Below, in pieces: positions 1 through 64,000 of a DNA stretch of 64,000 nucleotides. The position numbers and the translations under genes were made by a program. The stretch covers positions 1-64,000 of the forward strand of contig JAAZYR010000006.1 in NCBI GenBank assembly GCA_014239555.1. Reading direction: 5' to 3'. Position 1 is the stretch's first letter. Each line of letters opens with the position of its first letter. This DNA is from Acidimicrobiales bacterium (lineage in GTDB: Bacteria; Actinomycetota; Acidimicrobiia; Acidimicrobiales; Poriferisodalaceae). Under the pieces are notes generated by a model. The model worked only from the letters and a program-made list of their open reading frames with translations. It did no database searches and had not been told where the DNA came from.

Positions 1-60
1 CTCGGGGTTGAATGCCCTAAACAGAGTTACGGCGATTTCTCGTTGTGGTTTTCGGAATGG

Positions 61-1287
61 TTATGTTGCACCTTCGACCAGGACGCCAGACCGCTTGAGT
101 TCTTCGATTTGGTCCGCGTCGTAACCGAGTTTTGTTTCTAAGACCTGACTGTTGTGTTCGCCGAGCATGGGTGCCGTTAATTCCGGCAATTCACTCTGAG
201 TGCTGAACTTCCAAGGAAACCCGGGTATAGGCACGGAACCAAGGATGGGGTCATCGACCCATCTGACCATGTCTCGGGCTTTGAAATGTGGGTGATCAAT
301 GGCATCTATCGGACTAAGTACTGGGCTAGCGGGAACTCGATGGTGCTCAAGGTGGTCGAGTAACGCCCGATCGCTTTTGAATGTCGCCATCCATTCTTCG
401 ACAACAGGAATTAGCTCTTCGCGTCTTTGCGCTCTGTCCGAACTGTTGGCGTAACGGGGATCATCGAATAGATCCAGTCGGTCCATCGCCTTGCAGACAT
501 TTTCCCACTGGAGATCAAGAGCGAGCATGGCTATCCAACTTTCGGGTCCTTGGAATAGCCCAACTGGGAAAATCAGTTCATGATGTTGCCCCATACGTTG
601 GGGTACAAAGTCGCCTTCACTTAAATGCCAGGCCTCAAGCGCGATTTCGTGATGATGGAAAAGGCAGTCGACCATGGCAAGGTCGATGAATTGTCCTTCT
701 CCTGTTTTTTCGCGGTGATACAAGGCATAGCCGAGACCGGCGAAACCATGAACGGCGGCGTTGTTGTCGGCGATGGCGCTCCACACCACCCCTGGGGGTG
801 CACTCGGTGACCCGGTCATATGCATCAACCCGGATGCTGCCTGGGCTATGAAATCGAACCCAGGTTTATTTGCCCATGGTCCGGTTCGACCGAAAGCTGA
901 AACAGAGAGGTAGATCACGCTGGGGTTTAGCGCCCGGATTGACTCGTAATCGAGTCCGCGACGCTTCAAGACGTCTGCAGTGCCAAAATTTTCCAGAACC
1001 ACATCAGCCTGCACCGCTAGGGCTTTAGCGATCTCTAAAGCCTCGGCGTGTTCCCAATTGAGGGCAACACTTTTTTTGCCGCGGTTGTGTTGAATGAAAA
1101 AACCGCTCCTGTCGTCTTTAAGGACGGGTAGGAGTCGGCCCCCATCGCCAATAGGACCGATCTCGACCTTGGTTATGTCGGCGCCCATCTCCGCCAACAT
1201 GCGGCTGACCCCTGCGCCCGCCAGGTACTGACTGAAATCGACTACGTGGATGTCATCGAGCATCAGTGTTTGTTGTTCCTCAGGCAC
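61..1287 (-). CDS. Class III CoA-transferase (CaiB/BaiF family)
   Basis: A 408-aa protein of the usual length for formyl-CoA transferase/CaiB enzymes, which move CoA between carboxylic acids in the cytoplasm. The N-terminus has the family signature (VDFSQYLAGAG, then MGADITKVE, residues 16-42). NRGKKSVAL lies near residue 68, and the expected catalytic Asp is D174 in AIADNNAA, 14 residues before the conserved ALYHREKTGEG. The GTG start at 1287 is chosen because GAGGGGG sits 4 nt upstream; an internal ATG at 1263 is possible. The gene stands alone on the minus strand. The family is clear, the substrate is not. Confidence 0.9.
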   Translation of the reverse strand: MPEEQQTLMLDDIHVVDFSQYLAGAGVSRMLAEMGADITKVEIGPIGDGGRLLPVLKDDRSGFFIQHNRGKKSVALNWEHAEALEIAKALAVQADVVLENFGTADVLKRRGLDYESIRALNPSVIYLSVSAFGRTGPWANKPGFDFIAQAASGLMHMTGSPSAPPGVVWSAIADNNAAVHGFAGLGYALYHREKTGEGQFIDLAMVDCLFHHHEIALEAWHLSEGDFVPQRMGQHHELIFPVGLFQGPESWIAMLALDLQWENVCKAMDRLDLFDDPRYANSSDRAQRREELIPVVEEWMATFKSDRALLDHLEHHRVPASPVLSPIDAIDHPHFKARDMVRWVDDPILGSVPIPGFPWKFSTQSELPELTAPMLGEHNSQVLETKLGYDADQIEELKRSGVLVEGAT

Positions 1288-1378
1288 CCGACCCCCTCGC
1301 CGTCAGACTGAGCCACAAACCTAGTTTGATCTGTCCTCTCGACGTTGAGAGTCTTCAATTGTTGGGGTTTCGGGTCGG

Positions 1379-1579
1379 GTGTCAGACCCCGGAGCTATTC
1401 CTACTGGTATGCGAATTCCTGGACCTAATGACCTCACTAACCACGTACAAATCGAACTCTTGCGACGTTCCATCTCAATGGAGAACCCCGGAGCAGAAGT
1501 AATTGTTTCTCTTCGAGTTACTCGCGAGGAAGCGCTGCAGATGCTCGATGGGTATTTGCGGCACGCCAACGCGGCTTGA
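1379..1579 (+). CDS. Possible small hypothetical protein (66 aa)
   Basis: This open frame fills the 336-bp gap between two minus-strand genes. It starts with GTG and codes for a short hydrophilic protein with a C-terminal segment (VTREEALQMLDGYL) that could form a helix. I recognise no family. No good ribosome site precedes it and an overlapping minus frame of similar length exists, so it may be spurious. Apart from this frame I see nothing else in the gap. Confidence 0.3.
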   Translation: MSDPGAIPTGMRIPGPNDLTNHVQIELLRRSISMENPGAEVIVSLRVTREEALQMLDGYLRHANAA

Positions 1580-1623
1580 AAGCGCCTACCGTCGACAGAT
1601 TCCCCTGGGGCAGGTTGGAAAAC

Positions 1624-3030
1624 TTAGTTTTTGTGGTTCTGGAGTGACGGAAGCCGACTGGCCATTACAACCGCTAGGCCGGTGACCAATCCGAGGTACA
1701 AGAATGCTGAACGAAACGAGGTCTCGCTGGGAGCATTTCCCAGGATAGTTACCACGACCGAGACGCCGATAGCCCCCGACAACTGGCGGGCTGTTTGGAC
1801 TATGGCTCCAGCCACGCTGAAGTTTTCAGGATTCACATCAGAAACAGCAGCGGCTGCCAAAATTGGGGGTCCAGAGCCGATTCCCAATCCGAGAAGAACA
1901 AACCCGGGGAACACGTCAACAAAAAATGTTGGGTCCTGGCCTGCTCTTTGAGTCAGCCACAAACAGCCGAAAACGAAAAGGCACATCCCGGGCATGGCGA
2001 CGCGCCGGTATCCGAAACGATCCGCGAGACGTCCTGCGACATTCGAGGTCACGAATGCGGCCGTAGCTAGCACGCTAACTCCGAATCCGGTTTTGACAGT
2101 GGAGTAGCCCGCTATTTCGGTGAGGTAGAGGACCATTGTCAGCATCGCGGAGAAAAATCCGAGTCCGAACAGAAAGATGGTGATGTTTGCAACGCGAAAA
2201 GAACGAATCGTAAGGAGTGCTTTGGGGAGGATGGGATCGGGATGGGTAGCGATGCGGCGAATTAGGAGCGTTCCGGCAACAATTATTGAGGCCAGAAGTC
2301 CGAGAACTGTGAGTGAGAGCCAACCCCACTCTCCGCCTTGGACGATTACTAGAGCGAGACCAGCAGTAGCGGCTGTTATTAAGAACGAACCTGTGAGGTC
2401 TGGACGGCTTGCATTTGGGTCGCGAGAGCTTTCTGTCAGAACGCGAGCTCCCCATACCAGGGCCAAAATGCCGATGGGGACATTCAAGGCAAACGCCCAA
2501 CGCCAAGAGCCGAGTTCTATGGCGAATCCACCAATTATTGGGCCTATTGCAGATGAGAGCGCCAAGGTTGAGCTCCAAATTGCGACGGCAGTTCCTCGAC
2601 GTTCGGCTGGCCAGGCGGCAACTGCGAGTCCTAGCGATGCTGGAGCTGCCATGGCTGCGCCGATGCCGATGAGTCCCCTTGCCGCGACCAAAGTTGAAAC
2701 TGTAGGCATCAAAGTGAGGAGCGCCGATCCAAGGACGAAGCACCCAAATCCGATGTTGAGAACTCGAAGGCGCCCAAATCGATCAGCCCAGCGGCCACTT
2801 ACGATGAGAAAGCCTGCATAGGCCACCATGTAAAAAGTGATTGCCCAAGAGAGATCTGCGGTACTGGCTGAAGGGAAACTTCGTTGAATGTCAGGGATTG
2901 CGACGTTGGTCATCGACATGTCGAGGCCGACCGCAAAATTCGTGAGGGAGGTTGCGATCAGTACCTTCCATGCAGTCTTTGTCACACGTGGCAACTCCAA
3001 CGGAGAGCCACCCTCATTCACTACGCTCAT
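1624..3030 (-). CDS. MFS transporter, DHA2 (14-TM) drug:H+ antiporter type
   Basis: A 468-aa integral membrane protein. After a short cytoplasmic tail come hydrophobic segments throughout, with MFS motif A (GRWADRFGRLR, about residue 79) between TM2 and TM3 and motif C-like sequence in TM5 (SSAIGPIIGGF). The N-terminal phrase DMSMTNVAIPDIQ is typical of DHA2/EmrB-QacA pumps, which export small organic molecules using the proton gradient. The ATG at 3030 has no ribosome site but a TAGACT box 8-13 nt upstream. The next gene upstream encodes an HxlR regulator on the same strand, which may control this pump; that is inference from position. Confidence 0.9.
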   Translation of the reverse strand: MSVVNEGGSPLELPRVTKTAWKVLIATSLTNFAVGLDMSMTNVAIPDIQRSFPSASTADLSWAITFYMVAYAGFLIVSGRWADRFGRLRVLNIGFGCFVLGSALLTLMPTVSTLVAARGLIGIGAAMAAPASLGLAVAAWPAERRGTAVAIWSSTLALSSAIGPIIGGFAIELGSWRWAFALNVPIGILALVWGARVLTESSRDPNASRPDLTGSFLITAATAGLALVIVQGGEWGWLSLTVLGLLASIIVAGTLLIRRIATHPDPILPKALLTIRSFRVANITIFLFGLGFFSAMLTMVLYLTEIAGYSTVKTGFGVSVLATAAFVTSNVAGRLADRFGYRRVAMPGMCLFVFGCLWLTQRAGQDPTFFVDVFPGFVLLGLGIGSGPPILAAAAVSDVNPENFSVAGAIVQTARQLSGAIGVSVVVTILGNAPSETSFRSAFLYLGLVTGLAVVMASRLPSLQNHKN

Positions 3031-3037
3031 AGAAGTT

Positions 3038-3043
3038 AGTCTA
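3038..3043 (-). promoter_or_regulatory. -10 box (TAGACT) of a leaderless MFS transcript
   Basis: TAGACT fits TANNNT and lies 8-13 nt before the ATG at 3030, with no Shine-Dalgarno in between. The transcript would begin at or next to the start codon. Confidence 0.55.
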
Positions 3044-3092
3044 CTGTGTTTGTCGCGGAACCGCCGGGGCGGGTTCCAAGCAAGAAGTAGTG

Positions 3093-3425
3093 CTAGCGCT
3101 GCGGGCTACTGGCCCATTTAGTGCCCCAGTCAAACAACTCATCGAGCACATTTCGAAAATCGTTGGCCGCACTAGTGGCGATGTACTCGAAACGCTCTGG
3201 GTGTTCTGAGTATCGCTTGCGTTCGAGTAACCCATTATCGACCAGGGCACTTAAACGGCTACTAAGCACAGCTGGCGCTATCCCTAAGTTGTTTTCGAGA
3301 TACTGAAAATTTTTGGTACCCCCACACACGACCTCGCGAAGGATGAGCGGCGTCCACCAATCGCCGACGACCTCGAGGGCGCGAGCGATCGGACAATCCA
3401 TGTCGGCGAAACTTTTTCGCTTCAT
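3093..3425 (-). CDS. HxlR-family winged-helix transcriptional regulator
   Basis: A 110-aa regulator of normal HxlR length. It begins MKRKSFADMDCPIARALEVV, with the hallmark Cys (C10) followed by the DWWTPLILREV helix and a winged helix (FQYLENNLGIAPAVLSSRL, then LVDNGLLERK). HxlR proteins bind DNA as dimers and often sense redox state or small molecules. The frame is open 64 codons further upstream, but the family N-terminus and a TAAATT box just upstream support the ATG at 3425. It sits behind the MFS pump on the same strand and may regulate it. Confidence 0.9.
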   Translation of the reverse strand: MKRKSFADMDCPIARALEVVGDWWTPLILREVVCGGTKNFQYLENNLGIAPAVLSSRLSALVDNGLLERKRYSEHPERFEYIATSAANDFRNVLDELFDWGTKWASSPQR

Positions 3426-3432
3426 AATCAAT

Positions 3433-3438
3433 AATTTA
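3433..3438 (-). promoter_or_regulatory. -10 box (TAAATT) of leaderless hxlR-like gene
   Basis: TAAATT lies 8-13 nt upstream of the ATG at 3425 with no ribosome site. It fits the leaderless pattern seen across this window and decides the start codon. Confidence 0.55.
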
Positions 3439-3655
3439 GTAGCAGTTAGAGGTGCCCACGGGTTTTTTGCGGTTGAGTCGCTTTGGTATTGCCCTAAATA
3501 GCTCTCAATATCGAACGGTCCAACGTTTTTGCCGCCAGGACTTGTGGACGTCCGCCCTAGACGGCTTGACCCATCGGCCTGAGGTGTTTGGTCAATGAGA
3601 ATCATCGACCCAGGCATATGTGGTCATGTCGGCCGAGCCGAATAGTTGGAACAGG

Positions 3656-3661
3656 CATACT
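3656..3661 (+). promoter_or_regulatory. -10 box (CATACT) of leaderless CMD gene
   Basis: CATACT matches TATAAT at four positions and lies 7-12 nt before the ATG at 3668. No Shine-Dalgarno is present. Confidence 0.45.
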
Positions 3662-3667
3662 GGGCGT

Positions 3668-4228
3668 ATGCCCATTCGTCCTAATTCAGCTCGCGTTGAA
3701 CCTTTGCCTAAAGCCCTAGAAGAAGCCAAAGAAGCCATGAAGAGTTCGGCGGTCAACGCGGCAAACGTCACAGCGACTCTGGCCCACAACGAAATGGTTT
3801 CGGTTGGCGTAGGAAGGTTTTCTCGTCAGTTGCTGTTTAAGGGAACGGTGCCTCCTCGGCTACGAGAAATGGTCATCTTGCGCATGGGATGGAATTGTCA
3901 ATCGGTGTACGAATTTGGCCAACACACCCTCTTTGGGCTCGATGTTGGGCTTACAGAAGATGAAATCTATTGGTTAACCAGACCTGTCACTGAGTATGGC
4001 TGGGAGGAAGACGAAGTTGCGTTGCTACAGATGGTTGACGACCTTTACAACGACGACTGTGTAAGCGACGCCACGTGGCTCAAACTCACCCGCCTCTACT
4101 CAGTTTCAGAGATGCTCGAGTTCATGGCCGCTGCCCTTCAGTACCGACTAGTGAGTGGACTTTTGAACTCATGTGGAGTGCAGCGAGACGATGGAGTCCC
4201 GGGATGGCCCCAAGCACCGACGACTTGA
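3668..4228 (+). CDS. Carboxymuconolactone decarboxylase-like (AhpD fold) protein
   Basis: A 186-aa all-helical protein. The core PPRLREMVILRMGWNCQSVYEFGQH resembles the CMD/AhpD motif, but the usual CxxC...H is reduced to one Cys (NCQSVYEFGQH), so peroxidase chemistry of the AhpD type is doubtful. Homologues are often annotated only as CMD-family proteins near catabolic genes. The ATG at 3668 is preferred over one 48 nt upstream because of the CATACT box and the protein start MPIRPNSARVEPLP. It is divergent from the HxlR gene. Family is likely, reaction unknown. Confidence 0.8.
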   Translation: MPIRPNSARVEPLPKALEEAKEAMKSSAVNAANVTATLAHNEMVSVGVGRFSRQLLFKGTVPPRLREMVILRMGWNCQSVYEFGQHTLFGLDVGLTEDEIYWLTRPVTEYGWEEDEVALLQMVDDLYNDDCVSDATWLKLTRLYSVSEMLEFMAAALQYRLVSGLLNSCGVQRDDGVPGWPQAPTT

Positions 4229-4394
4229 CTCAGACGACGACCGCTGTCTCATCGAGATCTGATGGGGCCTCGATGTCTAGAAGGACACGCTCTTAGTCAG
4301 GTATCGATGATCCACTGCTGGATTTGATTGAGTCGAGCCCGAACCCACATCGATGAGAAACGTTTTCACGAAGTCAGGCTTCGCATAGTGAAAC

Positions 4395-4400
4395 TAGGCT
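4395..4400 (+). promoter_or_regulatory. -10 box (TAGGCT) of the ureide operon
   Basis: TAGGCT lies 8-13 nt before the ATG at 4408 without a ribosome site. It would drive the cupin-allantoinase-ureidoglycolate lyase genes as a leaderless transcript. Confidence 0.5.
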
Positions 4401-4407
4401 CCCCACA

Positions 4408-4845
4408 ATGACGAGAGAAGCTGTTAACGGGGTCAGATTCGTTGATATTCCTTGGCAATCGACCAGCTCGTTGTGGGGTGACGAATCCGACCAACCCGCC
4501 GCTCTGGATATCACCGAATATGGCTTAGCCCGCGTTTTGTCGAGAGATAGCGCCACAGGAGCGACCTCTCTTCTCATCAAAGAACCGCCGGGTTGGCATA
4601 CAGCAGCTGCCGAAGCGCACTCCGTCTACCAAGAAGACATCCTCCTGGAAGGTGATTGCTGGTACGGGGAAGAGCACTTTGAAGGTCCCACCTACTTCAG
4701 TTTTCCTCCTGGCCATTTCCACGGACCCATGTACACCGAAACAGGAGCCTTATGGCTAGTCACGTTAAGTGGCGCATTCGACGTTTCGTACAGTGACGAG
4801 ATCACGGTTAAAGACATGTCGTGGTACGAGCGGGCAACACAATGA
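4408..4845 (+). CDS. Cupin-fold protein, first gene of ureide operon
   Basis: A 145-aa single-domain beta-barrel protein. Metal-ligand-like residues are seen in GWHTAAAEAHSVYQEDILLEG (around residues 61-81) and in FPPGHFHGP (around residue 104), matching the two cupin motifs. It resembles small cupins of the ChrR/DUF4437 type. Its stop overlaps the start of the next gene (ATGA at 4842-4845), so it is translationally coupled to the PuuE-type allantoinase. A role in ureide metabolism is inferred from position only. It is too short to be the bicupin ureidoglycine aminohydrolase AllE. Confidence 0.75.
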   Translation: MTREAVNGVRFVDIPWQSTSSLWGDESDQPAALDITEYGLARVLSRDSATGATSLLIKEPPGWHTAAAEAHSVYQEDILLEGDCWYGEEHFEGPTYFSFPPGHFHGPMYTETGALWLVTLSGAFDVSYSDEITVKDMSWYERATQ

Positions 4846-5741
4846 ACGGTGAGCCATCGCGCGATTTCATTGGATATGGGGGAGTAGCACCGACCTGCGA
4901 CTGGCCCGCAGATGCTCGGTTAGCGATCAACTTTGTGCTCAACATCGAAGAAGGGTCAGAACCATCGATCCCTGATGGCGATGGGTACACCGAAAATCGG
5001 CTGACTGACTCGTCGGTGAATCTAGGAGAAACACGTGACCTAGCCGCCGAGGGGCTATTTGAGTACGGCAGTCGCGCTGGCTTTTGGAGAATCCACCGAG
5101 AGTTTCAGAACCGAGACCTGCCACTCACGGCATTCGCATGCGCGCTTGCATTAGAACGGAATCCTTCAATTGCGCAAGCGATCGTTGATTCTGGCTATGA
5201 CGTGTGCAGCCACGGTTACCGATGGATTAATCACCAGGCTCTAAGTGAGAGCGCGGAGCGAGAACAAATTGCTTTCGCCGTCGAAAGTTTCCAACGGTCG
5301 CTCGGCTACCAGCCACAAGGCTGGTACTGCCGTTACGGACCGTCGGTGAACACCCGACGGTTGCTAATCGAACACGGCGGTTTTCTGTACGACTCGGACG
5401 CGTACAACGACGATATTCCGTATTGGTCCAAAGTAGGCGCTAACGATCACTTAGTGATTCCGTACTCGCTGACCAGCAATGACGCGAAATTACTGACTAT
5501 GCCCGGCGGTCAGTGGGCTGACTACATAAATGGTGGTATCGACGTTTTATTACGAGAAAATGAGGCTCAGCAGACCATGATTTCAATCGGCCTCCACTCA
5601 AGAATTGTTGGCCAACCGACCCGGTTTGCTGGGCTGCTGGGAGTTCTTGACCATGTGGCCCAGTTGCCCGGAGTGTGGCTTTGTTCTCGTCTTGACATCG
5701 CAAAACACTGGATAAACAATCATCCTCCGCAAAGAGTGTGA
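4842..5741 (+). CDS. puuE: Allantoinase, polysaccharide-deacetylase fold (PuuE type)
   Basis: A 299-aa protein with strong family signatures: RDFIGYGG at the start, FVLNIEEGSEPSIPDGD, YGSRAGFWRIHR, SHGYRWI, GWYCRYGPSVNTRRLL, FLYDSDAYNDDIPYW and, near the C-terminus, IGLHSRIVGQPTR. PuuE is the metal-independent allantoinase that opens allantoin to allantoate in the cytoplasm. The ATG at 4842 overlaps the cupin stop. The next gene (8-nt gap) encodes ureidoglycolate lyase, which fits allantoin breakdown. A gene for allantoate amidohydrolase is not seen here. Other deacetylase-fold amidases are the alternative. Confidence 0.85.
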   Translation: MNGEPSRDFIGYGGVAPTCDWPADARLAINFVLNIEEGSEPSIPDGDGYTENRLTDSSVNLGETRDLAAEGLFEYGSRAGFWRIHREFQNRDLPLTAFACALALERNPSIAQAIVDSGYDVCSHGYRWINHQALSESAEREQIAFAVESFQRSLGYQPQGWYCRYGPSVNTRRLLIEHGGFLYDSDAYNDDIPYWSKVGANDHLVIPYSLTSNDAKLLTMPGGQWADYINGGIDVLLRENEAQQTMISIGLHSRIVGQPTRFAGLLGVLDHVAQLPGVWLCSRLDIAKHWINNHPPQRV

Positions 5742-5748
5742 ACCCCAG

Positions 5749-6201
5749 ATGACAGTACGAGTCGTACCCGTTACCGCCGAAAACTTCTCGCCATATGGTC
5801 AACTCGTCGTCGCCTCTGAGACATATGGCCGTGAATCATTTTCTGCTTCCTTGTCACATGACCATCGACCCGTGGCACTTTCAACAACTCATGTTCGTGC
5901 CGTCCAGTTGCCGATAACGATGAAACAGCTCGAACGTCACCCATTCTCAAGTCAGACTTTTGTTCCGATGGAGGTCAGCAGATGGGTGGTTGTCGTATCA
6001 GCGAGCCCTGAATTATCTGACATTCGCGGGTTTATGGTTGGCCCGGGTGTGGGCGTCACTATTGGGCGAGGCATCTGGCACTACCAATTGACCGCTCTTG
6101 ACGCCGACGCGAAATTCGTTGTGCTGATGTGGAAAGACCACTCCACCGACGAGGAGATCGTTTCGATACCGCCCGTCGAACTCGCCGCTCCATCGAATTA
6201 A
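5749..6201 (+). CDS. allA: Ureidoglycolate lyase
   Basis: A 150-aa protein near the usual AllA length (about 160). Family marks are VTAENFSPYGQLV at the N-terminus, THVRAVQLPITMKQLERHPFSSQTFVPM, and GVTIGRGIWHYQL, which holds the active-site His of the cupin-like barrel. AllA splits ureidoglycolate into glyoxylate and urea. The start lies 7 nt after the PuuE stop, so the two are co-transcribed. Glyoxylate would feed central metabolism and urea would be a nitrogen source. Confidence 0.88.
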   Translation: MTVRVVPVTAENFSPYGQLVVASETYGRESFSASLSHDHRPVALSTTHVRAVQLPITMKQLERHPFSSQTFVPMEVSRWVVVVSASPELSDIRGFMVGPGVGVTIGRGIWHYQLTALDADAKFVVLMWKDHSTDEEIVSIPPVELAAPSN

Positions 6202-6312
6202 CTTTGTTCCCTGTCGAATGTTTCCATAGTCATTGGACCCAACAACGGAAAATAGGTACCGATTCCGTTCGCTCCAAAAATGTGCACCGAAAAGTTGAGA
6301 TAGGACCTGAAC

Positions 6313-6936
6313 TTGATAGCCCCGAACCCCACTAGCGCCGTTAATCCCAGCCCCGAGACCATCGCTGAGTTGGCAGCGAAACCTGATTCTTCTGCGATTG
6401 TCATGTTGAACTTGCTGTCGTTCGCCGATACAGGCGGTCGAGATGCTTACGACCGATACAGCAAAGTCGCGTACGGGACTGTTTCTGCCAGAGGCGGGTC
6501 TTTGGCCTATGGGGGTGACGTTTTTGGGAGCACCCAATGGGACAGGGCTTTGCTGGTTCGTTACCCGAGACGAGCCGCCTATTTAGATATGCAATCAGAC
6601 CCTGCATACGTGGCTGCGATACCCGATCGCACACGGGGACTAAAGGCCCGCTTGTTGTACTGCTTTTGCCCATTTGATGGTGCACCCGATGATTTCGCCA
6701 TCGACCAGGGTCGCGGGGAAGACGAAATCTTCGTGGTTTCTTTGTTGACCGTTAGTTACGAAGTCGCGGCAAAGCCAACTGATGGCCACGTAGCGTTGCG
6801 TCTCAGAGCGGATATGGGTCTCGTCGCCGATCAGGTTTGGACCGAACTGGTCGTCACCCGACACGAGTCCATTGATGGAGCACGGTCAACTCTTTGGACC
6901 GATGAATCGAGCCTCTCCCTCATAACCCGACCCTAG
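6313..6936 (+). CDS. DUF1330-like (ferredoxin-fold) protein with C-terminal extension
   Basis: A 207-aa protein that starts at TTG; AGGA 7 nt upstream supports this start. The N-terminal 110 residues (IVMLNLLSFADTGGRDAYDRYSK, then LLVRYPRRAAYLDMQSDPAY) match the DUF1330/EthD-like dimeric alpha-beta barrel pattern. The remaining ~90 residues I do not recognise. Such proteins often accompany oxidative catabolic genes, but no reaction can be named. It follows allA by 111 nt and may share its transcript. Confidence 0.7.
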   Translation: MIAPNPTSAVNPSPETIAELAAKPDSSAIVMLNLLSFADTGGRDAYDRYSKVAYGTVSARGGSLAYGGDVFGSTQWDRALLVRYPRRAAYLDMQSDPAYVAAIPDRTRGLKARLLYCFCPFDGAPDDFAIDQGRGEDEIFVVSLLTVSYEVAAKPTDGHVALRLRADMGLVADQVWTELVVTRHESIDGARSTLWTDESSLSLITRP

Positions 6937-7009
6937 AAAACAACAGTAAAACCCGAAGACGATCCGGGGGCTACGGTTTCAATTGGACATTGGCGACCGG
7001 GGGAGTCCT

Positions 7010-7789
7010 ATGGATTATCAACAAATCAAAGTTGAGGATCGCGAAGAGGTCCGACTTCTGGTTCTCTCGCGGCCGGAGAGGCTCAATGCCTGGACGGAAC
7101 GGATGCATACCGAACTGGTTCACGCGATCGAAGAGGGCAACGTTGATAAGTCTGTTGGCGCGTTCGTCATGACGGGTGACGGTCGAGCATTCTGTGCCGG
7201 CGCTGATATAGGCGATGTTTTTGGCGCGACGTTGGAGGACGAATCACTTGGCTACGGCGCGCTCACCGAGTCAGTGAACTGGGTAGGGCTTGTGCGCGAC
7301 TCGAAGCCCATGGTGGCCGCAGTCAATGGTCCAGCGATCGGACTCGGTTTGACCATGTTGCTGTCCATGGATTTCATAGTCGCCCAGTCCGACGCCAAGC
7401 TTTCTGCCCGATTTGTGAAGATGGGGGTGGTGCCTGAACTCGCCTCCTCTCACTTCTTGGTGCAACGCTGCGGCTGGGGGATGGCCTCCGACTTAGCTCT
7501 GTCGGGTAGGACCATTTCAGGTGACGAGGCGAAAATAATTGGTCTCGTGGATGAAGTCGTGCCTGACGATGTGGTCGACGCCGCGATCACGCGCGCTCGC
7601 AGCTACGCCGAAAACGCTCCCTCATCATTGCAACTCACAAAACAATTGCTGACCGAGAACGCGAGCGAAACTGACTTAGATCTCGTCCAGCGCCGAGAGG
7701 GACGGGCGAACGAGGAAGCCGGATCAACTCCTGAACATCGTGAAGCTGTCAACGCATTTCTGGAGAAACGCGCCCCAAAGTTTCGTTGA
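7010..7789 (+). CDS. Enoyl-CoA hydratase/isomerase (crotonase) family
   Basis: A 259-aa crotonase of normal length. The CoA-binding and oxyanion-hole segment is GRAFCAGADIGDV (about residues 61-73), the second oxyanion strand is NGPAIGLG, and the usual catalytic Glu position is present in VVPELASSHFLVQRCG. It would hydrate or isomerise an enoyl-CoA in a beta-oxidation-like path. The ATG at 7010 has GGGGGAG directly upstream, which decides it over an in-frame start 27 nt earlier. No operon partner follows. Confidence 0.9.
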   Translation: MDYQQIKVEDREEVRLLVLSRPERLNAWTERMHTELVHAIEEGNVDKSVGAFVMTGDGRAFCAGADIGDVFGATLEDESLGYGALTESVNWVGLVRDSKPMVAAVNGPAIGLGLTMLLSMDFIVAQSDAKLSARFVKMGVVPELASSHFLVQRCGWGMASDLALSGRTISGDEAKIIGLVDEVVPDDVVDAAITRARSYAENAPSSLQLTKQLLTENASETDLDLVQRREGRANEEAGSTPEHREAVNAFLEKRAPKFR

Positions 7790-7791
7790 GC

Positions 7792-7807
7792 GTGGCAGAA
7801 ACGCCAC
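7792..7807. terminator. Short inverted repeat between convergent genes
   Basis: GTGGC, a 6-nt loop and GCCAC lie just past the enoyl-CoA hydratase stop and before the convergent CDGSH gene stop. There is no T-run, so a terminator role is only suggested. Confidence 0.3.
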
Positions 7808-7815
7808 CCGTGATC

Positions 7816-8019
7816 TCAATCCGGTGGGTTGAGGGTCCCATCGAAGTTGTCAGTGTGGCTTCCGTCACACATTGGTTTGCTGTTGGACAAACCACATCGA
7901 CAAAGAGCCACCATGTTGTCGCTCTCCCGCACGATGTTCCCTGCCTGGTCCTTTAGGACACAAGGCCCCTGCACCAGCAATGGTCCATCGTCGCGAATAT
8001 TCACTGTTACATCAGCCAT
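7816..8019 (-). CDS. CDGSH iron-sulfur domain protein
   Basis: A 67-aa protein with the complete CDGSH motif: C40, C42, C51 and H55 in CRCGLSNSKPMCDGSH. These residues bind a [2Fe-2S] cluster with a labile histidine ligand. Bacterial members are small soluble proteins tied to redox or iron-sulfur handling. GGAG about 7 nt before the ATG supports the start. It is a single-gene unit. The 275 bp upstream (8020-8294) hold no gene that I can support. Confidence 0.93.
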   Translation of the reverse strand: MADVTVNIRDDGPLLVQGPCVLKDQAGNIVRESDNMVALCRCGLSNSKPMCDGSHTDNFDGTLNPPD

Positions 8020-8282
8020 CTACCACTCCAAGAGTCGACGTTCCTCCTGTCTAGCTCCTAAATGGAGGGTTCGAGTCTTATTTAGCTATCGAACCCACGG
8101 GCACCAACAATTTGTTCGAAATCAGACATCTTTCCTGCGTGACCAGGTTTAGACCGTTTTCGTGTTAATTGAGGTGGGCGGGAGTTTGTTGTGAAGAACA
8201 ATTGAGGGCCACAGAGTTAGTGGACCCGATACCCGCACCTCAGAAAACGTGTCCCCTCATTACCGTGCCTGACTGGGCGAGC

Positions 8283-8288
8283 TAGCTT
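8283..8288 (+). promoter_or_regulatory. -10 box (TAGCTT) of leaderless MFS gene
   Basis: TAGCTT lies 7-12 nt before the GTG at 8295, with no Shine-Dalgarno, and supports GTG as the start. Confidence 0.5.
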
Positions 8289-8294
8289 TGCCAG

Positions 8295-9629
8295 GTGGAG
8301 CAGTCGACAGAAAATTCGGTAGGTCGATTTCCTGCCATGCGGTCAACGCAGTTTCGGTGGCTCTTCGCTAATGGCTTCTTCAGCACCGGGTCGCGCTGGG
8401 CTTTGGTATTGGCGCGAGGGTGGTTGGTGCACGACTTAAGTGGAGGTTCCACCGCAGCGGTGGGTTGGGTCACTTTCGCGAGTTTCATTCCCTTTGTGGT
8501 GGTTGGTCCCATTGCAGGTGCTATGGCCGATCGGGTGCAACGCCGCAAAGTGCTGATAGCCGGTGGGACGTTCGGGGTCGTGGGTGCCATAGTTTTAGCT
8601 TTCGCCACTGCTTTGGATCTCGCCCAGGTTTGGCACGTGGGTGTGTTGGCGTTTGCTACAGGGTCTGCTCAAGCGATTACGGTTCCGACTCGTCAAGCTC
8701 TCGTCGCGACTTCAGTTCCGCGGCCTCACCTAACCAATGCAGTTGCCTTAAGTGGCCTATCTCAGCATGGGTCTCGATTGGCTGGCCCTCTTTTTGGGGC
8801 CGCCTTCTTAAGCACGTTGGGGGTCAGTGCTGTTTTTGCGGTGGCAGCAGTTCTTCTAGCTTTTGCTTTATTTTGCGCATTCCGAGTGGGAAGCGAAGCT
8901 AACGAAGCTTCGCGCATGGCAGCTGAAACGGTACCTAAGGGAGATCAAGAACCTAAGGGGGCGATTGCTGCTGCGATTACCACGTTGAGCGCAGACCTAA
9001 AAGCTGCCCTCCGCTACATAGCAGCTGACCGCCGACTATTAACGGTAATAGGGATGGTTGGTGCTCACTGTTCCTTCACGATGGCCTTTGATTCAATGTT
9101 GCCCGCATTATCTGACAAGGTCGGCGGCTCAGAGGGTTTGTACGGCTCGATTCTCATAGCACTCGGCGGAGGTGCCTTGGTAGGAACCCTGGGGGTTTCC
9201 CAGCTCCAAAAAGCATCTACGCGAGCTGCCAGTTTCGTTGCTAGTGGCATTGCATCCGGGTTGTCGATTGCATTGTTGGGAGTCGCTACAAGCCCCAGCC
9301 TCGTGCTCCCCGCAGCTGTTCTCGCGGGCATCAGCCAAGCGAGTTACATGGCGCTGTCAGCGACGCTTGTACAAGGTGTAGTGGCGGACCGGTTCCGCGC
9401 CAGAGTCATGTCGTTCTACATCATGATCGCAGCGGGACACATGGCTATCTTGAATCTTGGTTTTGGACAGTTCGCTGAAGTAGTTGAAGTCAGGGTGCTA
9501 CTCGTTATTCCGGGGTTGATTTGGGTCGCGCTTTTCTTGGGTTTGGTGCTGGTGCTACCTGAAGCGAGAAGTGTGGCCGTCAGAGGTCGTTTCACTCACG
9601 ACGACGAGGCTGCGAGCACTCCGGTCTAG
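8295..9629 (+). CDS. MFS exporter, EntS/MFS_3 type
   Basis: A 444-aa membrane protein with about 12 hydrophobic helices. The opening MRSTQFRWLFANGFFSTGSRW and motif GAMADRVQRRKVLIAGG are typical of the EntS/enterobactin-exporter-like MFS_3 family, and a second motif (VADRFRARVMSF) marks the C-terminal half. These proteins export siderophores, macrolides or other small molecules; the substrate here is unknown. The GTG start follows a TAGCTT box. The gene converges on the flavoprotein gene at 9684. Confidence 0.88.
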   Translation: MEQSTENSVGRFPAMRSTQFRWLFANGFFSTGSRWALVLARGWLVHDLSGGSTAAVGWVTFASFIPFVVVGPIAGAMADRVQRRKVLIAGGTFGVVGAIVLAFATALDLAQVWHVGVLAFATGSAQAITVPTRQALVATSVPRPHLTNAVALSGLSQHGSRLAGPLFGAAFLSTLGVSAVFAVAAVLLAFALFCAFRVGSEANEASRMAAETVPKGDQEPKGAIAAAITTLSADLKAALRYIAADRRLLTVIGMVGAHCSFTMAFDSMLPALSDKVGGSEGLYGSILIALGGGALVGTLGVSQLQKASTRAASFVASGIASGLSIALLGVATSPSLVLPAAVLAGISQASYMALSATLVQGVVADRFRARVMSFYIMIAAGHMAILNLGFGQFAEVVEVRVLLVIPGLIWVALFLGLVLVLPEARSVAVRGRFTHDDEAASTPV

Positions 9630-9654
9630 GCGTGGCGTTACAGATATATCTGAG

Positions 9655-9684
9655 ATTGGGTCAGAGGGAAACGATTGACCCAAT
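9655..9684. terminator. Inverted repeat serving both convergent genes
   Basis: A perfect 9-bp stem (ATTGGGTCA / TGACCCAAT) with a 12-nt loop fills the gap between the MFS gene and the convergent flavoprotein gene and reaches the latter's stop codon. The position suggests a bidirectional terminator, although no T-run follows. Confidence 0.5.
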
Positions 9685-10901
9685 TAGAGCATGTCGGTTG
9701 GCCCTGGTTCCCAGCCGATCTCGAGTTTTCCGACCAATTGAGCTGCGCGGTCCCAGTCGTAGACGACGTGGCCCTTGATAGTGACGAGATCACGTTGGAT
9801 GCGCCCTAAGGGCGAATCTTCGAAGAACACCGAGGCCCCAGATCCCTCCAACACGATGTTGACCGCTTGGACTGACAGTCGAACCGTATGCGCCGCAGCT
9901 AGCCGATAACGGCTGCGCGCAACGCGATCGAGTTGACGCCCAGCGTCATAAATGTCGCAAACATCGTCGATCGCGTCCTGCCACACGAGTCGAGCTGCTC
10001 GAACTGTTGCGAGTGCTTCGGCTAGTCGGACTTGAGAGGTGGGCTGCGCTGCTTGGCGTTCGCCAGCGGAGTAAGGCAGTAGCCGTTCGCGCATATGTTC
10101 ACGGAACAAGTCGACGGCGGCTTCTGCGCCACCCAGAGCGGGTGCTGCTGCCACTAGAACCAACACCGGCGTCAGCGGGTAACGGACGAAAGGGTCGGAG
10201 CGGACCCCAGCCCCAGGAGGTTCATCGCCTCGAAAATCTGCAGCGGTGATAGTTCGGTGTTCGGGGACAAAGACTTGATCCGCGACAATGTCGTTGCTGC
10301 CCGTTCCACGCATGCCCGACGTCCGCCAAACATCATCAACCTCGACGTCGGAGATCGGGGCCGCGCAGAATCGCGACTCGGGTTCACCATCGCGATCTAC
10401 CAACGTATTAACCATTACCCAGTCGGCATGCTGGACTCCAGTCGCCCACTGCCAACGTCCTGTCATCTTGTAACCGCCGGGAACAGGTATGGCCGTTCCT
10501 GTGGGCGCGAGAGGGCACGGCATCATCACATATGGTCGTGTCGCGAAAAGATCGTCTTGGAGAACCTTTGGTCCTCGCGCGACGAACCAGTTATGCAGCA
10601 TTAGGAATGAAATGGTCCAAGCTGAAGAAACGCAGCCGTGCGCCATCACCCGTGCTATTTCGGTGATGGAGCGTAAACCTAGACCCCAACCTCCAAGATC
10701 TGATGGAACCAGAAGGCGAAAAGCACCAGAGGCGGTGACTTCGTCGATTGTGGACTGAGGCAACTCCCTTAGATGTTCTGCCTCAGTTGCTCTCTCAACC
10801 AAAGCAGGGACCATTCCTTCAGCCCAAATGACCGCTTCATCATGAGTCATTCTCTGGCGGTCCGGCGGGTCTAGATCTGCTCTTCTCTCAGGTGAGTTCA
10901 T
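9684..10901 (-). CDS. Acyl-CoA dehydrogenase-fold flavin monooxygenase (HsaA-like)
   Basis: A 405-aa protein with the acyl-CoA dehydrogenase fold but group D monooxygenase features: LVPSDLGGWGLGLRSITEIARVMA in the N-terminal helices, GRWQWATGVQHADWVMV in the middle barrel, MRGTGSNDIVADQVFVP, and a C-terminal four-helix domain of the Acyl-CoA_dh_2 type. Relatives such as HsaA and HpaB-like enzymes use reduced flavin from a separate reductase. I see no reductase nearby. A TAGAGT box 9-14 nt upstream hints at a leaderless start. It could also be a true dehydrogenase. Confidence 0.85.
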   Translation of the reverse strand: MNSPERRADLDPPDRQRMTHDEAVIWAEGMVPALVERATEAEHLRELPQSTIDEVTASGAFRLLVPSDLGGWGLGLRSITEIARVMAHGCVSSAWTISFLMLHNWFVARGPKVLQDDLFATRPYVMMPCPLAPTGTAIPVPGGYKMTGRWQWATGVQHADWVMVNTLVDRDGEPESRFCAAPISDVEVDDVWRTSGMRGTGSNDIVADQVFVPEHRTITAADFRGDEPPGAGVRSDPFVRYPLTPVLVLVAAAPALGGAEAAVDLFREHMRERLLPYSAGERQAAQPTSQVRLAEALATVRAARLVWQDAIDDVCDIYDAGRQLDRVARSRYRLAAAHTVRLSVQAVNIVLEGSGASVFFEDSPLGRIQRDLVTIKGHVVYDWDRAAQLVGKLEIGWEPGPTDML

Positions 10902-11054
10902 TGGACAAGACTCTAAAACGTGTCGACGTAGCGAGGTGAATACTTTGGAGAGTGATCCGGGATGCGGCAGTTAGACGAGCTGTTACAAACCTATTGGTGG
11001 CCCTGATTCGGGTTAGCACACGCGAATTGATGGGTTGAACGGCAACCGCTGGGT

Positions 11055-11618
11055 ATGGTGGCTGCCATCACTCCGCAATCTGCATCCTTCGAGACGCCCG
11101 GTCGGCTCGTGTCTTTAGAGGTGCATCATGTGGAGGCGCTTGAGACGTTCTTGAGTGAATTCGACTCCACACCCGACGAGCTACACGGGTACTTTTGTCA
11201 TCGAGATGACTCCATTGAACACGCCGTGGCATTGCTGCGAGCTTGGAGTAATGGCGAACGGCTAGCGGAGGGCCGTGTTCCGAACTCAACTTGGTTTTGG
11301 GAAGTAGACGGAACCCTTCGAGCCGTCATCAATCTCCGCCATCGGCTTACGCCTTTACTGGAACAAGATGGTGGACATATTGGTTACGCAGTTGCCAGTT
11401 CGCATCGTCAACAGGGCATTGCGACCGCAATGCTCGGAAGCGTTCTTGGACAGTGTCGAGGCCTAGGGATTCAACGGACGCTGCTGATTTGCGCGTCCGA
11501 CAACCTGGCATCTATCCGCACTATCGAAAAGCACGGCGGGGTCCTGGATGGAGAGGGGCAGAGCCAATTCTCGCAGGGGAAACAACGGTGGTACTGGATT
11601 GATCTAAGCCGCACTTGA
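11055..11618 (+). CDS. GNAT-family N-acetyltransferase
   Basis: A 187-aa protein with the GNAT core: HIGYAVASSHRQQGIATAML (motif A, with the acetyl-CoA pyrophosphate loop RQQGIA), then LLICASDNLASIRTIEKHGG (motif B). It resembles acetyltransferases that act on amino groups of small molecules or proteins; no substrate can be named. It stands alone between the divergent flavoprotein gene and the hydrolase gene at 11724. Confidence 0.88.
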   Translation: MVAAITPQSASFETPGRLVSLEVHHVEALETFLSEFDSTPDELHGYFCHRDDSIEHAVALLRAWSNGERLAEGRVPNSTWFWEVDGTLRAVINLRHRLTPLLEQDGGHIGYAVASSHRQQGIATAMLGSVLGQCRGLGIQRTLLICASDNLASIRTIEKHGGVLDGEGQSQFSQGKQRWYWIDLSRT

Positions 11619-11723
11619 CCTCGTGTGTTGTAATACAACGAGCGATCGACTGTCATCCTCGATGCTCTTGTATAGATAGGTAGCCACAGTTGCGGTGACA
11701 TTGGTTTTGATACTGGGGGGCTA

Positions 11724-13715
11724 ATGGGAATTGTCGATTTTGAGATCCAGAACCGTTACAGCTTCGCGAACGGCGTCTCGTTCGGGAATGTCGGGCGCTA
11801 TGAGCGGATCGATGCTGTGGCGCACTACGCCGTCGACCCTTCATCCGCCGTCAACCAGCAAATTGTTGATTTGGCTTCAACGACAAGAGGCTCCGATGGT
11901 TTGGTTCACTACGACGGTGACGTCACCGTCCTACGACCCGTAGATCCAAACCTGTCCCGTCGAGCTGCCTTGGTGGAGGTGCCCAATAGGGGATACCGAA
12001 CTGCGGGCAGCCTGTTTAACCGAGCGCCCCGGTTAGTGGAGCCGACAGCTGAGATCGATCCCGGTGACGGGTTCCTGTTTCGGCATGGCTGGACAATGGC
12101 TTGGTGCGGCTGGCAGTGGGATGTCCCCCGTAGCGCTGGCCGAATGGGGCTGACCGCCCCCCTTGTCGTTGATGACATGGGCGACGAAATCGACGCTGAA
12201 GTACAAGTGCGCCTACAAATCCACCAGCAAACGATGTCGGTTGACCTCACCGATCACCACGTGGGACTTCTCGGCGGTCATCAACCCCTCCCAACGGGTG
12301 ACCTAAACGACGCGTCGGCTCGTCTGTTGCGCCGTGACGGCATCTGGGGAGAACCCGAGGAGATGTCGCGCAGTTCCTGGAGTTTCGCTCGAGATGACGG
12401 GTCGGGCCAGCCAGTTCCCGACCCTGACCACGTCTGGCTCTCAACAGGATTTGAGCCCGGTCGTATTTATGACCTCGTGTACCGCACGCCACAGTGCCCG
12501 GTCGTTGGGGTCGGTCTTTTGGCCGTCCGCGACCTCGGTGCTTTCCTGCGTTCAGAGAAGGCGTCGAACCCCTGTTCCGGCGAACTTGACCATCTCATTG
12601 CTACAGGTCAGTCCCAATGCGGGCGTTTTCTGCGTACCTCGCTCCACCTTGGCCTAAATCTTGACGAGGACGGAAACGCCGTATACGACGGACTGTTAGT
12701 GCACATAGCAGGGGGCCGGCGAGGCGAGTTCAATCATCGAGTAGGACAGCCATCGGTTCAACCCACACCCAGCTTCGGTCATAGACCCCCCTTCGCCGAT
12801 GACCCCCAACTTGACCCTCACACCGGATCAACGGAGGGCTTGCTCGATCGTCAACGTGAAGTTGGTCACGTGCCCCGAGTTTTTTATACCGATACTGCGT
12901 CGGAGTACTGGCGTGGTGACGCTTCACTTGCCCATACATCGATGCTGGATGGTTCAGATATCGAACCGCCTGCCACGACGCGCCGCTATTTGTTCTCCTC
13001 CACCCAGCACAGTCCCGGCATGTTGCCGTTGATATCTCAGAGCATCTTTGGAAGCCAAGGCGCCAACTACTTCAACACCGTTGACTACACCCCGCTGATG
13101 CGGGCAGCGATTACGAATTTGTTGGCATGGATTGCCGATGATGTCGAACCGCCCCCTAACGCGGTACCCCGCAGTTCAGAAGGCTCAGCGGTGTCTCGAG
13201 AAGCCGTCGTGGGTTCACTTGAAGCTGTTGAAGGACTGACTCGGCCAGTACCAAGCGCTCTGTCGACTATTCGTCCAATCGATTTGGGTCCAGGCGAGCC
13301 AGAAGGCATAGGTGCATACCCGGCTGAGCCTGTCGGCGCTGCGTATCCATGCCTCGTGTCTGCGGTTGACGAGAGCGGAAATGAGGTTGCGGGCATTCGT
13401 CTTCCAGAAATAGCAGTGCCGGTGGCGACAAACACTGGGTGGAACCCACGTCACCCCACGACCGGAGGGGTAGGGCAGATCCTCGATTATGTGGGGTCAA
13501 CTGTTCCTCTGTCACGAGATAAAGAGGCCCGCACAGCCGCCGGTGACCCCCGACTATCCATCGCCGAACGCTATATCGACGAGGACGACTATCGCTCTCA
13601 GTTGCGACAACACGCGGAGCAACTCCTCGCTGACCGCTACCTATTGGCCGAGGACATCGCCACGTGCGAGAGCATCGCCCTTGAGCGGTACCGGGCATTC
13701 GCCGAGCCGAAATGA
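11724..13715 (+). CDS. Large alpha/beta-hydrolase domain protein (Abhydrolase_10 type)
   Basis: A 663-aa hydrolase. The N-terminal part (about 1-230) forms a beta-rich domain, and the hydrolase half carries the nucleophile elbow ATGQSQCGRFLR with the presumed catalytic Ser. It fits the actinobacterial alpha/beta hydrolase family known from PF20091, which has unknown natural esters or amides as substrates. I see no export signal, so it is likely cytoplasmic. A GGGGGG stretch 4 nt before the ATG is the ribosome site. Single-gene unit. Confidence 0.82.
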   Translation: MGIVDFEIQNRYSFANGVSFGNVGRYERIDAVAHYAVDPSSAVNQQIVDLASTTRGSDGLVHYDGDVTVLRPVDPNLSRRAALVEVPNRGYRTAGSLFNRAPRLVEPTAEIDPGDGFLFRHGWTMAWCGWQWDVPRSAGRMGLTAPLVVDDMGDEIDAEVQVRLQIHQQTMSVDLTDHHVGLLGGHQPLPTGDLNDASARLLRRDGIWGEPEEMSRSSWSFARDDGSGQPVPDPDHVWLSTGFEPGRIYDLVYRTPQCPVVGVGLLAVRDLGAFLRSEKASNPCSGELDHLIATGQSQCGRFLRTSLHLGLNLDEDGNAVYDGLLVHIAGGRRGEFNHRVGQPSVQPTPSFGHRPPFADDPQLDPHTGSTEGLLDRQREVGHVPRVFYTDTASEYWRGDASLAHTSMLDGSDIEPPATTRRYLFSSTQHSPGMLPLISQSIFGSQGANYFNTVDYTPLMRAAITNLLAWIADDVEPPPNAVPRSSEGSAVSREAVVGSLEAVEGLTRPVPSALSTIRPIDLGPGEPEGIGAYPAEPVGAAYPCLVSAVDESGNEVAGIRLPEIAVPVATNTGWNPRHPTTGGVGQILDYVGSTVPLSRDKEARTAAGDPRLSIAERYIDEDDYRSQLRQHAEQLLADRYLLAEDIATCESIALERYRAFAEPK

Positions 13716-13841
13716 GGACGCTCAGGCCACACAATCACTTTTCTCAGCGGTCAACCGTCGCGCGACGGGGTATCAATGCCGATGTGGGTGCGTCTCAAGC
13801 GTAGAACTGGGCATAGAATCTAGGCTAAGCAGAAGGATCTC

Positions 13842-14312
13842 ATGGACGCTACACCTGATACTTGGCGTTGGATCTGGTTGATGATCGCTGCGGTGCTAGT
13901 CACTGGTGAGATGTTCGTAGCGGGAACATTTATTCTGATTCCCTTCGGGATCAGCGCGAGCGTGGCGATGGTCATGGCCTTTTTTGGTGCGCCACTCCTA
14001 ATCGATTGGATTGTCTTCGTGGGCCTTGGCGGCGTTCTCTTCTCGTTTTTTTGGAAAAGAAGCAGACTGTCTATGGCCGCTATGGAATCGCCTCCGGGAG
14101 CAGGCCATGACCGATTGATCGGTGTGCTCGGACGAACGTTAGAAGCCATCCCCGCCGATCCAGCTGAATCAGGCCGGGTCAAAGTCGGCGGCGAGGAGTG
14201 GAGAGCCATATCTGATGTCGGGCCGATTAGCGCCGGCTCTACCGTTGAGATCATGGAAATACGAGGTACGCGAGTCGTGGTGCGGGCGACTTCTGAGCAG
14301 GGAGAGAAATAA
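13842..14312 (+). CDS. NfeD-like membrane protein
   Basis: A 156-aa protein with three closely spaced membrane helices in the first 75 residues, then an OB-fold domain (LIGVLGRTLEAI, then GRVKVGGEEWRAIS and IMEIRGTRVVV). NfeD proteins pair with stomatin/SPFH proteins in membrane microdomains. AAGGA stands just upstream, and the stop shares one base with the start of the SPFH gene. This gene order is a well-known pair. Confidence 0.93.
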   Translation: MDATPDTWRWIWLMIAAVLVTGEMFVAGTFILIPFGISASVAMVMAFFGAPLLIDWIVFVGLGGVLFSFFWKRSRLSMAAMESPPGAGHDRLIGVLGRTLEAIPADPAESGRVKVGGEEWRAISDVGPISAGSTVEIMEIRGTRVVVRATSEQGEK

Positions 14313-15304
14313 TGTTCATCTATGTTCTATTAGCCGTCGTTGCCCTAGTTCTTTTTCTTTTTCTTATCGCCGGCGTGAAGATCGTTCGCCCCTACGAACG
14401 CGGCATCGTTGAGCGAGTCGGTAAATACAAAGAAACGAAAGAATCTGGGCTTCAAATCATCATTCCTTTCATCGACACAATTAAACGCGTGGACATGCGA
14501 GAACAAGTCGTGGATGTGCCACCTCAAGAAGTAATTACTTCTGACAACGTCGTCGTGTCGGTCGACGCTGTGGTTTTTTATGAGCCCACTGACCCTCAGC
14601 GTCTCGTGTACAACATCGCCAACTTTGTCTTGGCCATTACCAAATTGGCGCAGACGAATCTGCGAAACCTGGTTGGCGACCTGCAACTTGATGGAGCTCT
14701 AACGTCGCGAGACCGTATTAACGCTGCCCTGCGAGAAATACTTGACGAAGCTACAGACAAATGGGGAGTCCGTGTCGTACGCGTAGAGATTCAGCGCATC
14801 GACCCGCCACCAGATGTTATGGCGGCTATGCATGAGCAGATGAAAGCGGAACGCACAAGGCGCGCAACGGTGACCGAAGCCGAGGGTTTCCGCGAGTCGG
14901 AAATCACTCGAGCCGAGGGCGAAAAACAATCTCAGATTCTCGAAGCAGAAGGACAACGGCAAAGCGCGATTCTCTCCGCTGAGGGTGAAGCTCAAGCACT
15001 AAAAACCGTCGCAGAAGCTGAACGCTACCGATTACAAACCGTTGCTGAAGGAGAGGCAGAAGCCACCCGGCAAATATTCCAGGCGATTCATGATGGAGAC
15101 CCAACGAGTGACCTTTTGGCTGTCCGTTACCTTGACGCTCTGGCTCAAATTGCTGATGGTAGAGCAACCAAGATTGTTGTTCCCACAGAGTTCAGCGGGG
15201 TCTTGGGCGCGGTAACAGGAATTGCTGAAGCCATGCGTCCAGTGGTTGATACAGAGACCGAGTCGTCGACAACGACCGTTACGGAAGATCGCAATCTCGA
15301 ATAA
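14312..15304 (+). CDS. SPFH/band 7 protein (stomatin/QmcA-like)
   Basis: A 330-aa protein. An N-terminal membrane helix (about residues 1-20) is followed by the SPFH domain (YERGIVERVGKY, LQIIIPFIDTIKRVDMREQ, VDVPPQEVITSDNVVVSVDAV) and a charged coiled coil with repeated EAEG/RAEGE units (about 190-250). Such proteins oligomerise into membrane rings and act with NfeD and the FtsH protease in other bacteria. Its ATG overlaps the NfeD stop by one base. Confidence 0.94.
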   Translation: MFIYVLLAVVALVLFLFLIAGVKIVRPYERGIVERVGKYKETKESGLQIIIPFIDTIKRVDMREQVVDVPPQEVITSDNVVVSVDAVVFYEPTDPQRLVYNIANFVLAITKLAQTNLRNLVGDLQLDGALTSRDRINAALREILDEATDKWGVRVVRVEIQRIDPPPDVMAAMHEQMKAERTRRATVTEAEGFRESEITRAEGEKQSQILEAEGQRQSAILSAEGEAQALKTVAEAERYRLQTVAEGEAEATRQIFQAIHDGDPTSDLLAVRYLDALAQIADGRATKIVVPTEFSGVLGAVTGIAEAMRPVVDTETESSTTTVTEDRNLE

Positions 15305-15311
15305 CCGCGAA

Positions 15312-15333
15312 TTTCGGTTTCACAATGCCGAAA
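15312..15333 (+). terminator. Possible weak terminator hairpin after the SPFH gene
   Basis: TTTCGG, a 10-nt loop and CCGAAA follow the SPFH stop by a few bases. The stem is short and no clear T-run follows. Confidence 0.3.
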
Positions 15334-15361
15334 ACCTCGGTTGTTGGTGGTTAACCAACCC

Positions 15362-16642
15362 ATGAGTCATGTCAACGGTGGCGAACGCTCACGATGGCCT
15401 TTGGTATTTGAGGTAACTCAAAGTAAATCCAACCCCACATCCGCGATACAAAACGAGAGCAAAACGGCGCGAGGTGCCTGGGTGGCGTTGCTTCTCATCG
15501 GGTTGGCCTCGATGGTCGCTCAAGGATTTGGGCGTTTTACGTTTCCGGTGTTACTTACAGCCATCGATCGTGAACTGCTCGGTTCATACACGTTGGCAGG
15601 TTTCTTAAGCAACGTCCCTCTCGTCGCGTACCTCATAGGCACCGGATTCACATCACTTCTATCTACGCGTAGTGACCCGACCCACTTAATGAAAATTGGG
15701 GTGACGTTATCGGTTCTGGGGCTCGGATCGATGTCGATAAGTCCCAGTGTGTGGATGCTGGCTCTAGCGCTCTTTGTTGCCGGGTTCGGGGCAGCTTTGG
15801 TATGGGTTCCTGCTCCAGGCATAGCTGCGTCAATGGTCGGCCCGACCCAAGGTGGCCTGGCCATTGGACTTGTCGGTTCGGGCATCGGTACGGGAGTGAT
15901 GCTTGCGGGCCCGTTAACTTCAGCAGTTCGCACTGTTTCTGGCAATGAGTTTTCGTGGCGCCCCGTGTACGCCCTGCAAGCCCTTTTTGGTGTCGCCGTA
16001 TTGCTTGGCCTTTTTCTGGTGTTGCGTCGTGGTGAGAAACCAGGAACTTCGGTCAAAGTTCCCGTATCGGTTCTGACCACAGTCCCTCATTGGCGCCCAA
16101 TCACGTTCGCTTTTGTCGTTTTTGGTATCACCTACTCGCTATTTTTCTATTTTCTACCGGCCCAACTGGTGGCATCGGGGTGGAGCGGTTCGACAGCGCG
16201 TTGGATGTTCGCTCTTCTCGGATTAGCCAGCATTTTTGGCGGGGTTGTCTTTGGCCGAATTTCAGACCGCCTTTCGCGCCCGACCACTATGGGGTTCGGC
16301 TTCGTGCTCATGGCAACGGCACCACTGCTGGTGCTCGTCGACAACGGCGTAGTGGTGGTAATCGGCGTCTTCGCGTTTGGGCTATGCATCGCTGGTGTTC
16401 CCACGACCATCGGAGCCATGTTGGCTGACGCTCTCGACAGCAGATCGTTCGTAACGGCGTTCGGCACAATTACGTTCGCTTTCGGAACCGCTCAACTCTT
16501 TGGGCCGCCATTTGCGGGATGGGTGGGGGAGAGAACCGGATCTTTTCAGATTCCGTTCATAACTGCATCCGCCGTAGCGCTTTTAGGCGCGTTGTTGACC
16601 TTCCCCATGAAAGGGACACCCAAAGCGATGAAAACATCGTGA
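15362..16642 (+). CDS. MFS transporter (YbfB/YjiJ-like)
   Basis: A membrane protein of about 426 aa with 12 predicted helices. The start of TM1 (AQGFGRFTFPVLLTAID) and the alternating GIGTGVM segments resemble the YbfB/YjiJ-like MFS group, and GRISDRLSRPTTMGFG is the mid-protein motif A. The ATG at 15362 is chosen over an upstream start, although the N-terminal 45 residues are polar and the true start could lie further in. The 3' end overlaps a degenerate convergent reading frame. Confidence 0.82.
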   Translation: MSHVNGGERSRWPLVFEVTQSKSNPTSAIQNESKTARGAWVALLLIGLASMVAQGFGRFTFPVLLTAIDRELLGSYTLAGFLSNVPLVAYLIGTGFTSLLSTRSDPTHLMKIGVTLSVLGLGSMSISPSVWMLALALFVAGFGAALVWVPAPGIAASMVGPTQGGLAIGLVGSGIGTGVMLAGPLTSAVRTVSGNEFSWRPVYALQALFGVAVLLGLFLVLRRGEKPGTSVKVPVSVLTTVPHWRPITFAFVVFGITYSLFFYFLPAQLVASGWSGSTARWMFALLGLASIFGGVVFGRISDRLSRPTTMGFGFVLMATAPLLVLVDNGVVVVIGVFAFGLCIAGVPTTIGAMLADALDSRSFVTAFGTITFAFGTAQLFGPPFAGWVGERTGSFQIPFITASAVALLGALLTFPMKGTPKAMKTS

Positions 16643-17080
16643 CGGGTTTGACGACGCACCGGACGATTCCAAGCCGTCGCGCGAGACGAACCTTGGATGT
16701 TCTGGACGCCATTGATTTCTGGCTCCCGTAGTCCCACTCTCGGTACGACGCAATCTTTTCGCCTTGGAGTCGAAACTGTGAGCATCCGCTGCGCATGACC
16801 CGCTTGCCAGAGTTGTGCTTCATGGTGGAGGCGTAGGTGAGCGTCAGATGCGCGCAATCGATTGTGCCATCGGATACTGGTTCGTGTATTTCCCATCGAA
16901 AGTCGCGCGCTCTCCCGTGAAACCTGACTTCAAACATGTTCCTGATTTGGGCATGGCCAGTGAACACACCGTCAAAAACATCGTCGTAGGTCGCGTCTCC
17001 GTGGAAGAGTTCTAAGGAGTGTCTACACCGGCGTCTTCAACTGCTCCGGTGAACAGCGACAACAATTTAGAAAAGGCCAT
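16557..17080 (-). pseudogene. SnoaL/NTF2-like gene interrupted by a one-base frameshift
   Basis: Two frames on the minus strand join into one SnoaL-like protein. The first (17080 down to a TAG at 17012) reads MAFSKLLSLFTGAVEDAGVD. The second, open below 17037, continues ELFHGDATYDDVFDGVFTG, IRNMFEVRFHGRARDFRW and EIHEPVSDG, ending REWDYG before an unrelated tail that runs 86 bp into the convergent MFS gene. Adding one T in the CCTT run near 17015 would give an unbroken DTPLELFHGD. Family proteins are small NTF2-fold enzymes or binding proteins. The break may be real decay or an assembly error. Confidence 0.65.
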
Positions 17081-17263
17081 CGACGGTTTTCCTTCGTGGA
17101 GTAGCAGGCCGTCGTGAGCGCAGATCTGCGATTCCCTGATTACATCCCAACGCAATATAGAAACACCGGTAGCTCGAGGATGTGGGTGGGACTAAGTGAA
17201 GATATCGATGACGTCCGTTCGCTTTGATGGCAGAGCCGGCATCCGACTGACAGACTTTGAGTT

Positions 17264-18235
17264 ATGCCCATCAACTTCGGCCTTACGCTTCCTCAACGAG
17301 GTGCATTTATCGGTCTTGGGTCTATCACCGATATTTTGAGCCTCGCTCCACGGGCCGAGGAGAGCGGGTTGTTTTCGTCGGTGTGGGTTGGCGATAGCAT
17401 CACGGCGAAACCGCGACCAGAAGCAGTTGCCCTATTGGGTTCGCTTGCCGGAATGACGGAGCGACTCCGATTGGGTGTTGGGTGTATGGCGAGCTTCCCG
17501 GTTCGTGATCCGGCGCTTTTCGCGTATCAATGGGCCACTTTGGACCTGATTTCTGAAGGAAGAATGGACCTCGCCGCATGCACCGGCATCGTTACCGCAG
17601 ACGGAGCTTCGCGAGCTGAAGGAAGGCATTTCGGTGGGGTTACCGACATTGATCGCGCAGCTCGCATGGAGGAAAACATTGAGCTTTGCCGTTTGCTGTG
17701 GTCGGGTGAAGAGATCGACTTCGAAGGGCGCTTTCATAGCTATTCGGCACTTCGTATCCAGCCGAAACCAGTCCAGGATCCGTGTCCGATCTGGATTGCA
17801 GCCAATCCCGCTCCGGGAAAGTATTGGGAACGTTCCTTGCGTCGTGTCGCGAGACTGGCGGACGGATTCCAAACCTGCGCTTTGTTCCCTGGGATCCTTC
17901 GTCTGATGGTTGACGACGTGGTGAAGTACCGGCACGAAGAACAAAAGAACTCGCAAGAATTCCCGGTAATGGCGTACCACAATGTCAACATCGGAAAAGA
18001 ACGAGAACAGTGCCTCGATGAGAGCAAAGAATTCTTAGATGCTTACTACGGACCGGTCTTCTCGCCTCAACAGGTCGAACCTTGGACCGCAGCGGGAACT
18101 CCTGATGAAGTTATCTCCGACATCAAAGATTTAATAGATCAGGGCGCTACGGCGGTCACGTTGCGCATGACGTCACCAAATCAAAACGCACAGTTTCGTC
18201 TACTCACCGAACACGTGCTACCGGCCTTGGTGTAA
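17264..18235 (+). CDS. LLM-class (luciferase-like) flavin-dependent oxidoreductase
   Basis: A 323-aa TIM-barrel protein: FGLTLPQRGAF at the first strand, SVWVGDSITAKPRPEAVALLGSLAGMTERLRLG, FAYQWATLDLISEGRMDLA and GRFHSYSALRIQPKPVQDPCPIWIAANP are standard signatures of the bacterial luciferase-like group. Members use FMNH2 or F420H2. Nothing in the sequence settles which. The CoA-transferase gene starts 2 nt after its stop, so the pair is an operon. No strong ribosome site precedes the ATG. Confidence 0.9.
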   Translation: MPINFGLTLPQRGAFIGLGSITDILSLAPRAEESGLFSSVWVGDSITAKPRPEAVALLGSLAGMTERLRLGVGCMASFPVRDPALFAYQWATLDLISEGRMDLAACTGIVTADGASRAEGRHFGGVTDIDRAARMEENIELCRLLWSGEEIDFEGRFHSYSALRIQPKPVQDPCPIWIAANPAPGKYWERSLRRVARLADGFQTCALFPGILRLMVDDVVKYRHEEQKNSQEFPVMAYHNVNIGKEREQCLDESKEFLDAYYGPVFSPQQVEPWTAAGTPDEVISDIKDLIDQGATAVTLRMTSPNQNAQFRLLTEHVLPALV

Positions 18236-18237
18236 CA

Positions 18238-19425
18238 GTGGGAGCTCTTACGGGATACGCAGTGGTGGATTTGTCAATACTTGTGCAGGGTCCGCAAACA
18301 TCAGCCATGTTGCACGATCTAGGCGCCGACGTCGTAAAGGTGGAACTGCCGGAGGTTGGTGATCTGGGGCGATGGTTGACGGTAGCTGTGGACGACGACC
18401 GTTCTCCCTATGTGGAGGCAAACAACCGGGGTAAGCGGTCGGTAGCACTTGACTTGCGGACTCCAGGAGGGAAGCGGGCACTGTTTAAGTTGGTCGAAAA
18501 GGCTGACGTTTTGATTCACAACTTCGTGCCTGGCACCGCTGAGGCTTGGGGCATTGACTACGAAGATTTTCTTGAGATCAACCCGCAGTTGGTTTATGCC
18601 GCGGGTTCGACGTTCGGCCCAGAGGGGCCGAACTCGCAACGCGAGGGCGCGGACATGGTCGGTCAGGCGGAAGGCGGGATCGTTTCCGTCACTGGCCATG
18701 ACGACGGCCACCCGACCATCGTCGGATCGGTGATTTCCGACCACCTCGGCGCCCAAAATTTGATTACGGGCATTCTTGCCGCGCTCCTACATCGTGAACG
18801 AACAGGAGAGGGGCAACGCGTAGACGTGTCGCTGGTGGGCAGCGCCATTTATGGTCAGTCATCGGAGATGACCTACACAATGCTGAGCGGCAAGGCTCCA
18901 GGCCGACCAAACAATAACCACGGAATTCTGCGCGGCCTAGTGCATCGCTGCCATACGAGCGATGGCTACATCTATCTCCTTGGTGTGCAGGAGCATCTCT
19001 GGAACGGCTTCGCTCGATGTATAGGCAGAGAGGACCTCGTTGACGACCCACGCTACGCAACCTTGGTACTGGAGCCGGAGAACCTCGAGGTTCTGCGAGG
19101 AATTCTCGACGAAATTTTTCCAACCCGAACCACCGATGAGTGGGAAGCTCGAATGCAGGAGTGGGGTCAGCGCTATGGTCGAGTAAAAACCTACGACGAA
19201 ATAGTCACCGACGAAACCAACCTGGTAAATGGCTATGTGGTGGCGGTTGAACACCCGGAGTATGGTCCAATTAGCGTCGTTGGCAACCCAATTCGAATGA
19301 GTGCTACACCCACTGAAATAGCTGTGGTGGCGCCCACACTTGGACAACACACCGAAGAGGTGCTGCTTGAAGCCGGCTTTACCTGGGAAGACATCGAACA
19401 GCTTCGGGCTGACGGAGCGTACTGA
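18238..19425 (+). CDS. Class III CoA-transferase (CaiB/BaiF family)
   Basis: A 395-aa protein starting with GTG 2 nt after the luciferase-like gene. It has VVDLSILVQGPQTSAMLHDLGADVVKVE (family N-terminus, in two parts around residues 9-36), NNRGKRSVALDL near 62-73, and the catalytic Asp D168 in GSVISDHLGAQ, 14 residues before ALLHRERTGEG. It probably loads or transfers CoA onto an acid made or used by the linked monooxygenase; that link is inferred from the operon. Confidence 0.92.
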   Translation: MGALTGYAVVDLSILVQGPQTSAMLHDLGADVVKVELPEVGDLGRWLTVAVDDDRSPYVEANNRGKRSVALDLRTPGGKRALFKLVEKADVLIHNFVPGTAEAWGIDYEDFLEINPQLVYAAGSTFGPEGPNSQREGADMVGQAEGGIVSVTGHDDGHPTIVGSVISDHLGAQNLITGILAALLHRERTGEGQRVDVSLVGSAIYGQSSEMTYTMLSGKAPGRPNNNHGILRGLVHRCHTSDGYIYLLGVQEHLWNGFARCIGREDLVDDPRYATLVLEPENLEVLRGILDEIFPTRTTDEWEARMQEWGQRYGRVKTYDEIVTDETNLVNGYVVAVEHPEYGPISVVGNPIRMSATPTEIAVVAPTLGQHTEEVLLEAGFTWEDIEQLRADGAY

Positions 19426-19495
19426 CGTCAAATGAAGGCCTCGTTGTAAGGGCATACCCGGGGCGAATCAATCGGTTAGGTGGCGCTATGTCTGA

Positions 19496-20314
19496 TCAGT
19501 CACCCGATCGTCGGATAGCTGCTAACGCCTCACCGAAATCAGGGTGTTTCATAGCTTCCTCTTCGGCGTTCAACGAGAACTCCATGACAAGATCCGCTGC
19601 GGCACGCAACATCAAATGAATGGTTGCTTTCGTTCCCTTAACGCCCTGAGGAGGTAAGGCCACCAATGTTCGGGCGAGTTCAAGCGCTGCGTCAAGAGAC
19701 TCGCCGTGAGCTACAACTTCAGACAACAACCCCAGTGACACAGCGCTTTCAGATGTGATCAGCTCACCCGTCATTAACAGCTTCTTCGCCTTATTCACGC
19801 CTACAAGAAGTGGCCAAATCAACGCGCTGCCGTTGCCTGCAGGTAACCCCGCTTGCACATGCGGGTCACCGAACTTCACCCCCGGTACAACAAATGAAAC
19901 ATCGGCGAGTGACGCGATGGTGGCACCGAGTCCAATAGCGTGGCCGTTCACAGCGCAGATGAATGGCACTTCTAGGCCAATGACGCCGTCAATAATCAAC
20001 CCTGCTTCTTCAATGGGTGACAGACCCGTATACGTGACATAAGGCCGGTCAGGGTTGCTGTCCCCACCGACGCTAAAGACCTGACCAGAACCTGTGAGAA
20101 CCAGCGCCGTGACCCGCTCGTCGCTTTGAGCAATTTGAAAGAGAGCGCAGATCTCGGAATGCATCCGATCGTCAACAGCGTTGCCTTGATCTGGGCGATC
20201 AAGCATCACAACGGCGATCCCGGTTTCCTCATCAATGTCAACTGACAACGTCAGAAACTTTGAAGGGTCGAAGGATTCCAATTGAAGCAAAGGTTCCTCC
20301 CCGTCATCACCCAT
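19496..20314 (-). CDS. Enoyl-CoA hydratase/isomerase family protein
   Basis: A 272-aa crotonase-fold protein. The first oxyanion segment is GSGQVFSVGGDSNPD, less typical than the usual FCAGAD, and the second is NGHAIGLGATIA. At the position where many hydratases carry Glu the sequence is GLPAGNGS, so simple hydratase activity is doubtful; isomerase, hydrolase or a divergent function is possible. A TAGGGT box 7-12 nt upstream suggests a leaderless transcript, divergent from the next gene. Confidence 0.85.
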   Translation of the reverse strand: MGDDGEEPLLQLESFDPSKFLTLSVDIDEETGIAVVMLDRPDQGNAVDDRMHSEICALFQIAQSDERVTALVLTGSGQVFSVGGDSNPDRPYVTYTGLSPIEEAGLIIDGVIGLEVPFICAVNGHAIGLGATIASLADVSFVVPGVKFGDPHVQAGLPAGNGSALIWPLLVGVNKAKKLLMTGELITSESAVSLGLLSEVVAHGESLDAALELARTLVALPPQGVKGTKATIHLMLRAAADLVMEFSLNAEEEAMKHPDFGEALAAIRRSGD

Positions 20315-20320
20315 GAGATG

Positions 20321-20326
20321 ACCCTA
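20321..20326 (-). promoter_or_regulatory. -10 box (TAGGGT) of leaderless crotonase gene
   Basis: TAGGGT lies 7-12 nt before the ATG at 20314 with no ribosome site. Confidence 0.55.
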
Positions 20327-20358
20327 GACTTCTTTCACTCAAACGGGGAGGGCATTAG

Positions 20359-21519
20359 ATGACCACGTCACTTACCTTCGGTACCTTCCTCGCCCCTTAC
20401 CACCCGCTCGGCGAGAACCCTCTTTTGAGCATGGAACGCGACCTCGAAATCATCCGTTACTGCGATGAGCTTGGTTTCAACGAAGCCTGGATCGGTGAAC
20501 ATCATTCAGCCGCATGGGAGACCGTAAGCGACCCGGCGGTTTTCCTCGCTGTCGCAGGTGAGCGCACAAATCGCATCAGGCTCGGATCAGGAGTGGTGTC
20601 GCTTCCGTACCACCATCCACTCATGGTTGCAGACCGATTTGTTCAACTCGATTACCTGACCCGAGGCCGAGCCATGCTAGGGGTGGGACCCGGAGCCCTT
20701 GTTTCCGACGCCTCGATGATGGGGATCGAACCAGTTACTCAACGGGGCCGCATGGAAGAAGCTCTCGGTGTCATTATCCGCCTACTCAATGGGGAAACCG
20801 TGACCCACAGCAGCGATTGGTTTGAGTTGCACTCTGCCCAGCTCCAATTGCTTCCATTAAATGGGTCCATGCCTATCGCCGTCGCCAGCACTACATCACC
20901 TGCTGGCATGGTCTGCGCCGGTCATCATGGCGTAGGCGTCCTTTCTCTCGGCGCCGGACTTATCGGAGGAAAAAAAGACCTCGCCGCACAGTGGGCTCTA
21001 GCAGAAGAAGCAGCACAATCAGAGGGCAAGGTGATGGACCGAGGGGAGTGGCGTCTCGTCATTCGTGCCCATCTTGCACAATCACGACAAGAGGCAATGA
21101 ACCAAGTACGCGAGGGTCGAGAACGCGAACGAGAGCTGTATTTCAGAAAGGTTGCCGGACTGCGTAACGATCACACCCTTGAACAAGAAATCGAAGACGA
21201 CGCATCAATCGTGGGAACACCCGAGGATATGATCGACGCTCTCCACCGGCTTCAGGCCTCAACTGGCGGGTTCGGAGGATTCCTAGTTCTCGGAAATGAC
21301 TGGGCTAACCATCAAGACACTCTGCGAAGCTACGAACTGATCGCCCGCCAAGTTATTCCCCAATTCAACGGAATGCTCGAACCTCTGCAACGCTCCTACG
21401 ACGCTGTCGTGGACAACAAACGGTCTTATACCGAGCCTGTTATGAAGGCCTTCCGAAAAGCGTACGAAGATGCCGGACAACAGATCCCAGAGAATCTGAC
21501 GCCTAAGAATCTTCGGTAG
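20359..21519 (+). CDS. LLM-class (luciferase-like) flavin monooxygenase
   Basis: A 386-aa luciferase-like barrel protein. LTFGTFLAPYHPLGENP, GFNEAWIGEHHSAAWE (the conserved EHH), RIRLGSGVVSLPYHHPLMVADRFVQLDYLTRGR and MLGVGPGAL place it with limonene monooxygenase and alkanal-monooxygenase-like FMN enzymes. These need reduced flavin from a partner reductase, not seen nearby. GGGGAGGG 6 nt before the ATG is a strong ribosome site. Single-gene unit. Confidence 0.9.
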   Translation: MTTSLTFGTFLAPYHPLGENPLLSMERDLEIIRYCDELGFNEAWIGEHHSAAWETVSDPAVFLAVAGERTNRIRLGSGVVSLPYHHPLMVADRFVQLDYLTRGRAMLGVGPGALVSDASMMGIEPVTQRGRMEEALGVIIRLLNGETVTHSSDWFELHSAQLQLLPLNGSMPIAVASTTSPAGMVCAGHHGVGVLSLGAGLIGGKKDLAAQWALAEEAAQSEGKVMDRGEWRLVIRAHLAQSRQEAMNQVREGRERERELYFRKVAGLRNDHTLEQEIEDDASIVGTPEDMIDALHRLQASTGGFGGFLVLGNDWANHQDTLRSYELIARQVIPQFNGMLEPLQRSYDAVVDNKRSYTEPVMKAFRKAYEDAGQQIPENLTPKNLR

Positions 21520-21578
21520 TAATCGTCGCCCTTGGAGCGAGCGCTTCAGTTGAGTGGCCGCTGAAGAGCACCCAAATG

Positions 21579-22145
21579 TTAAGGCGCCGAGTTGACCACG
21601 CGCCTACCTGCGGCATCTGCTGGAGCGTGTGAGACATCGTCAGGGGTCATGTCTCGAAGCCAGCAAGCAAACTCCAAAAGAATGCCGTCGGGATCACGAA
21701 AATATGCTGAACGAATCCACACACCATCATGCATTCCTTCGCTCACGGTGCTTTCGCTGTCATCGTGATTAATGATCCGTGTGACTTCTACTCCCTTGTC
21801 CCGCAACCTCTGCACGGCCGCCTCAAACCTTTCGGGTGACACATCGAAAGCGACGTGATTCATGGAACCATGGGCCGAAACGATGTCTCCGCCGCCCGGC
21901 ATTTCCGCCGCGGCGGCCACGCCGAGCGCCTGACTAGGAGCATGGGGAAACCAGAAAAACGCTACCTGATCACCGCCCCCGCAGTCGAAAAAGAAATGCT
22001 GACCTCCACCAGGAATCTCCAGTGTCTTAGTGAGAGGCATTTCAAGGATGTTGGTATAAAAATCAACAGTCCGAGCCATATCGCTACACACCAGAGCTAA
22101 ATGATTGATGCCTCTGAATTCGAACTCATCACCAGTGTCACCCAT
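21579..22145 (-). CDS. VOC-family metalloenzyme (glyoxalase/extradiol dioxygenase fold)
   Basis: A 188-aa protein. GINHLALVCSDMARTVDFYTN is the opening betaalphabeta unit with a metal-ligand-like His. MNHVAFDVSPERFEAAVQRL repeats the unit, and YFRDPDGILLEFACW carries the closing Glu ligand. This is a single two-module VOC domain with the three ligands H, H and E expected of metal-using members. Substrate unknown. GGAGGG 5 nt before the ATG at 22145 decides the start over a GTG two codons upstream. Confidence 0.88.
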   Translation of the reverse strand: MGDTGDEFEFRGINHLALVCSDMARTVDFYTNILEMPLTKTLEIPGGGQHFFFDCGGGDQVAFFWFPHAPSQALGVAAAAEMPGGGDIVSAHGSMNHVAFDVSPERFEAAVQRLRDKGVEVTRIINHDDSESTVSEGMHDGVWIRSAYFRDPDGILLEFACWLRDMTPDDVSHAPADAAGRRVVNSAP

Positions 22146-22181
22146 CGTCACCCTCCTCAGACAAGGTTAGCTTTCTGTCAA

Positions 22182-22187
22182 TATGGT
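22182..22187 (+). promoter_or_regulatory. -10 box (TATGGT) of leaderless CMD-family gene
   Basis: TATGGT lies 7-12 nt before the ATG at 22194 and favours that start over several in-frame upstream starts. Confidence 0.5.
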
Positions 22188-22193
22188 ATGCAC

Positions 22194-22832
22194 ATGACAC
22201 GCACTCGACAGATTCCTCGCTCCGAAGCCCCCGATTCCGTTCTGCCCGTGTACGAGCGGCTGTTCGGTAGTCGCGACCCGGTTGCCGAACCTGGCACCGC
22301 TACGGGCACGCCAGGAAATTGGTGGACTGTGTTCGCTCAGACCCCGCCGTTGCTGGATCATATGGTCTCCGGCTTCGGTCTTTTCAACGATCCTCAAAGA
22401 GTTCTGCGTCCCGAACTGAGAGAACTTGCTCTCACGCGAGTGGGATTCGCTGCCGCCAGCCAATTCGTCTTTAGTCAGCACTGTAAAGCAGCGCGAAATG
22501 CTGGTCTGAGTGAACAAAAAGTGGCGGCGATACCAGCTTGGTCTGTAGCTGATGTCTACACGCCTGGGGAAAGAGCGGTTCTGGCGTATACCGATGACCT
22601 CGTACTAGCTGGCGGACGGGTTCAGGATGACACCTACAAAGCACTCCGAGAAGAACTCAGTGAAACAGCGGTAATTGAACTCACCTACGCCGTGGCCATG
22701 TACCAACTTCACGCGACGATGTGTCGAGCGCTTCGCCTCGAATTCGACGACGTAGACGAACGCATCATCGAAGTGGCAGCCCCAACTGACGGTGATCAAG
22801 ATGTAATGGGCGCCATCAGCATGCAAGATTGA
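22194..22832 (+). CDS. Carboxymuconolactone decarboxylase-family protein
   Basis: A 212-aa helical protein with a CMD/AhpD-like core: LRPELRELALTRVGFAAASQFVFSQHCKAARNAG. Here the paired Cys are not in a CxxC arrangement; only SQHC remains. These proteins are frequent companions of catabolic oxygenase genes. An open frame extends 93 nt upstream into the divergent VOC gene, so the start at 22194 is taken from the TATGGT box and the compact N-terminus MTRTRQIPRSEAPDSV. Confidence 0.8.
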   Translation: MTRTRQIPRSEAPDSVLPVYERLFGSRDPVAEPGTATGTPGNWWTVFAQTPPLLDHMVSGFGLFNDPQRVLRPELRELALTRVGFAAASQFVFSQHCKAARNAGLSEQKVAAIPAWSVADVYTPGERAVLAYTDDLVLAGGRVQDDTYKALREELSETAVIELTYAVAMYQLHATMCRALRLEFDDVDERIIEVAAPTDGDQDVMGAISMQD

Positions 22833-22857
22833 CGGAAATTATCGAGTCCGAGTTCTT

Positions 22858-23715
22858 TCAAATCTCAAGGCTAAATAGATCAGAGAAAGCATGGCCATAT
22901 TCGTCTGCAGATGAAACCAACGATCCCATGCCGACAAAGTCTTCATCGCTCATCAACTTCCGGCCGTTAGCGATTTCTTCGCCGCCCCACCCGCACACAT
23001 AACGCAAACGGTATTCGGAGCTTGTTAGCGCCCCGTAGATAGTTTCCGCTACTGACTCCGCTTGTACCGATGCCGCTATACCTGCAGTGTAAAACTGAAA
23101 CATTCTGTCGTAGTGGTCTTGGTAAGCGGTCGGTTGAGGGTTTCCTTCGTTTTTGGGCAAAATTGCTGTGCGCGTTACTCCGGGTTCGACAATGTGTACT
23201 CGAATTCCGAAACCGATGAGTTCCTGAGCCAGCGCTTCACTCATGCCTTCCAAAGCGAATTTGGACCCCACGTAAACGGTTTGCCCAATGTGACCTATAA
23301 GTCCGGCGATGGAAGAAACCTGAAAAACGTGACCGCTACCTCGCTCCCGCATACCTGGAACAAAAGCTTTCACACACCGAACGGGACCCCAGACATTGAC
23401 ATCCATGACCTCTTTGGCTTTTTGGATGTCGATATCTTCGGTAACGGAATTTAAAGCGACACCCGCATTATTGACGAGAACATCAACACGATCGCCATGT
23501 TCGTCAATCTCTTTTGCGCATGCAAGAACAGAATCATCATCGCTGACGTCTATCTCAACAGCGGAGAGGTCGTAGTCCTTGGCCAGTTCTAATAGTTTCG
23601 AGCCTTTTTGAAGGTCGCGCATTCCGGCATAAACCTTGTGGCCTTTTTGCGCGAGTAATAGGGCGGTTGCTCGTCCGAGGCCAGAATTTGCGCCAGTAAC
23701 TAATGTCACAGTCAT
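22858..23715 (-). CDS. Short-chain dehydrogenase/reductase
   Basis: A 285-aa classical SDR with a C-terminal extension. It has the Rossmann motif TGANSGLGRA (about residues 7-16), NNAGVA, the catalytic Ser in VSSIAGLIG, and YVGSKFALEG with Tyr and Lys of the YxxxK site. It would oxidise or reduce an alcohol/ketone with NAD(P). It converges on the CMD gene and follows the oxidase gene on the same strand, but has its own TAGTCT box. Confidence 0.92.
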   Translation of the reverse strand: MTVTLVTGANSGLGRATALLLAQKGHKVYAGMRDLQKGSKLLELAKDYDLSAVEIDVSDDDSVLACAKEIDEHGDRVDVLVNNAGVALNSVTEDIDIQKAKEVMDVNVWGPVRCVKAFVPGMRERGSGHVFQVSSIAGLIGHIGQTVYVGSKFALEGMSEALAQELIGFGIRVHIVEPGVTRTAILPKNEGNPQPTAYQDHYDRMFQFYTAGIAASVQAESVAETIYGALTSSEYRLRYVCGWGGEEIANGRKLMSDEDFVGMGSLVSSADEYGHAFSDLFSLEI

Positions 23716-23721
23716 GGTTGG

Positions 23722-23727
23722 AGACTA
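23722..23727 (-). promoter_or_regulatory. -10 box (TAGTCT) of leaderless SDR gene
   Basis: TAGTCT lies 7-12 nt before the ATG at 23715; there is no Shine-Dalgarno. Confidence 0.55.
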
Positions 23728-23793
23728 GTGCCCACCAAAATGTTGGTTGCTGGAAGACGACTTTTCGCCAGCCTTGATTGCCGATTCGTCCCC

Positions 23794-25395
23794 CTATGGA
23801 TCAATCAGTACACCAGGGTTGAGAATGCCGTTGGGGTCAAGGTGTTTTTTTACCGCTCTTAAAGATTGAGCGAACAACTCGGGACGTTGAACGTCGTAGG
23901 CCTTAGGTCGATGCATTCTGCCGACGGCGTGGTGATGCGTCGATGTTCCCCCAGCGGCGACTAATGCCTCATTCGCCGCATCTTTGATTGTTTGCCATTG
24001 CTTGATCTCGGCTCCCTGGGAACCCATCCCCGACCAGCTGTAATACGGAGCGGGCCCATCGGGGTATACGTGGGTGAAGCGACAGGACAGTGAGTGGTGT
24101 TCACCAAATGTCGCCTTCAGAGCGTCACCAACTGCCGTTCTGACGGCATGATCGAATTCCGGCCAGCGATCCCAAGTGATGGCCGTCTCAAAGGTATCTG
24201 CAACGACTCCTAGCGAGGTCTCCACGCCGTTCCCAACGCCGATAAAAGCATCTCGCCAGGCGCCAACCGCTCCCGCTCGGCCGGTTGGGTTTCCAGTTCC
24301 GTCATCGATTTGAATTTCGTCGTCGGCTATTAGTCCACCAGCGTCACGCGCGATTTCGACGGCTTGTGCGATGTTGTGGCGCTGACTGAGTTCCGCGCTT
24401 TCGAAAGCCACGATCACCAACGAACTAATTCCGTCAAGACCTGCCGCTCTTTGAGCTTCCGCCGGATCGAGGATACGTAGGTTCGCTGGCCACAACTTGG
24501 CCTGGACAATGTTCCTAACCGCCTCGTACCCGGCTTCCCAGGAGGGGAACAAAATCCCTGCTGTCGCTCTAAAGGACGGCCGTTTTTGAATGCGCATCCA
24601 TGCTTCTGTGATGATGCCGAGAATCCCCTCCGAACCGATGACCATACGATCCGGGCTTGGGCCCGCACCTGACCCAGGTAGACGCCGCGATTCCCACCAT
24701 CCGGCAGGGGTGATCATCCTTGTCGATTCGACAAATTCATCAATGTGGGTGTGATTCGTTGCGTAGTGGCCACCCGAGCGAGTTGCGATCCATCCCCCCA
24801 ACGTTGAAAAGCGAAATGATTGAGGGAAGTGACGCAAGGTGTACCCGTGGGGCCGTAACTGGTCTTCGAGGTGTGGTCCGAACACTCCGGCCTGAATGCG
24901 CGCAGCGCGCGACACTTCGTCAACTTCAAGGACTTGATCGAGTTCACCCAGAGATATCACCACTGTTGGGCCGCGGTCTTCAGGAGGGTTTAAACCCCAC
25001 ACGACGGAAGACCCTCCTCCATAAGGGACCGCCACGTACTGATTTTCGTTACACCAATCCAATGTCGCGACGACTTCGTCTTCGTTGCGTGGGTGCGCCA
25101 CAACGTCGGGGGGGTTGGGAAATTCCAGGTTGAAGGCTCGGACTCGTTCAGTGAAATGGGCCCCATATGAGTAAGCGACACGTTCCTGAGCTGAGCTGGA
25201 ACACCAGGCGCTTACGGCATCGGGGACCGTGATTCGTGATGCCCGTAACTCAGCGTCCGCGGCTTTGGGAACAGGACGCGCTGTAATAGCGGTTCCGTAT
25301 TTTTCGGAGAGCTCTTGTGCGAGTCGGGTTCTCTCAGCATCAGTCGGCTCTTCGGACTCCATGCACCACGCCCAGAACGATTTGCGATCCGTCAT
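23794..25395 (-). CDS. FAD-linked oxidase (VAO/PCMH fold, ADPS-like)
   Basis: A 533-aa flavoprotein. The FAD-binding PCMH domain spans about residues 90-280 with VAVPYGGGSSVVWGLNP, ARIQAGVFGPHLEDQL and STLGGWIATRSGGHYATNHTHIDE, and the C-terminal cap ends LDPNGILNPGVLI. Order and length match alkyldihydroxyacetonephosphate synthase-like oxidases, also found as aryl or lactate-type oxidases in actinobacteria. AAAGGGA is the ribosome site. It lies downstream of the Rieske and P450 genes and may belong to the same pathway. Confidence 0.88.
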   Translation of the reverse strand: MTDRKSFWAWCMESEEPTDAERTRLAQELSEKYGTAITARPVPKAADAELRASRITVPDAVSAWCSSSAQERVAYSYGAHFTERVRAFNLEFPNPPDVVAHPRNEDEVVATLDWCNENQYVAVPYGGGSSVVWGLNPPEDRGPTVVISLGELDQVLEVDEVSRAARIQAGVFGPHLEDQLRPHGYTLRHFPQSFRFSTLGGWIATRSGGHYATNHTHIDEFVESTRMITPAGWWESRRLPGSGAGPSPDRMVIGSEGILGIITEAWMRIQKRPSFRATAGILFPSWEAGYEAVRNIVQAKLWPANLRILDPAEAQRAAGLDGISSLVIVAFESAELSQRHNIAQAVEIARDAGGLIADDEIQIDDGTGNPTGRAGAVGAWRDAFIGVGNGVETSLGVVADTFETAITWDRWPEFDHAVRTAVGDALKATFGEHHSLSCRFTHVYPDGPAPYYSWSGMGSQGAEIKQWQTIKDAANEALVAAGGTSTHHHAVGRMHRPKAYDVQRPELFAQSLRAVKKHLDPNGILNPGVLIDP

Positions 25396-25476
25396 TACCA
25401 GTCCCTTTACCTAAGCTCCGAATTGACCCTAGTGGAGGTCTCGAGTCGGAGTCTTGGTGCAGCTGCTCTTTGGGGT

Positions 25477-27087
25477 TTAGCGCAACAAATACCCAGGTTG
25501 ATCGCCGTTAAGCATTTCGTTGTAGTCGAGTTCTAAGTGTTGTTGGAGTAGTTCGTGGAAGTGGCGGAGTTTGGTTTCTTGATAGTCAGCTAGGCGAACT
25601 CGCTGACTGGCAAGGTTTTTCAGTCCCTGCTGAACCTTATTGAGATTGTGGAAATCCTGGTTGAAGACCTTAGCCAGAAGACCTAATTGTGGAGCTTCTG
25701 TCCAATCTTCATCTGCTTCTAACCAGTGAATGGGCGCGGGGGCTGGTCTGTCTTCTCCGTTGGGTGATGGCAAGAACAACATGCATTCAAAGATGCACTG
25801 ATCTGGGTTGTCTCCCTGGGGTCTGAAACGGTACTGAATGGGATTGACGCAGCCCCACGGGTGCCAGTTGGGGAAGACGGAAAAGAAAATCGAATCAATC
25901 ATTTCTGCGTCGCAGATTGCGTCTACGTCCACAACTTCCGCTTGTTCACCTAGGAGACGCCGAAATTCTGATCGTTTCCGTTCAGCGAGTTGAGTTCGCC
26001 GCTCAGCGAGATTGGCGCGAGAAGTAAGTGGGGTGGGTACTTCTGTCGCATCGGGTAACTGTTTGCCGCCCACCCACAGGCAGAGATGCGGATCGGCGTG
26101 AGTTAAATCACCCTCTATCCAGCGGCCGTCCGAATGGAATTTGCTTTCATTGCCGGCTTCATCAAGTACTCGCACGAGGTCTTCGTCGATGCGCTCGTAG
26201 ATGTGTCCGCTAAGTGGATGACGAAATCTCGTATAAAGGCGTCCATCTGGGTCGGGTTCCCAATCCACGACGTCAGCAAGATGTGGGCTTGGTATCTCTG
26301 ATGGCGAAATCGCGCGGGAGAAGTTGCCGTAGACGTCATAACGGCTGTTCGCATCGCCTATTGATTCCAACAGAGTCGGATGGGTTGCTATGACGTGATA
26401 GGACTCCATGAAAGCCTCTTGGCATACCTTCCAGTTGCATTCAATGACTTTTGCGACGTGGACAGCCTTGTATCGCCGGTGGAGTGGGAGAGTTGTTTGG
26501 TGGTTGGGAAAATCACCCAAGTAATCGCTCAACGGTTCGCTTGAGGGATCCGGGTTGATAAAGACAAAACCGCCGTACCTCTCGAGCCGAGCTTCAGGGA
26601 GATTTAGATTTTGTGTATCTAGGTGAGGAAAGTCCCACTGGCTGGGGATTTCTTTTATAGAACCATCAAGGTTCCAGCACCATCCGTGGAATGAACATCG
26701 AAGGTTTGGGAAGCATTTTCCGTTGGCTTCTCGAAGTTTCCGTCCTCGGTGGAGGCACGAGTTCCGATAGGCGCGAAGGTCGTCGGGATCAGTGCCTGTT
26801 CGTACAAGCAGGAAGGACAGATGAGCGATGTCATACACGACATGATCACCGACGTCTTGCAACTCGTCTTCGTGGCAGGCGAGTTGCCACACCCTGGACC
26901 ACAGTTTTTCGACCTCAAGGTCATGGAAGGTTTTCGAATAGTAAACCCACGCCGGAATCTCCGAGGGACCGGGCAGCATTGGTGACTCTTCGCTCAAGAA
27001 GCTCGGTACGGGTCGAGAGTCCAAGCCAAGAAGTTCGGTGTAACTGATTCCATTAGATCGGCTTGTTCCCGTCACGGTCTCAACCAC
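25477..27087 (-). CDS. Rieske non-heme iron oxygenase, large subunit
   Basis: A 536-aa oxygenase component. The Rieske [2Fe-2S] site is formed by YRNSCLHRGRKL and LRCSFHGWCW (CxH...CxxH, residues about 108-134). The mononuclear iron site is marked by EAFMESYHVIATHP, with a later acidic ligand likely near DFHNLNKVQQG. Such enzymes dihydroxylate or demethylate aromatic or quaternary amine substrates. The GTG start overlaps the P450 stop (GTGGTTGA) and has AAGGAGG upstream. No ferredoxin or reductase partner is adjacent. Confidence 0.93.
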   Translation of the reverse strand: MVETVTGTSRSNGISYTELLGLDSRPVPSFLSEESPMLPGPSEIPAWVYYSKTFHDLEVEKLWSRVWQLACHEDELQDVGDHVVYDIAHLSFLLVRTGTDPDDLRAYRNSCLHRGRKLREANGKCFPNLRCSFHGWCWNLDGSIKEIPSQWDFPHLDTQNLNLPEARLERYGGFVFINPDPSSEPLSDYLGDFPNHQTTLPLHRRYKAVHVAKVIECNWKVCQEAFMESYHVIATHPTLLESIGDANSRYDVYGNFSRAISPSEIPSPHLADVVDWEPDPDGRLYTRFRHPLSGHIYERIDEDLVRVLDEAGNESKFHSDGRWIEGDLTHADPHLCLWVGGKQLPDATEVPTPLTSRANLAERRTQLAERKRSEFRRLLGEQAEVVDVDAICDAEMIDSIFFSVFPNWHPWGCVNPIQYRFRPQGDNPDQCIFECMLFLPSPNGEDRPAPAPIHWLEADEDWTEAPQLGLLAKVFNQDFHNLNKVQQGLKNLASQRVRLADYQETKLRHFHELLQQHLELDYNEMLNGDQPGYLLR

Positions 27088-28411
27088 GACCCACCACCTC
27101 CTTGGGGGTAACAGTCACGTCTAAGCGCTCAAGTCCCCGGACTACGAAGCTCGGTTGATAACGAAGGTGTTCAGCATTCGTGACTTCGATAGTTTGAAGT
27201 TTGCGACTCATCTCTTCAGCCACAATTCGCGTTTCGAGTCTCGCGAGCCCAGCACCGACACAAAAGTGCGGACCACGACCAAAGCTGAGGTGGGCCGCCT
27301 TGTTTACACGGCCGGGTTCGAAGGCATCAGGGTTTGTCCACACATCCGGATCGCGATTGGCCGCCGCGTACATCAGTACCATCCGCGAACCCGCTGGAAT
27401 GAACTTCGATCCCATAGTCATGTCCTCAGTAGCAATACGGAACATGCCTTGTGTCGGTGCAGCAAGACGCAGTGCCTCTTCGGCGACGTCGCCGCCGCGC
27501 TCCGGATGAGATCTTAGGGATTCCCATTCGTTTGGGTTTTCGGCAAGCAGGCGAAACATTTCTCCGAGTAAGTGAGTTGTTGTCTGATTACCAGCGACAA
27601 GTATCTGTTGGATGATGCTCAACATTTCGCTGACGTTGAGAGGCACTCCTTCAAATTGGCTATCGACGCCGGAGGTATCTTTTTCAACGGTGGCGTTCAC
27701 CAATGCTGTCAAGATGTCATCTTGTGGTTCGGACCGTCGTTCTTCGAGTTGATCCGCGAAATACTTCTGAAATTCGATCACCTCTCGCTGAGCCCCCAAT
27801 CGTTCTTCGATCGAGATATTTGTGCCGATCCCAGCTACGGACGCATCGCTCCATCTCTTGAAGTCCCCTAACCGGTCGTCAGGAACGTTGAGTGCTTTTG
27901 CGATCGCTCGAACCGGTAGGGGTATAGCGAAAGCTTCGACGAAATCGACCGAAACGCCATCTGATGTTATTTCGATGAGGTTGTCCATCAACTCTGAAGC
28001 GAGTTCGCGAACCACTGGCTCCATGTTGGCGATCGCCCTCGGCGTGAAGGCTTGAGCTACCAAGCGGCGATAGCGCGTATGGACAGGCGGGTCGACAGTG
28101 AGCATTGTTCCTACTGGCTCATACCCGCCCTCGTCCTCATAAAGCTTCTTGAGGCGCCGCGAGTATTCGGAGTCCCCATCCATAGACCCGATGTCAAATC
28201 GCGATGAAAAGTGCGCGTGGTTGAGGGCGGCTTCGGCAACATCTTCTTGCCGCGTGATTAAAAAGAGCGAGCCGCCCATCGCCCGGGTTTCATAGGCGGC
28301 TGTTTCTTCTCGCATTAGGGCGTAATACATGTGAGGGCATTGCTGCACTTCAGGGTCAAAAATATTAAAGGCATCAAGATGAATGCCCTCAGAGCTACCG
28401 GAATCAGCCAT
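27080..28411 (-). CDS. Cytochrome P450
   Basis: A 443-aa soluble bacterial P450. The I-helix is ILVAGNQTTTHLLGE, the K-helix ExxR is EEALRLAAP, and the heme-binding loop is FGRGPHFCVGAGLARLE with the thiolate Cys. It would hydroxylate a hydrophobic substrate using electrons from a ferredoxin encoded elsewhere. The ATG at 28411 overlaps the stop of a short upstream frame in the form ATGGCTGA, the same layout as the next junction, which favours it over the ATG at 28468. It is coupled to the Rieske gene by an 8-nt overlap. Confidence 0.93.
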   Translation of the reverse strand: MADSGSSEGIHLDAFNIFDPEVQQCPHMYYALMREETAAYETRAMGGSLFLITRQEDVAEAALNHAHFSSRFDIGSMDGDSEYSRRLKKLYEDEGGYEPVGTMLTVDPPVHTRYRRLVAQAFTPRAIANMEPVVRELASELMDNLIEITSDGVSVDFVEAFAIPLPVRAIAKALNVPDDRLGDFKRWSDASVAGIGTNISIEERLGAQREVIEFQKYFADQLEERRSEPQDDILTALVNATVEKDTSGVDSQFEGVPLNVSEMLSIIQQILVAGNQTTTHLLGEMFRLLAENPNEWESLRSHPERGGDVAEEALRLAAPTQGMFRIATEDMTMGSKFIPAGSRMVLMYAAANRDPDVWTNPDAFEPGRVNKAAHLSFGRGPHFCVGAGLARLETRIVAEEMSRKLQTIEVTNAEHLRYQPSFVVRGLERLDVTVTPKEVVGRG

Positions 28412-28496
28412 AGTTGAACCCGCCGCCCCAGAAGACTCGCATTCGAAGGGCGATTCCCAACTTTTCATTTGGTGCCCACGTAGGGGAGTCGCTCAT
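28404..28496 (-). CDS. Possible 30-aa leader ORF coupled to the P450 gene
   Basis: The only TANNNT-type leaderless promoter before the P450 places its transcript start at this ATG, not at the P450 start. The frame encodes 30 residues beginning MSDSPTWAPNEKLG, rich in Trp, Phe and Gly near its end, and its TGA lies 3 nt inside the P450 frame. It may be a translated leader that couples ribosomes to the P450. I know no family. It could also be a chance frame. Confidence 0.4.
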   Translation of the reverse strand: MSDSPTWAPNEKLGIALRMRVFWGGGFNYG

Positions 28497-28502
28497 AAAG
28501 CG

Positions 28503-28508
28503 ATCCTA
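28503..28508 (-). promoter_or_regulatory. -10 box (TAGGAT) of P450-Rieske operon
   Basis: TAGGAT lies 7-12 nt before the ATG at 28496, the exact spacing seen at the other leaderless genes. Confidence 0.5.
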
Positions 28509-28699
28509 ATTTGTGTTTGGAAGGTGTCCTAGGAGTATTTGCCCTGCATCCGAAACTGAGCAACTCCTCCAAGAGCCCAAAACAACATTCACAGAGATGC
28601 GCGAAATAAAAAAATTAGAAAAGAGCGCTCCTGAGCAAGGACGAAGTCGCCACTTAGGTGTGCCGTTTATGGGATGAAATTTCGGCCTACAGTCGGGTC

Positions 28700-28729
28700 T
28701 GACAGAAAGTACTGCTCTTCGGTCTGTCA
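28700..28729 (+). repeat. Inverted repeat upstream of a small membrane protein gene
   Basis: TGACAGA and TCTGTCA form a perfect 7-bp inverted repeat separated by 16 bp. It ends 14 bp before the small-protein start codon. It could be an operator or a 5' hairpin; nothing else distinguishes these. Confidence 0.4.
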
Positions 28730-28743
28730 AATGAAGTGAGGCA

Positions 28744-28878
28744 ATGATGGCGGCTAAACGGACCTTGAAGCGCCTTGGCAAAATCGCGGCAACAATCCTT
28801 ACTGCTGGACTGATTCTCGGTTTGCGGGATCTCTTTGGCGATAGGAGAAAGAAAAGTACCCCCCCTCCCGGGCGCTGA
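28744..28878 (+). CDS. Small single-pass membrane protein (44 aa)
   Basis: The frame encodes 44 residues: a basic N-terminus (AAKRTLKRLGK), one hydrophobic helix (IAATILTAGLILGL, about residues 14-27), then a basic tail (RDLFGDRRKKS) ending in prolines. GTGAGG just upstream suits the second ATG at 28747 as well as the first. The positive charges on both sides make topology unclear. I recognise no family. The other bases between 28509 and 29095 hold only the inverted repeat and the leader described separately. Confidence 0.6.
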   Translation: MMAAKRTLKRLGKIAATILTAGLILGLRDLFGDRRKKSTPPPGR

Positions 28879-28985
28879 GGGAAATCTCAAATAGCTGCGG
28901 TGTTGTTGAACCGCGGCCCATCGCGACTGCGCGCCAGTCGCCAGTTGAGATTGTCTGGTTCGTATCGTGTTAGGAATGCCGCGCT

Positions 28986-29082
28986 TAATATGATCTGTTA
29001 GGGCGAGGATTCTGTCGCCCCTACAGGATGCTGCGAAGAGGCATCCCCGGCGATGGGTTCTCATGCGTAAACACCAAAGGAG
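28986..29082 (+). promoter_or_regulatory. Promoter box and two-hairpin leader before the gene at 29096
   Basis: TAATAT (28986-28991) resembles a -10 box. Downstream, two hairpins follow closely: GGGCGA/TCGCCC (29001-29020, extendable to TGT-TA pairs around it) and GGATGC/GCATCC (29026-29046, 9-nt loop). AAGGAG (29077-29082) is the ribosome site, 13 nt before the ATG. This is more structure than the other leaders in the window show. It matches no riboswitch class that I can name. Confidence 0.4.
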
Positions 29083-29095
29083 AACTTGACTGGTT

Positions 29096-30133
29096 ATGAC
29101 CGAAATTGTCGGCGCCCATCTGGTGGGTAGCGCACCTGTCGCTAACCCAAACCAATTATTCCGGCTTGTCCATGACCACCTGAGTGATCATCTCCGACGG
29201 GTGCCTGACGGAGAAATCGGAGAACGCGACGCATGGATCCGTTGGCAGCACGCCAAACTCGCCCAATGTCCACAGGTCGTGGCGCAAACACCTGACTCGA
29301 GTTACCTCGGGCGCGAACTTCAACAGTTTGTGATATCCGACGATGCGCAGTCTGTTGACCTGGTCGATCTTGGGTACGCGGATGCTGCGTTGGTTTCGTG
29401 GGAGCTATTCAAACGAGCACGCGAGGAAGGGACCCTGGCCCCCCATCAGCGGTTCATGGTGGGCCTGCCCTCGCCACTCAGCGTCACCACGATGTACGTC
29501 GCTCCAGCTTCCCGGCCAGTTGTTTTGAAAGCTTGGACAGTTGCGATGGAGAAGGAGGTTTCCCGCATCATTGACAACATCCCGAATGGTTCGTTGGCGA
29601 TCCAGTGGGAAGTGGTTGTTGAATTTGGGATCCTTGAGGGCATATGGAGCTACCTCGACTCGGGGGAGAGCGGCATCGCCACTCGTTCTGAGATCGCCCA
29701 GCATGTGTTGCACCTAGGAGGTCTGATCCCCAATTCGGTAGAGCTCGGCTACCACTTTTGTTACGGGGACGCTGGTCACCAGCACTTTACGGAGCCTTCC
29801 GACGCTAGCCATCTTGCGTGGGCCGCAGGCACCGTGTTCGAAAGTCTTGACCGCCCGGTGGAGTGGATCCATCTGCCAGTACCGCGCACTCGCGACGACA
29901 TCGAATACTTTCAACCGTTAGCGGACCTCAATGTTCCCGACACCACCGAACTCTATCTGGGCCTTGTTCACGAGACCGACGGAGAGGAAGGTACCCGTCG
30001 CCGTATCGACGCCGCCTCTCAGGTTTTGACGCGATTCGGTGTGGCCACCGAGTGCGGCCTTGGGCGTCGACCGCTCGAGAGCCTCGGTCCGTTGCTGGAC
30101 CAGCACGCCGCCGTTAGTTCCCCGCTTACCTAA
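29096..30133 (+). CDS. MetE/UROD-like TIM-barrel protein, function unknown
   Basis: A 345-aa protein. The order of segments (GAHLVGSAPVANP, RRVPDGEIGERDAWIRWQ, AIQWEVVVEF, ELGYHFCYGDAGHQHF, LYLGLVHETDGEEGTRRRID, ATECGLGRR) recalls the cobalamin-independent methionine synthase C-terminal/uroporphyrinogen decarboxylase superfamily, including H and C residues placed like zinc ligands in YHFCYGD and ATECGLGR. Stand-alone members may transfer methyl groups or act as ligases, but none is assigned here. It is followed by an MFS gene on the same strand. Confidence 0.65.
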   Translation: MTEIVGAHLVGSAPVANPNQLFRLVHDHLSDHLRRVPDGEIGERDAWIRWQHAKLAQCPQVVAQTPDSSYLGRELQQFVISDDAQSVDLVDLGYADAALVSWELFKRAREEGTLAPHQRFMVGLPSPLSVTTMYVAPASRPVVLKAWTVAMEKEVSRIIDNIPNGSLAIQWEVVVEFGILEGIWSYLDSGESGIATRSEIAQHVLHLGGLIPNSVELGYHFCYGDAGHQHFTEPSDASHLAWAAGTVFESLDRPVEWIHLPVPRTRDDIEYFQPLADLNVPDTTELYLGLVHETDGEEGTRRRIDAASQVLTRFGVATECGLGRRPLESLGPLLDQHAAVSSPLT

Positions 30134-30247
30134 CTCACCTGTACCGAACGACTTAAGCCCGTGGACCAGCTTCGATCGACCGAAAAATCACTTCAGGCGA
30201 CCGTCTTTGCGATTACCCCGACCCCCGGGCCGCTACCAGATGCTGAT

Positions 30248-31591
30248 ATGTCCGAACGATCAACGACCCGGGCCTGGTTGGGGCTGCTCGTCGCGTCGAT
30301 GTGTTATGTCCTGGTCCTCGATGCCCTTGCTGTCGCTGTCGCATTTCCGGAAATAGAAGAAGCATTTCCCTCCAGCGCTCGGACCACGCTGGCCTGGATC
30401 ACGACTGGTTTCACCATCGCTATTGCTGCTGTCATGTTGCTCGTAGGTCAACTCGCGGATCGAATCGGCTGGAGACGTACGTTCATGACCGGGATGGCAG
30501 CCTTCGCCTGTTTCGCTCTCATCGGTGCGAGCGCGCCAAACATAAGTGTGTTGATCGCGGCACGTGTAGCGCAGGGCGTCTGCGCCGCTTTGTTCACGGT
30601 CACCGCGTTTCCACTCGCTCTGCCCGCCTTCCCGCTTGATCGTCGTGGAATAGCGATGGGGTGGGTGGGAGTCGGCGGAGCCACGGCAGCGCTCCTGGGG
30701 CCTGTAGTCGGGGGCTCACTTGTCACCCTTACTAGTTGGCGAGCTGGGTTACTGCTCCCGATCCCACTTTGTGTACTAGCGGCAGTATTTGCCCCCAAAG
30801 TATTTGACGAACGCAAAGGTGAAAAACGCCCCATCGATTTCCTCGGTTTCCTGCTCGGCGGCTCGGGAGCATCTGCGTTGGCGTTAGTGATTCTCCAGCG
30901 TTGGTGGGTTGTAACTCCAGTGGCATTGGTGTTGTTACTTTTGTTCGGTGTTCGAGTAACGCGACATCGGTATCCGCTGATTCGGCCAGAACTGTTCGCC
31001 GATCGCCGGTACGTGTGGGCGTTGATCAGCCAAACTGCAACCCAGACGGCCATTTTTGCGTGGTTTTTCACGATGCCACTCTTTCTTGCCAATGTCTGGG
31101 GATGGTCGACCATCGAAAGTGGCTTAGCGATGGCTGTTCCCATGCTTCTCTCATTTAATTCGGTGCTAGCCGGCCGTTACGCGGACCGTCACGGCTACCG
31201 AATGGTGCTCAGCACAGGTGGATTAATCGCAGCGGCCGGAATCGGTTGGTGGATGATCACTCTTGACAACGAGCCCTCGTTCCTAGCTTTAGCGGTTGGT
31301 CTTGTCGTCTTCGGTTGGGGAGGTGGCCAGGTCGGAGTTATTGGCATGGGTGCCGCTCTGAACTCCTTAAGCGATGATCTTCTTGCAGAAGGCAATGCCG
31401 CATTACAGACCAACCGCCGACTCGTGCAAGGCCTCGGAGCGGCCACAGCTCTCGCCATCCTTGGTAACCGAGACGCATCCAGCGTCACAGCATTTCGGTG
31501 GGCGTGGGCCTTCGCCGCGGGGGCCTATTTGATCTCAGCGATCGTCATGTGGTGGTATCCAGCCGATGAAAGGCAACGTGCGTCGAAGTAA
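30248..31591 (+). CDS. MFS transporter, DHA2 (14-TM) type
   Basis: A membrane protein of about 447 aa. DALAVAVAFPEIEEAFPSS in TM1 and VGQLADRIGWRRTFM (motif A) are DHA2 marks, and GRYADRHGYRMVLS repeats motif A in the second half. It is a second copy of the type at 1624, but the two are clearly diverged. The frame is open from a GTG at 30161; the ATG at 30248 is chosen because TM1 begins shortly after it. It lies 114 nt behind the MetE/UROD-like gene and may share its transcript. Confidence 0.85.
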   Translation: MSERSTTRAWLGLLVASMCYVLVLDALAVAVAFPEIEEAFPSSARTTLAWITTGFTIAIAAVMLLVGQLADRIGWRRTFMTGMAAFACFALIGASAPNISVLIAARVAQGVCAALFTVTAFPLALPAFPLDRRGIAMGWVGVGGATAALLGPVVGGSLVTLTSWRAGLLLPIPLCVLAAVFAPKVFDERKGEKRPIDFLGFLLGGSGASALALVILQRWWVVTPVALVLLLLFGVRVTRHRYPLIRPELFADRRYVWALISQTATQTAIFAWFFTMPLFLANVWGWSTIESGLAMAVPMLLSFNSVLAGRYADRHGYRMVLSTGGLIAAAGIGWWMITLDNEPSFLALAVGLVVFGWGGGQVGVIGMGAALNSLSDDLLAEGNAALQTNRRLVQGLGAATALAILGNRDASSVTAFRWAWAFAAGAYLISAIVMWWYPADERQRASK

Positions 31592-31612
31592 AATCAACCA
31601 AAAAACGGCAGT

Positions 31613-32209
31613 ATGCGCCGCCGTTTAACTGACGCCGAAACTTTGCCCGTCATGCAAAGGGCCGGACTCACCCCTCTTGAACCGTACCCAGGCGCCGATA
31701 CCCCATGGAAATGCAAATGTGAAAGTTGCGGCCATGAAGTTACGCCGCTCTACACGTCTGTGAAGAGCGGAAGTGGATGCCGCTTCTGTGGCGTTGAACA
31801 AAGGTCATCGTCTCGCCGCTTCACTGACGTTGAAACGGTGCCGGTGATGCGAGCAGTTGGGCTCCGCCCGCTGGAACCTTATCCAGGAGCTAAGGCCGCG
31901 TGGCTGTGTCAATGCACGATCTGTGGAACCAGGTCTTCGCCATCGCTCCACAATGTCAAAAGTAACGGTGGCGGATGTCGAACTTGCGCCAACAAGAAAC
32001 GTTCGGTGTCTCGAAAGGTCAACGAAACGGACGCGAGAAAGTTAATGGCCGCCGCTGGCGTGACACCCTTAGAGCCCTATCCAGGGTCAAAGATCCCGTG
32101 GCGATGTAGATGTGATGCCTGTGGACGCGACGTAACACCGCGACATTCGTCGATCAAACAAGGGCGAGGCGGATGCATCTATTGCGCAGGTAGGAGCGTG
32201 AAATGTTGA
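31613..32209 (+). CDS. Triple-repeat treble-clef/zinc-ribbon protein
   Basis: A 198-aa protein built of three tandem units of about 65 residues. Each unit has a helix (TDAETLPVMQRAGL and variants), the constant phrase LEPYPG (residues 22, 87 and 153), W-x-C-x-C-x2-C and then C-x2-C. The zinc-ligand sets are C34/36/39/56/59, C99/101/104/122/125 and C165/167/170/188/191. Each unit is basic, so nucleic-acid binding is plausible. Related repeat proteins occur in actinobacteria and their phages without a known function. It starts 21 nt after the MFS stop. Confidence 0.75.
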   Translation: MRRRLTDAETLPVMQRAGLTPLEPYPGADTPWKCKCESCGHEVTPLYTSVKSGSGCRFCGVEQRSSSRRFTDVETVPVMRAVGLRPLEPYPGAKAAWLCQCTICGTRSSPSLHNVKSNGGGCRTCANKKRSVSRKVNETDARKLMAAAGVTPLEPYPGSKIPWRCRCDACGRDVTPRHSSIKQGRGGCIYCAGRSVKC

Positions 32210-32359
32210 AAGTTAACTCTTTGAAATGAACGAAATACCGAAACGATTCGATGAGATACGGGTATTTGTTACCGATGGCGGTTATACAGCGATCCGAACC
32301 CCACAGCACGACAAGCTTGAATCTGACCATCGCGCAGGGATTAGCAACGATATAAGACG

Positions 32360-32887
32360 CTATTGGTCACTGATCTCCACTGGGGTTTCGCCTGAATCTA
32401 GCGAGTAGCGGAAGTCGCAGTGGTCGGCTCCTCCCATGATGGTTTGACTCCGTTCGAATTTAATATCGGGATTAAATCCTTGGACCATTGTTCCGTCGCG
32501 ATTACACGAAAGCAGAGCTCCGAGCTCAGCGATGTCTAGTTCGCGGTACATGTCGGCGTAACGACATCCGACTACATCGAACGCGAACGTCGTTTCGGTT
32601 TGCTCACGCACCTCAATCTCAAGGGCGCCGCCTTTAGTCCAATTAGTCATGGAATTCGCGAATTCTGCGAGCCCGTTGCCACCCATCGCTTCGGCTAAGA
32701 CAGCGCCTTGATCTCGTGCGACATCAATTACGGTTTGTCTTGCGATTTCTGTGACTCGTTCTTCTCCAAATTCTTGACCGAAACGTTCGATGAGCGGCGC
32801 CACAATTCGCGCCTCGACTTCGCGTCGTTTCAGCACACCGATGTCGTTGAGGGTGTCTGGCTTTGGGTCATCAGGTGAATTGTTCAT
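32360..32887 (-). CDS. L-2-amino-thiazoline-4-carboxylate hydrolase-like protein
   Basis: A 175-aa protein with the ATC-hydrolase family pattern: FDVVGCRYADMYRELDIAELG, LLSCNRDGTMVQGFNPDIKFER and TIMGGADHCDFRY. In Pseudomonas the namesake enzyme opens a thiazoline ring on the way to L-cysteine; many homologues are uncharacterised. Cys, His and Asp of the last two motifs are intact. The ATG at 32887 is chosen over one 39 nt upstream because TACTCT lies 8-13 nt before it. Confidence 0.85.
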   Translation of the reverse strand: MNNSPDDPKPDTLNDIGVLKRREVEARIVAPLIERFGQEFGEERVTEIARQTVIDVARDQGAVLAEAMGGNGLAEFANSMTNWTKGGALEIEVREQTETTFAFDVVGCRYADMYRELDIAELGALLSCNRDGTMVQGFNPDIKFERSQTIMGGADHCDFRYSLDSGETPVEISDQ

Positions 32888-32894
32888 TGCCAAT

Positions 32895-32900
32895 AGAGTA
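32895..32900 (-). promoter_or_regulatory. -10 box (TACTCT) of leaderless ATC-hydrolase-like gene
   Basis: TACTCT lies 8-13 nt before the ATG at 32887 with no ribosome site. The remaining gap to 33191 (about 290 bp) contains no gene that I can support. Confidence 0.5.
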
Positions 32901-33191
32901 TTCCGTTCCGGGTTCCTCTTGTTCACCGGTTGAGGTGCCAGGTTGATGTCCGCTATCTACACCGTGATTTCACAGGGGTTCGCTGAGCGCATGGGACCAC
33001 ATAGGAGCGACCACACCGTGTACAGGCTTTTGGGGTACGGGCCGTTGGGGTTAGTGCCACCTCATCAGTCCGGTGAAATTCAATTTCTGCCAAGGAGTTC
33101 AACCCCCATTCTCAGACCCAGGGAACTGACGTTCGCATGCCCACAAGCTGTCTGGGTTGCCCCTTTTGATAACGCACAACAGTGGTTCGAG

Positions 33192-34379
33192 TTACGCGAC
33201 TGAGCCTTCTTGACGCAAATTCTCAATTTCTTTTGGGCTGTAGCCAAGCTCGGCAAGGACGACGTCGGTATGTTCCCCGAAAATTGGTGCTCCCTCATTG
33301 AGGACCTCGGGGGTGCCACCAAGACGCCAAGCAGGGCGGGCGCTGCGGATCCTGCCGATGACAGGATCTTGGTGCTCCGGAATTGAGTCGCGTGCGACGG
33401 CCTGGGGATGTCGGTGAACCTCAGACCGCGAAACGACTGGACCGGCAGCGACGTCGTGCCTACCGAAGACGGCCAGGGCTTCCTCAGTGGTCCAATGACC
33501 GATTCGTTCGGCGATTAGGTCTTGAAATTGGTGCAAGTTCTCGGACCCTAAGACAGCAAAACGAGGATCTGTCGCAAGTTCAGGGCTGCCGATCGCTGCA
33601 CAGATACCGTCTAGCGGTCCCATGAGCGGCATCATCACTATTGCTCCGTCGCTAGTGGGATACACCCGGTAGTAATCACCGGGATAGACGGCAGGCGCGT
33701 CAGGTTCTTCGATCAGACTGTGCTGCATCATCGAGTCGGGCCAGATGAAGGCCAGATTGGCCTCATGCATGCTGACCTCGACATGTTGACCACGGCGTTG
33801 AGGATCGCGTTCCCGGGCGAACAAAGCAGCAAGAATTGCTTCGAAGGTGGCGTGCGAGGTGACCTTGTCCGCTACGAAGTGTCGCGTGAGTTCAGTAAGG
33901 CCAGTCGTTGGATCGCGTTGCACGTCGACCATGCCGGTAACAGCTTGAATCACGTAGTCATACACCGGTTCTGAAGCGCTGGGGCCGTCGCTGCCGTAAC
34001 CACTGATCGAGGCGTAGATCAATGACTGGTTGCGAAGTAGACACTCATTGGGGTCAAGTCCAATACCGGCAGCCTTTCCTGGGCGCATGTTCTGCACCAC
34101 AACATCAGCTCGATCTGCGAGCGCTTGCAAGATTCGTTGACCCGCCGGCCGCCGCCCATCGACAGCGATTGCTCTTTTCCCGCGATTGGTGTTGTAAAAG
34201 TAAGCGGTCATCGCGTTGTGGGCGTCACCGGTGCTTCGAGTGAAGTCTGGGGCCGCTGGCGGTTCTACTTTGATGACTTCGGCACCCAAGTCAGCGAGCA
34301 ACATCGACGCCAATGGCCCTGACAACACGCTAGAAACGTCGAGTACGCGAATCCCTGCTAGCGGCGCCAACTCACTCAT
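33192..34379 (-). CDS. Class III CoA-transferase (CaiB/BaiF family)
   Basis: A 395-aa protein: IRVLDVSSVLSGPLASMLLADL and GAEVIKVEPP (residues 10-41), NRGKRAIAVDG near 65, and the catalytic Asp D171 in RHFVADKVTSH, 14 residues before ALFARE. It is the last gene of a three-gene operon (SDR, amidase, CoA-transferase), with an ATGA overlap to the amidase stop at 34376-34379. The set may convert an amide-bearing acid to its CoA ester; this is inference. Confidence 0.92.
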   Translation of the reverse strand: MSELAPLAGIRVLDVSSVLSGPLASMLLADLGAEVIKVEPPAAPDFTRSTGDAHNAMTAYFYNTNRGKRAIAVDGRRPAGQRILQALADRADVVVQNMRPGKAAGIGLDPNECLLRNQSLIYASISGYGSDGPSASEPVYDYVIQAVTGMVDVQRDPTTGLTELTRHFVADKVTSHATFEAILAALFARERDPQRRGQHVEVSMHEANLAFIWPDSMMQHSLIEEPDAPAVYPGDYYRVYPTSDGAIVMMPLMGPLDGICAAIGSPELATDPRFAVLGSENLHQFQDLIAERIGHWTTEEALAVFGRHDVAAGPVVSRSEVHRHPQAVARDSIPEHQDPVIGRIRSARPAWRLGGTPEVLNEGAPIFGEHTDVVLAELGYSPKEIENLRQEGSVA

Positions 34380-35677
34380 GCGTCACCGTTGAACGCGGCT
34401 TCACTCACGGTGGCGGAAGCGAGAAGGTCACCATCTCCCCAAGACCGCCCTGTCAACTGGACACCCAGGGGCAGTCCGGTCGGACCCATCCCTAGTGGAA
34501 GGTGAATAGCAGGCACCCCGAGTGCTGTCCAAACTCTGTTAAACACCGAATCACCCGTGGTCTTTATGGGGGGAGCTTCACCAGGTGTGCTTGGTGTCAA
34601 AAGGGCATCAAAACCGTTGTAAGCCATGAACTTGTCGTGCTCGCGTCTCGCCTCGATAAGTGTCAAATGAGCCTCGATATATTGCTTGTGAGTCACTTCT
34701 TTGGCTCTGACTAACATCTTGCGTGCAAGATCGCTGATCAGTTCGTAATGGTGGGTTTGTTCCCAGGCGAATACCCTGACGATCTCATAATGAAGAATTG
34801 TGTTCGCCGCATCGAAAACTGATTCGAGGTGTGCGAGAGGGTCAAGGTCGACTATTTCCACATCGCGCTCGATCAGGGCCTCACTTGCTGAATCCATCAC
34901 CTCGACCGTTTCAGATGCCGCAGCATCCCATTGGTGTGAGCGGTAGCGGCCAATCCTCAGCGACTGCCTGGCCGCCGATATTTCGGTGCCAGTAAGGGCC
35001 GAAAACATTGTGGTGCAATCATCCACACCTTGGGTGAACCACCCGACGGTGTCGAATGCGTGAGACAAAGTCGCAACGCCAGTCAGTGGTACCAACTGAT
35101 GCGTGGGTTTGAAACCCACCACGCCGCAATAGGCCGCCGGTCGAACCACCGATCCCACTGTCTGGGTCCCAAATGCCGCACGGACTTGTCCGTCGGCTAC
35201 TGCCGCGGCTGATCCGCTTGAACTGCCTCCCGGAGTGCGTTCGGGATTGTGGGGATTCGTCGTGACGTTGGGTGTGAATAGGGCGAACTCGGTGGTCACT
35301 GTCTTACCAATGACAATCGCACCAGCCTCACGGGCTACGGCTACACAGGCAGCATCATTCGAAGTGGTGCGACCGGCGTAGATGGGAGAGCCGCGTTCAG
35401 TGGGGAGATCGAAAGTATCGATGACATCTTTCACTCCGAGGGTCCAGCCTGAGAGTGGCCCCGGTGGAGCGGTTGCTAGCGCACCCAATATCGCCTCGTC
35501 TTCATGACGATGAACCCAAGCCTTTACGATCCCGTCTCGTTCGGTTATACGATCTAGCTGCTGTTTTGTGTGACGGTGAGTGCTCACCCGCTCATCATGG
35601 CTCACTCTGACGTGTTGCTGCTTATTAACGAACGAGGGCGGTCTCGTGTTGACCTGATCAACTGAAGTTCGTGCCGC
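34376..35677 (-). CDS. Amidase-signature family hydrolase
   Basis: A 433-aa amidase with the Ser-cisSer-Lys triad: Lys in LGVKDVIDT and the Gly/Ser-rich signature PGGSSSGSAAAVADG, followed by FGTQTVGSVVRPAAYCGVVGFKPTH. It hydrolyses amide bonds of unknown substrates. The frame is open 126 nt further upstream, inside the SDR gene. I choose the ATG at 35677, which overlaps the SDR stop by 20 nt; a GTG at 35602 is the main alternative, as the N-terminal helix is short for the family. Confidence 0.9.
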   Translation of the reverse strand, partial: AARTSVDQVNTRPPSFVNKQQHVRVSHDERVSTHRHTKQQLDRITERDGIVKAWVHRHEDEAILGALATAPPGPLSGWTLGVKDVIDTFDLPTERGSPIYAGRTTSNDAACVAVAREAGAIVIGKTVTTEFALFTPNVTTNPHNPERTPGGSSSGSAAAVADGQVRAAFGTQTVGSVVRPAAYCGVVGFKPTHQLVPLTGVATLSHAFDTVGWFTQGVDDCTTMFSALTGTEISAARQSLRIGRYRSHQWDAAASETVEVMDSASEALIERDVEIVDLDPLAHLESVFDAANTILHYEIVRVFAWEQTHHYELISDLARKMLVRAKEVTHKQYIEAHLTLIEARREHDKFMAYNGFDALLTPSTPGEAPPIKTTGDSVFNRVWTALGVPAIHLPLGMGPTGLPLGVQLTGRSWGDGDLLASATVSEAAFNGDA

Positions 35678-36410
35678 CATTGACTTGAAGGGTCTGGCCG
35701 GTGATGTGGCGGGAAAGATCGCAGCTAAGAAATACAGCGACGTCGGCGATCTCATCTGGGGTGGCCATGGCGCCGAGGGGCACAAGAGCACTCGCACTGG
35801 CAATTTGTTGCTCGGTCATCCCATCACGAGGTTGGGCGGTGTCCACGATCCCTGGAGCGATAGCGTTTACTCGAATTCCATGTGCCGCGAGTTCAGTGGA
35901 TACTGCTCGGGTAAATCCGATAATTGCTCCTTTGCTCGCTGCGTAGTGAGCACCTCGGGCAGAATTCCGAAAAAAGGCGACAGACGAAAGGTTCACAGCC
36001 GTTCCCTGGCGCCCGTCTGTGATTAGCTCACGTGCCATTAACTGCAAACAACGAAATCCCCCCACGACGTTCACGTTCTGAACGTTGTTCCAATCATCAT
36101 CGGTCATATCTACGAACGAGCGGCGTGGGAAGATTCCAGCATTGTTTACGAGCAAATTGACGCCGCCCAGTTCTCTTCCAGCACGCAGGGCAGCTTCGCA
36201 GTCCCCTCGGACCCCCACATCGCCTTGTACAACGACGGCGTCCGGCCCGTGAGTACGAACTAGAGCAGCGACTTCGTTAGCAGCGTCGATGTCGTCGAAG
36301 TACTGCACTACCACCGACGCACCTTCGCGCCCCATCGCTTCGGCAACGGCCTTGCCGATTCCTTGCTGTGCACCCGTTACCAACGCGACTCGTCCCTCAA
36401 GCATCATCAT
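35658..36410 (-). CDS. SDR oxidoreductase (FabG-like)
   Basis: A 250-aa classical SDR: VTGAQQGIGKA (about 11-21), NNAGIFPR, Ser in NLSSVAFFR, YAASKGAIIGF with the YxxxK pair, and the C-terminal HITGQTLQVNGG. Length and ending match 3-oxoacyl-ACP reductase-like enzymes. It is the first gene of the SDR-amidase-CoA-transferase operon and has its own TAATCT box. Confidence 0.92.
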   Translation of the reverse strand: MMMLEGRVALVTGAQQGIGKAVAEAMGREGASVVVQYFDDIDAANEVAALVRTHGPDAVVVQGDVGVRGDCEAALRAGRELGGVNLLVNNAGIFPRRSFVDMTDDDWNNVQNVNVVGGFRCLQLMARELITDGRQGTAVNLSSVAFFRNSARGAHYAASKGAIIGFTRAVSTELAAHGIRVNAIAPGIVDTAQPRDGMTEQQIASASALVPLGAMATPDEIADVAVFLSCDLSRHITGQTLQVNGGTNFS

Positions 36411-36416
36411 GTCGCC

Positions 36417-36422
36417 AGATTA
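36417..36422 (-). promoter_or_regulatory. -10 box (TAATCT) of the SDR-amidase-CoA-transferase operon
   Basis: TAATCT lies 7-12 nt before the first ATG of the SDR gene; no Shine-Dalgarno is present. Confidence 0.55.
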
Positions 36423-36486
36423 GTTACGACTAGGACCTGAACTGTCTTGAATGATGTCCACGCTGATTCATCGTCGGCTGATAGTG

Positions 36487-36492
36487 GATAAT
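36487..36492 (+). promoter_or_regulatory. -10 box (GATAAT) of leaderless amidohydrolase gene
   Basis: GATAAT matches TATAAT at five of six bases and lies 8-13 nt before the ATG at 36500, deciding between two close ATG codons. Confidence 0.5.
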
Positions 36493-36499
36493 GGACTAC

Positions 36500-37873
36500 A
36501 TGGATTTAGTCATCAAACACGGCACTGTCGCAACATCGAGTGGCGCTTCTGTCACAGATATAGGAATCGATGGTGGTCGCATCGTGCAACTCGGTGGGAT
36601 TATGTCTGGTGAGCGAGAGATCGACGCCGAAGGAATGTTTGTCGTGCCAGGTGGGGTCGATGCCCATGTCCATCTTTCGCCACCCCGAACAGGCCCAGGC
36701 ATCAACAGTTGGACTGACGATTTTGAGATCGGTAGCCGCGCCGCGTTGGCCGGTGGTGTAACGACAGTGGGGAATATGTCCTTTCCCCGTAAGGGCGAAC
36801 AAATGGTTGAAGGCCTGCGCCGTGATATTGACGACGCACAAGCCAACTCCTTAGCGGACTTTTTCCAACACCCCGTTCTGTTGGACCCTGACGAAACGGC
36901 AATGGCTCAGATTCCCGAGTTAGCAGAATCCGGGCATCCCAGCATCAAAATTTTTCTCTCTTTTAAACGTTTCGATCGCAACGTTGAAGAATTCCTTAGG
37001 GCGATGCGCGTAGCTGCAGCAGTGGGATCAGTAGTGCTCTTACATTGCGAGGACGCGGCTCTCATGGGTTGTTGCGGTGAATTAGTGCGCGAAGCGGGCC
37101 TAACGGAACATCGGCATTATCCCGAGACGCGGCCAGTTGTCGCGGAACGAATCGCAACTGAACGGGCGGTCGGATTTTGTGAAATCAGTGGCGCAGCCAC
37201 CTACATCGTTCACCTATCAAGCCAAGCAGCGCTCGATACCTGCCGAGGCGCCCGGGCACGGGGACTTCCCCTCTATGTTGAAACACGACCGATTTATCTC
37301 CACCTTGAACGGTCTCGTTTCGATGAGCCTGACGGCGCGAAATACGCAGGCGCACCACCACTGAGAGAAGAACAAGACCGGGATGCTTTGTGGGCAGGAG
37401 TTGCCGACGGGACGGTAAGCACGGTCGCTACTGATCACGCCCCATGGACCTTGGAGCAAAAGCTCGATCCGAACCTAGGTCCCTCAGAATTGCGTCAGGG
37501 TATGGCTGAACTCGAAACCAGCATGCCGATGCTCTGGTCTTTGGGCGTGGCGCGCAATCGGATTTCGCTAGCCAGATTCGTGGAAGTGACTAGCAGCAAC
37601 CCAGCCAAGCTGTTTGGCATGTACCCACAAAAAGGGTGCATAGCACCCGGCTCCGACGCAGATGTGGTCGTTTTGGACCCCACCGAGACACGGGTCATCG
37701 ACGGGTCCAACATGCATTCAGCTTCGGGTTACTCCCCATACGACGGGTGGGAAATTACAGGTTGGCCCAAATTCACCATCAGCAGGGGAGAAGTTGTTGC
37801 TGAAGGATCATCGGTGGAAGGTACCCCGGGGCGCGGACTCTTAGTTCCTAGACGACCATTCGAAAGGCCCTGA
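36500..37873 (+). CDS. Cyclic amidohydrolase (dihydropyrimidinase/allantoinase type)
   Basis: A 457-aa metal-dependent amidohydrolase. The HxH metal motif is VDAHVHLS (H56, H58), a Lys suited for carboxylation is in HPSIKIFLSF, further ligands are in LLHCED and IVHLSSQ, and the catalytic Asp lies in ATDHAPW. It hydrolyses cyclic amides such as dihydropyrimidines, hydantoins or allantoin. A PuuE-type allantoinase is already present at 4842, so hydantoinase or dihydropyrimidinase activity may be more likely, but sequence does not decide. It is divergent from the SDR-amidase operon. Confidence 0.88.
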   Translation: MDLVIKHGTVATSSGASVTDIGIDGGRIVQLGGIMSGEREIDAEGMFVVPGGVDAHVHLSPPRTGPGINSWTDDFEIGSRAALAGGVTTVGNMSFPRKGEQMVEGLRRDIDDAQANSLADFFQHPVLLDPDETAMAQIPELAESGHPSIKIFLSFKRFDRNVEEFLRAMRVAAAVGSVVLLHCEDAALMGCCGELVREAGLTEHRHYPETRPVVAERIATERAVGFCEISGAATYIVHLSSQAALDTCRGARARGLPLYVETRPIYLHLERSRFDEPDGAKYAGAPPLREEQDRDALWAGVADGTVSTVATDHAPWTLEQKLDPNLGPSELRQGMAELETSMPMLWSLGVARNRISLARFVEVTSSNPAKLFGMYPQKGCIAPGSDADVVVLDPTETRVIDGSNMHSASGYSPYDGWEITGWPKFTISRGEVVAEGSSVEGTPGRGLLVPRRPFERP

Positions 37874-37895
37874 TCGGTTTTGCTCGCCCCGATTG

Positions 37896-38771
37896 TCAGG
37901 TTGGGGGTTCCACTATTGGCTCTTGCCGCGATTGCACGGTCACGACGTCGCCCACCGTAAGACTCGCGCCGACGGGACCAATCCGACAGCCCATACCGAA
38001 CACGCCGTTACCTTCCATCATTGAACGCACGTTTCCCTCAAGGGTTGGTGCTTCCTTACACCAGCGATAAGCGCGAAGCGCCACAGCAGGTTCGCGCTGC
38101 CGCTCGCCGGAGTCTTGGTCGATCTGAGGAATAGCGCAACGCGGCCACGGAAGTTCAGCGGTCATGGTGGCTGAGCCGATGCTCATATCACGCCAGGTGT
38201 CTTCGACCCATGGCTCACCTGCATCAACAATTACATTGGCACGGAACCGGTCCATGCCGAACGGTTCGACCGCTCGATCCTGCAGCCAACGAAGCGATGC
38301 AGTGTTGGCTAGAAGGACAGGCGCAAGGTCAACGAAGGTCAGTGGTTGCTCAAATAGGTCAATTGAAGAAGGCGCGTGGTGGTTTGAATCATCGGTAACA
38401 GCAGCGAAACGGAATTGATCGCCGAGAAAATCTGAGATCCATGCCGCAGCTTCGTCCCCCGCATCGACGCCATTGACGGGTCGCCTTCCTACCAGCGGTT
38501 GCACCGTTACTGGTGACGCTCCATCCCGACTCAAGGTCGTTGAATCGCGCCCTGATGCCGACAAAATGACGCTGTCACCATCCAAAGCGGTCTCAATTGT
38601 TGCCAGGGATGGGTATTTGCGCTGAGTCACGCAGGCGCCCTCGGCATCAACTACCTGCCACTCACGATCGTGAGCTAACCCAGTCGCCAAGATTTCGATT
38701 TCGTTCACCTCGATGCGACGGCAGGACTTCACTGGGTGAATGTGAATTTCCTCGACTCGTATTTCACTCAT
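37896..38771 (-). CDS. MOSC-domain protein with N-terminal MOSC barrel
   Basis: A 291-aa protein. The N-terminal barrel begins IRVEEIHIHPVKSCRRIEVNEIEI with the family phrase HPVKSC, and AHDREWQVVD and RWLQDRAVEPFGMDRFRANVIVD lead into the MOSC domain ending SLTVGDVVTVQ. Relatives bind molybdenum cofactor (mARC/YcbX-like N-hydroxyl reductases). Cys candidates for Mo ligation are present in the second half (PRCAIPQID). The start at 38771 is supported by the TACCGT box. Confidence 0.9.
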   Translation of the reverse strand: MSEIRVEEIHIHPVKSCRRIEVNEIEILATGLAHDREWQVVDAEGACVTQRKYPSLATIETALDGDSVILSASGRDSTTLSRDGASPVTVQPLVGRRPVNGVDAGDEAAAWISDFLGDQFRFAAVTDDSNHHAPSSIDLFEQPLTFVDLAPVLLANTASLRWLQDRAVEPFGMDRFRANVIVDAGEPWVEDTWRDMSIGSATMTAELPWPRCAIPQIDQDSGERQREPAVALRAYRWCKEAPTLEGNVRSMMEGNGVFGMGCRIGPVGASLTVGDVVTVQSRQEPIVEPPT

Positions 38772-38777
38772 GGCCAG

Positions 38778-38783
38778 ACGGTA
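38778..38783 (-). promoter_or_regulatory. -10 box (TACCGT) of leaderless MOSC gene
   Basis: TACCGT lies 7-12 nt before the ATG at 38771; no ribosome site is present. Confidence 0.5.
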
Positions 38784-38925
38784 GCAAGCCAACGACATCG
38801 CTAGTGGCTGAACCCTTCTTGATTGCAAGTGGAACGGCATTGTCATCACAGTTAAACGTGACGGCCGTTTGCTCCGATGCTTGTCGATTCAGCCCCAACT
38901 GGTAACACGAACGCAGTCAGAGACC

Positions 38926-38931
38926 TAAGAT
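38926..38931 (+). promoter_or_regulatory. -10 box (TAAGAT) before the Rieske oxygenase gene
   Basis: TAAGAT lies 10-15 nt before the GTG at 38941 and directly before a TTG at 38932, which favours the GTG as the translated start. Confidence 0.4.
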
Positions 38932-38940
38932 TTGTCTTCG

Positions 38941-40089
38941 GTGAAAGACTGGAGCCGGCCGGAGGCCTGGGCAAACATTCGCGAAGATGTGGCCAATTCG
39001 ACCACGTTGCCTCCAGAGGCGTACACGGACCCCGATTACCACGCGCAAGAACGAGCTGCGATCTTCGGTAAGGGTTGGTGCGGTGTGGCTATGGCCGACG
39101 AGGTTCCACTAGGGCGCGTTCTTGTTCGCGAAATCGCCGGCACCTCGATCATCATTACACGCAACGACGAAGGTGAACTTCGCGCCTACTTCAATTCCTG
39201 CTCACATAGAGGGACTGAACTCGTCGAGCAGGACGGAGAGATCGGAACCGTTTTACGATGCCCGTATCACCGTTGGGCGTTTGATCTCGAGGGCAGTCTT
39301 ATTGCCACCCCACTTTTCGAGAAAGAGCTGGTGGAGAACTTCGAATTCGATGATTTTGGTCTTCGTTCGGTGTGTGTTGGCGAGTTCGTAAACGTCGTTT
39401 GGGTCAGCCTGAACTCTGACGTCCCTGATCTCACGAGTTGGTTTGGGGACCTAGAAGAGCGACTTGCCGGCTATGCACTTGAACGATACGCAGTTCGTAA
39501 AACCGCCGCGTACACGGTAAACGCAGATTGGAAACTGCTTACAGAAAATTTTCAGGAGTACTACCACCTAGCGTGGGTGCATCCTGAGCTGGCTAAGGTC
39601 AGCCGGGTCGACGACCATTATCGATTTCAGGGACCGGGCCGATACTGCGGCCAAACTACAACCCCGGTTTCGGCGGGTGAAAACGGTGAGTGGACGACAT
39701 TACCCAACGCGACTGGACTGTCAGCCTCTGATGCCGAGAGCGGCCGTCACATTGCCCTATTCCCCAACGTAATGCTGACGGTTCTACCAAATCACACATG
39801 CACATTTCTGCTTGAGCCTCTCGGAGTAGGCAGGAGTCGCGAACACATAAGTTGGTCAACCCCTCACGATCCGAGCCCCCTAGATCTAGATCGATTGATC
39901 GACTTTTGGGTTTTAGTGAACGATCAGGACATTGAGATCTGTCAGAAAGCCCAAAGGGGAATTGACCGGGGTCGATTTGGTGGTGGGCGTCTATCTCCGC
40001 GTTATGAGAGACCTTTGCATCGCTTCTACAACATGTTGGCGGATCGTTTCGAAGGCCTCGACCGTTGCCCTGATGGTGACTCGAATTAA
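38941..40089 (+). CDS. Rieske non-heme iron oxygenase, large subunit
   Basis: A 382-aa oxygenase. The Rieske site is FNSCSHRGTELVEQDG and VLRCPYHRWAF (CxH...CxxH, about 84-108), and the catalytic iron site is ENFQEYYHLAWVHPEL with two His. Length and the ring of motifs match carnitine/choline- or glycine-betaine-type and aromatic Rieske oxygenases. A final acidic ligand is likely in VNDQDIEICQ. It is only distantly similar to the 536-aa enzyme at 25477. It opens the long plus-strand run that continues to 48554, though 44 nt separate it from the next gene. Confidence 0.93.
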   Translation: MKDWSRPEAWANIREDVANSTTLPPEAYTDPDYHAQERAAIFGKGWCGVAMADEVPLGRVLVREIAGTSIIITRNDEGELRAYFNSCSHRGTELVEQDGEIGTVLRCPYHRWAFDLEGSLIATPLFEKELVENFEFDDFGLRSVCVGEFVNVVWVSLNSDVPDLTSWFGDLEERLAGYALERYAVRKTAAYTVNADWKLLTENFQEYYHLAWVHPELAKVSRVDDHYRFQGPGRYCGQTTTPVSAGENGEWTTLPNATGLSASDAESGRHIALFPNVMLTVLPNHTCTFLLEPLGVGRSREHISWSTPHDPSPLDLDRLIDFWVLVNDQDIEICQKAQRGIDRGRFGGGRLSPRYERPLHRFYNMLADRFEGLDRCPDGDSN

Positions 40090-40133
40090 CGCGTCCAACG
40101 ATCGTTACCGTTTGGCAGTAGCTTCGAGGGTCG

Positions 40134-40925
40134 ATGATTTCCGGACCACTGGCTGATGCCTGGATTAACTGGAAACGACACCCGATCAGCGACCTGGACT
40201 ATAGAAATCAGGCAATGGCGGAGTTCAATAACTCTGGCGCTTTAGTTCTCCGAGGGTTTTTCAGTTCCGATTTCATAAGTCGTGTCGTTGCTGAATCTGT
40301 GGCTCGACAAGGGGAAGCTTTCTATGCGAACTCGACGCATAACGTCTATCTCACACCCCAAGACTCACAATTTTCCGATGATCATGCGTTTAATCGCCAG
40401 CTCGTGAGCAGCAAGGGCCTTATCGCTGATGATCAAATATCTGTGGACTCTCCCTTACGCGATGTGTATGAAGATGATCGATTTCGAACATTCCTCTGCG
40501 CTGTGCTTGCTGTGGAAGCGGTGTATCCCTACGCAGATAGTTTTTCATCTATCAACGTTCACTACGCGCCTCGAGGACGCGAACTTGGATGGCATTTCGA
40601 CAACTCGTCATTCGCGGTGACTACCTTGCTTCAACAGCCTAAAAGCGGCGGAATTTTTGAGTACGTACCAGAAGTCCGTGACTCAGATACAGGAGAAATG
40701 GCTTTCGACCGAGTCGACGCTGTTCTTAACGGTGCCGAAAATATCTCCCAACTCAACTTTGATCCGGGTGACCTAGTGCTGTTTAGAGGCCGAAATGCCT
40801 TGCATCGCGTGACCCCGACGGAAGGATCAGTCACCCGTGTCCTGGCAGTGTTTGCCTACAACGACGAGCCTGGTGTCGGGCTATCGAGGTCGGCACTTAA
40901 AACCTTCTATGGAAGAACGAACTAA
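40134..40925 (+). CDS. Fe(II)/2-oxoglutarate oxygenase-like protein
   Basis: A 263-aa protein with double-stranded beta-helix marks: GALVLRGFFSSDFI at the start, the HxD motif in LGWHFDNSSFAVT, and the distal His in DLVLFRGRNALHRVTPTEG followed by Arg in TRVLAVFAYNDEPG. This is the HxD...H iron triad and a possible 2OG-binding Arg. It resembles halogenase-like and amino-acid or phytanoyl-type oxygenases only at fold level. GAGGG precedes the ATG. It is the first member of the unusual cluster with the iron-sulfur pair. Confidence 0.82.
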   Translation: MISGPLADAWINWKRHPISDLDYRNQAMAEFNNSGALVLRGFFSSDFISRVVAESVARQGEAFYANSTHNVYLTPQDSQFSDDHAFNRQLVSSKGLIADDQISVDSPLRDVYEDDRFRTFLCAVLAVEAVYPYADSFSSINVHYAPRGRELGWHFDNSSFAVTTLLQQPKSGGIFEYVPEVRDSDTGEMAFDRVDAVLNGAENISQLNFDPGDLVLFRGRNALHRVTPTEGSVTRVLAVFAYNDEPGVGLSRSALKTFYGRTN

Positions 40926-41063
40926 CACCCAATCTGAGCACTTGCCATTAGGCGTCTCACAGATCAGTTTCGGCAAAGCGTCTCAGCTACCCGCTCGCCG
41001 CACATTTGCATTAAAATATCGTTACATCAAGGTGCTCTTGGGGAGCCCAGCACTAGGGGACTT

Positions 41064-41957
41064 ATGACGACAGTTGAGGGTGAAGTCGAAGCGACTGATC
41101 CCAGCGACCTAGAGGTCGTAACAAACGCCATTAAACAAGTTGGGATAACAGCGGGCGCAACGCTCGTCGGTGTCGCTGCCGCAGATGCGTTTAACGAGTA
41201 TGTCCCGGTAGGTCACAGGCCGGAGGATTTTCTTCCAGGTGCCCAGAGCGTAGTTGTGTCAGCGTCCCTCGGCCCAACAAATGCGGCCTGGCAAAGCCCT
41301 AATCGGCGTCTGATGGAAATCACTGGCTACGACTTTCGCGAAAACGTCGCATCCATCGTTATTGCTGAACATATAGAACGAACTCACGGCTATTTAGCCA
41401 TGCATGCCCCAGCCTTGCCTACTTCTGGCCAACAACCCCCGCTCAGTATGATGCTCTCAGCTGTGTTAGCCGGGCTCGGCACCAGGTCCATAGCCGCAAA
41501 CATCATTCTTAACCCGACCTACGGGATCATGTTTTTTGCGGCTGCTATCACCACTATGCGGCTAACACCGGATCACCAACTCGAAGAGAATGTGTGCCCT
41601 GCCCGGTCATGTGTGCGCATGTATGAGATGGAAGGGAAGACACCTTGCATGGCGGTGTGTCCGGCCGACGAAGGTGGCTGCCTTGACGCCACGATTGAAA
41701 ACGGTGAGATCACGAGCAGTTTCTTCGACCGAGAACGTTGCTCTACCCGTGCCATGAACTTCGGAATACGGGGGCACATCAAGCAGGTCGATATCTTGAC
41801 CGGAATCGATGACGCTGACGAACGACGAGAACTGATCTACTCGGACGATTTTCGAAGAAACATGTCATCGATCGGCAGGTACAAAGAGAGCGTCTCTCAG
41901 TGCTTTGAATGTATGCGCGTCTGTCCCGTAGGTCGTTACCGACGAAAGTTGAAATGA
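41064..41957 (+). CDS. Iron-sulfur protein related to QueG/reductive dehalogenases (copy 1)
   Basis: A 297-aa protein with nine Cys: C178, C183, C195, C199, C206, C226, C280, C283 and C287. The last three form CFECMRVCPVG, a ferredoxin half-motif (CxxCxxxCP), and TPCMAVCP resembles the other half. The N-terminal half (GVAAADAF, LPGAQSVVVSASLG) looks like the cobalamin-binding-type fold of QueG and reductive dehalogenases. AGGGGA is the ribosome site. The next gene is a paralogue with the same Cys spacing, coupled by ATGA. A redox partner or enzyme role is likely; the reaction is unknown. Confidence 0.72.
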   Translation: MTTVEGEVEATDPSDLEVVTNAIKQVGITAGATLVGVAAADAFNEYVPVGHRPEDFLPGAQSVVVSASLGPTNAAWQSPNRRLMEITGYDFRENVASIVIAEHIERTHGYLAMHAPALPTSGQQPPLSMMLSAVLAGLGTRSIAANIILNPTYGIMFFAAAITTMRLTPDHQLEENVCPARSCVRMYEMEGKTPCMAVCPADEGGCLDATIENGEITSSFFDRERCSTRAMNFGIRGHIKQVDILTGIDDADERRELIYSDDFRRNMSSIGRYKESVSQCFECMRVCPVGRYRRKLK

Positions 41958-42814
41958 TGGATGAACTGGATTGGGTATCGATCAAGTCTGGAATACTTGA
42001 AATGGCCCGCAAAAGGGGTGCCGAAGTCGCACGAGTAGGCGACCCAGCTCTCCTCGAAGACGCTGAACCCGGTCTTCGTCCATCAGACCTATTGACAGGC
42101 GTTAAGTCGATGATCGTGCTTGGAGGAGCTGCCCCTCGCGCCGCCGAATGGCAAAGCCCTCGGGTTGAAGTCATGGAAACCGTCGGCACAGCGGACCGCA
42201 TGGTCGCCTTGGGTAGTTCTGTCGCCCGACACATCGAGGAAAGCTACGGGTACTACGCGCTTAATGTTCCGACGGCTACAGATCAGGACGATAAGGCGTT
42301 CCTTGATTTTAAAGCCGCAGCCGTCGCCGCAGGGGCAGGCAGTCCAAGTTTGGCTGGGCCGGTTCTTGACCCTACCTATGGGTTTCTCTACTTAACTGTG
42401 ATTTTGACCACGCTTCCCCTTCCAGTCGACGGACCACTACAAGAGGCTGCTTGTCCTGCACCTCAGTGCGTGGAGATGTGGGATGAGAAAGGAACGACTC
42501 CGTGCATGGCGGTTTGCCCAATCGACGATGGTGGCTGCTTGGGAGGTGAAATCCAAGAAGGGCTGGTGATCAAGCGACGCTATGACGAAGATAAATGCCG
42601 AGACCGGGTTTATCACTACTGGACTCCCGGCTATCAGGCCGCTCTGGAACGAGCTCTGGACGAGCCCGACGCCAGAAAACGGAAGATGATCTTGTATGGC
42701 AGTTTCTTTACTCGGACGATGTGGTCGATCACATACTCAGGAGTCAGCCAAGGACAGTGCTTTGAATGTATTCGTGCGTGCCCTGTGGGCACCGAACAGC
42801 GGGAACTTATATGA
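41954..42814 (+). CDS. Iron-sulfur protein related to QueG/reductive dehalogenases (copy 2)
   Basis: A 286-aa paralogue of the preceding protein. Its nine Cys (C167, C172, C184, C188, C195, C215, C269, C272, C276) repeat the spacing of copy 1 exactly: 5, 12, 4, 7, 20, 54, 3 and 4. Both share WQSP, PTYG, TPCMAVCP and GGCL. Two tandem, translationally coupled copies suggest a heterodimer. The ATG at 41954 overlaps the previous stop; its own TGA overlaps the next start at 42811. Confidence 0.75.
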   Translation: MMDELDWVSIKSGILEMARKRGAEVARVGDPALLEDAEPGLRPSDLLTGVKSMIVLGGAAPRAAEWQSPRVEVMETVGTADRMVALGSSVARHIEESYGYYALNVPTATDQDDKAFLDFKAAAVAAGAGSPSLAGPVLDPTYGFLYLTVILTTLPLPVDGPLQEAACPAPQCVEMWDEKGTTPCMAVCPIDDGGCLGGEIQEGLVIKRRYDEDKCRDRVYHYWTPGYQAALERALDEPDARKRKMILYGSFFTRTMWSITYSGVSQGQCFECIRACPVGTEQRELI

Positions 42815-43167
42815 GCGGCCCGATGGAGCGAGGAGAACTCAACGGTTTTCACGTCGTCGATCCGGACCTGTACGACCGCTACAGAGCAGAGGTGTTGGCT
42901 CTTACTAATTCTTACCAAGTAGATATCAACGAGTTTTTACCAAACGACGGCACCAGAAAACGCGGTTTGTCGGACGCTGAAATAGCGGACCGTTTAGGGC
43001 TTGACATCCGGGACGTAACCGAGATCAGAGTGGTGGCCGAACATGACGAATATCCCATAGAGGAATACGAGGCATCGGCTCGTTTCAAGGATGCTGCAGC
43101 AGCGTCTTACCAAGAGGGTGGAGTGAAGAATCTCTACAAGGGCGATCCGCCACCAACTAGACGATGA
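42811..43167 (+). CDS. Small protein coupled to the iron-sulfur pair, function unknown
   Basis: A 118-aa acidic protein. The middle part (GLSDAEIADRLGLDIRDVTEIRVV) looks like a helix-turn-helix, while the N-terminal segment (GFHVVDPDLYDRYRAEVLAL) and the C-terminal basic tail are unlike a simple regulator. It starts with ATGA overlapping the stop of copy 2, so it is made in step with the iron-sulfur pair and may be a small subunit. I recognise no named family. Confidence 0.7.
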   Translation: MSGPMERGELNGFHVVDPDLYDRYRAEVLALTNSYQVDINEFLPNDGTRKRGLSDAEIADRLGLDIRDVTEIRVVAEHDEYPIEEYEASARFKDAAAASYQEGGVKNLYKGDPPPTRR

Positions 43168-43207
43168 CGCTCGGTCCGAACCCAGGACGAATTTCGAGGA
43201 CCCACTC

Positions 43208-44743
43208 ATGATGCCAACGCTGGGCGAAGCGATGGCCCGTGTCGGACGTCACTTTGGTAAGCGACCAGCCATGCGCGACAGTCAAGGCGAAACCAATTGG
43301 CGAGATTTCAGTGAGCGAATCACCGTTGCTGCGGGCTTGCTTCATGGCCTGGGAATTAAATCTGGTGAGCGTGTAGCCATCTATGCCCGCAACTCAAGTC
43401 GTTTTGATGAACTGAAATGGGGAGCCTTTCATGCAGGTATCGTCGCCGTTCCTGTTAACTGGCGGCTAGCCCCGATAGAGATTGCGCACATTCTCAAGGA
43501 CTCAGCTTGTGAACTGGTCTTCGTTGAAGCTGATTTTCTGCCGATTTTCGACGCGACTGAGTTAGCGCCGTGGCGCGACAAATTGGTCTGTCTTGCCGGT
43601 GAAGGTGCCGCTGACATATCAGACTACGAGAAGTTGTTTGCAACGGCCCCGGGGGTCGGCCCTGCTGACGTAGCACCTGATGATGACGCTCTCATTCTTT
43701 ATACCGGCGGCACTACTGGACGCAGCAAAGGCGTCCGTTTAAGTCACACCAACATTCTGTCGTGCGCCGCAGCCTTCACACTGGCGACGCGCGGCGAGCC
43801 TGATGACACCTACTTGCATTTGGCACCAATGTTCCACTCCGCTGACCTGTTAGGAACCGGTTGGATGCTGATGGGGGCGACACATGTCTATGTACCAGCA
43901 TTTTCACCAGCAGCTTTTCTGGATGCAGTGTCGGAACATCACGTCACTATGACAATCGCAGTGCCAACGATGCTGATGATGACCCTCACCGACCCAGTAT
44001 TGGAGTCTGCGAACACAAGGTCGCTCAGACTCATGGGCTTTGGGGCATCTCCCATGGATCCAGCGTGGATTAGGCGCACAGCCCAAGGTTTCCCGCACAC
44101 GCAACTTTTCAACTGTTACGGCCTCACCGAAACCTCACCCGACTTAACAGTGTTCGATCCCAACGAATTCCGACGAGCTATCGAAAACGATTCACCTACG
44201 CTTTCCTCAGTTGGCAAACCAAATTGCCTTGTCGATCTCAAGGTGACCAATTCCGAAGGAGACGACTTGGCGCCAGGGGAGACAGGTGTCCTCCATGCGC
44301 GCGGCCCCAACATCACGAAGGGCTACCTCAACATGCCTGATGAAACAGCAGCAGCGTTGAGCAACGGTTGGCTACGTACCGGAGACATCGCTCGGATAGA
44401 CGACGAGGGATACGTCTATCTCATCGACCGAGAAAAGGATCTGATTATTAGTGGGGGCGAAAATGTCTACTCCTCCGAAGTTGAGACAGCGCTCTACCAA
44501 CATCCAGACATTCATGAATGCGCAGTTATCGGAACAGATGACGAACGCCTCGGCCAAGTAGTTACAGCGGTGATCGTGGCCAAACCCGAAACATCATTGA
44601 ATAGCAAGGCGATCATCGACCACTGTCGAAAGCTAATCGGGGGATACAAGATCCCTCGACGCATCGAGTTCGTCGAGGCGATGCCCAAAAACGAACTAGG
44701 CAAAATCCTCAAGAATCGTTTACGTGACACTTACGCGGAGTGA
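43208..44743 (+). CDS. AMP-forming acyl-CoA synthetase
   Basis: A 511-aa adenylating enzyme of normal length. The P-loop-like motif is LILYTGGTTGRSKGVRLSH, the adenylate motif is FNCYGLTETSPD, the hinge region is GWLRTGDIARIDDEGYVYLIDREKD, and the C-terminal catalytic Lys is in MPKNELGKILKNRL. It converts a carboxylic acid, ATP and CoA to the acyl-CoA. GAGGA 8 nt upstream supports the ATG. It is the fifth gene of the run and precedes the dehalogenase-family gene. Confidence 0.94.
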   Translation: MMPTLGEAMARVGRHFGKRPAMRDSQGETNWRDFSERITVAAGLLHGLGIKSGERVAIYARNSSRFDELKWGAFHAGIVAVPVNWRLAPIEIAHILKDSACELVFVEADFLPIFDATELAPWRDKLVCLAGEGAADISDYEKLFATAPGVGPADVAPDDDALILYTGGTTGRSKGVRLSHTNILSCAAAFTLATRGEPDDTYLHLAPMFHSADLLGTGWMLMGATHVYVPAFSPAAFLDAVSEHHVTMTIAVPTMLMMTLTDPVLESANTRSLRLMGFGASPMDPAWIRRTAQGFPHTQLFNCYGLTETSPDLTVFDPNEFRRAIENDSPTLSSVGKPNCLVDLKVTNSEGDDLAPGETGVLHARGPNITKGYLNMPDETAAALSNGWLRTGDIARIDDEGYVYLIDREKDLIISGGENVYSSEVETALYQHPDIHECAVIGTDDERLGQVVTAVIVAKPETSLNSKAIIDHCRKLIGGYKIPRRIEFVEAMPKNELGKILKNRLRDTYAE

Positions 44744-44792
44744 ATGTTGCCGCTTTTGTGGTTGCCCGGGAAAGCTAGGCCGCATCCAGGGT

Positions 44793-44798
44793 TAATGT
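44793..44798 (+). promoter_or_regulatory. -10 box (TAATGT) of leaderless dehalogenase-family gene
   Basis: TAATGT lies 8-13 nt before the ATG at 44806 with no ribosome site, so this gene may be transcribed on its own. Confidence 0.5.
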
Positions 44799-44805
44799 CG
44801 GTTGT

Positions 44806-45720
44806 ATGTCACAGACCATGACCTCAAACACCGGATTGAAGTTTGTTCGCACTCCGGAAGAACGATTCGCGGCGCTGGCTGACTTCGAGTACGAGCCGCA
44901 CTACGTTGAAGTTGACGGACTTCGGATGGCCTATGTAGACGTTGGATCTGATGCCGGCATGCCCATTTTGCTGCTCCACGGGGAGCCAACCTGGGGATAT
45001 TTGTATCGGAGGATGATCCCCCCACTTACAGAAGCAGGATTCCGTTGTGTGGTTCCCGATCTGATCGGCTTTGGTCGCTCTGACAAACCAACCGATCGAT
45101 CTGCTTATTCGTATGCGCAACACGTGGCTTGGTTAAAGGAATTCCTGAACGTGATCGGCCTCCGTGAATCAGTCCTGTTCGCACAAGACTGGGGGGGTTT
45201 GATCGGCTTACGAGTGGCAGCGGAAGAACAAGATCGATTCGGACGGATCGCTATCGGCAATACAGGACTTCCGATCGGAGAATCGCTTGGCGCTGGCTTC
45301 GACAAATGGCTCCAGCAGTCGCAGAGTATGCAGTTCATGGACGCTGGAGCGATGCTCCAACATGCAACCGCTGCGCGAGAGCTCACTGAAGAGGAGATGA
45401 ACGGGTACCGTGCTCCGTTTCCTGACGAGTCGCACATGGCTGGGGCTCGCCAGTTCCCAACCTTGGTGCCAATCACCCCCAGCCATGGCGGCGTGAACGA
45501 AAACCTCGCTGCTTGGGAAGTACTTGACCGATGGGAAAAGCCATTTTTGACCTTGTGGTGCCCCGATGACCGCGTCCTAGGTCACCTTCATAAAGAATTC
45601 GTTGATCGAGTGCCCGGAGCCGGCGGACAACCGCACCAGGAGTTTCGGCCAGGTGGCCATTTCCTACAAGACGATCGCGGTGAAGACGTTGTTGCCGCCC
45701 TTATCGAGTGGCTGACCTAA
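44806..45720 (+). CDS. Haloalkane dehalogenase (alpha/beta hydrolase, HLD-I-like)
   Basis: A 304-aa alpha/beta hydrolase with dehalogenase hallmarks: LLLHGEPTWGYLYRRM (oxyanion region, H58-GEPTW63), PDLIGFGRSDKP, and the nucleophile elbow FAQDWGGLIGL, where D128 replaces the Ser of esterases and W129 is a halide-stabilising Trp. Candidate remaining triad residues are D254 or D255 in WCPDDRV and H285 in PGGHFLQDD. These enzymes split carbon-halogen bonds hydrolytically to an alcohol, halide and proton. Among alpha/beta hydrolases the Asp nucleophile also occurs in epoxide hydrolases and fluoroacetate dehalogenases. Confidence 0.88.
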   Translation: MSQTMTSNTGLKFVRTPEERFAALADFEYEPHYVEVDGLRMAYVDVGSDAGMPILLLHGEPTWGYLYRRMIPPLTEAGFRCVVPDLIGFGRSDKPTDRSAYSYAQHVAWLKEFLNVIGLRESVLFAQDWGGLIGLRVAAEEQDRFGRIAIGNTGLPIGESLGAGFDKWLQQSQSMQFMDAGAMLQHATAARELTEEEMNGYRAPFPDESHMAGARQFPTLVPITPSHGGVNENLAAWEVLDRWEKPFLTLWCPDDRVLGHLHKEFVDRVPGAGGQPHQEFRPGGHFLQDDRGEDVVAALIEWLT

Positions 45721-45883
45721 AACATCAGGTCGCAGTGGCTGCGTTGAAGTTCCCCTAGCCAACGCCGCCCAGCCGCACGATGTTGAGTTTCATAGTCCAT
45801 TGGGTAAAACTTTAAAGAATCCCGAAGGCTGATCTGAAAATGAGAGAAGTTGTGGGGGGACAGCCTTTGAGACGGAGTTGGCG

Positions 45884-47011
45884 ATGAGAGACATTGAAGT
45901 TCTATTGGCGGAGATCAGCTCTCGTCACGGCGAACTCGATGGGAGTGCCGAAGAGGCCGAACTGCTCAACACGGCGCCGCCCGCTCTTGTGGACGTGATG
46001 AGAGAACTTCGGGTGCCTCTAGTGAAGGTGCCATCAGAAATAGGTGGCGATGAATTGCCGATGGCGTCGCAACTTCGCTACTTCGAGGCTCTTAGCTACT
46101 CAAACCCCACTGCGGGATGGACAGGCTTTAATCACGCCGGCGCCGCAGGTATCTGCGGAGCAAAGCTAAACGACGCAGGAATCGACGCCGTCTTTGGATC
46201 TGGCGCCGTGCCATTTCTCGGCGCAGTTGCTGCTCCTTCTGGCACATTCACTGTCGTTGACGGGGGCATTGAGCTGAGCGGACACTACCGATACGCCAGC
46301 GGCGCAGCCCACGCTGAATGGTTTTTTCTTGCTGCGGTTGAGAACACGGAGCGCCCCGCAGCGCGCCTTGCGGCCGTCAGCGCTAATGACGTGTCCCTCA
46401 GTGACAACTGGGATGTGATGGCTCTCAAGGGAACAGGCAGTGTGGACGTAACCCTTGACAAGGTTTTCGTTCCAGACCACCTATTAGCCGATCCCTTTGA
46501 CAGGCCGCTTCGAGGCGGCCCTATGTACACGCTTGGCTATCAGGCATATGTTGCGGCTGAAAATCTCGGGTTTTCACTCGGAGTTTGTCAGCGCCTGATC
46601 GACGAGACCGCCAGATATGCAACTACTAAATCCCGAGGCAACGATGGCCGCTTAGCGGACAGGGGTGCTTTTCAATATGAGTTGGGTAAAACGCAGCTTG
46701 AGGTAGAAGCGGCCAAGGCATTTGGTTTGAGAGAACTAACCGCTGCCGATGACCAATGTGCGAGAAACAACGGGTTGAGTTCTTCAGAAGAACAGAAGGT
46801 CGTTGCGATGCTTGCTTTTTGCACGGAGAGTTCCGTCAACGCTGTAAGCCGGCTGTACCACTTCGCCGGAGCTGCAGCGATCTTTAATAGCAGCGTCCTT
46901 CAACGCTGTTTCCGAGACGCTCATGGCTCAGCCATGCATCATGTGGCCTCAAATGTCGCCTACGACACCTACGGCCAAGAGCTACTGGCACGTCAAGATC
47001 CGGCTGAGTGA
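45884..47011 (+). CDS. Acyl-CoA dehydrogenase-fold flavin monooxygenase (HsaA-like)
   Basis: A 375-aa protein similar in plan to the protein at 9684. LRVPLVKVPSEIGGDELPMASQLRYFEALS and NPTAGWTGFNHAG form the N-terminal domain, GHYRYASGAAHAEWFFLA and LKGTGSVDVTLDKVFVPDHLL the barrel, and the C-terminal helices match Acyl-CoA_dh_2. It would use reduced flavin supplied by another protein. GGAG 7 nt upstream decides the ATG at 45884. Its stop lies 4 nt before the second acyl-CoA synthetase. Confidence 0.86.
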   Translation: MRDIEVLLAEISSRHGELDGSAEEAELLNTAPPALVDVMRELRVPLVKVPSEIGGDELPMASQLRYFEALSYSNPTAGWTGFNHAGAAGICGAKLNDAGIDAVFGSGAVPFLGAVAAPSGTFTVVDGGIELSGHYRYASGAAHAEWFFLAAVENTERPAARLAAVSANDVSLSDNWDVMALKGTGSVDVTLDKVFVPDHLLADPFDRPLRGGPMYTLGYQAYVAAENLGFSLGVCQRLIDETARYATTKSRGNDGRLADRGAFQYELGKTQLEVEAAKAFGLRELTAADDQCARNNGLSSSEEQKVVAMLAFCTESSVNAVSRLYHFAGAAAIFNSSVLQRCFRDAHGSAMHHVASNVAYDTYGQELLARQDPAE

Positions 47012-47015
47012 AGTT

Positions 47016-48554
47016 GTGCTGTCTTTGAATGAACTACTGCGCTGGAGGTCTGAACTGCACCCTGACGCTGTGGCGCTAGTTGATGAGTATGGAGATCAAC
47101 TCACCTACGCGGAGCTGCAACACCAGATCGAACGCTGTGCGTTGAGGTGGAACGCTGTTGGGGTTACTCGAGGCGACGTAGTGGGCGTTCTAGACACCAA
47201 TTCGACATCGTTTGTAGTCCACGTATTCGGCCTCGCTCGGATACAAGCTATTCCCGCTTTGTTGAACTGGCGACTCACGCCGGCTGAACATGGGCCTTTA
47301 TTCGACCTTATCCAACCAGTGGCCATCGTTTCGGGTCAGAAACTAATTGATCAACTCCCGCCAAACCTCCCTCCGATTCGCATCGCTCTACACCCGGACC
47401 AGGAGTGCCCGCCGACTTGGGTGCCGGATGCAATGGAACCCGTTGATGGCAACCTCCCACCCCCTCCTCAACCCAATGACGTGTTCGCTATCGGGTTTTC
47501 TAGCGGCACTACGGGCCGAGCCAAAGGCATTCCCCTTAGACACGAGGCTCTCGCGCGGTCGGCATTGATCGATAGCGCGGAAAACGTCGGAATGTTCGTC
47601 GGTGCTCGCCACATTATGGCGGCACCCATGTTTCACCTCGCTGGGTTATCAAACAGTCTGATGGGCCTTGCAAACGGTGCCGAACTTCATCTTCGAGCTG
47701 GATTTAATGCACAATCGATTCTCGAAGATATTGAACAGGTGGGAGCGGTGTACCTGACTGCGGTCCCGGCGATGTTTCATGCCATGGTTGAAGCTGTCCG
47801 AACCCGAGTTGACGCACCCGATCTGTCGTCGATACGCGAGATGTCCTACGGAGCATCACCTATCGCACCGGAGCTCTTACGAGAAGTCGAAGCTCTCTTT
47901 CCTGGGGTCCGACTTCGACAGTTTTACGGGATGACTGAAGTAGCAGGTGCGCTTACCACCCTCGCGCCGGTCGATCATGAGCCCTCTAGCCCTCACCGTC
48001 AATCCGCGGGGCGTGTGAACCCTGGATTCGAAGTCCGTTTAGTTGATCGGAAAGGGAAAGATGTAGTCGATGGTCAGCCGGGTGAAATTCTCGCCAAAGG
48101 ACCATCGGTTTTGCATCACTATTGGAAAGACTCCGAGGCGACCAAAGAGGCCATAGTCGACGGGTGGTTTCAGACCGGTGACATAGCGGTGCGGTCTGAG
48201 GGTTACCTGACGATCATGGACCGCGCTAAAGACATGGTGGTGACGGGTGGCGAGAACGTTTACCCCGCTGAGGTCGAAGCGTTGCTGTACGAGGTCCCTG
48301 GAGTTACAGATGTTGCGGTGATTGGAGTTCCTGACGAACAGTTTGGCGAAAGGGTGCACGCGGTAGTGGTCGCACAGCCTGACGCGACGGTGAACCTGGA
48401 GATGATCATCGAGTTCTGTCGAGGCCGCCTTGCCGGTTACAAGCTGCCGCGATCGATGGAAGTTGTAGCTGAACTGCCTCGAAACCCCACCGGTAAGATT
48501 CTTAAGAGACAGCTACGGTCACGTCATTGGGCAGGGCACATCAAGCAGGTGTAG
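47016..48554 (+). CDS. AMP-forming acyl-CoA synthetase
   Basis: A 512-aa adenylating enzyme: IGFSSGTTGRAKGIPLRH (P-loop-like motif), LRQFYGMTEVAG, GWFQTGDIAVRSEGYLTIMDRAKDMVVTGGENV and the C-terminal Lys in LPRNPTGKILKRQL. The frame is open 93 nt upstream through the end of the flavoprotein gene, but the domain starts at LNELLRWRSE, so I choose the GTG at 47016; a TTG at 47025 is an alternative. It is the second synthetase of the run and ends it, with a strong hairpin 10 nt downstream. Confidence 0.92.
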   Translation: MLSLNELLRWRSELHPDAVALVDEYGDQLTYAELQHQIERCALRWNAVGVTRGDVVGVLDTNSTSFVVHVFGLARIQAIPALLNWRLTPAEHGPLFDLIQPVAIVSGQKLIDQLPPNLPPIRIALHPDQECPPTWVPDAMEPVDGNLPPPPQPNDVFAIGFSSGTTGRAKGIPLRHEALARSALIDSAENVGMFVGARHIMAAPMFHLAGLSNSLMGLANGAELHLRAGFNAQSILEDIEQVGAVYLTAVPAMFHAMVEAVRTRVDAPDLSSIREMSYGASPIAPELLREVEALFPGVRLRQFYGMTEVAGALTTLAPVDHEPSSPHRQSAGRVNPGFEVRLVDRKGKDVVDGQPGEILAKGPSVLHHYWKDSEATKEAIVDGWFQTGDIAVRSEGYLTIMDRAKDMVVTGGENVYPAEVEALLYEVPGVTDVAVIGVPDEQFGERVHAVVVAQPDATVNLEMIIEFCRGRLAGYKLPRSMEVVAELPRNPTGKILKRQLRSRHWAGHIKQV

Positions 48555-48563
48555 GTGCTGCAT

Positions 48564-48597
48564 CGATGCTGGTTTCGTGCACGAATAGCCAGCATCG
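48564..48597 (+). terminator. Strong hairpin ending the 40-48 kb gene run
   Basis: CGATGCTGG and CCAGCATCG form a perfect 9-bp stem whose loop contains the 12-bp palindrome TTCGTGCACGAA. It starts 10 nt after the last synthetase stop. There is no T-run directly after it. Confidence 0.55.
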
Positions 48598-48700
48598 AAT
48601 CTCGCAAGCGGCTTTTCGTCAAGGTCTTCGAATCACTCAAATTCGCTACAACTTCAACTAGAAATGCAGACCTACCTAGATGTTGAAAGAATGCGCAGCT

Positions 48701-49057
48701 TCAGGATTCCTCAGTTGCGAGTTTTGAACGGTTTTTAAACGCCATCACTGACTGCTGGAGAAGAAACCCTGCGATGACAATTGTGGCGAGCTGAGCGAAA
48801 AGAGCCCAACCTGTGCTGCTGCGACTAATGAGTGAACCGAGGCTACCCAGTACGGCTAAAAGTGCGATGGCTGCCAGGGCATGCATGAGGTGATGATTGA
48901 GATCAGGTTTGGCGCGCGCTAACAGTCCCAGAATTAGAAACACTGCCCCGATAAACGCGGGAATTAGCGAAGTCACACTCTGCGAGTCGGACACGATTGT
49001 GACGATCACGCCGATAGCAATTAGTACACCGCCGCTGGTTGCTGCTTTTTTGGGCAT
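48701..49057 (-). CDS. Small integral membrane protein, four predicted helices
   Basis: A 118-aa protein with four hydrophobic segments (GGVLIAIGVIVTIVS, SLIPAFIGAVFLILGLLA, LMHALAAIALLAVLGSLGSL, LFAQLATIVIAGFLL). A short cytoplasmic N-terminus (MPKKAATS) and basic C-terminal tail suggest both ends inside. I recognise no named family. AGGA 6 nt before the ATG at 49057 supports this start over a TTG 18 nt upstream. It is divergent from the CotH gene. Confidence 0.75.
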   Translation of the reverse strand: MPKKAATSGGVLIAIGVIVTIVSDSQSVTSLIPAFIGAVFLILGLLARAKPDLNHHLMHALAAIALLAVLGSLGSLISRSSTGWALFAQLATIVIAGFLLQQSVMAFKNRSKLATEES

Positions 49058-49190
49058 TTTTGTCCTGTCAGTCAATGGAGGAACAACTATTGATCATAAT
49101 TAGCAAATCACTCAACCCGACAATCTGGACTTGATCCATATTTGCGACGAGTCCACTGCCTTTGATGCAGGGTGCTGTAAGACATAGGTG

Positions 49191-50600
49191 ATGAGACGGG
49201 AATACGTTTTTGTGCTGCTGGCAGCGCTGGCTTCAGGTTGTGTCGCTGCCGACAGTTCAAGCCCAACGACTTCTGAGGAGGTAGTCGGCGAAGTTGAAAT
49301 CGGTGAAGAGGACCCACCAGCAACCACAGTGGATGCCCCAGTCGAGATTCGCTCACCGAATTGGCAAAGCGGATTATCTGATTATCTCTACGATCAAGAA
49401 TTACTCCATACCTTTGAACTCACCATTTCCGACGAGGCTTTCGCTGAGATCAACGACGACCCCAGTGAAGAAGAATACGTGGAAGGAAGCCTGACCTTTG
49501 AAGGCGAAACCATTAGTCCCGTTGGAATCCGATATAAGGGATCAGTCGGGGCTTGGGTTGGATGCCTTGCTGGTGGAAGTCTTTTCGAACCTGATGGAGC
49601 AAAGACCTGCACCAAACTTTCAATGAAGGTCAAGATCAACTGGGAAGACAGCTCGCGAACTTTCTGGGGAGTGAAAAAGCTTCAATTTCATTCCATGAAC
49701 CTTGATCCGACTCAGATGCATGACCGACTCGGATATTGGCTTTTCAGAAAAATGGGAGTTCCGGCACCGCGAGCAACTCACGCTCGCCTAGTGATCAACG
49801 GTAATTATGTCGGTCTGTATTCGTTTGTTGAGCAGATCGATGGAAGGTTCGTGGATCGGCAATTTGATGATGGAGACGGGAATCTATACAAAGAGGTGTG
49901 GCCTCTGAATCACAAGGGTTCTGCCCGCAAACGATCTGAGTTCAGGGATGCCTTGAAGACAAATGAAGAGGACGAGGTGACAGTCGATTACATCCTTGCC
50001 TTCTCTGAAGAACTGGCCGCGGCAGAGAAGAACGAATTGCCCGAAATAGTTGCAAAGTGGATGGACGTCGAAGAAATAATTCGGTGGGCCGTTGTCGATA
50101 GAGCTATCCGAAATGATGACGGCCCGTTACATTGGTATTGCTTCGATGGCTGCAACAACCACAACTTCTACTGGTACGAAGAGCCCACTACGGGCCGCCT
50201 TCATCTGATTCCTTGGGACCTGGACAGCGCCTTCGCCAATATCGTGTCGGACGCTAACCCCGTCACCCCAATCGCCGATAAGTGGGGCGAAATTACGAAT
50301 GACTGTCGGCCGTTCCCATACGGTCAATGGAATATTCCTCAATGGTCCGCCACGTGTGATCGTTTGATCGGCACGTGGACCACGTTTGTAGACGAAAGCG
50401 AGGCAATTCGGTCCGCGTTTCTGGAAGGTCCTTTCTCGGCAGAAAGCACCGAATCTGTTCTTAAGCAATGGGCGGACCAGATTTACGACGCGACAGCGGA
50501 AGCAGCAGTAACACACCAAGACGCCTTGGAATTAGAAAAGTGGACAGCGGCGTTATCGAAGTTGAGTTCATCCCTTGATTTCGCGAGAGCTAATGGCTGA
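49191..50600 (+). CDS. CotH kinase-family lipoprotein
   Basis: A 469-aa secreted lipoprotein: a short basic N-terminus, a hydrophobic run (FVLLAALASGC) and a lipobox Cys at residue 17, followed by a Ser/Thr/Glu-rich linker to about residue 60. The CotH domain follows with GIRYKGSVGAW, LSMKVKINW, LYSFVEQIDGRFVDRQF, DGNLYKEVWP and LIPWDLDSAFAN, the last carrying the DxDxx-type metal site. CotH proteins phosphorylate spore-coat or surface proteins in Bacillus. It is the first of a CotH-DUF4956-VTC trio. Confidence 0.88.
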   Translation: MRREYVFVLLAALASGCVAADSSSPTTSEEVVGEVEIGEEDPPATTVDAPVEIRSPNWQSGLSDYLYDQELLHTFELTISDEAFAEINDDPSEEEYVEGSLTFEGETISPVGIRYKGSVGAWVGCLAGGSLFEPDGAKTCTKLSMKVKINWEDSSRTFWGVKKLQFHSMNLDPTQMHDRLGYWLFRKMGVPAPRATHARLVINGNYVGLYSFVEQIDGRFVDRQFDDGDGNLYKEVWPLNHKGSARKRSEFRDALKTNEEDEVTVDYILAFSEELAAAEKNELPEIVAKWMDVEEIIRWAVVDRAIRNDDGPLHWYCFDGCNNHNFYWYEEPTTGRLHLIPWDLDSAFANIVSDANPVTPIADKWGEITNDCRPFPYGQWNIPQWSATCDRLIGTWTTFVDESEAIRSAFLEGPFSAESTESVLKQWADQIYDATAEAAVTHQDALELEKWTAALSKLSSSLDFARANG

Positions 50601-50679
50601 TTTTCCATAACCATGATCTGTGGGTCGGAGCGTTTAAGGTGAACAACGATTTGACAGCGCAAGCCAAGAGGATTGTCCG

Positions 50680-51237
50680 ATGAATCGAGCACTGTTGGTT
50701 GGCATAGATCTGGCGGCAGTGCTTGTCTTGGTCTTTTGCCTGTATTTCCCGCGCAATCGAAGACGGGACATGGTCGTTGCCCTTTTAGGAGTCAACGTCG
50801 GTGTGATGGCTATAGCCACCGCGTTCACGCATGTAGAAGTCAATCTTGGGCTTGGGCTAGGGCTCTTTGGAGTGCTGTCCATCATCCGGTTGCGGTCCTC
50901 AGAGTTAGGTCAACAAGAGATTGCCTATTACTTCTGCTCTCTAGCGTTAGGTCTCCTAGGCGGGGTTCAGTTTGAGCCAACGTACGTGTCCCCGCTTCTG
51001 ATGGCAGCCGTTCTGGTGACGCTCTGGCTTGGTGACCATCAAGCGCTACTTCGACGGCATTTTCACCAAAATATGATTCTCGATAGGGCGTACACGGACA
51101 ACGGCGAGTTGATTCGAGTTCTAGAGGAGTTGTTGGGCGGAACTGATCAGGTTTCAGTGCGTCGCGTGAGAATTCGACGGGTTGACCTGGTTAACGACAG
51201 CACCAGTGTCGATGTCCATTACCGAATGAAGTCATGA
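50680..51237 (+). CDS. DUF4956 membrane protein
   Basis: A 185-aa protein with about four membrane helices in the first 120 residues and a soluble C-terminus. GLGLGLFGVLSIIRLRSSELGQQEIAYYF is the DUF4956 hallmark (GVLSIIRLR). The function of the family is unknown, but it is regularly encoded beside VTC-domain and CotH proteins, as here. AGAGGA is the ribosome site and the TGA overlaps the VTC start (ATGA at 51234). Confidence 0.9.
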   Translation: MNRALLVGIDLAAVLVLVFCLYFPRNRRRDMVVALLGVNVGVMAIATAFTHVEVNLGLGLGLFGVLSIIRLRSSELGQQEIAYYFCSLALGLLGGVQFEPTYVSPLLMAAVLVTLWLGDHQALLRRHFHQNMILDRAYTDNGELIRVLEELLGGTDQVSVRRVRIRRVDLVNDSTSVDVHYRMKS

Positions 51238-51986
51238 CATTTTGGTTTGAGTCGTTAGTGGAACGGTTCCCTGCCATTGATGTCGAAGGTATGGACAGCC
51301 TCGCTGCTCTCGAACAGCGCTTCGATCGGAAATACATCGTCAGCGAAGAAGAAGCGAACAATTTTTTCTCAATGATGCCCGGTTCCCTGACTGCATTGGA
51401 AATAGACGGGAAACGGTCGTTCGCATATGAATCTTGGTATTTCGATACCGCGAATCTGGAGTCATTTCGCGCCACGGCTCACCGCCGCAGAAGGCGTTGG
51501 AAGGTGCGGACCCGAACGTATCTGGATGCCAAGAAATCTATGGTGGAAGTGAAGCTTCGCGACCAGCGTGGACAAAGTGTGAAACGTCGTCTCCCAGAAG
51601 ATTTTTCGTTGGCCCCGAACTTGACGATGAAAGGTGCGCAGTTCGTAAACGAGGTCTTGGGTAGAGAAGGCTTGGCCGCGACGCTGACATCGACTCTGCA
51701 GACCTCCTACGAACGCATATCGGTTGTTGATGTTGAGAACGGGGCGCGTTTAACCGCAGATTTGGGAGTGAAATGTCAATCGGTCGTCGGGAAAGAAGCG
51801 TTGATAAAAGGCGTGGTGATTGAAACGAAATCTTTGCGCGGCCCTGGCCCCATAGATCGTGCGTTGTGGCGACGTGGTCATCGGCCAGTCCGACTCAGCA
51901 AATATGCGACAGGCATGGCTGCAGTTCATAACGAGCTGTCGCGTAATAAGTGGCATCAAACCATCAACCAACACTTCAGGAGTTGA
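51234..51986 (+). CDS. VTC-domain (polyphosphate polymerase-like) protein
   Basis: A 250-aa protein with the CYTH-like VTC tunnel fold: EQRFDRKYIVSEEEANNF, YESWYFDTANLESF, RRRRRWKVRTRTYLDAKKSMVEVKLRDQRG, and VIETKSLRGPGPIDRAL. The basic residues and the ExK pattern of the strands are those that bind triphosphate and polyphosphate in yeast Vtc4. Whether bacterial members make polyphosphate is not settled. It is coupled to the DUF4956 gene. Confidence 0.9.
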   Translation: MTFWFESLVERFPAIDVEGMDSLAALEQRFDRKYIVSEEEANNFFSMMPGSLTALEIDGKRSFAYESWYFDTANLESFRATAHRRRRRWKVRTRTYLDAKKSMVEVKLRDQRGQSVKRRLPEDFSLAPNLTMKGAQFVNEVLGREGLAATLTSTLQTSYERISVVDVENGARLTADLGVKCQSVVGKEALIKGVVIETKSLRGPGPIDRALWRRGHRPVRLSKYATGMAAVHNELSRNKWHQTINQHFRS

Positions 51987-52210
51987 GCCGTCCCGACCTG
52001 CTGGTTAGGGGTATTGACGGAGTCGTATGCAGCGGCGCATCTCGTTCCGAAGTTTCACACGACGGCTCTGGGTGGAACGTGGAACTTTGGCCCAATCTAA
52101 CTGGGGTTTAGTGGCCCCAAGCAAGGAGGCGCGTCATCGCATTTGTCACTATCGTTACCGTAGTAAATTTGGACGAATTGCCTGCTGACGCAAGGGAAGA
52201 GGATCGAAAT

Positions 52211-52654
52211 ATGGTTGAGACCGCCGGTACAACGAGTATTGATATCAAGGTGAGTCCGGAAGCGGTTTACGCGATTTTGACGGACTTGACGCGCATCAGC
52301 GAACTCAGTCCAGAGTGCTACAAAGCTGAATGGGAGGGCGACTCGGCGGGACCTGCGGTGGGCGCTACATTTCGGGGCTACAACCAAAACGGAGACCAGA
52401 AGTGGGACATGGGTTGTGTCGTTGTGACGGCCGACCCGGGCAAAGAATGGGCGTTCGAGGTCCCTGCTGACGATGGTCGCGGATCAACTTGGCGATACGA
52501 AATCGAGTCAACCGATAACGGCTGTCGGGTCACCGAGAGCTTCGACTCTCCAATTCTTGATGGAGAGTTTTTCCAAAAAATGAATCGACACAAGTTGCTG
52601 TTGGAGAACATCGATCGGACGTTGTTGAACCTCAAAGCCGTCGCAGAGGCCTAG
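52211..52654 (+). CDS. SRPBCC-family (START-like) protein
   Basis: A 147-aa protein with the Bet v 1/START-like plan: SIDIKVSPEAVYAILTDLTRISELSP, a central beta sheet (GATFRGYN, WRYEIESTDNG) and a long C-terminal helix (NRHKLLLENIDRTLLNLKAV). Such proteins bind hydrophobic ligands in a central cavity, and this polyketide-cyclase-like form is common in actinobacteria. GAGG upstream supports the ATG at 52211. It is a single-gene unit convergent with the acyl-CoA dehydrogenase gene. Confidence 0.88.
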   Translation: MVETAGTTSIDIKVSPEAVYAILTDLTRISELSPECYKAEWEGDSAGPAVGATFRGYNQNGDQKWDMGCVVVTADPGKEWAFEVPADDGRGSTWRYEIESTDNGCRVTESFDSPILDGEFFQKMNRHKLLLENIDRTLLNLKAVAEA

Positions 52655-52712
52655 GTCGCTGGGATAGGCCCTGTACACGTTGCGATTGACAGTTAAATGA
52701 GATCCTGTGTCG

Positions 52713-53909
52713 CTAACCCGTTTTGTTTTGAGTCCAGCTGTTTCCGGACTGAACGTCGATGTCGTGAGGCAACCCCAAAACTCGCTCGGCGACAATGTTG
52801 CGTTGAACTTCGCTGGTTCCCCCTCCAATGGTGAGTGCTGGCGAAAATAAAAATCCGCCGTGCCAACTCTGCCAACCCTCGACTGCGGATTGTGTACGCG
52901 GAAATTCGGCGGGCTGTCCAAGGGGCCCCGTGTTAGTCAGCATGCCTTGGGTTCCCATGAGGTCCTTAGCGAGGCGCATTACGTTTTGGCCGTGTTCGTC
53001 GGCGAGCGCTTTACGAACTGAGGCTTCAGGGCCTGGCTGTCGTCCTTGGAGTTGAGAGGTGAGCGTGCGAAGGCGAATGAGTTTCAGCACCTCACTTTCA
53101 ATGTGTAGACGTGCCGCCCGGTCGCGTAACACCGGATCTTTTACCCCTCCGGCGCTGCGCACCACATCTAATAGGTCAGTTGCGCTCGGACCACTTCCCC
53201 AGAGCGCGCCCTCACCCGACAAAGAGACTCTCTCGTTGCCTAACGTGACTTTGGCCAGTCGCCATCCGTCGTTCTCTTCGCCAATGCGGTTATCAACCGG
53301 TAATTCCATATCAGTGAAGAAGGTCTGGTTGAAAGAATATGCAGTGGTCATGTCGACAATGGGTCGAAGCTCAAGTCCTGGCGCATCCATCGGGCATATG
53401 AAATATGAAACGCCTCGATGCTTTGGCACGTCGGGGTCTGTGCGGGCAATGAGAATGCCGAACTTGCTTCGATGAGCGCCTGACGACCAGATCTTTGAAC
53501 CGTTCACGATGTAACGATCGCCATCTCGAACAGCTCGTGTTGCAAGATTCGCCAAATCTGAGCCGCTATCGGGCTCGCTGAAGAGCTGACACCAGACCTC
53601 TTCTCCGGTCAGAATCGGCCACAGGTAACGTTCTTGCTGTTCGGATGTTCCGCCGAACAGAATCGTCGGGCCAGCCCAGCCGAGCCCTATTCCGCCGGCG
53701 GCTCTTCGCACTCCAGCGTTCGAAAGTTCCTCGTCGATAACGAGTTGGTGAATTGGGTCGGCCGCTAACCCGTATGGTTTGGGCCAGTGTGGAGCGACAT
53801 AGCCTGCCGCAGCTAACGCTTCTTGTGTGGGATCTCCGTCGTGTCGACGTAACCAGTCGCGTATTTCTAGGCGCCGAGGGTCGTCGTCCGCCGGCCAATC
53901 AAAGTCCAT
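52713..53909 (-). CDS. Acyl-CoA dehydrogenase
   Basis: A 398-aa dehydrogenase: EEVWCQLFSEPDSGSDLANLATRAVRDGDRYIVNG, then KIWSSGAHRSKFGIL (FAD and acyl-CoA contacts), and the C-terminal GGGTSEVQRNIVAERVLGLP. The long N-terminal helices (AAAGYVAPHWPKPYGL) match FadE-type actinobacterial enzymes. The ATG at 53909 is decided by a TATTCT box; the open frame continues 159 nt upstream without family sequence. It lies head to head with a second acyl-CoA dehydrogenase gene, a common arrangement for heteromeric enzymes. Confidence 0.93.
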   Translation of the reverse strand: MDFDWPADDDPRRLEIRDWLRRHDGDPTQEALAAAGYVAPHWPKPYGLAADPIHQLVIDEELSNAGVRRAAGGIGLGWAGPTILFGGTSEQQERYLWPILTGEEVWCQLFSEPDSGSDLANLATRAVRDGDRYIVNGSKIWSSGAHRSKFGILIARTDPDVPKHRGVSYFICPMDAPGLELRPIVDMTTAYSFNQTFFTDMELPVDNRIGEENDGWRLAKVTLGNERVSLSGEGALWGSGPSATDLLDVVRSAGGVKDPVLRDRAARLHIESEVLKLIRLRTLTSQLQGRQPGPEASVRKALADEHGQNVMRLAKDLMGTQGMLTNTGPLGQPAEFPRTQSAVEGWQSWHGGFLFSPALTIGGGTSEVQRNIVAERVLGLPHDIDVQSGNSWTQNKTG

Positions 53910-53915
53910 CGTTTG

Positions 53916-53921
53916 AGAATA
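53916..53921 (-). promoter_or_regulatory. -10 box (TATTCT) of leaderless acyl-CoA dehydrogenase gene
   Basis: TATTCT lies 7-12 nt before the ATG at 53909, with no ribosome site. Confidence 0.55.
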
Positions 53922-54117
53922 GGTGGCCTTCGGTTCGAAATGGAAGGAGTTGGGTCGCGAAAAGTACAAGCCAGATCTGTGGCATTTTGATCCAGACGAG
54001 GATTGAATGAGTTGTGGGTCTAGTTCGGCGGACGTTCTTCTATTAGTTCTGGCGTCAAACTGGGCCATAACTGCGTAATGTGAACTCAGTTTGCAACAGC
54101 CCAGAGGAGAAGCAGCC

Positions 54118-55365
54118 GTGGAGGATTACAGCGCCGAAGCAGCAAATTTTCGAGCTGATATCAAAAAATTCCTTGGAGAGAACCTCCCAGAAGCCTGGAG
54201 CGGCATGGGTAGCTTCTCTCCCGATGAACGCTCAACATTCGTGGCTAATTGGCGACGCACGTTATCGGAACATCAACTCCTCGCTGTTGCTTGGCCCCTT
54301 GAATACGGGGGAGCGGGCCTGAGCCAGATGGAACGGACCGTTCTGGCGGAGGAATTAGTTGAGGCAGGAGTCCCAAGTGGCTCCGACAACGATATTTTTT
54401 CTATCGGAATGATCGGCCACACCATTATCGAATGGGGGTCTGACGAACAGAAAAATCATTACCTTCCCCGAATACTTGACGGAACTGACGTGTGGTGTCA
54501 GGGGTATAGCGAACCGAACTCGGGCTCAGATTTAGCTTCTTTAGCGACTCGCGCTGAACTTGACGGAGATGAGTGGGTGATCAACGGGCAGAAGATCTGG
54601 ACCTCGCAAGGTCACAACGCGAACTGGATTTTCGTGCTGTGCCGCACGGACCCTTCGACGGTGAAGCATGCAGGGATTTCGTTTCTTCTCTGCCCAATCA
54701 ATCAACCCGGGGTAGAGGTTCGCGCCATCGTCAATGCTTCCGGCCACCATGACTTCAATGAAGTGTTCTTTAGCGACGCTCGTGCCCCTCGAGAGAATGT
54801 GCTTGGGGGAGTCAACAATGGTTGGGCTGTCGCGAACACCTTGTTGGCGTATGAACGCGGCGACGATGCCACAACTAATGGCATTCGATACGGCGAAGAA
54901 TGGCAGCGACTAGTCGATGTGGCCAAAGAATACGGAAAGCTCAGCGATGCTCTCATGCGACAAAGATTCGTGAAGGCATACACGACAACCCAAATAATGA
55001 AATTCATGGGTCTGCAAACCGTCGCCCGCTCACTTCGCGGATACAGCCAAGGACCTGAATCGTCTCTTAATAAACTTCTCTGGTCGGAGCATCACAAGCG
55101 GTTCACTGAACTGGCGATGGATGTGATCGGGATGGATGCAACGGCCCCCTCCGGCCGAGATTCTGCTACGGGAGTCGGCGTGGATGATGTGGGCGCACCG
55201 TATTCGTCGCAGGCATGGGTGACCACTTTCGTGGGTGCGCGCCCTGGGTCGATTTACTCCGGCAGCAATGAAATTCAACGAAACATTGTTGGTGAACGGG
55301 TCCTAGGGCTGCCCAAAGAACCCCGAGCCGATGTTGGACCCTGGAACGAGACCAAACGTTCTTAA
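54118..55365 (+). CDS. Acyl-CoA dehydrogenase
   Basis: A 415-aa dehydrogenase similar in plan to its divergent neighbour: DVWCQGYSEPNSGSDLASLATRAELDGDEWVINGQKIWTSQGHNANWIFVL, and SIYSGSNEIQRNIVGERVLGLP at the end. AGGAG about 8 nt before the GTG at 54118 decides the start. Together with the gene at 52713 it could form a heteromeric FadE, as in sterol catabolism of mycobacteria; this is inference from the pairing. Confidence 0.93.
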   Translation: MEDYSAEAANFRADIKKFLGENLPEAWSGMGSFSPDERSTFVANWRRTLSEHQLLAVAWPLEYGGAGLSQMERTVLAEELVEAGVPSGSDNDIFSIGMIGHTIIEWGSDEQKNHYLPRILDGTDVWCQGYSEPNSGSDLASLATRAELDGDEWVINGQKIWTSQGHNANWIFVLCRTDPSTVKHAGISFLLCPINQPGVEVRAIVNASGHHDFNEVFFSDARAPRENVLGGVNNGWAVANTLLAYERGDDATTNGIRYGEEWQRLVDVAKEYGKLSDALMRQRFVKAYTTTQIMKFMGLQTVARSLRGYSQGPESSLNKLLWSEHHKRFTELAMDVIGMDATAPSGRDSATGVGVDDVGAPYSSQAWVTTFVGARPGSIYSGSNEIQRNIVGERVLGLPKEPRADVGPWNETKRS

Positions 55366-55442
55366 AAACTGCCCCGTAGGGGGAATCTTCAAATGCAAAT
55401 ACCTGTGCCAAACAGATGGCTTGACTGGGGTCGGAGCAACTA

Positions 55443-55853
55443 ATGGGATTTTCCGAAGCATCGGGACCCGACAGGGCGCTTTCATCGGATGAGCGGCCAT
55501 TCGACCACACCCCAATCTCGCTTAACGACCTCCCAGAAACGCCGACGCGAGATCGGAACATAGCTGCAACGGCCTGGGACCAGGCGCCTGGCGTGTTGCT
55601 GACACTAGGAGAGGATTTGAGTGGAAAACCTGAAGCGGCGTTCAAAAGACGAATCTTTGGGTGGTTGCTTTGGCGTGCAGGACCAACACGCGGTCCCTGT
55701 CGTTATTTGGCGTTGGATCCGGCCGATTTGACAGATTTTTATGTATTTGAGTTGGGAGATGAGCAAGCCGCAGGCGGTAAAGGTCCCGACGGTGAATGGC
55801 ATTGCCGTTTTCGAGCCTGGAAAGAGGCCCTGCGTGACGCTCCTCGCGTCTAA
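55443..55853 (+). CDS. Conserved-looking hypothetical protein (136 aa)
   Basis: A soluble acidic protein. The middle (AATAWDQAPGVLLTLGEDLSGKPEAAFKRRIFGWLLWRAGP) and the end (CRYLALDPADLTDFYVFEL, then CRFRAWKEALRDAP) look like genuine coding sequence, with the Trp-rich centre perhaps a binding surface. No family is recognised. It lies 77 nt after the acyl-CoA dehydrogenase gene on the same strand and may be co-transcribed. Confidence 0.65.
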   Translation: MGFSEASGPDRALSSDERPFDHTPISLNDLPETPTRDRNIAATAWDQAPGVLLTLGEDLSGKPEAAFKRRIFGWLLWRAGPTRGPCRYLALDPADLTDFYVFELGDEQAAGGKGPDGEWHCRFRAWKEALRDAPRV

Positions 55854-55990
55854 TCGTCGGATTCGCCAACCGGGAGGGAATGATATCGTTAAAACAGATC
55901 ATAACATTCTTTAAATACTATTAAAGTGATGACCAATGGGTAACTTAGAGCAGGTAGAATGTGGGCGTCCCCTAACATCGGAGCAACGCC

Positions 55991-56095
55991 ATGAAACTCT
56001 TTCGGCGTCCACCCAAATTAAAACCCGGATCTTTCTGGGATGATCAAGTCGAGCGTCGGCTCGCAAACGTGTGGCTACAGACCTTCGTTCGGTAG
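55991..56095 (+). CDS. Orphan 34-aa basic small protein
   Basis: The frame encodes 34 residues: a basic start (MKLFRRPPKLKPG), then FWDDQVERRLANVW and LQTFVR, an amphipathic helix by eye. GGAG lies 7 nt before the ATG, TAGAAT (55955-55960) could be a -10 box, and a strong hairpin with a T-run follows 35 nt after the stop. A complete transcription unit around a tiny frame supports it as real. It shows no RiPP leader or toxin motif that I know. Otherwise the 55854-56199 interval holds only this unit. Confidence 0.55.
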   Translation: MKLFRRPPKLKPGSFWDDQVERRLANVWLQTFVR

Positions 56096-56129
56096 TCCCG
56101 CCTTCGAATCATAATTCCTGAAACTTGCT

Positions 56130-56164
56130 GAGCCGCTCCCGAATGGGGCGGCTCAAGCGGTTTT
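56130..56164 (+). terminator. Rho-independent-like terminator
   Basis: GAGCCGCTCC, a 5-nt loop and GGGGCGGCTC form a 10-bp stem (one wobble pair), followed by a TTTT run at 56161. It closes the small-protein unit at 55991. Confidence 0.75.
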
Positions 56165-56199
56165 CGTGGGCTAAGTCTTTGAAAGCGAACTCACCAAGA

Positions 56200-57234
56200 T
56201 CATTCTCCTACGTTCGGGTGCAAACGGGGGCTAACGTCCTGAGCGAACTTTGTGAGGGAGTCGTTCATAACTGAAGGAGCCAGTCCCGGAGGACCGCCCC
56301 AAGTCACCAAATCCGTTATGCCGTTACTAGTAATAAGTTCTTGTAGCTCGGCGACACAATGATCTGCGTTACCCACCGTCCACACAAGAGGATTTAATGG
56401 GATTGGTGCTCTTGCCGCTTTTGGGACCGATCGGCTCGCCACCTCCGATTTGTGATCTTGGCTTGCCTTTATCAATCCGACGTACACATCACGTCGATAC
56501 TGCTCTGCAGCGGCTACGGGCTCCCACTCTTTGTCCGGATCGTCGGTGACGAAGACCCCTCTGATTAACCCGACCCGGCGATCACTGATATCTCCCACCG
56601 CTTCCTTCCATGGATCAATGGTCAATGACTTCGGCCCCTGGGGAAGTAGATGGGTTCCGAATGCGGCTGCCCGTCTGGCTCCGGCGGGACTGGTAGCGGC
56701 GAGCCATAGTGGCGGCCCGCCTTGTTGAACTGGATCTGGGGTGACTCGAAGGTCTGAGAATCGATACCTTTTGCCTTCAAAATTGAATGCCTCGCCGCTC
56801 CAGGCCAACTTAAGAACCTGGAGGGTTTCTTCGGTCAGCGAAACCCGGCGACTAATGGGGATGTCGAATCCTTGGAATTCGTGCGAGGCGTATCCCATGC
56901 CTGCGCCTAGCTCCATTCGACCGTTGGAGATGTTGTCGAGAATTGCAAGGTCTTCGGCGAGGCGAATGGGATGCCTAAACGGCAAAAGACAGATATCGGT
57001 CGAAAACTTCATGTGGGTCGTTCTTGATGCCGCCGCCGCCGCAACTGGAACGAAGTTAGGTAAATAGCCGTCAGGAATGAAGTGATGCTCGGTGAACCAA
57101 CAGAGATCTAACCCAAGTTGTTCAGCATGTTCGATCTGTTCGAAAGTCTCGCCGTATACCTGGGGCATCGTTATCTCACTTCCCTGAGGACAACGAAAGT
57201 CATGGACGATGCCGAAGCGCAACGATGGAGTCAT
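56200..57234 (-). CDS. LLM-class (luciferase-like) flavin-dependent oxidoreductase
   Basis: A 344-aa luciferase-like barrel protein: LRFGIVHDFRCPQGSE, DLCWFTEHHFIPDGYLPN (the conserved TEHH), FSTDICLLPFRHPIRLAEDLAILDNISNGR and GAGMGYASHEFQGF. It is the third of its class in the window and nearer to the one at 20359 (both keep EHH) than to the one at 17264. Cofactor FMN or F420 is not decided. A TAGCTT box indicates a leaderless start at 57234. Confidence 0.9.
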   Translation of the reverse strand: MTPSLRFGIVHDFRCPQGSEITMPQVYGETFEQIEHAEQLGLDLCWFTEHHFIPDGYLPNFVPVAAAAASRTTHMKFSTDICLLPFRHPIRLAEDLAILDNISNGRMELGAGMGYASHEFQGFDIPISRRVSLTEETLQVLKLAWSGEAFNFEGKRYRFSDLRVTPDPVQQGGPPLWLAATSPAGARRAAAFGTHLLPQGPKSLTIDPWKEAVGDISDRRVGLIRGVFVTDDPDKEWEPVAAAEQYRRDVYVGLIKASQDHKSEVASRSVPKAARAPIPLNPLVWTVGNADHCVAELQELITSNGITDLVTWGGPPGLAPSVMNDSLTKFAQDVSPRLHPNVGE

Positions 57235-57240
57235 AAAAGC

Positions 57241-57246
57241 AAGCTA
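57241..57246 (-). promoter_or_regulatory. -10 box (TAGCTT) of leaderless LLM gene
   Basis: TAGCTT lies 7-12 nt before the ATG at 57234 with no ribosome site. Confidence 0.5.
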
Positions 57247-57340
57247 ACTGGGTCCAGGTACGCCGTGCAGGCGAATGCCCTAACTCGTATCACGGCATTG
57301 GGTAACGAACCGTGGTCCACTCAGATCCTGTCTCGGGGGA

Positions 57341-58243
57341 CTAGCTAACGTCCGGAGCGAGACCGCGCACGACAAAGTCTGCTTCCTCCTCAAGGAACCG
57401 GATCGTCGCGAGAACGTCTTCGTCAGCAAAGCCATTGTCGCGATATTGCTCAAGCAACTGTTGAGTGCGCCGTCCCATCGGCACAGGGACTTCGAATTCT
57501 TCGGCTAGGTCCACTGCCAATCCGATGTCTTTGCAGGCTAAAGAGTTGGTAAAAGAGGGAGCTAAACGGTCGCGCAGAATTGCTCTGGTGCCACTGTTCC
57601 AAACGAAACTCGCGCCGCTGCTTGCTTCGACAACTTCGCGCAAGATTCTGGGATCTACGCCGGCCTTTGCGCCAAGTAGCAGAGCCTCGGTGGTTCCCAT
57701 CATTCCAATGAAGGCCAGCATGTTGTTGACTGCCTTGACGACGTTCCCAGCGCCAGCGTCGCCACACCTCACGACCTTCGCCCCAAAAGTCTCCAGCAAC
57801 GATTGGCATCTGGCAAAGGCTTCCTCAGATCCGCCAACCATTACGGCGAGCGTTCCTTTGCGTGCGCCGTACACGCCTCCAGATACGGGCGCGTCAAGAA
57901 AATCAATGCCTCGCTCTTTTCCTTCATCTGCGAGATGACGACTCAAGGATGGAGAGCTAGTGCTCAGATCGACCACGGTGGTCCCAGCGGCCATTACATC
58001 GAAAAGACCGCCATCCCCTGAAACGACTTGCTCAACATCGCTAGGCATTGGCAACGACAAAAACACAACTTCGGCGCCCTCCGCAGCGTTCGAAGCTGAA
58101 GCTGCCCTCTGAGCGCCTAACTCGACTACCCGTTCCAATGATTGCTCATTGAGGTCGAAGGCTCGTAATTCGTGTTTGGCTGCCACTAAATGGGTGGCTA
58201 TTGGGCCGCCCATATTGCCCACACCAATAAATCCGACACGCAT
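57341..58243 (-). CDS. Beta-hydroxyacid dehydrogenase (3-hydroxyisobutyrate DH family)
   Basis: A 300-aa NAD(P)-dependent dehydrogenase: GFIGVGNMGGPIA (Rossmann motif, about residues 4-16), FLDAPVSGGVYGARKGTLAVMVGG (substrate-binding DAPVSGG), and the catalytic Lys in GAGNVVKAVNNML. The C-terminal helical domain is complete. It oxidises a 3-hydroxy acid or reduces the semialdehyde. GAGGGG about 6 nt before the ATG at 58243 selects that start among three candidates. The fused CoA-transferase gene lies just upstream on the same strand. Confidence 0.92.
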   Translation of the reverse strand: MRVGFIGVGNMGGPIATHLVAAKHELRAFDLNEQSLERVVELGAQRAASASNAAEGAEVVFLSLPMPSDVEQVVSGDGGLFDVMAAGTTVVDLSTSSPSLSRHLADEGKERGIDFLDAPVSGGVYGARKGTLAVMVGGSEEAFARCQSLLETFGAKVVRCGDAGAGNVVKAVNNMLAFIGMMGTTEALLLGAKAGVDPRILREVVEASSGASFVWNSGTRAILRDRLAPSFTNSLACKDIGLAVDLAEEFEVPVPMGRRTQQLLEQYRDNGFADEDVLATIRFLEEEADFVVRGLAPDVS

Positions 58244-58337
58244 GTTCATCCCCTCGCCAATGGTCACCAGTATTAACGATTTTTGCGAGCAACGAGCGCA
58301 AGCCTTGCGTCATCGCCCAAGAGGCGCAGAACTGGAG

Positions 58338-60752
58338 TTATTCCAGAACCTCAAGCGCGGCGAGGTCGGCGATTTGGTTCGCGTCGTATGCGAGGAAATC
58401 AGACAACACCTCAAAGGTATGTTCGCCAAGAAAAGGAGCTCGCGCTGTAGGCCCGACTTTGCTTCGCGACAAACTAAATCTCGTGTTCTCTACCACGCAC
58501 TGCCGATCCGGATGCTCTGTCCAAATAAAATTCTGCCGATGAGCTAACTGCGTATCGGCGAGACATCCGGTGCTGCTTTGCACGCTATGTGCTGCTATCT
58601 CGTTGTTAATCAAAACAGACATGATCTCTGCCGCAGATCGGGTGAGGGTCCACTTTGTAATCTCCTCCTCAATCCGTGCTTGTGCAGAACGGCGACCCAC
58701 CAACGACGCTAAAGAAACATCGTTCTCTAGGTCACTGCGACCCATTACCTGACACAGCCGTTGCCACTCGTCATCATCCCTGACCGCGATCGCCACCCAA
58801 TTATCGTCACCTGCGCAGGGGAATCCGCCATGTGGAACCATCTCAGGATCGTCATTACCGGCCCGTTGAGCTACGCGCCCGGTGGCCGAAACATCTAACA
58901 ATGCCGGTGAAATGAAATGAAGAGCAGCCTCGGTTTGTGCGATATCGATATATTCACCGACCCCGGAACGTCGTTGATGATCCAGGGCAGCGAGCACGGT
59001 GGCAAGCATGAAGTGAGTCGAGGTGTAATCGGTGTAAGCGCCGAAGGGACCCGTAGGCGCGCGATCTGGCCAACCAGCAAGCCCATAGAAACCTGAGAGC
59101 GCTGCCCCCAGATTTCCGTAACCGGCAAACGTTGAGGTGGGACCGAATTGCCCGGTCAAACATGTCGACAACATCACTAAACGGGGGTTGAGTTCGGTCA
59201 GTGCCTCGTAGTGCAGACCCCAAGATCGCATTGTCCCCGGCGAAAATGATTCACATAGAAGGTCGGCCCACCCCACAAGATCACGAACTACGTCGATGGC
59301 TTCCGGCGAGCGCATGTCCAAGGCCAACGACAGCTTGCCCGCGTTCGCTGTGTCAAAAAGAGCTGACTGTTCTAGTCCAGGTTGGTTGTCCCAGATTGGG
59401 AGAAACCCTCGAGCCGCATCGGGCTTATGGATGGACTCGATTTTCACTACCGTGGCACCGAGATCAGACAGTGCGCGGCTCGCAAAGGGACCAGCTAAAG
59501 ACCACATAAAGTCGACAACCTTTACCCCCTCGAGCGGTGCAAGGGGAGCTGGGTTGGACGTCTTGGGAAGGTCAAGGTGGCGAGGATTAGAAAAAACTTC
59601 GTTGCTATCTGATCCGAGTGGCGCCACCTTCGCAGCGGCCCCCAATGGGTTGTGTCTACATACGGCAAAAGGCCCGGGCGCGGCGACATCCGTTCCGTTG
59701 ACGTCAATTTGGCGGAAATAGTCTCGACTTGCTAACTGTTCGCTACTGAGGACATCGGCCACATCGGCAATAGGTGCCATCAATAACTGCCGATCCATCG
59801 CTATCGACAACAACTCAGATTTGGTTTTCGAAGCAGTACATCGCGCCACGGCAGCCTTAGCGTCTTCCCATTGTTTGACACTCACTTGGCCAGATTCGAT
59901 AAGAGTGGCGAGATTGACCCAATCCAAGCTCGCTAAGTCCGCGGAAACGAAACCCTCCTCCAACACCCAGTCCATTAAACGCCCGGTCATTGGGCCGATC
60001 GCGTCACCGAACACATGGGTAATAGACACGAATCCGTCTCGTGCCGGGTAAACGAGTCGCAGATCGATCGGGCCGATTGAGAGGCCACCGCCTGTTCGAG
60101 TGGGGGTTGGAAAGTTGCAAGCAGCGGCAAGAACACCCGCCTGTGTAGCCATAGGTATGACTTGTTGAGCAGCAACGTCGACAATTTGGCCGAGACCCGA
60201 GCGTCCGCGCTCATATAACGCTGCTACGACACCCCCAGTCAAGACCGCTGCCCCAAAATGAAACGCCTGGGGGAGTGCTACCCGAACTGGGGAGCGATCA
60301 GAGTCACCGGTAAAGGCCATCGTGCAGGCCGACGCCATCAAGGTCAGATCGGTAGCCGGCCATTGCGCCTTAGGGCCGGTGTGCCCAAAGGCGGTCAAAG
60401 TCCCTATTACCAGAGACGGGTTGTTGCGTTGAAGAGTTTCATGACCGAGACCAACTGCCTCAAGTGCGCCGACACCCATTGATTCGATGACGCAGTCAGC
60501 TCCTTTGGTTAGGTCGAGAAGAGCATCTCGCCCTGATAGCGACTCGAGGTCTACGACGACTGATTTTTTGCCGCGGTCATAGGCAGCGTGGGTCAGCGAA
60601 GTTCCAGAAGCATCGAAGGGACCAATTCGACGCGTTCTTACACCATTCGGCGGTTCTATTTTGATGACCTCCGCACCTAACATGGCCAGCATTAACCCAG
60701 CCAGGTGTCCTCTTTCATCTGTCAGATCCAGCACGCGATAAGTCGACAACAT
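58338..60752 (-). CDS. Fused tandem class III CoA-transferase, N-half lacks catalytic Asp
   Basis: An 804-aa protein with two full CaiB domains joined near residue 400. The C-half (GVKVVDFMWSLAGPFASRALSDL, then GATVVKIES; TANAGKLSLALDM; D575 in GAYTDYTSTH) keeps the catalytic Asp 14 residues before ALDHQRRSGVG. At the same place the N-half has F164 in LPQAFHFGAA, though it keeps RGKKSVVVDL and the AEVIKIEPP start. So one active site is probably lost and the N-half may serve structure. The ATG at 60752 begins MLSTYRVLDL; the frame is open 45 nt more. Confidence 0.9.
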   Translation of the reverse strand: MLSTYRVLDLTDERGHLAGLMLAMLGAEVIKIEPPNGVRTRRIGPFDASGTSLTHAAYDRGKKSVVVDLESLSGRDALLDLTKGADCVIESMGVGALEAVGLGHETLQRNNPSLVIGTLTAFGHTGPKAQWPATDLTLMASACTMAFTGDSDRSPVRVALPQAFHFGAAVLTGGVVAALYERGRSGLGQIVDVAAQQVIPMATQAGVLAAACNFPTPTRTGGGLSIGPIDLRLVYPARDGFVSITHVFGDAIGPMTGRLMDWVLEEGFVSADLASLDWVNLATLIESGQVSVKQWEDAKAAVARCTASKTKSELLSIAMDRQLLMAPIADVADVLSSEQLASRDYFRQIDVNGTDVAAPGPFAVCRHNPLGAAAKVAPLGSDSNEVFSNPRHLDLPKTSNPAPLAPLEGVKVVDFMWSLAGPFASRALSDLGATVVKIESIHKPDAARGFLPIWDNQPGLEQSALFDTANAGKLSLALDMRSPEAIDVVRDLVGWADLLCESFSPGTMRSWGLHYEALTELNPRLVMLSTCLTGQFGPTSTFAGYGNLGAALSGFYGLAGWPDRAPTGPFGAYTDYTSTHFMLATVLAALDHQRRSGVGEYIDIAQTEAALHFISPALLDVSATGRVAQRAGNDDPEMVPHGGFPCAGDDNWVAIAVRDDDEWQRLCQVMGRSDLENDVSLASLVGRRSAQARIEEEITKWTLTRSAAEIMSVLINNEIAAHSVQSSTGCLADTQLAHRQNFIWTEHPDRQCVVENTRFSLSRSKVGPTARAPFLGEHTFEVLSDFLAYDANQIADLAALEVLE

Positions 60753-60845
60753 CGTTGCTTGACCCCTTTCCCCGCCGACAGCTTGGCGCGACTGCAAGCG
60801 TTCCGCCAGATGATGGAGAACAACCGATCTAAGAATGCGATCGAC

Positions 60846-62159
60846 CTATGCGCCAGATGCGGCGAAACCTTTATTCAGATCTTCGATGATGTCGTCGAGA
60901 GTTTCGAGCCCCACCGATAAACGAATTAAACCCGGTGAAACACCGGCGTCGTTCTGTTCGGACTCGGTGAGTTGCGAGTGTGTTGTGGAAGCGGGATGAA
61001 TAGCGAGACTTCGAACGTCGCCGATATTTGCTACATGGCTATGAAGCTCTAAGCCATCAATAAACTTTTGCCCAGCTTCGACTCCGCCTTGAATCGTGAA
61101 TGCCGGAACCGAGCCGAAGCCACGACCTTCTCCATAAGCCTGAAGGCGAGAGTGCCAGGGGCTGGAAGGTAATCCCGCGTACTGCACTTGTTCAACTTTG
61201 GGGTGAGCATCCAGATATTCCGCAACTGCTTGAGCATTTGCAAAATGGCGTTCCATACGCAGACTGAGCGTTTCTAGGCCCTGGAGGAAATAAAACGCGT
61301 TCTGGGGAGAGACCGCTGCACCAATATCTCGAAGTAACTGCACTCGTGCTTTTATGATGAAAGAGCCAGCACCTAGAGCGGGCCAGTAGGCCAACCCGTG
61401 GTAGCTCGGGTCAGGTTCCGTGAAGTTGGGGAATCGGCCGCTGGCACCGAAGTCGAACGTGCCGCCGTCAATGATTACCCCCCCTACCGAGTTGCCATGT
61501 CCTCCAATGAATTTGGTCATGGAGTGCACCACAATGTCTGCCCCGAGGCTCAAAGGGTTGAATAGGTATGGCGTCGCAACAGTGTTGTCAACCACTAGAG
61601 GAACCCCGCTGTCATGAGCGATTTGTGAGACCCCTGGGATGTTGAGACAATCGTTCCTCGGGTTGCCAATGGTTTCTCCGTAGAAGAGCTTCGTGTTGGC
61701 TTGGACGGCCCCAGCCCACGCGTCTAGATCATCTGGATCTTCGATGAATGTTGTTTCGATACCCATTTTGGGAAGCGTGTAATGCAACAGGTTGTACGTG
61801 CCTCCATATAAAGACGCGGACGCAACAATGTGGTCACCTACTTCAGCGAGATTCAAAATCGCAAGAGTCTCTGCGGCTTGACCCGACGCAACCGCTAACG
61901 CTCCAGGTATGCCAATAGCTGTTTCAGTTCCACCTTCAAGGGTCTGAAGCCTTGCTTCCAAAACCATTTGAGTTGGATTCATAATCCGGGTGTAGATGTT
62001 GCCTACTTCACTCAAAGAGAAAAGATCGGCAGCATGATTGGTATCGCGAAAAACGTATGAGGTGGTTTGATAAATAGGTACTGATCTGCTTCCTGTTGTT
62101 GGATCGGGTTGTTGGCCTGCATGAATTTGTTTGGTTTCAAATCCCCAGGTTTCGGTCAT
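60846..62159 (-). CDS. metY: O-acetylhomoserine aminocarboxypropyltransferase/sulfhydrylase
   Basis: A 437-aa PLP enzyme of the Cys/Met metabolism family. GFETKQIHAGQQPDP and RSVPIYQTTSYVF open it, SASLYGGTYNLL and the PLP-binding Lys K216 in VVHSMTKFIGGHGNSVGG follow, and YAGLPSSP, FTIQGG and HPASTTHSQL complete the pattern. It makes homocysteine from O-acetylhomoserine and sulfide (or methionine from methanethiol). AGAGAGG 6 nt upstream is the ribosome site and could pair with an upstream CTGCCTC. metX is not in view. Confidence 0.95.
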   Translation of the reverse strand: MTETWGFETKQIHAGQQPDPTTGSRSVPIYQTTSYVFRDTNHAADLFSLSEVGNIYTRIMNPTQMVLEARLQTLEGGTETAIGIPGALAVASGQAAETLAILNLAEVGDHIVASASLYGGTYNLLHYTLPKMGIETTFIEDPDDLDAWAGAVQANTKLFYGETIGNPRNDCLNIPGVSQIAHDSGVPLVVDNTVATPYLFNPLSLGADIVVHSMTKFIGGHGNSVGGVIIDGGTFDFGASGRFPNFTEPDPSYHGLAYWPALGAGSFIIKARVQLLRDIGAAVSPQNAFYFLQGLETLSLRMERHFANAQAVAEYLDAHPKVEQVQYAGLPSSPWHSRLQAYGEGRGFGSVPAFTIQGGVEAGQKFIDGLELHSHVANIGDVRSLAIHPASTTHSQLTESEQNDAGVSPGLIRLSVGLETLDDIIEDLNKGFAASGA

Positions 62160-62162
62160 GAC

Positions 62163-62227
62163 TGCCTCTCTTAGCGTTGTTGGTTGCTACAGAGGGGTGG
62201 ACCAAAGGGTGCTTTCGCCATGAGGCA
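62163..62227 (-). promoter_or_regulatory. Possible SD-sequestering leader of metY
   Basis: In the metY leader CTGCCTC (62221-62227) can pair with GAGGCAG (62163-62169), which overlaps the ribosome site just before the ATG. TTGGT/ACCAA may form a stem inside. This fits a translation switch, but it does not match a SAM riboswitch consensus that I can recall. Confidence 0.3.
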
Positions 62228-62289
62228 GAGGCCAAGCCGCTATCTCTAGGACACTTCATTGCGTCGGTCGCTAGACCTCAGCCATATCC

Positions 62290-62483
62290 CTACACAAGGT
62301 AGGCAAGCACCTTGGGTGTCCACCCCAGGTTGCTGGGTGCACCAAAGTGCACCGCTCTTGATAACGAGACCATCTGAGCATCTTTTGGCGCATCAGGCAA
62401 CTCGATTATTGCGAGAGACTCCAGGGCGTAACCGTTGGACACTTTTTTGATTGAAGTGACGATGGTTTCTCGCTCTGGCACAC
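62290..62483 (-). CDS. Doubtful small frame upstream of metY
   Basis: The frame from a GTG at 62483 codes for about 63 residues (VPERETIVTSIKKVSN, then ESLAIIELPDAPKDAQ). The amino-acid make-up is protein-like and the codons look natural. However, its start lies only 8 bp from the start of the divergent gene at 62491, and no ribosome site is evident. Without it, 62228-62490 holds nothing that I can support. Confidence 0.3.
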
Positions 62484-62490
62484 TGAAGCC

Positions 62491-62757
62491 GTGTCGAGAT
62501 TCCAACGGGTAACTGAGACTGATGAGGCAGGAGCTACGCGGCTCGTCAGCCTAGAAGTCACGGATGAAGCCGTGTACCGAACATCAAAATCTCAAATGTG
62601 GGATGGCCGACTCCCAATAGCGGCCGTAATAGATCTCAACATCAAGCGCGTCGGCTCCTCCGATCTCATAACAGCGAACACCAAGCATGGTTCGATTACG
62701 TGGTCGTTGAAAAATGGCCAGCAATTGATTGACGCGATTGAATCCCACTTCGGTTAA
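62491..62757 (+). CDS. Small hypothetical protein (88 aa), PH-like strands
   Basis: An 88-aa protein with alternating strands (TRLVSLEVTDEAVYRT, AAVIDLNIKRVGSSDLITAN, GSITWSLKNGQQLIDAIESHF) ending in a helix, a layout like bacterial PH-domain proteins. That comparison is only by pattern. The GTG at 62491 has no clear ribosome site, so the true start may be later. It stands alone on the plus strand before the VOC gene. Confidence 0.55.
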   Translation: MSRFQRVTETDEAGATRLVSLEVTDEAVYRTSKSQMWDGRLPIAAVIDLNIKRVGSSDLITANTKHGSITWSLKNGQQLIDAIESHFG

Positions 62758-62868
62758 AAATTCGCTTGTTTCAAAAGGGCAAGAAGCCCTCCGTCAGGCT
62801 GTGCGAGCATCCCAGCGCACCGCCCCGTCGCTAACGCTTAGGCTTCAAGACACAAGACAGGACTCACC

Positions 62869-63636
62869 ATGATCACAGCTATGCCTCGAATAGCAATTGC
62901 CGTAAAGGATTTCGAAAGTGCAGTAGCGACTTTCAGGAATCACTTCGGAATGCCCGTCGCTGATTACTCGCCCGAAACAGTGCCCTCATTGGGTGCACAC
63001 GTTGCTATGTGTCAACCACCGGGAGGAAGCAATATTGAATTGATGGCGCCCTCCAATCCCAACGAACCTCTGAGCCAAGCTCTCCAAAAGTTCCTAGACC
63101 GCCGAGGTGAAGGGATATATGCGTTGATGCTTGAAGCGCCGGACCCCAACGCGGAGGCCGAAATACTTCTGGAACGAGGCGTAAAGGTTCTCCCCTTGAT
63201 GAGAGGTGCGGGCGGCAGAGATATTCACCCCAGTTCGACGCACGGTGTGCTCATCCGCATATACCCAGATGGATCGGTGGTTCAACCTGAAAACGCTGTC
63301 ACCCAAGCACCCAATTATTCGGGAATCCAAAAAGTCGTAGTGGCGACGCGCGACGCTGGTCTCGCATACGACGTGTATTCGCAAGGTCTGGGCTTGCCAG
63401 CCGACCCACCACAAGCAGACCTTGATAGGGGCGTAGTGAGTTCAATAGTCCGACCACCTCAAGGCGGAATTATCGAACTGGCATCACCCATCGACACATC
63501 GAAAGCGGCCGGAGCCGAGATTGACGAATTCCTCAACTCCAACGGAGAAGGAATTTGTTGTTTGGTTCTAAGTGCAGACGACGATGTCCCAGAACGAGAT
63601 ATCAGCCTTTTCGGAACTCGTATTCTGATCTCCTGA
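62869..63636 (+). CDS. Two-domain VOC-family protein (glyoxalase-like)
   Basis: A 255-aa protein with two VOC modules in tandem, about residues 1-125 (RIAIAVKDFESAVATFRNHFG, HVAMCQPPGGSNIELMAPS) and 143-255 (KVVVATRDAGLAYDVYSQGLGL, VRPPQGGIIELASPID). Each ends with an ELxxP phrase holding an acidic metal-ligand candidate, but the typical first His of metal-using members is not clear in either. Methylmalonyl-CoA epimerase-like or ligand-binding roles are possible. AGGA precedes the ATG. Confidence 0.82.
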   Translation: MITAMPRIAIAVKDFESAVATFRNHFGMPVADYSPETVPSLGAHVAMCQPPGGSNIELMAPSNPNEPLSQALQKFLDRRGEGIYALMLEAPDPNAEAEILLERGVKVLPLMRGAGGRDIHPSSTHGVLIRIYPDGSVVQPENAVTQAPNYSGIQKVVVATRDAGLAYDVYSQGLGLPADPPQADLDRGVVSSIVRPPQGGIIELASPIDTSKAAGAEIDEFLNSNGEGICCLVLSADDDVPERDISLFGTRILIS

Positions 63637-63761
63637 TAATTAGCCGTTTGCGGTTGCTTATGCCCAGATGAAGAGAAGCGCGCGACGGTGAGAGTTTCAG
63701 CGCTCGAAGGCCAAAGAGCCGTATCATCGATAGCTACGGTCGAGTCGCGAGGACGTGGACT

Positions 63762-64000
63762 ATGAAAATCGATATTGATCTGGATTACGAGGTCATTGTC
63801 GTAGGAGCAGGTGTAGCGGGGATCTATCAGATCAAGCGCCTCAAAGACATGGGCATTACTGCGACGGTGTTGGAAGCTGACCCGGACCTTGGCGGAACCT
63901 GGTACAACAATCGATACCCAGGGGCCCGCTTTGATTCTGAGAGCTATACCTATGGCTATTCGTTTTCTCAAGAGCTACTAGATGAGTGGGATTGGAAAGA
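63762..64000 (+). CDS. Flavin-containing/Baeyer-Villiger-type monooxygenase, cut by window end
   Basis: The first 79 residues of a class B flavin monooxygenase: VIVVGAGVAGIYQIKRL with the FAD motif G15-x-G17-x2-G20, EADPDLGGTWYNNRYPGAR (the GGTW and YPGAR signatures) and FDSESYTYGYSFSQELL. These signatures are typical of Baeyer-Villiger and related NADPH monooxygenases, which insert oxygen next to ketones. GAGGA lies 8 nt upstream of the ATG. The rest of the gene lies beyond base 64000. Confidence 0.88.
   Translation, partial: MKIDIDLDYEVIVVGAGVAGIYQIKRLKDMGITATVLEADPDLGGTWYNNRYPGARFDSESYTYGYSFSQELLDEWDWK

Follow-up and report, generated by a model that had tools for sequence, protein, structure and literature searches.

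The window, the whole stretch of 64,000 nucleotides that was analysed, lies on contig C65 of a genome of 2.72 Mb (G000) and carries three overlapping genes that we refer to as A, B and C. ORF A (41064..41957, +) encodes a protein of 297 aa that resembles the double [4Fe-4S] proteins QueG and reductive dehalogenase (RDH), and it is followed by ORF B (41954..42814, +), which encodes a paralogue of A. The ATG start codon of B and the stop codon of A overlap by 4 nt (ATGA), and counted from that ATG the B protein comprises 286 aa. ORF C (42811..43167, +), whose start likewise shares 4 nt with the end of B, encodes a Cys-free protein of 118 aa with an HTH-like stretch. After C lies the gene of an AMP-forming acyl-CoA ligase (43208..44743, +), and positions 44806-45720 (+) encode a haloalkane dehalogenase (379.7 bits against a cut-off of 265) with the QDWGG nucleophile motif. 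A Rieske oxygenase at 38932-40089 belongs to the same gene run as A-B-C in the window, and a HalD/BesD-like 2OG-Fe(II) oxygenase is encoded at 40134-40925 (+). The metal motif of the latter reads H-F-D, which is the hydroxylase form and rules this neighbour out as a halogenase.

Elsewhere in the window, positions 31613-32209 (+) encode a protein of 198 aa in which a Cys-rich unit (C-x-C-x2-CG ... GC-x2-C) occurs in three similar versions and probably serves as a repeat that binds zinc. A SAM-I/IV riboswitch at 62254-62369 (-; 44.4 bits against 41.1) lies upstream of a gene at 60846-62159 (-), the product of which looks like a PLP enzyme of Cys/Met metabolism.

Putative cysteine ligands of the two chains

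The initial annotation had described A and B as tandem paralogues with identical spacing of nine cysteines, and a script recount bore this out. Cys residues are found at positions 178, 183, 195, 199, 206, 226, 280, 283 and 287 of A and at positions 167, 172, 184, 188, 195, 215, 269, 272 and 276 of B, the intervals are equal in the two chains (5, 12, 4, 7, 20, 54, 3, 4) and neither chain contains any further Cys. The motifs WQSP, PTYG, TPCMAVCP and CPVG are likewise present in both. A and B share 34.6% identity over 286 columns in a nearly gap-free alignment, and because equal Cys spacing is to be expected of paralogues that align in this way, it does not constitute independent evidence. The evidence that goes beyond common descent is the invariance of the nine cysteines, not their spacing. 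An alignment of 20 homologues (10 A and 10 B), which come from Acidimicrobiia, Gammaproteobacteria and Alphaproteobacteria, has 297 columns, of which 42 do not vary, and these 42 include each of the nine Cys (hypergeometric P of ~1e-8, which ignores relatedness and the general conservation of Cys). Free loss of the cysteines among homologues, which had been named as an outcome that would speak against their role, was not seen within A and B in these 20 sequences.

In S. thermophilus QueG, C184, C187, C190 and C243 hold the distal cluster and C194, C210, C236 and C239 the proximal one (PMC4646009). In a sequence alignment, eight of the nine Cys of A and B align with the eight ligands of the two [4Fe-4S] clusters of QueG, and these eight are kept in 20/20 A/B sequences as well as in a single-copy form of the family. 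The candidate ligand region of A (C178-C287; 41595..41924, +) follows the pattern C-x4-C-x11-C-x3-C ... C206 ... C226 ... C-x2-C-x3-CP, and that of B (C167-C276; 42452..42781, +) has the same spacing. Most likely, C178, C183, C195 and C287 of A and C167, C172, C184 and C276 of B form a putative distal cluster, and C199, C226, C280 and C283 of A and C188, C215, C269 and C272 of B a putative proximal cluster. Of the RDH motif pair CxxCxxCxxxCP ... CxxCxxxCP, A and B keep the second motif but not the first, which is replaced by C-x4-C-x11-C-x3-C; in the number of ligands, eight, they agree with RdhA. The gap between ligands 5 and 6 spans 54 residues in A/B, compared with 26 in QueG and 11-13 in the RDHs examined, and this 54-residue stretch is modelled as helices with lower confidence.

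The remaining, ninth Cys is C206 in A and C195 in B; it lies within a GGC motif and has no counterpart in QueG or RDH. In the single-copy relatives of two genomes, G324 and G1476, the other eight Cys are present and the ninth is deleted, and the alignment marks it as an addition that is particular to the paired form. Since the ninth Cys lacks a QueG counterpart and is missing from two single-copy relatives, two clusters per chain are expected and not three; a third cluster is ruled out, with one leftover Cys per chain. The initial proposal that all nine Cys hold clusters is therefore not upheld, and of the two or three clusters that it allowed, two agree with the eight QueG-matched ligands, whereas for three there are too few ligands.

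Family assignment, predicted fold and active site

None of A, B and C matched a Pfam or NCBIfam family above cut-off. With the RdhA model TIGR02486 (cut-off 160.35 bits), A reached 14.4 bits, B 21.9 bits and their homologues no more than 27.5 bits, and with the QueG model TIGR00276 (cut-off 200 bits) A and B reached 12.9 and 20.2 bits. The sub-threshold matches of B had E values of 1.3e-4 (TIGR02486, RDH) and 2.3e-4 (TIGR00276, QueG), both far below cut-off. When A alone was compared with solved structures using phmmer, nothing was found; a profile built from the A/B family alignment matched PceA (1.4e-4) and QueG (0.004), and profile-profile comparison of the A/B family with RDHs of related genomes gave a probability of 99%.

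Structure prediction yielded models of A (pLDDT 78, pTM 0.75) and B (pLDDT 85, pTM 0.82). The A model matched QueG 5d08 with Z 16.2 (205 residues, 3.2 Å), NpRdhA with Z 14.1 and PceA with Z 13.6, and the B model matched the same proteins with Z 16.9, 14.8 and 14.4, respectively; human MMACHC ranked after QueG and the RDHs for both models (Z ~10). The models thus place in both chains the nitroreductase-like cobamide-binding core and double [4Fe-4S] domain of RdhA, with a predicted match of Z 13.5-15 over ~205-215 residues. When RDHs and QueG of related bacteria served as the outgroup of a tree, A, B and the single-copy relative formed a clade of their own (support 98). The sub-threshold profile matches, the family profile and the predicted folds agree with the initial assignment of A and B as iron-sulfur paralogues related to QueG and RdhA, and we conclude that they are remote relatives of QueG and the reductive dehalogenases. 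The literature counts only reductive dehalogenases and QueG among the class-III cobalamin enzymes (PMC7585037). A and B have the fold and the eight Cys ligands of this superfamily, and they are a third, uncharacterised branch of it rather than a new kind of protein; the best reading is that they represent a third lineage with the class-III cobamide reductase fold, which would bind a cobamide. Their predicted fold and the ligands of the proximal cluster are compatible with such a cofactor.

In RDHs, protons are donated via a Tyr-Lys/Arg dyad (PMC10463259), which in PceA is formed by Tyr246 and Arg305 (PMC4646009). In our sequence alignment, the Tyr column shared by RDH and QueG holds Phe in A (Phe91), Asp in B (Asp81) and Asn in the single-copy form, and the Arg/Lys column holds Phe or Tyr in A, Tyr in B and Gly in the single-copy form. 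The position of the catalytic-Tyr column moves by one residue between alignments, with profile alignments giving Asp in A and Ala, Asn or Gly in B, and Tyr occurs at neither candidate column in any A, B or single-copy sequence. Judged from these alignments, the dyad is absent from every member, so that dehalogenation of the ordinary RDH kind is unlikely. As a third branch of the B12 reductase family without the dehalogenase catalytic residues, A and B are probably the paired chains of a reductase not characterised so far. The column of the catalytic Asp of QueG is occupied by Asp in 10/10 B sequences (Asp110 in the window) and in the single-copy form, and by Thr or Val in 10/10 A sequences (Thr120 in the window). 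The QueG combination of an Asp-Tyr-His motif and a catalytic Asp is not reproduced in full, as Tyr is missing from the motif and Asp is found in B and the single-copy form only. Because Asp is kept in B and replaced by Thr or Val in A, B is probably the catalytic chain and A its diverged partner.

Distribution and genomic context of A, B and C

The window's own genome was compared with 40 relatives, and of these 41 genomes nine carry A and B, always in tandem; C is found in exactly these nine, a coincidence with a chance of 3e-9 if the genomes were independent, which they are not. Elsewhere the set is rare. Of 296 genomes of Acidimicrobiia, A+B pairs were found in the window's own and one other, and the single-copy form in one. 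Surveys of 390 genomes from the order and 398 genomes from the phylum of a Haliea-type MAG, and of 196 genomes from an alphaproteobacterial order, returned A+B in the starting genome only, while 200 genomes of another gammaproteobacterial family yielded one more pair; plasmid records and viral contigs contained no A/B relative. Both the A clade and the B clade (support 99 and 100, respectively) include sequences from Acidimicrobiia and from Gammaproteobacteria (Pseudomonadota), from which it follows that the duplication is older than the spread between phyla and that the copies travelled together. A and B are adjacent in every locus that covers both, no complete locus has A without B or B without A, and the 4-nt start/stop overlap of the two genes recurs in loci L030 and L043.

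In fully covered loci, A and B adjoin each other and C. A pair working with a small third protein, as had been suggested at the outset, is supported by the co-occurrence of the three genes in the same 9/41 genomes. A homologue of C (E 5e-15) also follows the single-copy form, so C belongs to the wider family and not to the paired form only. Together, the co-occurrence of A, B and C and the C homologue after the single-copy form favour a heteromeric A-B-C enzyme, in which the three proteins would be in contact. C has weak HTH-like matches (HTH_68, 0.02-0.1; Sigma70_r3, 0.07) and may act as a regulator rather than as a subunit. One relative has a further C-like stretch, a partial one (G023:C13:126941-127126, an open frame of 62 aa), which lies away from A-B-C and could be a contig-end copy.

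An orthologue of the acyl-CoA ligase (35-42% identity) also follows C in L028, L029 and L043 (gammaproteobacterial and alphaproteobacterial), and the ligase is likely a pathway partner and not a member of the complex. In the gammaproteobacterial locus L043, where this ligase lies downstream of A-B-C, an RDH of 408 aa (L043:151-1377, +; 177.6 bits against the cut-off of 160.35) is encoded directly upstream; it is the one locus with such a neighbour. Strict co-occurrence with RDH genes is ruled out by G019 and G023, which carry A-B-C and have only QueG-level matches. In L025-L027, the downstream part that is covered contains no haloalkane dehalogenase gene. The single-copy form and its C homologue stand at the end of a gene run in Acidimicrobiia (L045:1720-9955; L073), after phenylphosphate-synthase-like PPDK_N and PEP-utilising genes, and nearby are genes for a UbiX-like flavoprotein and for UbiD-like and HAD-like proteins, the last two names being read from sequence. 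We take this run to resemble the genes with which anaerobic phenol degraders phosphorylate and carboxylate phenol, the phenylphosphate synthase/carboxylase cluster. With an RDH neighbour found once and the haloalkane dehalogenase missing in L025-L027, the inconstant context does not fix the substrate; taken together, the neighbouring genes point to reductive steps in the breakdown of aromatic or halogenated compounds as the setting in which A-B-C may act.

The window genome also encodes an NpRdhA-like RDH of 701 aa with a degenerate N-terminal core copy (G000:C3:12777-13319; L064:2415-4520, -), which together with neighbouring matches lies over the RDH cut-off and which close relatives of this genome carry as well, and it has a QueG-type gene at G000:C65:150529-151032.

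A candidate reductase, its alternatives and known systems

On balance, we favour the view that A and B are paralogous chains of a heteromeric reductase with the nitroreductase-like, cobamide-binding, double-[4Fe-4S] fold of QueG and RDHs. Each chain would hold one distal and one proximal cluster, with electrons passing from the latter to a base-off cobamide. B would be catalytic and A its partner, comparable to the degenerate second core copy of catabolic RDHs, and C would be a third, small component that is always present, possibly as a cap over the site that is covered by the HEAT domain in QueG or by the C-terminal extension in RDHs. Most likely, the enzyme would use B12 to cleave an aromatic or aliphatic acid reductively, by dehalogenation or deoxygenation, and the neighbouring CoA ligase may act on this acid. 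More tentatively, A-B-C may stand for a third functional class-III cobamide lineage, in which two double-cluster chains divide the labour, the small protein completes the active site and an aromatic or CoA-linked acid is cleaved reductively with B12, perhaps by deoxygenation, without the dyad.

Several other explanations were considered. If A and B were a true RdhA, split and shortened, that dehalogenates natural marine organohalides by the Tyr-Lys/Arg mechanism, this would account for the fold in common with RDHs and suit the RDH neighbour in L043, the haloalkane dehalogenase within the window and the commonness of RDH genes in this bacterial family. However, the best score in the window is 21.9 bits against 160.35, Phe (A) or Asp (B) stands in the Tyr column and Phe or Tyr in that of Arg/Lys, the first Cys motif differs from CxxCxxCxxxCP, A and B group apart from RDHs (support 98) and the window genome has a separate, full-length RDH, all of which makes a true RdhA improbable. 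Equally improbable, in our view, is a role as ferredoxin-like proteins that feed electrons to the upstream Rieske oxygenase (38932-40089) and retain the cobamide fold as a vestige: the two lie in the same gene run and no obvious ferredoxin or reductase gene was noticed beside the oxygenase, but the Rieske gene does not adjoin A-B-C in L030, L043 and L029 (gammaproteobacterial and alphaproteobacterial), and both chains retain the whole predicted nitroreductase-like domain with strictly conserved residues.

The place of MMACHC directly behind QueG and RDH in the structural ranking (Z ~10), its heterodimerisation with a relative of the same fold and the RDH adjoining A-B-C in L043 could also suggest a complex that handles or reactivates the cobamide of another B12 enzyme, such as the neighbouring RDH. 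Yet a chaperone needs no two full clusters per chain, G019 and G023 have A-B-C with only QueG-level RDH matches and many relatives have RDHs without A-B-C, and we regard such a complex as the least probable of the explanations considered. A little less improbable, though still unlikely, is that C regulates transcription while A and B act apart, each as a homodimer with a substrate of its own, as the weak HTH-like matches of C and the differing active sites of A and B might indicate; against this, neither A nor B occurs without the other in any complete locus, and the 4-nt translational overlaps point to matched synthesis. The heteromeric A-B-C reductase, if confirmed, would be a third branch of the class, rare and spread by horizontal transfer, in which two paralogous chains are obligate and one small partner is constant; both its chemistry and its quaternary plan would be new among these enzymes. 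With ~2.1 kb of genes, it would also be a compact system for asking what a second core domain does, a question already raised by the vestigial domain of catabolic RDHs.

Our literature searches turned up no description of a paired QueG/RDH-like family; automatic annotation in public protein databases may exist. Among known systems, QueG (TIGR00276; PDB 5d08, 5d6s, 5t8y) is the best match to the predicted fold of A and B (Z 16-17, ~205 residues), the eight Cys of its two [4Fe-4S] clusters correspond one to one, and B and the single-copy form have an Asp in the region of its catalytic Asp. Unlike QueG, A and B have no HEAT-repeat domain, their chains ending ~10 residues past the last Cys and the fold match ending at QueG residue ~256-263; they lack the DYH motif, their first Cys motif is stretched from C-x2-C-x2-C-x3-C to C-x4-C-x11-C-x3-C, and they come as two paralogous chains with C in a genome that has its own separate QueG. 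With MMACHC (CblC) and MMADHC (CblD), a heterodimer of related folds, A and B have in common the predicted nitroreductase-like cobalamin-binding fold (Z ~10 for MMACHC, 6-7 for CblD), but those proteins contain no Fe-S clusters and serve B12 trafficking, not the reduction of organic substrates. RdhA (TIGR02486; PceA 4uqu, NpRdhA 4ras) is similar in its fold (Z 13.5-15) and its two [4Fe-4S] clusters, whereas A and B fall far below the family cut-off, lack the dyad, form a separate clade and are much shorter (286-297 aa), without the N- or C-terminal extension of RDHs. As for the pairing of cores, respiratory RDHs are homodimers, and in catabolic RdhA a vestigial second core mimics the dimer interface (PMC10463259).
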